Shown here: positions 1-6,728 of the stretch, piece after piece | Position numbering within the stretch: the first letter of the stretch is position 1 | How the letters are laid out: every line of letters begins with the position of its first letter | Origin: an uncultured Verrucomicrobia subdivision 3 bacterium | GTDB lineage: Bacteria > Verrucomicrobiota > Verrucomicrobiae > Limisphaerales > CAMLLE01 | NCBI GenBank assembly: GCA_946480555.1 | Contig: CAMLLE010000172.1 | Span: 1 to 6,728 of the forward strand | Direction of reading: 5' to 3' | Length of the DNA stretch: 6,728 bases | Program-made: the position numbers and the translations under genes | Notes under the pieces: generated by a model | Seen by the model: the letters and a program-made list of their open reading frames with translations, nothing else | Database searches by the model: none | What the model was told of the DNA's origin: nothing

Positions 1-970
1 TGTGCAGCAGCCGCTGGGTGGATTCGATTGTCTGCAAGTTCTCCAACGCTTGATCCGGCGAAATTCGCTTTGCCACATTCCGCCCGTGCGGCAGGTCGGA
101 AAAATTCAACAGTTCGCGATCCGACGCCACTGTTTGCAGCCAGACATCGCGCAGCCAGCGTTGCACCACGCTCAACAGGTCCGCCCGTTGCCGCCGATAC
201 TCCGCTTCGATCGCCGCGTTCAGTTCATCTTCCCATTTGTCCTTCAGGCTTTTCTCCGCGTCTTCGTAACGCTGTAACGGCGAGCGCGCGGTTTGCGCTT
301 CTTCGATCTGAGTTTTCATGGCCGTGAGCTTCTGCAGCAACACGTCGAGCAACAGGTAGCGACCCAGCAGACTCTTCTGCTCCGCCGCGGCCATTGCGCT
401 GAATTTCTCCAGCCATTCGCGTTGATCCGACGGCAACGGACGCGTGCCACCGCTGAAGTTCAACCGCAGGCAGCGGGAAATGATCGTTTCCAGCAACCGC
501 TGGGGCTCGGTCGCCAGCAAAATCAAAATGGACCGCGACGGCGGTTCTTCCAAGGTCTTGAGAAACGCGTTCGCTGCCTGCACGTTCAACCGATCCGCCG
601 CCACGATCACTGCCACTTTGTATTCCGCTTCCGTCGGCTTCAGGTTGATGTCCTGCATCAACTCGCGCATCTGATCCACGCCCACGATGCGCAGTTTGGA
701 TTCCGGTCGAACCCAATGAACATCGGCATGATTGCCGTGCTGGATCTTCCGGCACTTCAGGCATTCATCGCAGCAATCGATCGGCAATCCGCCGTTGCCC
801 CGGGTGGGATTCTGGCAATTCAAAGTGCGTGCCAGCGTTGCAGCGAGGGATTCGAGTTCTTCGAGCTGATCGCCAGTGAACAGGTAGGCATGTGCGAGGC
901 GCCCGCGTTCCAACGAACGTTGGAGCAGTTGCACGCCCTGCTGTTGATCGGGGAAATTTCGAAACGCCAT
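1..970 (-). CDS. holB: DNA polymerase III delta-prime subunit (clamp loader), C-terminus beyond window edge
   Basis: This is probably the delta-prime subunit of the clamp loader, which helps place the beta sliding clamp on primed DNA. The visible part is 323 codons read from the ATG at 970, with no stop before the window edge. An in-frame TGA lies two codons upstream, so this is the first usable start. Seen: the N-terminal HAYLFTG strand (residues 27-33), a zinc-type cysteine set (C52, then C67-x2-C70-x2-C73), the AANAFLKTLEEPP box (132-144) and the SRC motif (165-167) that carries the clamp-loader arginine finger. The position where a P-loop would follow (33-40) reads GDQLEELE, with no GxxGxGK. 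The protein should therefore not bind ATP there, as in E. coli delta-prime. A tau/gamma (DnaX) identity is unlikely for that reason and because of the short N-terminus. No strong Shine-Dalgarno is visible. It lies 198 bases downstream of the MFS gene on the same strand, so co-transcription is uncertain. Confidence 0.88.
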   Translation of the reverse strand, partial: MAFRNFPDQQQGVQLLQRSLERGRLAHAYLFTGDQLEELESLAATLARTLNCQNPTRGNGGLPIDCCDECLKCRKIQHGNHADVHWVRPESKLRIVGVDQMRELMQDINLKPTEAEYKVAVIVAADRLNVQAANAFLKTLEEPPSRSILILLATEPQRLLETIISRCLRLNFSGGTRPLPSDQREWLEKFSAMAAAEQKSLLGRYLLLDVLLQKLTAMKTQIEEAQTARSPLQRYEDAEKSLKDKWEDELNAAIEAEYRRQRADLLSVVQRWLRDVWLQTVASDRELLNFSDLPHGRNVAKRISPDQALENLQTIESTQRLLH

Positions 971-1033
971 GCGCGCTCATGTTGGCGAAACGTGAGGAAC
1001 CGCGCCAACCGAATTTCAGCCCAAACCTTTCCC

Positions 1034-1057
1034 GTAGGAGACGAGGTGACGAGTCTC
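1034..1057 (+). repeat. GTAG-footed imperfect palindrome, REP-like
   Basis: In the 198-base gap between the MFS stop and the holB start, a GTAG tetranucleotide (1034-1037) is followed by GAGAC (1038-1042) and its complement GTCTC (1053-1057), which can form a 5-bp stem. The segment also holds a direct repeat, GACGAG GT GACGAG (1040-1053). The GTAG foot plus a palindrome is the form of a REP unit, but the sequence is unrelated to the two elements at 2732-2846 and 3550-3713. I found no inverted partner nearby. The remainder of the gap shows only the weak terminator-like palindrome noted separately. That it is dispersed in the genome is my inference. Confidence 0.4.
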
Positions 1058-1129
1058 AAACTTTCCCAGATTGAAACCTCATGCGAAGGGCAACAGATGG
1101 AGAGGGATCAGAGCTCGTGAGCAGGTTCG

Positions 1130-1147
1130 AAAAAAACGGAAGCTTCC
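1130..1147 (-). terminator. Weak terminator-like palindrome and T-tract after the MFS gene
   Basis: Read on the minus strand, 21 bases past the MFS stop codon there is the perfect palindrome GGAAGCTTCC (1147-1138), followed after one base by seven T residues (1136-1130). The order, palindrome then T run, fits an intrinsic terminator. The stem is poor, however: with a four-base loop only three pairs remain. A longer flanking pairing exists (GGTTC at 1124-1128 with GAACC at 1155-1159) but it encloses the T-tract. This is a candidate only. Confidence 0.25.
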
Positions 1148-1168
1148 CATGAGAGAACCCTGACCACC

Positions 1169-2653
1169 TCACCTTCCGGCTTCCTGCACCTGAATGTATT
1201 TGCGGAAAACCACGATTCCAATCGGCGTCACCATCGCCATGCAGCCGATGATCAGCCACATCGTTGCCGAATCCCGCGGCCCTTCCGCCGGGCAATAGCG
1301 CGCGAGCATCACGCCGGAGAGTTTTCCAACCACCAGCTTCGCTAGAAAGTAAGGCAGGAAAGACATCGCCATGTAGGAAGCTTCCTGGCCTTTCGGCGCG
1401 ATCGCCGCCGCGTATTCCCAAATGCGCGGAGACCAAAGCGCTTCGCCAATCGAAAGCAGCACAACAAACAGGAAAATCGAAATGAACCACGGATTCACCG
1501 GACCTTGGACATTCAACCACTGGCGCGCAATCAGATCGCCAAGCCAGCCATCCGCCAGCGGTTGAAACCACTGCGCCGGCAGGACGAGGAAGAAAACGGA
1601 ACTCGCCGCGACGAAAGTTCCGATTGAAATCATGCGATATGCCGTGAAGCGTCCGGTCAGCGCGCCGACGAAGGGAACCAGGGCAATGATCAACACTGAA
1701 TTGAGCATGGAGTAAAGGCGCCCGATCGGCGCACCTTCCCCGATTTCGCGCAATCCAAACTTCGGAAATGTGAACGCCATGTGATACCCGATCAGTCTCA
1801 CTCCAACGATCAGCAGCATGAAGGCAAGAAAACGGTAAAGCGCAGGCTGCTTCACCAGCGCTTTGAAGATCTGAGCCGTCTTCATCGCCGTCTCCGAAAT
1901 GGTTCGAATCAGCGCGTGAACCGGGTTCGTCTTCGCAGCCGAATTTGCCGCTGGCTGAATTCTAACCCCTTCTTCCGTGGCTTCGACACCTTCGCGGAGG
2001 AAGAGCCAGGTGATGATCAATCCGGGAATCGTCACCAACGCGCTGCCCAGAATCAGCACCCGATACGTGCTCAACGTTTCGCCCCAAATTGGCACCGTCC
2101 ACGAACCGTGCTCGCCGAGCGTGTTGCGAGTCTTATCGAAGATGTAACCCGCGATCGCGTAACCCAGATTCATCAATGTGTAATAGAGAGAGAACGCGAG
2201 GGAACGCTGGCTCGTGGTGGAATAGCGGCGCATGGCCGCTGCCATCACAGGTTGCATCAGCGCCAGACCCACCGCTTGCAGGAACAACCCAAACGGCAAT
2301 GCGATGGCCGGAACGCCGCTCGCAGTCATCACCATCCGCGCGATCAGACAAACCCAGAAGCCGAGGAGAAACGTGCGTCGAATTCCAGCTGCGTCCGTCA
2401 GCGAGCCGACCAGGACCGTCGCAATGGTGACGACCGATGAATAGGCCACGATCATGTCGCCCGCCTTCTGATCGCTGAAACCCAGGTCGGAAGACATCCA
2501 TAAACTCAGCACTGAGGAAGCGCCAAGTCCGTACGCGATATTCTCGAGCACGTAAGCCGCGAGGATGATCCACAGCTCGCGCGGAGCGGTGCGGAGCGCG
2601 GCAAAGCGGCGCAGAAAACCATCGTGAGTCCCGGGCTGATTTGGGTTGCTCAT
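1169..2653 (-). CDS. MFS transporter, POT/PTR-like
   Basis: This is a 494-residue polytopic inner-membrane protein of the major facilitator superfamily, probably a proton-driven transporter of unknown substrate. Seen: a short polar N-terminus, then many hydrophobic segments, consistent with 12 or more membrane helices. An MFS motif A lies in the loop after TM2 (residues 83-93, with G83, D87, G90, R92 and R93). FSLYYTLMNLGYAIAGYIFD (154-173) and the C-terminal block around IGEALWSPRIWEYAAAIAPKG resemble the proton-dependent oligopeptide transporter (POT) branch. The POT ExxERFxYY signature in TM1 is degenerate: only E37 and Y41 of LENIAYG recall it and the arginine is absent. Peptide transport therefore should not be assumed. 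The ATG at 2653 is supported by GGAG seven bases upstream. It lies 208 bases downstream of mutS and 198 bases upstream of holB on the same strand; the context gives no substrate. Confidence 0.85.
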   Translation of the reverse strand: MSNPNQPGTHDGFLRRFAALRTAPRELWIILAAYVLENIAYGLGASSVLSLWMSSDLGFSDQKAGDMIVAYSSVVTIATVLVGSLTDAAGIRRTFLLGFWVCLIARMVMTASGVPAIALPFGLFLQAVGLALMQPVMAAAMRRYSTTSQRSLAFSLYYTLMNLGYAIAGYIFDKTRNTLGEHGSWTVPIWGETLSTYRVLILGSALVTIPGLIITWLFLREGVEATEEGVRIQPAANSAAKTNPVHALIRTISETAMKTAQIFKALVKQPALYRFLAFMLLIVGVRLIGYHMAFTFPKFGLREIGEGAPIGRLYSMLNSVLIIALVPFVGALTGRFTAYRMISIGTFVAASSVFFLVLPAQWFQPLADGWLGDLIARQWLNVQGPVNPWFISIFLFVVLLSIGEALWSPRIWEYAAAIAPKGQEASYMAMSFLPYFLAKLVVGKLSGVMLARYCPAEGPRDSATMWLIIGCMAMVTPIGIVVFRKYIQVQEAGR

Positions 2654-2657
2654 GCGA

Positions 2658-2671
2658 GTTCTCCAGAGAAC
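2658..2671 (-). promoter_or_regulatory. Ribosome binding site of the MFS gene, inside a small inverted repeat
   Basis: On the minus strand, GGAG (2664-2661) lies seven bases before the ATG at 2653, a well-placed Shine-Dalgarno that supports this start. It sits in GTTCTC-TG-GAGAAC (2671-2658), whose arms could form a five-pair stem with a four-base loop that partly covers the GGAG. Whether this fold modulates translation or is chance cannot be told from one sequence. Confidence 0.5.
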
Positions 2672-2731
2672 GCAATTGGCTGGCGAGCTGGCGAGCGTTT
2701 TGGCTGAGCGCCGTGGCAGTCCACCCGGGCA

Positions 2732-2846
2732 GTAGGGCAGGCCTTCCAGCCTGCCGGTTGACGGGACTTTCCAGCCCCGTGTCGGACGTATGGAATCTGG
2801 CAGCTGGAAAGCCGCCCGAACCGGCAGACAAGAATGTCTGCCCTAC
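2732..2846. repeat. REP/BIME-like element, four hairpins with inverted GTAG ends (intergenic)
   Basis: This 115-bp element is bounded by GTAG (2732-2735) and CTAC (2843-2846). Left arm: hairpin GGCAGGC/GCCTGCC (2736-2742 with 2749-2755, seven perfect pairs), then a second hairpin ACGGGAC/GCCCCGT (2761-2767 with 2774-2780, one mismatch). Right arm, inverted: GGCAGAC/GTCTGCC (2823-2829 with 2836-2842, seven perfect pairs) and GGCAGC/GCCGCC (2799-2804 with 2811-2816, one G-T pair). The outer stems of the two arms differ by a compensatory G-C to A-T change. A GTAG foot followed by a palindrome is the hallmark of REP units moved by RAYT transposases. Paired inverted units are called BIMEs. The element begins 16 bases past the mutS stop, so it should fold in mutS mRNA and could act as a 3' stabiliser or terminator (inference). 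Confidence 0.75.
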
Positions 2847-2861
2847 AGAATCCACAATCTT

Positions 2862-5600
2862 TCATCCAAACAAATCCAGCTGCGGCGCAGGTGCGAGCTT
2901 CTTCAGTTTCTCGCGATCCTGCTGGCGCCGCGGCTGGCGCACGTTGCCTTCCGGAGTGAGTTCGGATTCTTCGAGGTTCCGCAGAATCTCCTTCGCACGT
3001 TCCAGCACCGGTTTCGGCACGCCCGCCAGCCGCGCCACCTGAATGCCGTAGCTTTTGTCCGTGCCACCTTCGACAATCTTTCGGAGGAACACGATCGAGT
3101 CGTGCCATTCGCGCACCGCGACGTTGTAGTTCTTGATGCGCGGCAACCGCGCCGCCAGTTCCGTCAACTCGTGGTAATGCGTGGCGAACAGCGTCTTCGC
3201 GCCGACTTGATTGTGCAAATGCTCGACAATGCTCCACGCCAGACTCAAGCCGTCGAACGTGCTCGTGCCGCGGCCAATCTCATCCAGCACGATCAAGCTT
3301 CGCGGCGAGGCGTTGTTCAAGATGTTCGCCGTCTCGCTCATTTCGACCATGAACGTGCTCTGTCCGCGCGCCAGGTCATCGCTCGCACCGATGCGCGTGA
3401 AAATGCGATCCACGAGATCCACGCGCGCCGATTTGGCCGGAATGAACGAACCGGTATGCGCCAGCAATGCGAGCAGCGCGACCTGGCGAATGTAAGTGCT
3501 CTTGCCCGCCATGTTCGGGCCGGTGATCAAAGCGATTTGGGGAAGCTCTGTAGCAGCGGCCATCCTGGATGCTGTGGAGGGCGGCATCCTGCCGCCCGAA
3601 TCGGAGGTGGACTGCGAAGCGGCGCTTGAATCTGCATCCGCATTGGAAAACTTCCCACCACTTCCGCCAGGCTGGAAGCCCGGCTCCACGGCAGGCAGGA
3701 TGCCTGCCGCTACACCTAATCCGGTGTCATTCGGCACAAACCGTTCATCCACGAGATTCTGCTCCAGCACGGGATGACGTCCGTCCGTGATCGCAAGAAC
3801 GCCCTCGTCCGCAACTTCCGGGCGCGCATAGCTGTAGAGCCGCGCCGTTTCCGCGAAACAACCAAGCACATCCAGTTGGGCCAATGCTGCCGCAGTCCGC
3901 TGAATCGCCGGCAACTGCGCCAGCACGGCTTCGCGGATGCGCTGGAAGAGTTCGTATTCCAGTTTCACGCTGCGTTCCTCCGCGCCCAGAATCTTGCCCT
4001 CCATTTCCTTCAACTCGGGGGTGATGAAGCGTTCGCCATTCGCAATGGTCTGCTTGCGAATGTAATGCGCGGGAACCTTGTCGAGATTCGATTTGGTAAC
4101 TTCGATGTAATAGCCGAAAACGGAATTGAACCGCACCTTCAACGACGTGATGCCGGTGCGCTCGATCTCGTCCGCCTGCAACTTGGCGATCCAATCCTTG
4201 CCGCTGCGCTGCGCATTCCGAAGTTCATCGAGCGACTCGTCGAAGCCATCGCGAATCATCCCGCCTTCCTTAACGGCCAGCGGCGGTTCATCGGCAATGG
4301 CGCGGGAAATCAGTTCGACGAGGTCGGGCATCTCCGTGAGTTGCGAATGCAATTCCATCAGGAGCGCGGGCGGCCCGCCCGCGCGATGCAATTCCTCACG
4401 AATCTCCGGGAGCTCATCCGACTCAGCCTGCGGAAAGGTTGCAACCCGCTCGCCGTAATCCAACGTTTGCCGCACGGTCGGAATTTGCGTCAGCGCCTGC
4501 CGCAGCATCACGAGATCGCGCGCGTTGCCCGAGCCGGAGCTAAGCCGGCCAATCGTGCGTTCCAGGTCTCGGATCTCCGCCAGCCGCACGCGCAGCGCAT
4601 TCAGCATCGTGGAATCCGAGACCAGCAGCCCTACGGTTTCCTGCCGCCTGCGAATCGCGTCCACAGAAGCGAGCGGTTGCGACAGCCAGTCGCGCAACCG
4701 GCGCGCGCCCATGGGTGTAACGGTGCGGTTCATCGCGCCGTAAAGGCAGGCATTGCGCGGCGCGTCGTGATGCAGCGGCTCCAAAATTTCCAGATGCCGC
4801 AGCGTGGTGTAATCCAGCGCAAGGAAATCTTTGCGCTGATAAAACGAGATGCGCGTCAGGTGCGCAACATCGCGGCGAAGGTGCTGCGTAAGGTAATGCA
4901 GAATTCCGCCGGCCGCGCCTATGGCTGCGCTGCGATCCTTGAGCCCGAAACCGTCCAGCGCGGCGACTTTGAAATGCTCGCGCACCGTGAACAGCGCCGT
5001 TTCCGGAGCGAACACCCAATCATCGTAGCCGTTGAGAATCGGGAACGATCCTGCCAGCAATTCGCGCACGCGGCCGTTTTCCTGCGGCAGGATGATTTCC
5101 GCCGGACGCAACCGTTCTAGTTCCGTGAGCAGCGCGGCGTCGCTCTCAACTTCGGTCGTGAGGAAATCGCCTGTCGTGAGGTCCGTGAACGCCAGACCCA
5201 AAACTTTGCCGTTGGGAAAGACCGCGGCGAGAAAGTTGTTTCGCTCCGCCGTGAGCATGCGTTCGTCAAAGTGCGTTCCCGGCGAAAGGATTTGTGTGAC
5301 CTCGCGTTTGACGAGCTGGCCAGGCTTGGCTTCTTCCACCTGATCGCAAATGGCGACTTTCCGGCCCGCTTTCAGAATGCGGGCGATGTAGCCATTGGCG
5401 GCGTGAAACGGGATGCCGCACATCGGCACCACACCGCGTTTGGTGAGCGCGACATTGAGGATTTGCGCGCCGGCCTGGGCGTCTTCGAAAAACATTTCGT
5501 AAAAATCGCCGAGCCGGAACAGCAGAAGCGCATCCTTCGGCAGCTCGCCCTTGATGCGGCGATACTGCGCCATCATCGGTGTCAATTGCGCTTCGGCCAT
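2862..5600 (-). CDS. mutS: DNA mismatch repair protein MutS with an in-frame repeat-derived insert
   Basis: MutS detects base mismatches and small loops in DNA and recruits MutL in an ATP-dependent way. The gene is complete at 912 residues; E. coli MutS has 853. Seen in order: mismatch-binding domain I with the GDFYEMF motif (31-37, F33-x-E35 being the mismatch wedge), connector domain (about 120-250), core and clamp domains (about 270-580), and the ABC-type ATPase domain. That domain has Walker A GPNMAGKS (694-701), the conserved STFMVEMSE segment (748-756), Walker B LIVLDE (769-774) and the following GRGTSTFDG. The last residues, QLDLF (907-911), match the beta-clamp-binding consensus. Residues 630-684 are an extra low-complexity stretch, rich in Gly, Ala, Ser and Pro, encoded by a REP-like element just upstream of Walker A. 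Conserved motifs resume intact after it, so the protein is probably active. The ATG at 5600 is placed correctly for the family (MMAQYRRIK at 9-17), though no clear Shine-Dalgarno precedes it. Confidence 0.97.
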   Translation of the reverse strand: MAEAQLTPMMAQYRRIKGELPKDALLLFRLGDFYEMFFEDAQAGAQILNVALTKRGVVPMCGIPFHAANGYIARILKAGRKVAICDQVEEAKPGQLVKREVTQILSPGTHFDERMLTAERNNFLAAVFPNGKVLGLAFTDLTTGDFLTTEVESDAALLTELERLRPAEIILPQENGRVRELLAGSFPILNGYDDWVFAPETALFTVREHFKVAALDGFGLKDRSAAIGAAGGILHYLTQHLRRDVAHLTRISFYQRKDFLALDYTTLRHLEILEPLHHDAPRNACLYGAMNRTVTPMGARRLRDWLSQPLASVDAIRRRQETVGLLVSDSTMLNALRVRLAEIRDLERTIGRLSSGSGNARDLVMLRQALTQIPTVRQTLDYGERVATFPQAESDELPEIREELHRAGGPPALLMELHSQLTEMPDLVELISRAIADEPPLAVKEGGMIRDGFDESLDELRNAQRSGKDWIAKLQADEIERTGITSLKVRFNSVFGYYIEVTKSNLDKVPAHYIRKQTIANGERFITPELKEMEGKILGAEERSVKLEYELFQRIREAVLAQLPAIQRTAAALAQLDVLGCFAETARLYSYARPEVADEGVLAITDGRHPVLEQNLVDERFVPNDTGLGVAAGILPAVEPGFQPGGSGGKFSNADADSSAASQSTSDSGGRMPPSTASRMAAATELPQIALITGPNMAGKSTYIRQVALLALLAHTGSFIPAKSARVDLVDRIFTRIGASDDLARGQSTFMVEMSETANILNNASPRSLIVLDEIGRGTSTFDGLSLAWSIVEHLHNQVGAKTLFATHYHELTELAARLPRIKNYNVAVREWHDSIVFLRKIVEGGTDKSYGIQVARLAGVPKPVLERAKEILRNLEESELTPEGNVRQPRRQQDREKLKKLAPAPQLDLFG
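3550..3713. repeat. REP/BIME-like element inside mutS, translated in frame
   Basis: This 164-bp element has inverted GTAG (3550-3553) and CTAC (3710-3713) ends. Left arm: CAGCGGCC/GGATGCTG (3554-3561 with 3567-3574, one mismatch and one G-T pair), then GGGCGGC/GCCGCCC (3579-3585 with 3591-3597, perfect). Right arm, inverted: CGGCAGGC/GCCTGCCG (3689-3696 with 3702-3709, perfect eight pairs) and CCAGGC/GCCCGG (3667-3672 with 3678-3683, one G-T pair). The two arms share TGTAGC, CATCCTG and GTGGAG blocks at identical spacing while the stem halves between them differ. The layout matches the intergenic element at 2732-2846: GTAG, hairpin, short linker, hairpin, then mirrored. The spacer is longer here (3598-3666). 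Read on the mutS strand it is open throughout and encodes residues 630-684. Confidence 0.8.
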
Positions 5601-5709
5601 GGTGGCGGAAACGGTAGGAAGAAAGGGAACAGGCGTGAAAGGAAATTTTCTGGCGGAGGCAGAACACCGGGAGCATGTTGCGCTGCGCTCCGTCTAACGG
5701 AAAGGACTT
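5601..5709. promoter_or_regulatory. Divergent intergenic region between mutS and the secreted protein gene
   Basis: These 109 bases separate two divergent start codons and so must hold both promoters, unless transcription starts inside a neighbouring gene. I see no convincing -35/-10 pair on either strand and no LexA-type palindrome. The only clear signal is the Shine-Dalgarno AAGGA at 5702-5706, just before the plus-strand ATG at 5710. Confidence 0.4.
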
Positions 5710-6728
5710 ATGAAAATTCTCGCTGTGGTCTGGATGTTGGGATTCGTCATGCTGCGACTGGCAGCCGCGCCGGTGGCGGATTACGAACGCGCCAAGGCGG
5801 AGGCGGAAAAACTCTTTGCCGAGCAATCCTTCGAGCAGGCGCATGGCATTTACACCTCACTGAGCCTCACCAACCTGCCGCCAGAGGAGCAGCGCTGGGT
5901 GCAATTCCGCCGCGCCGACACTTCCTGGCGTTCGCAAGCCGCCTCCCCATCTGCCGACAACACGCGGGCTGAACAAGCGCGGCGCGAACTCGAATCGCTC
6001 GTGCGCGACGTGGAACGCCAGGAGGAGCGCGACCGCCTCTGGGCCGAGGTTCACGAGGCGCTGGGGGATTTTTTCTGGTTGGACGCCGGTCGCCACAACT
6101 GGGGTGGAGCCTGGCCGCATTATGAGAAAGCGCTGGATTGGTGGGCGGGCGCCCACGATGTCGAGCTCGCACGCGAACGTTACCTCGGCATCGTCTGGCG
6201 GATGGCCCGTCCGCCCGGAGCGGCGCGCAATTTCTATTACGGACATTGGGGCAATTTCATTCCGCTGCCCGTGCTCGAGAATGCGGTGAAGATCGCGGAT
6301 TCAGCCAATGACAAGGCGCGAGCCAGTTATCTCGTGGCCATGACGCTGTTCCGCCAGGGCGGCTCGCCCGAGCAGCGCGCGCGCGTGGCCGAAGCCTTCG
6401 AAGCAGCTCTGGCGGGCGGCAAAACGACGGAATGGTATGACGACGCGCTGTTCAATTACGCGACCTGGATGAGCAGTTCCGGCGAAGTCATTCCGCTGGC
6501 GGAAGGCGGCTGGCGCGAAGAACCGGATTATCCGAAGGCGCTGGAACTGTTCCGCCGGCTGGTGCGCGAATTCAACAAGGGCGAATCGCGCTATTACGAT
6601 CAGGCCGAGCAGCAGATCAAGAACATCACCGAATCGCAGCTTCAGGTTTCTGTGCCGCACATTTTCCTGCCTGACTCGGAGATTCAATATCACCTCCACT
6701 GGCGCAATGTCCGCCAGATCGAACTCGC
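5710..6728 (+). CDS. Secreted TPR-like protein, probable N-terminus of a bacterial alpha-2-macroglobulin; C-terminus beyond window edge
   Basis: The gene is open at the right edge, with 339 codons visible. An AAGGA Shine-Dalgarno three bases upstream supports the ATG. Residues 1-20 form a Sec-type signal peptide: K2, a hydrophobic core LAVVWMLGFVML, then LAAAP with a likely signal peptidase I site around residues 19-21. There is no lipobox cysteine. The protein should enter the periplasm or be exported. Residues about 24-300 are helical and TPR-like, for example ERAKAEAEKLFAEQSFEQA near the start and YPKALELFRRLVREFNKG towards the end. After that, the sequence turns to beta-strand character: QLQVSVPHIFLPDSEIQYHL followed by HWRNVRQIEL. 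This resembles the first macroglobulin-like domain of large bacterial alpha-2-macroglobulin proteins, which are thought to trap proteases in the cell envelope. The thioester and bait regions would lie outside the window, so the family call is inferred. A plain TPR secreted protein is the alternative. Confidence 0.6.
   Translation, partial: MKILAVVWMLGFVMLRLAAAPVADYERAKAEAEKLFAEQSFEQAHGIYTSLSLTNLPPEEQRWVQFRRADTSWRSQAASPSADNTRAEQARRELESLVRDVERQEERDRLWAEVHEALGDFFWLDAGRHNWGGAWPHYEKALDWWAGAHDVELARERYLGIVWRMARPPGAARNFYYGHWGNFIPLPVLENAVKIADSANDKARASYLVAMTLFRQGGSPEQRARVAEAFEAALAGGKTTEWYDDALFNYATWMSSSGEVIPLAEGGWREEPDYPKALELFRRLVREFNKGESRYYDQAEQQIKNITESQLQVSVPHIFLPDSEIQYHLHWRNVRQIEL

Follow-up and report, generated by a model that had tools for sequence, protein, structure and literature searches.

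This locus raises the question of how a palindromic repeat comes to be translated inside a conserved DNA repair protein, and whether such a case stands alone. The window, meaning the whole stretch of 6,728 nucleotides that was analysed, carries a mutS gene for which a preliminary description had proposed a REP/BIME-like element read through in frame beside the ATPase core. The features on which the argument rests are the following.

2732..2846, no strand assigned: intergenic palindromic element with GTAG...CTAC ends, immediately 3' of the mutS stop codon; fold z -5.8
2862..5600, reverse strand: mutS, 912 codons, open throughout, with five MutS Pfam domains and the NCBIfam MutS equivalog
3498..3521, reverse strand: Walker A motif GPNMAGKS, intact, MutS residues 694-701
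3550..3713, reverse strand: translated palindromic element of family F1 with GTAG...CTAC ends, MutS residues 630-684; full-length relatives in other genomes
3559..3572, reverse strand: decayed fourth hairpin close to the 3550 end, seen in the sequence, with no stem of at least 7 pairs
3579..3597, reverse strand: hairpin 3, 8 bp stem, loop GGA, in GGRMPP (stem search)
3666..3684, reverse strand: hairpin 2, 7 bp stem with one mismatch, loop TCC, in PGFQPGG (stem search)
3689..3709, reverse strand: hairpin 1, 9 bp stem, loop TCC, on the AGILPA side (stem search)
4365..4463, reverse strand: second length-variable MutS loop, residues 380-412, where relatives carry repeat families

Apart from the insert, the protein is, as modelled, an ordinary MutS. 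MutS domains I-V and the ATPase motifs are all present according to Pfam, NCBIfam and the structure model, and both the sequence and its translation give exactly residues 630-684 for the in-frame element and 694-701 for Walker A, as had been described. Fold and domains are like those of the E. coli and T. aquaticus proteins. The difference lies at the site of the insert: alignment to E. coli MutS breaks at window residue 628 (E. coli 603) and restarts at 689 (E. coli 609), and about 60 window residues replace five in E. coli MutS (604-608). An AlphaFold2 model built on an alignment of 66 diverse MutS proteins has a mean pLDDT of 87.7, with target-normalised TM scores of 0.87-0.93 to E. coli MutS chains among the best 20 matches. 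The sole stretch with pLDDT below 50, counting segments of three or more residues, comprises residues 637-672. In the model it is flanked by strands 624-629 and 689-693, the latter leading to Walker A, and the earlier suggestion that the insert is probably a disordered loop agrees with this prediction. A model with a mean pLDDT of 51.7, based on P0001 and 43 close relatives, was discarded. A divergent ORF of 339 codons adjoining mutS (window 5710-6726) runs off the window and is without a Pfam or NCBIfam match.

At the DNA level the element is bounded by inverted GTAG tags, GTAG at 3550-3553 and CTAC at 3710-3713. Its fold is far stronger than those of shuffled sequences (DNA z -4.8, RNA z -5.9), with none of 200 shuffles as good in either case, and three of the six frames through it are stop-free, the used frame among them. 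The view of a REP/BIME-like element next to an ATPase core whose motifs are intact is thus borne out by the GTAG ends, the fold z of -4.8 and the five Pfam domains. Four hairpins had been proposed; three clear stems of 9, 8 and 7 bp are present, and the fourth is degenerate, with no stem of 7 or more pairs. A likeness to the intergenic element had also been proposed. That element is real (z -5.8), but it shares with the mutS element just one 29-nt stretch, in inverted orientation and with 79% match, and from this comparison we class it as related in type, not identical. No family reaches the gathering threshold in an Rfam scan. Two further observations concern the same stretch of DNA. Nine perfectly paired base pairs around a 3-base loop form a palindrome at 4364-4384 in the second MutS loop, which over its whole length has a fold z of only -1.45; the palindrome may be the remnant of a repeat at a site occupied by repeat families in relatives. 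Between the delta' gene and an MFS transporter (1030-1075) there is another short GTAG-containing repeat, with 22 BLAST matches in a 3.2-Mb pool of fetched loci.

The loop was followed through 320 genomes of the order to which the genome of locus L001 belongs (Verrucomicrobia subdivision 3), of which 301 have a MutS match. The window gene and those of 111 matched genomes make up 112 readable mutS genes; the 111 were taken from those ranking highest by match to the window MutS, so the expanded fraction is not that of a random sample. Measured from RHPV to just before ITGPN, the loop is expanded (38-86 residues) in 68 of the 112 and empty (29-30 residues) in 44. Three further loci (L121, L170 and L190) end before or inside the loop and stand outside this count. 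There are no stop codons inside the loop in the 68 expanded genes; one in-frame TGA was found outside the loop, in the mutS of G218 (L093). The insert had been presented as unusual, and it is instead one instance of a loop that is expanded in most of these genes by many repeat families. Nor is a long loop unique to the window MutS in alignment, since among the 120 listed relatives it is measurable in 119 and long in all 119. A set of 80 loci includes six from genomes of the order; of the remaining 74, 70 are readable. In 69 of these 70 the loop has 28-31 residues, and in the last (L006) the extra length lies entirely ahead of the loop, so that beyond the six loci assigned to genomes of the order no long loop was found at the MutS site among the 70 readable loci.

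The DNA of the inserts folds as that of the window does in a large share of the expanded genes. Over 66 of them the mean fold z is -2.6, while 198 matched segments taken from these genes average -0.1; z is below -3 in 30 of 66 inserts and in 2 of 198 control segments, and below -2 in 36 and 8, respectively. It had been reasoned that relatives with a long loop lacking palindromic DNA would speak against the proposal, and 30 of the 66 expanded loops indeed miss z -2, which suggests that some of the loops have eroded or come from another source. Yet the 36 of 66 against 8 of 198, together with the dispersed copies described below, make decay or other repeat types a better explanation of the non-folding loops than chance.

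From their sequences, the occupants of the MutS loop are many unrelated repeat families. We labelled them F1-F17 with regular expressions devised by eye from the loop translations, those for a larger set of 233 rows being looser than those for a smaller one of 113; unassigned loops make up 50 of the 233 rows and 24 of the 113. GTAG...CTAC ends are found in F1 (the window family), F2, F4, F6, F9 (in L098) and F11 (in L103), and the translated signatures include TGxxPVS...DRRDACPT for F2, GSPLPA for F4 and GRESA...QSRLTSAA for F6. Families F5, F8 and F10 have GGAG...CTCC ends, and F12-F15 are made up of seven-base tandem units and are not REPs. Some loops look composite by eye: in L092 a tandem repeat sits in the middle of an F6 repeat, and L102 has an F7-like left half and an F12-like right half.

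The families occur well beyond mutS. At an E value of 0.001, F6, F1 and F2 are matched in 26, 20 and 15 of 30 filled-loop genomes, and F4 is matched in 21 of 32 genomes at 1e-6. For F1 there are 49 matches in G150 and 16 in G001, both genomes of relatives, in counts where one palindromic place may be scored more than once. Matches to the window element span all 164 bases (query 1-164) in G079, G086, G041, G150 and others, which implies that the mutS insert is a whole element. A lack of further copies in the genome had been named as a second point that would speak against the proposal; copies are carried by relatives, and in the window itself the related intergenic element is the one companion. 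Where the loop belongs to F1, F2, F4 or F6, further copies were found in the same genome in 11 of 13 searched genomes. In G241 the mutS copy is the only F6 match, and for G077, with an F1 loop, no copy outside mutS appears among the matches listed. In the 1.3-Mb local pool, 31 of the 66 expanded loops have no relatives of their insert. Supply of repeats seems to matter for occupancy to judge from F6, which is matched in 26 of 30 filled-loop and 16 of 30 empty-loop genomes (median 8.5 and 1 matches), a comparison that ignores kinship and takes its query from a filled loop.

Insertion into coding sequence is not confined to mutS. We placed 94 F1, F2 and F6 copies in the fetched loci, which are best matches and were not drawn at random: 40 are outside any ORF of at least 150 codons, 9 in mutS, 38 inside other ORFs of at least 300 codons and 7 in ORFs of 150-299 codons. 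A Pfam family was found in 19 of the 20 long repeat-bearing ORFs that were scanned. Among the repeat-bearing ORFs are those for UvrB, DnaE-type polymerases, CarB, HsdR, FeoB, an anthranilate-synthase-type enzyme, GatB, GcpE and polynucleotide kinase-phosphatase. Among full-length copies in genes other than mutS, 24 of 32 fall into the same length class modulo three, compared with 2 of 11 non-genic copies (leaving out five copies in shorter ORFs and eight mutS rows); such sharing among genic copies is what would be expected if both flanks are truly coding. Two genomes (L282 in G234 and L283 in G075) have an F1-type element at matching positions, residues ~461-516 of the ORFs, in a DnaE-type polymerase III alpha subunit.

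How quickly the occupant changes can be judged against the MutS backbone. Leaving out the two variable loops, we built a quick tree of 113 MutS proteins, on which the empty and expanded states require at least 16 changes, 10 of them forced by well-supported branches. Each named family with at least two rows is about as scattered on this tree as shuffled labels, the families being small, whereas the labels taken as a whole are scattered less than after shuffling (52 and 61 changes). In the larger set, for which a FastTree phylogeny of 233 rows was used, common families are partly clustered; F1, for example, has 22 rows and 15 changes. The reduced scatter and the partial clustering point to some inheritance of occupants. 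We then counted pairs sharing a family among the 135 rows of the larger set with a named family, with the reservation that pairs are not independent. Below a backbone distance of 0.02 substitutions per site 17 of 20 pairs share their family; at 0.02-0.05 the count is 12 of 26 and at 0.05-0.1 it is 44 of 256. Successive bins beyond 0.1 give 195 of 1103, 282 of 1968 and 447 of 4198, and at distances of at least 0.5 there are 130 of 1474. The drop from 17 of 20 among near-identical proteins to 44 of 256 at 0.05-0.1 argues for fast turnover, and in both the 113-row and the 233-row sets occupancy is nearly species-specific. The MutS loop therefore behaves like a landing pad for selfish DNA, with an occupant that changes quickly between species.

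The same behavior is found at other loops and in other proteins. Near residues 380-412 MutS has a second recurrent site, which holds 17 of the 25 pool matches to the loop library in ORFs of at least 100 codons; one further match of the 25 lies elsewhere in MutS, and the match pool is centred on mutS and favours this gene. Rarer MutS insert sites lie near residues 133 and 188. From the fetched loci 24 of 29 UvrA and 23 of 28 LeuRS proteins were usable, and inserts with z below -2 are present in 12 of the 24 and 14 of the 23, mostly at one or two preferred loops in each protein; some LeuRS inserts are plainly not repeats. MutS is not comparable in this count, since its 30 selected genes contain the insert, a large part of which was counted as core. 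The main GyrB has no insert of at least 8 residues in any of 30 genomes. The preliminary description had called a tolerated insertion in a core repair ATPase unusual, yet UvrA and LeuRS have comparable recurrent sites; with these beside MutS, the inserts are a property of permissive loops in the order and not of mismatch repair.

Several observations were made along with these protein surveys. In G086 a second, weaker GyrB-type gene (C44:15851-17809) exceeds the others in length by about 55 codons, possibly through a similar insert. G077:C3, G079:C3, G086:C5 and G082:C197 have open frames of 1,920-2,051 codons that include several UvrA-type stretches and suggest fused double UvrA proteins. PolA was dropped as a control, since in 28 of the 29 genomes that match it the match covers only the 5' exonuclease part (roughly within model positions 1-304); full-length PolA was seen only in G128.

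We consider it probable that the insert is a dispersed GTAG-ended palindromic repeat of the REP-dimer or BIME-like type that entered mutS stop-free at a permissive loop. By this account palindromes would insert widely, and purifying selection would retain only those insertions that are in frame and at loops the fold can ignore. Older occupants would be deleted, eroded or overwritten by newer ones, and the translated loop would be mostly a neutral decoration of the protein. It is very unlikely that we are dealing with an ordinary fast-evolving GC-rich linker in which hairpins arose by chance. The 30 of 66 long loops without a strong fold would suit such a linker, but the z of -4.8 of the window element, the full-length matches to dispersed elements in relatives' genomes and the near absence of comparable folds in segments of matched length from the same genes (z below -3 in 2 of 198) would not. 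We give hardly any credence to an assembly or binning artefact of metagenome contigs. Many of the records are labelled MAG, and L121 ends in a G-rich run within the loop; against this, P0002 has the same length, stands at 100% in the table, differs in two loop residues and has its own public sources, the long loops of the 119 measurable relatives come from several sources, and the 68 expanded loops are free of stops.

Two other explanations accept the repeats and differ on why they are there. The inserts might be selected, in that longer disordered loops or hairpins in the mRNA tune MutS activity or expression and hence the mutation rate; the mRNA hairpins might also slow translation, as had been suggested. 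The site is near Walker A in sequence, and PMC3733652 reports REP inserts in many repair genes and speculates on a mutator role. We regard such selection as improbable, because the occupant is not conserved, LeuRS, which is not a repair gene, shows a like pattern, and occupancy tracks the repeat load in the F6 comparison (26 of 30 filled against 16 of 30 empty, kinship ignored and query from a filled loop). A DNA-level hotspot is possible, though doubtful: a resident element would be the preferred target of the next palindrome through nested insertion or recombination, and turnover would reflect target preference more than protein tolerance. The nested or patched-looking occupants of L092 and L102 (by eye) and the nearly species-specific occupancy fit this, as does the description of REPs as IS insertion targets in PMC3733652. 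On the other side, the occupants include families with different ends as well as non-palindromic tandem repeats, and independent loops in UvrA and LeuRS have the same pattern, which points to loop tolerance as what they share. A bolder proposal is that certain loops (that before Walker A in MutS, the second MutS loop, and those of UvrA and LeuRS) are true landing pads, at which a targeted or self-reinforcing DNA process inserts, loses and replaces palindromes faster than the backbone evolves, giving each protein a near species-specific disordered tag with possible effects on repair; we think this rather unlikely. The sequences are best read as selfish GTAG-type REP dimers and other dispersed repeats that would be tolerated and translated at permissive loops, like the Rickettsia palindromic elements (RPE) and published intragenic REPs.

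What was a curiosity, a REP within a gene, becomes a countable system, with one site defined at the codon level, more than a dozen families and an empty state for comparison; a MutS match is present in 301 genomes, and 111 of these have been read. It offers a natural measure of the rates at which selfish palindromes are gained and lost inside conserved proteins and reveals which protein loops tolerate them. The older suggestion that REPs in repair genes act as mutators can be tested against the LeuRS and GyrB controls.

The mutS element shares marks with several known kinds of repeat. Its inverted GTAG ends and short stem-loops are those of GTAG REPs (dimer or BIME-like), its inverted ends would also suit a MITE, and its in-frame position within a conserved protein gene, in open frames, is characteristic of RPE. 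REPtrons, in which a RAYT/Y1 transposase is flanked by REPs, are a further point of comparison. Y1 transposase matches were found in 27 of 30 genomes, and many of 30 Y1 loci have palindromes near the gene, as REPtrons do; these palindromes differ from the families found in MutS. Loop-library repeats occur in 5 of the 30 transposase loci, about 300 bases or more from the gene where placeable, and none lies next to the gene in the 30 loci, so that no link between RAYT/Y1 and the MutS-loop repeats was found there. In loci L375-L404 many Y1 transposase genes have their own nearby palindromes, with stems starting CCCGGCG or CCTGGGGC, unlike those of the MutS families.

RPE are the earlier precedent for in-frame palindromic repeats. 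Likened by description only, they and the MutS-loop repeats are both palindromic and in frame within genes, and PMC3733652 mentions RPE in these terms. They differ in belonging to another phylum and in that the MutS site has many families and turnover. The closest likeness is to GTAG-tagged REPs and their dimers, for which Di Nocera et al. (2013, PMC3733652) describe copies in frame within repair genes, Opitutus terrae (Verrucomicrobia) being among the species concerned. By that account recB of two Xanthomonas species carries different REPs at about the same site, and except for recB the REPs of that gene category sit at different sites; mutS is absent from the main text. A search of the literature, with limited reach into subscription journals, brought up no paper on repeats in this MutS loop, and none on multi-family turnover there. 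The REPs of that paper and the MutS-loop elements are alike in their GTAG tags, hairpins, inverted dimers, high copy number (seen for the window family in relatives) and in-frame copies in repair genes. REPs within genes are thus already known, and what is new is a single protein loop with many families and fast turnover: in contrast to the published REPs, the one loop is filled anew by many families within an order.
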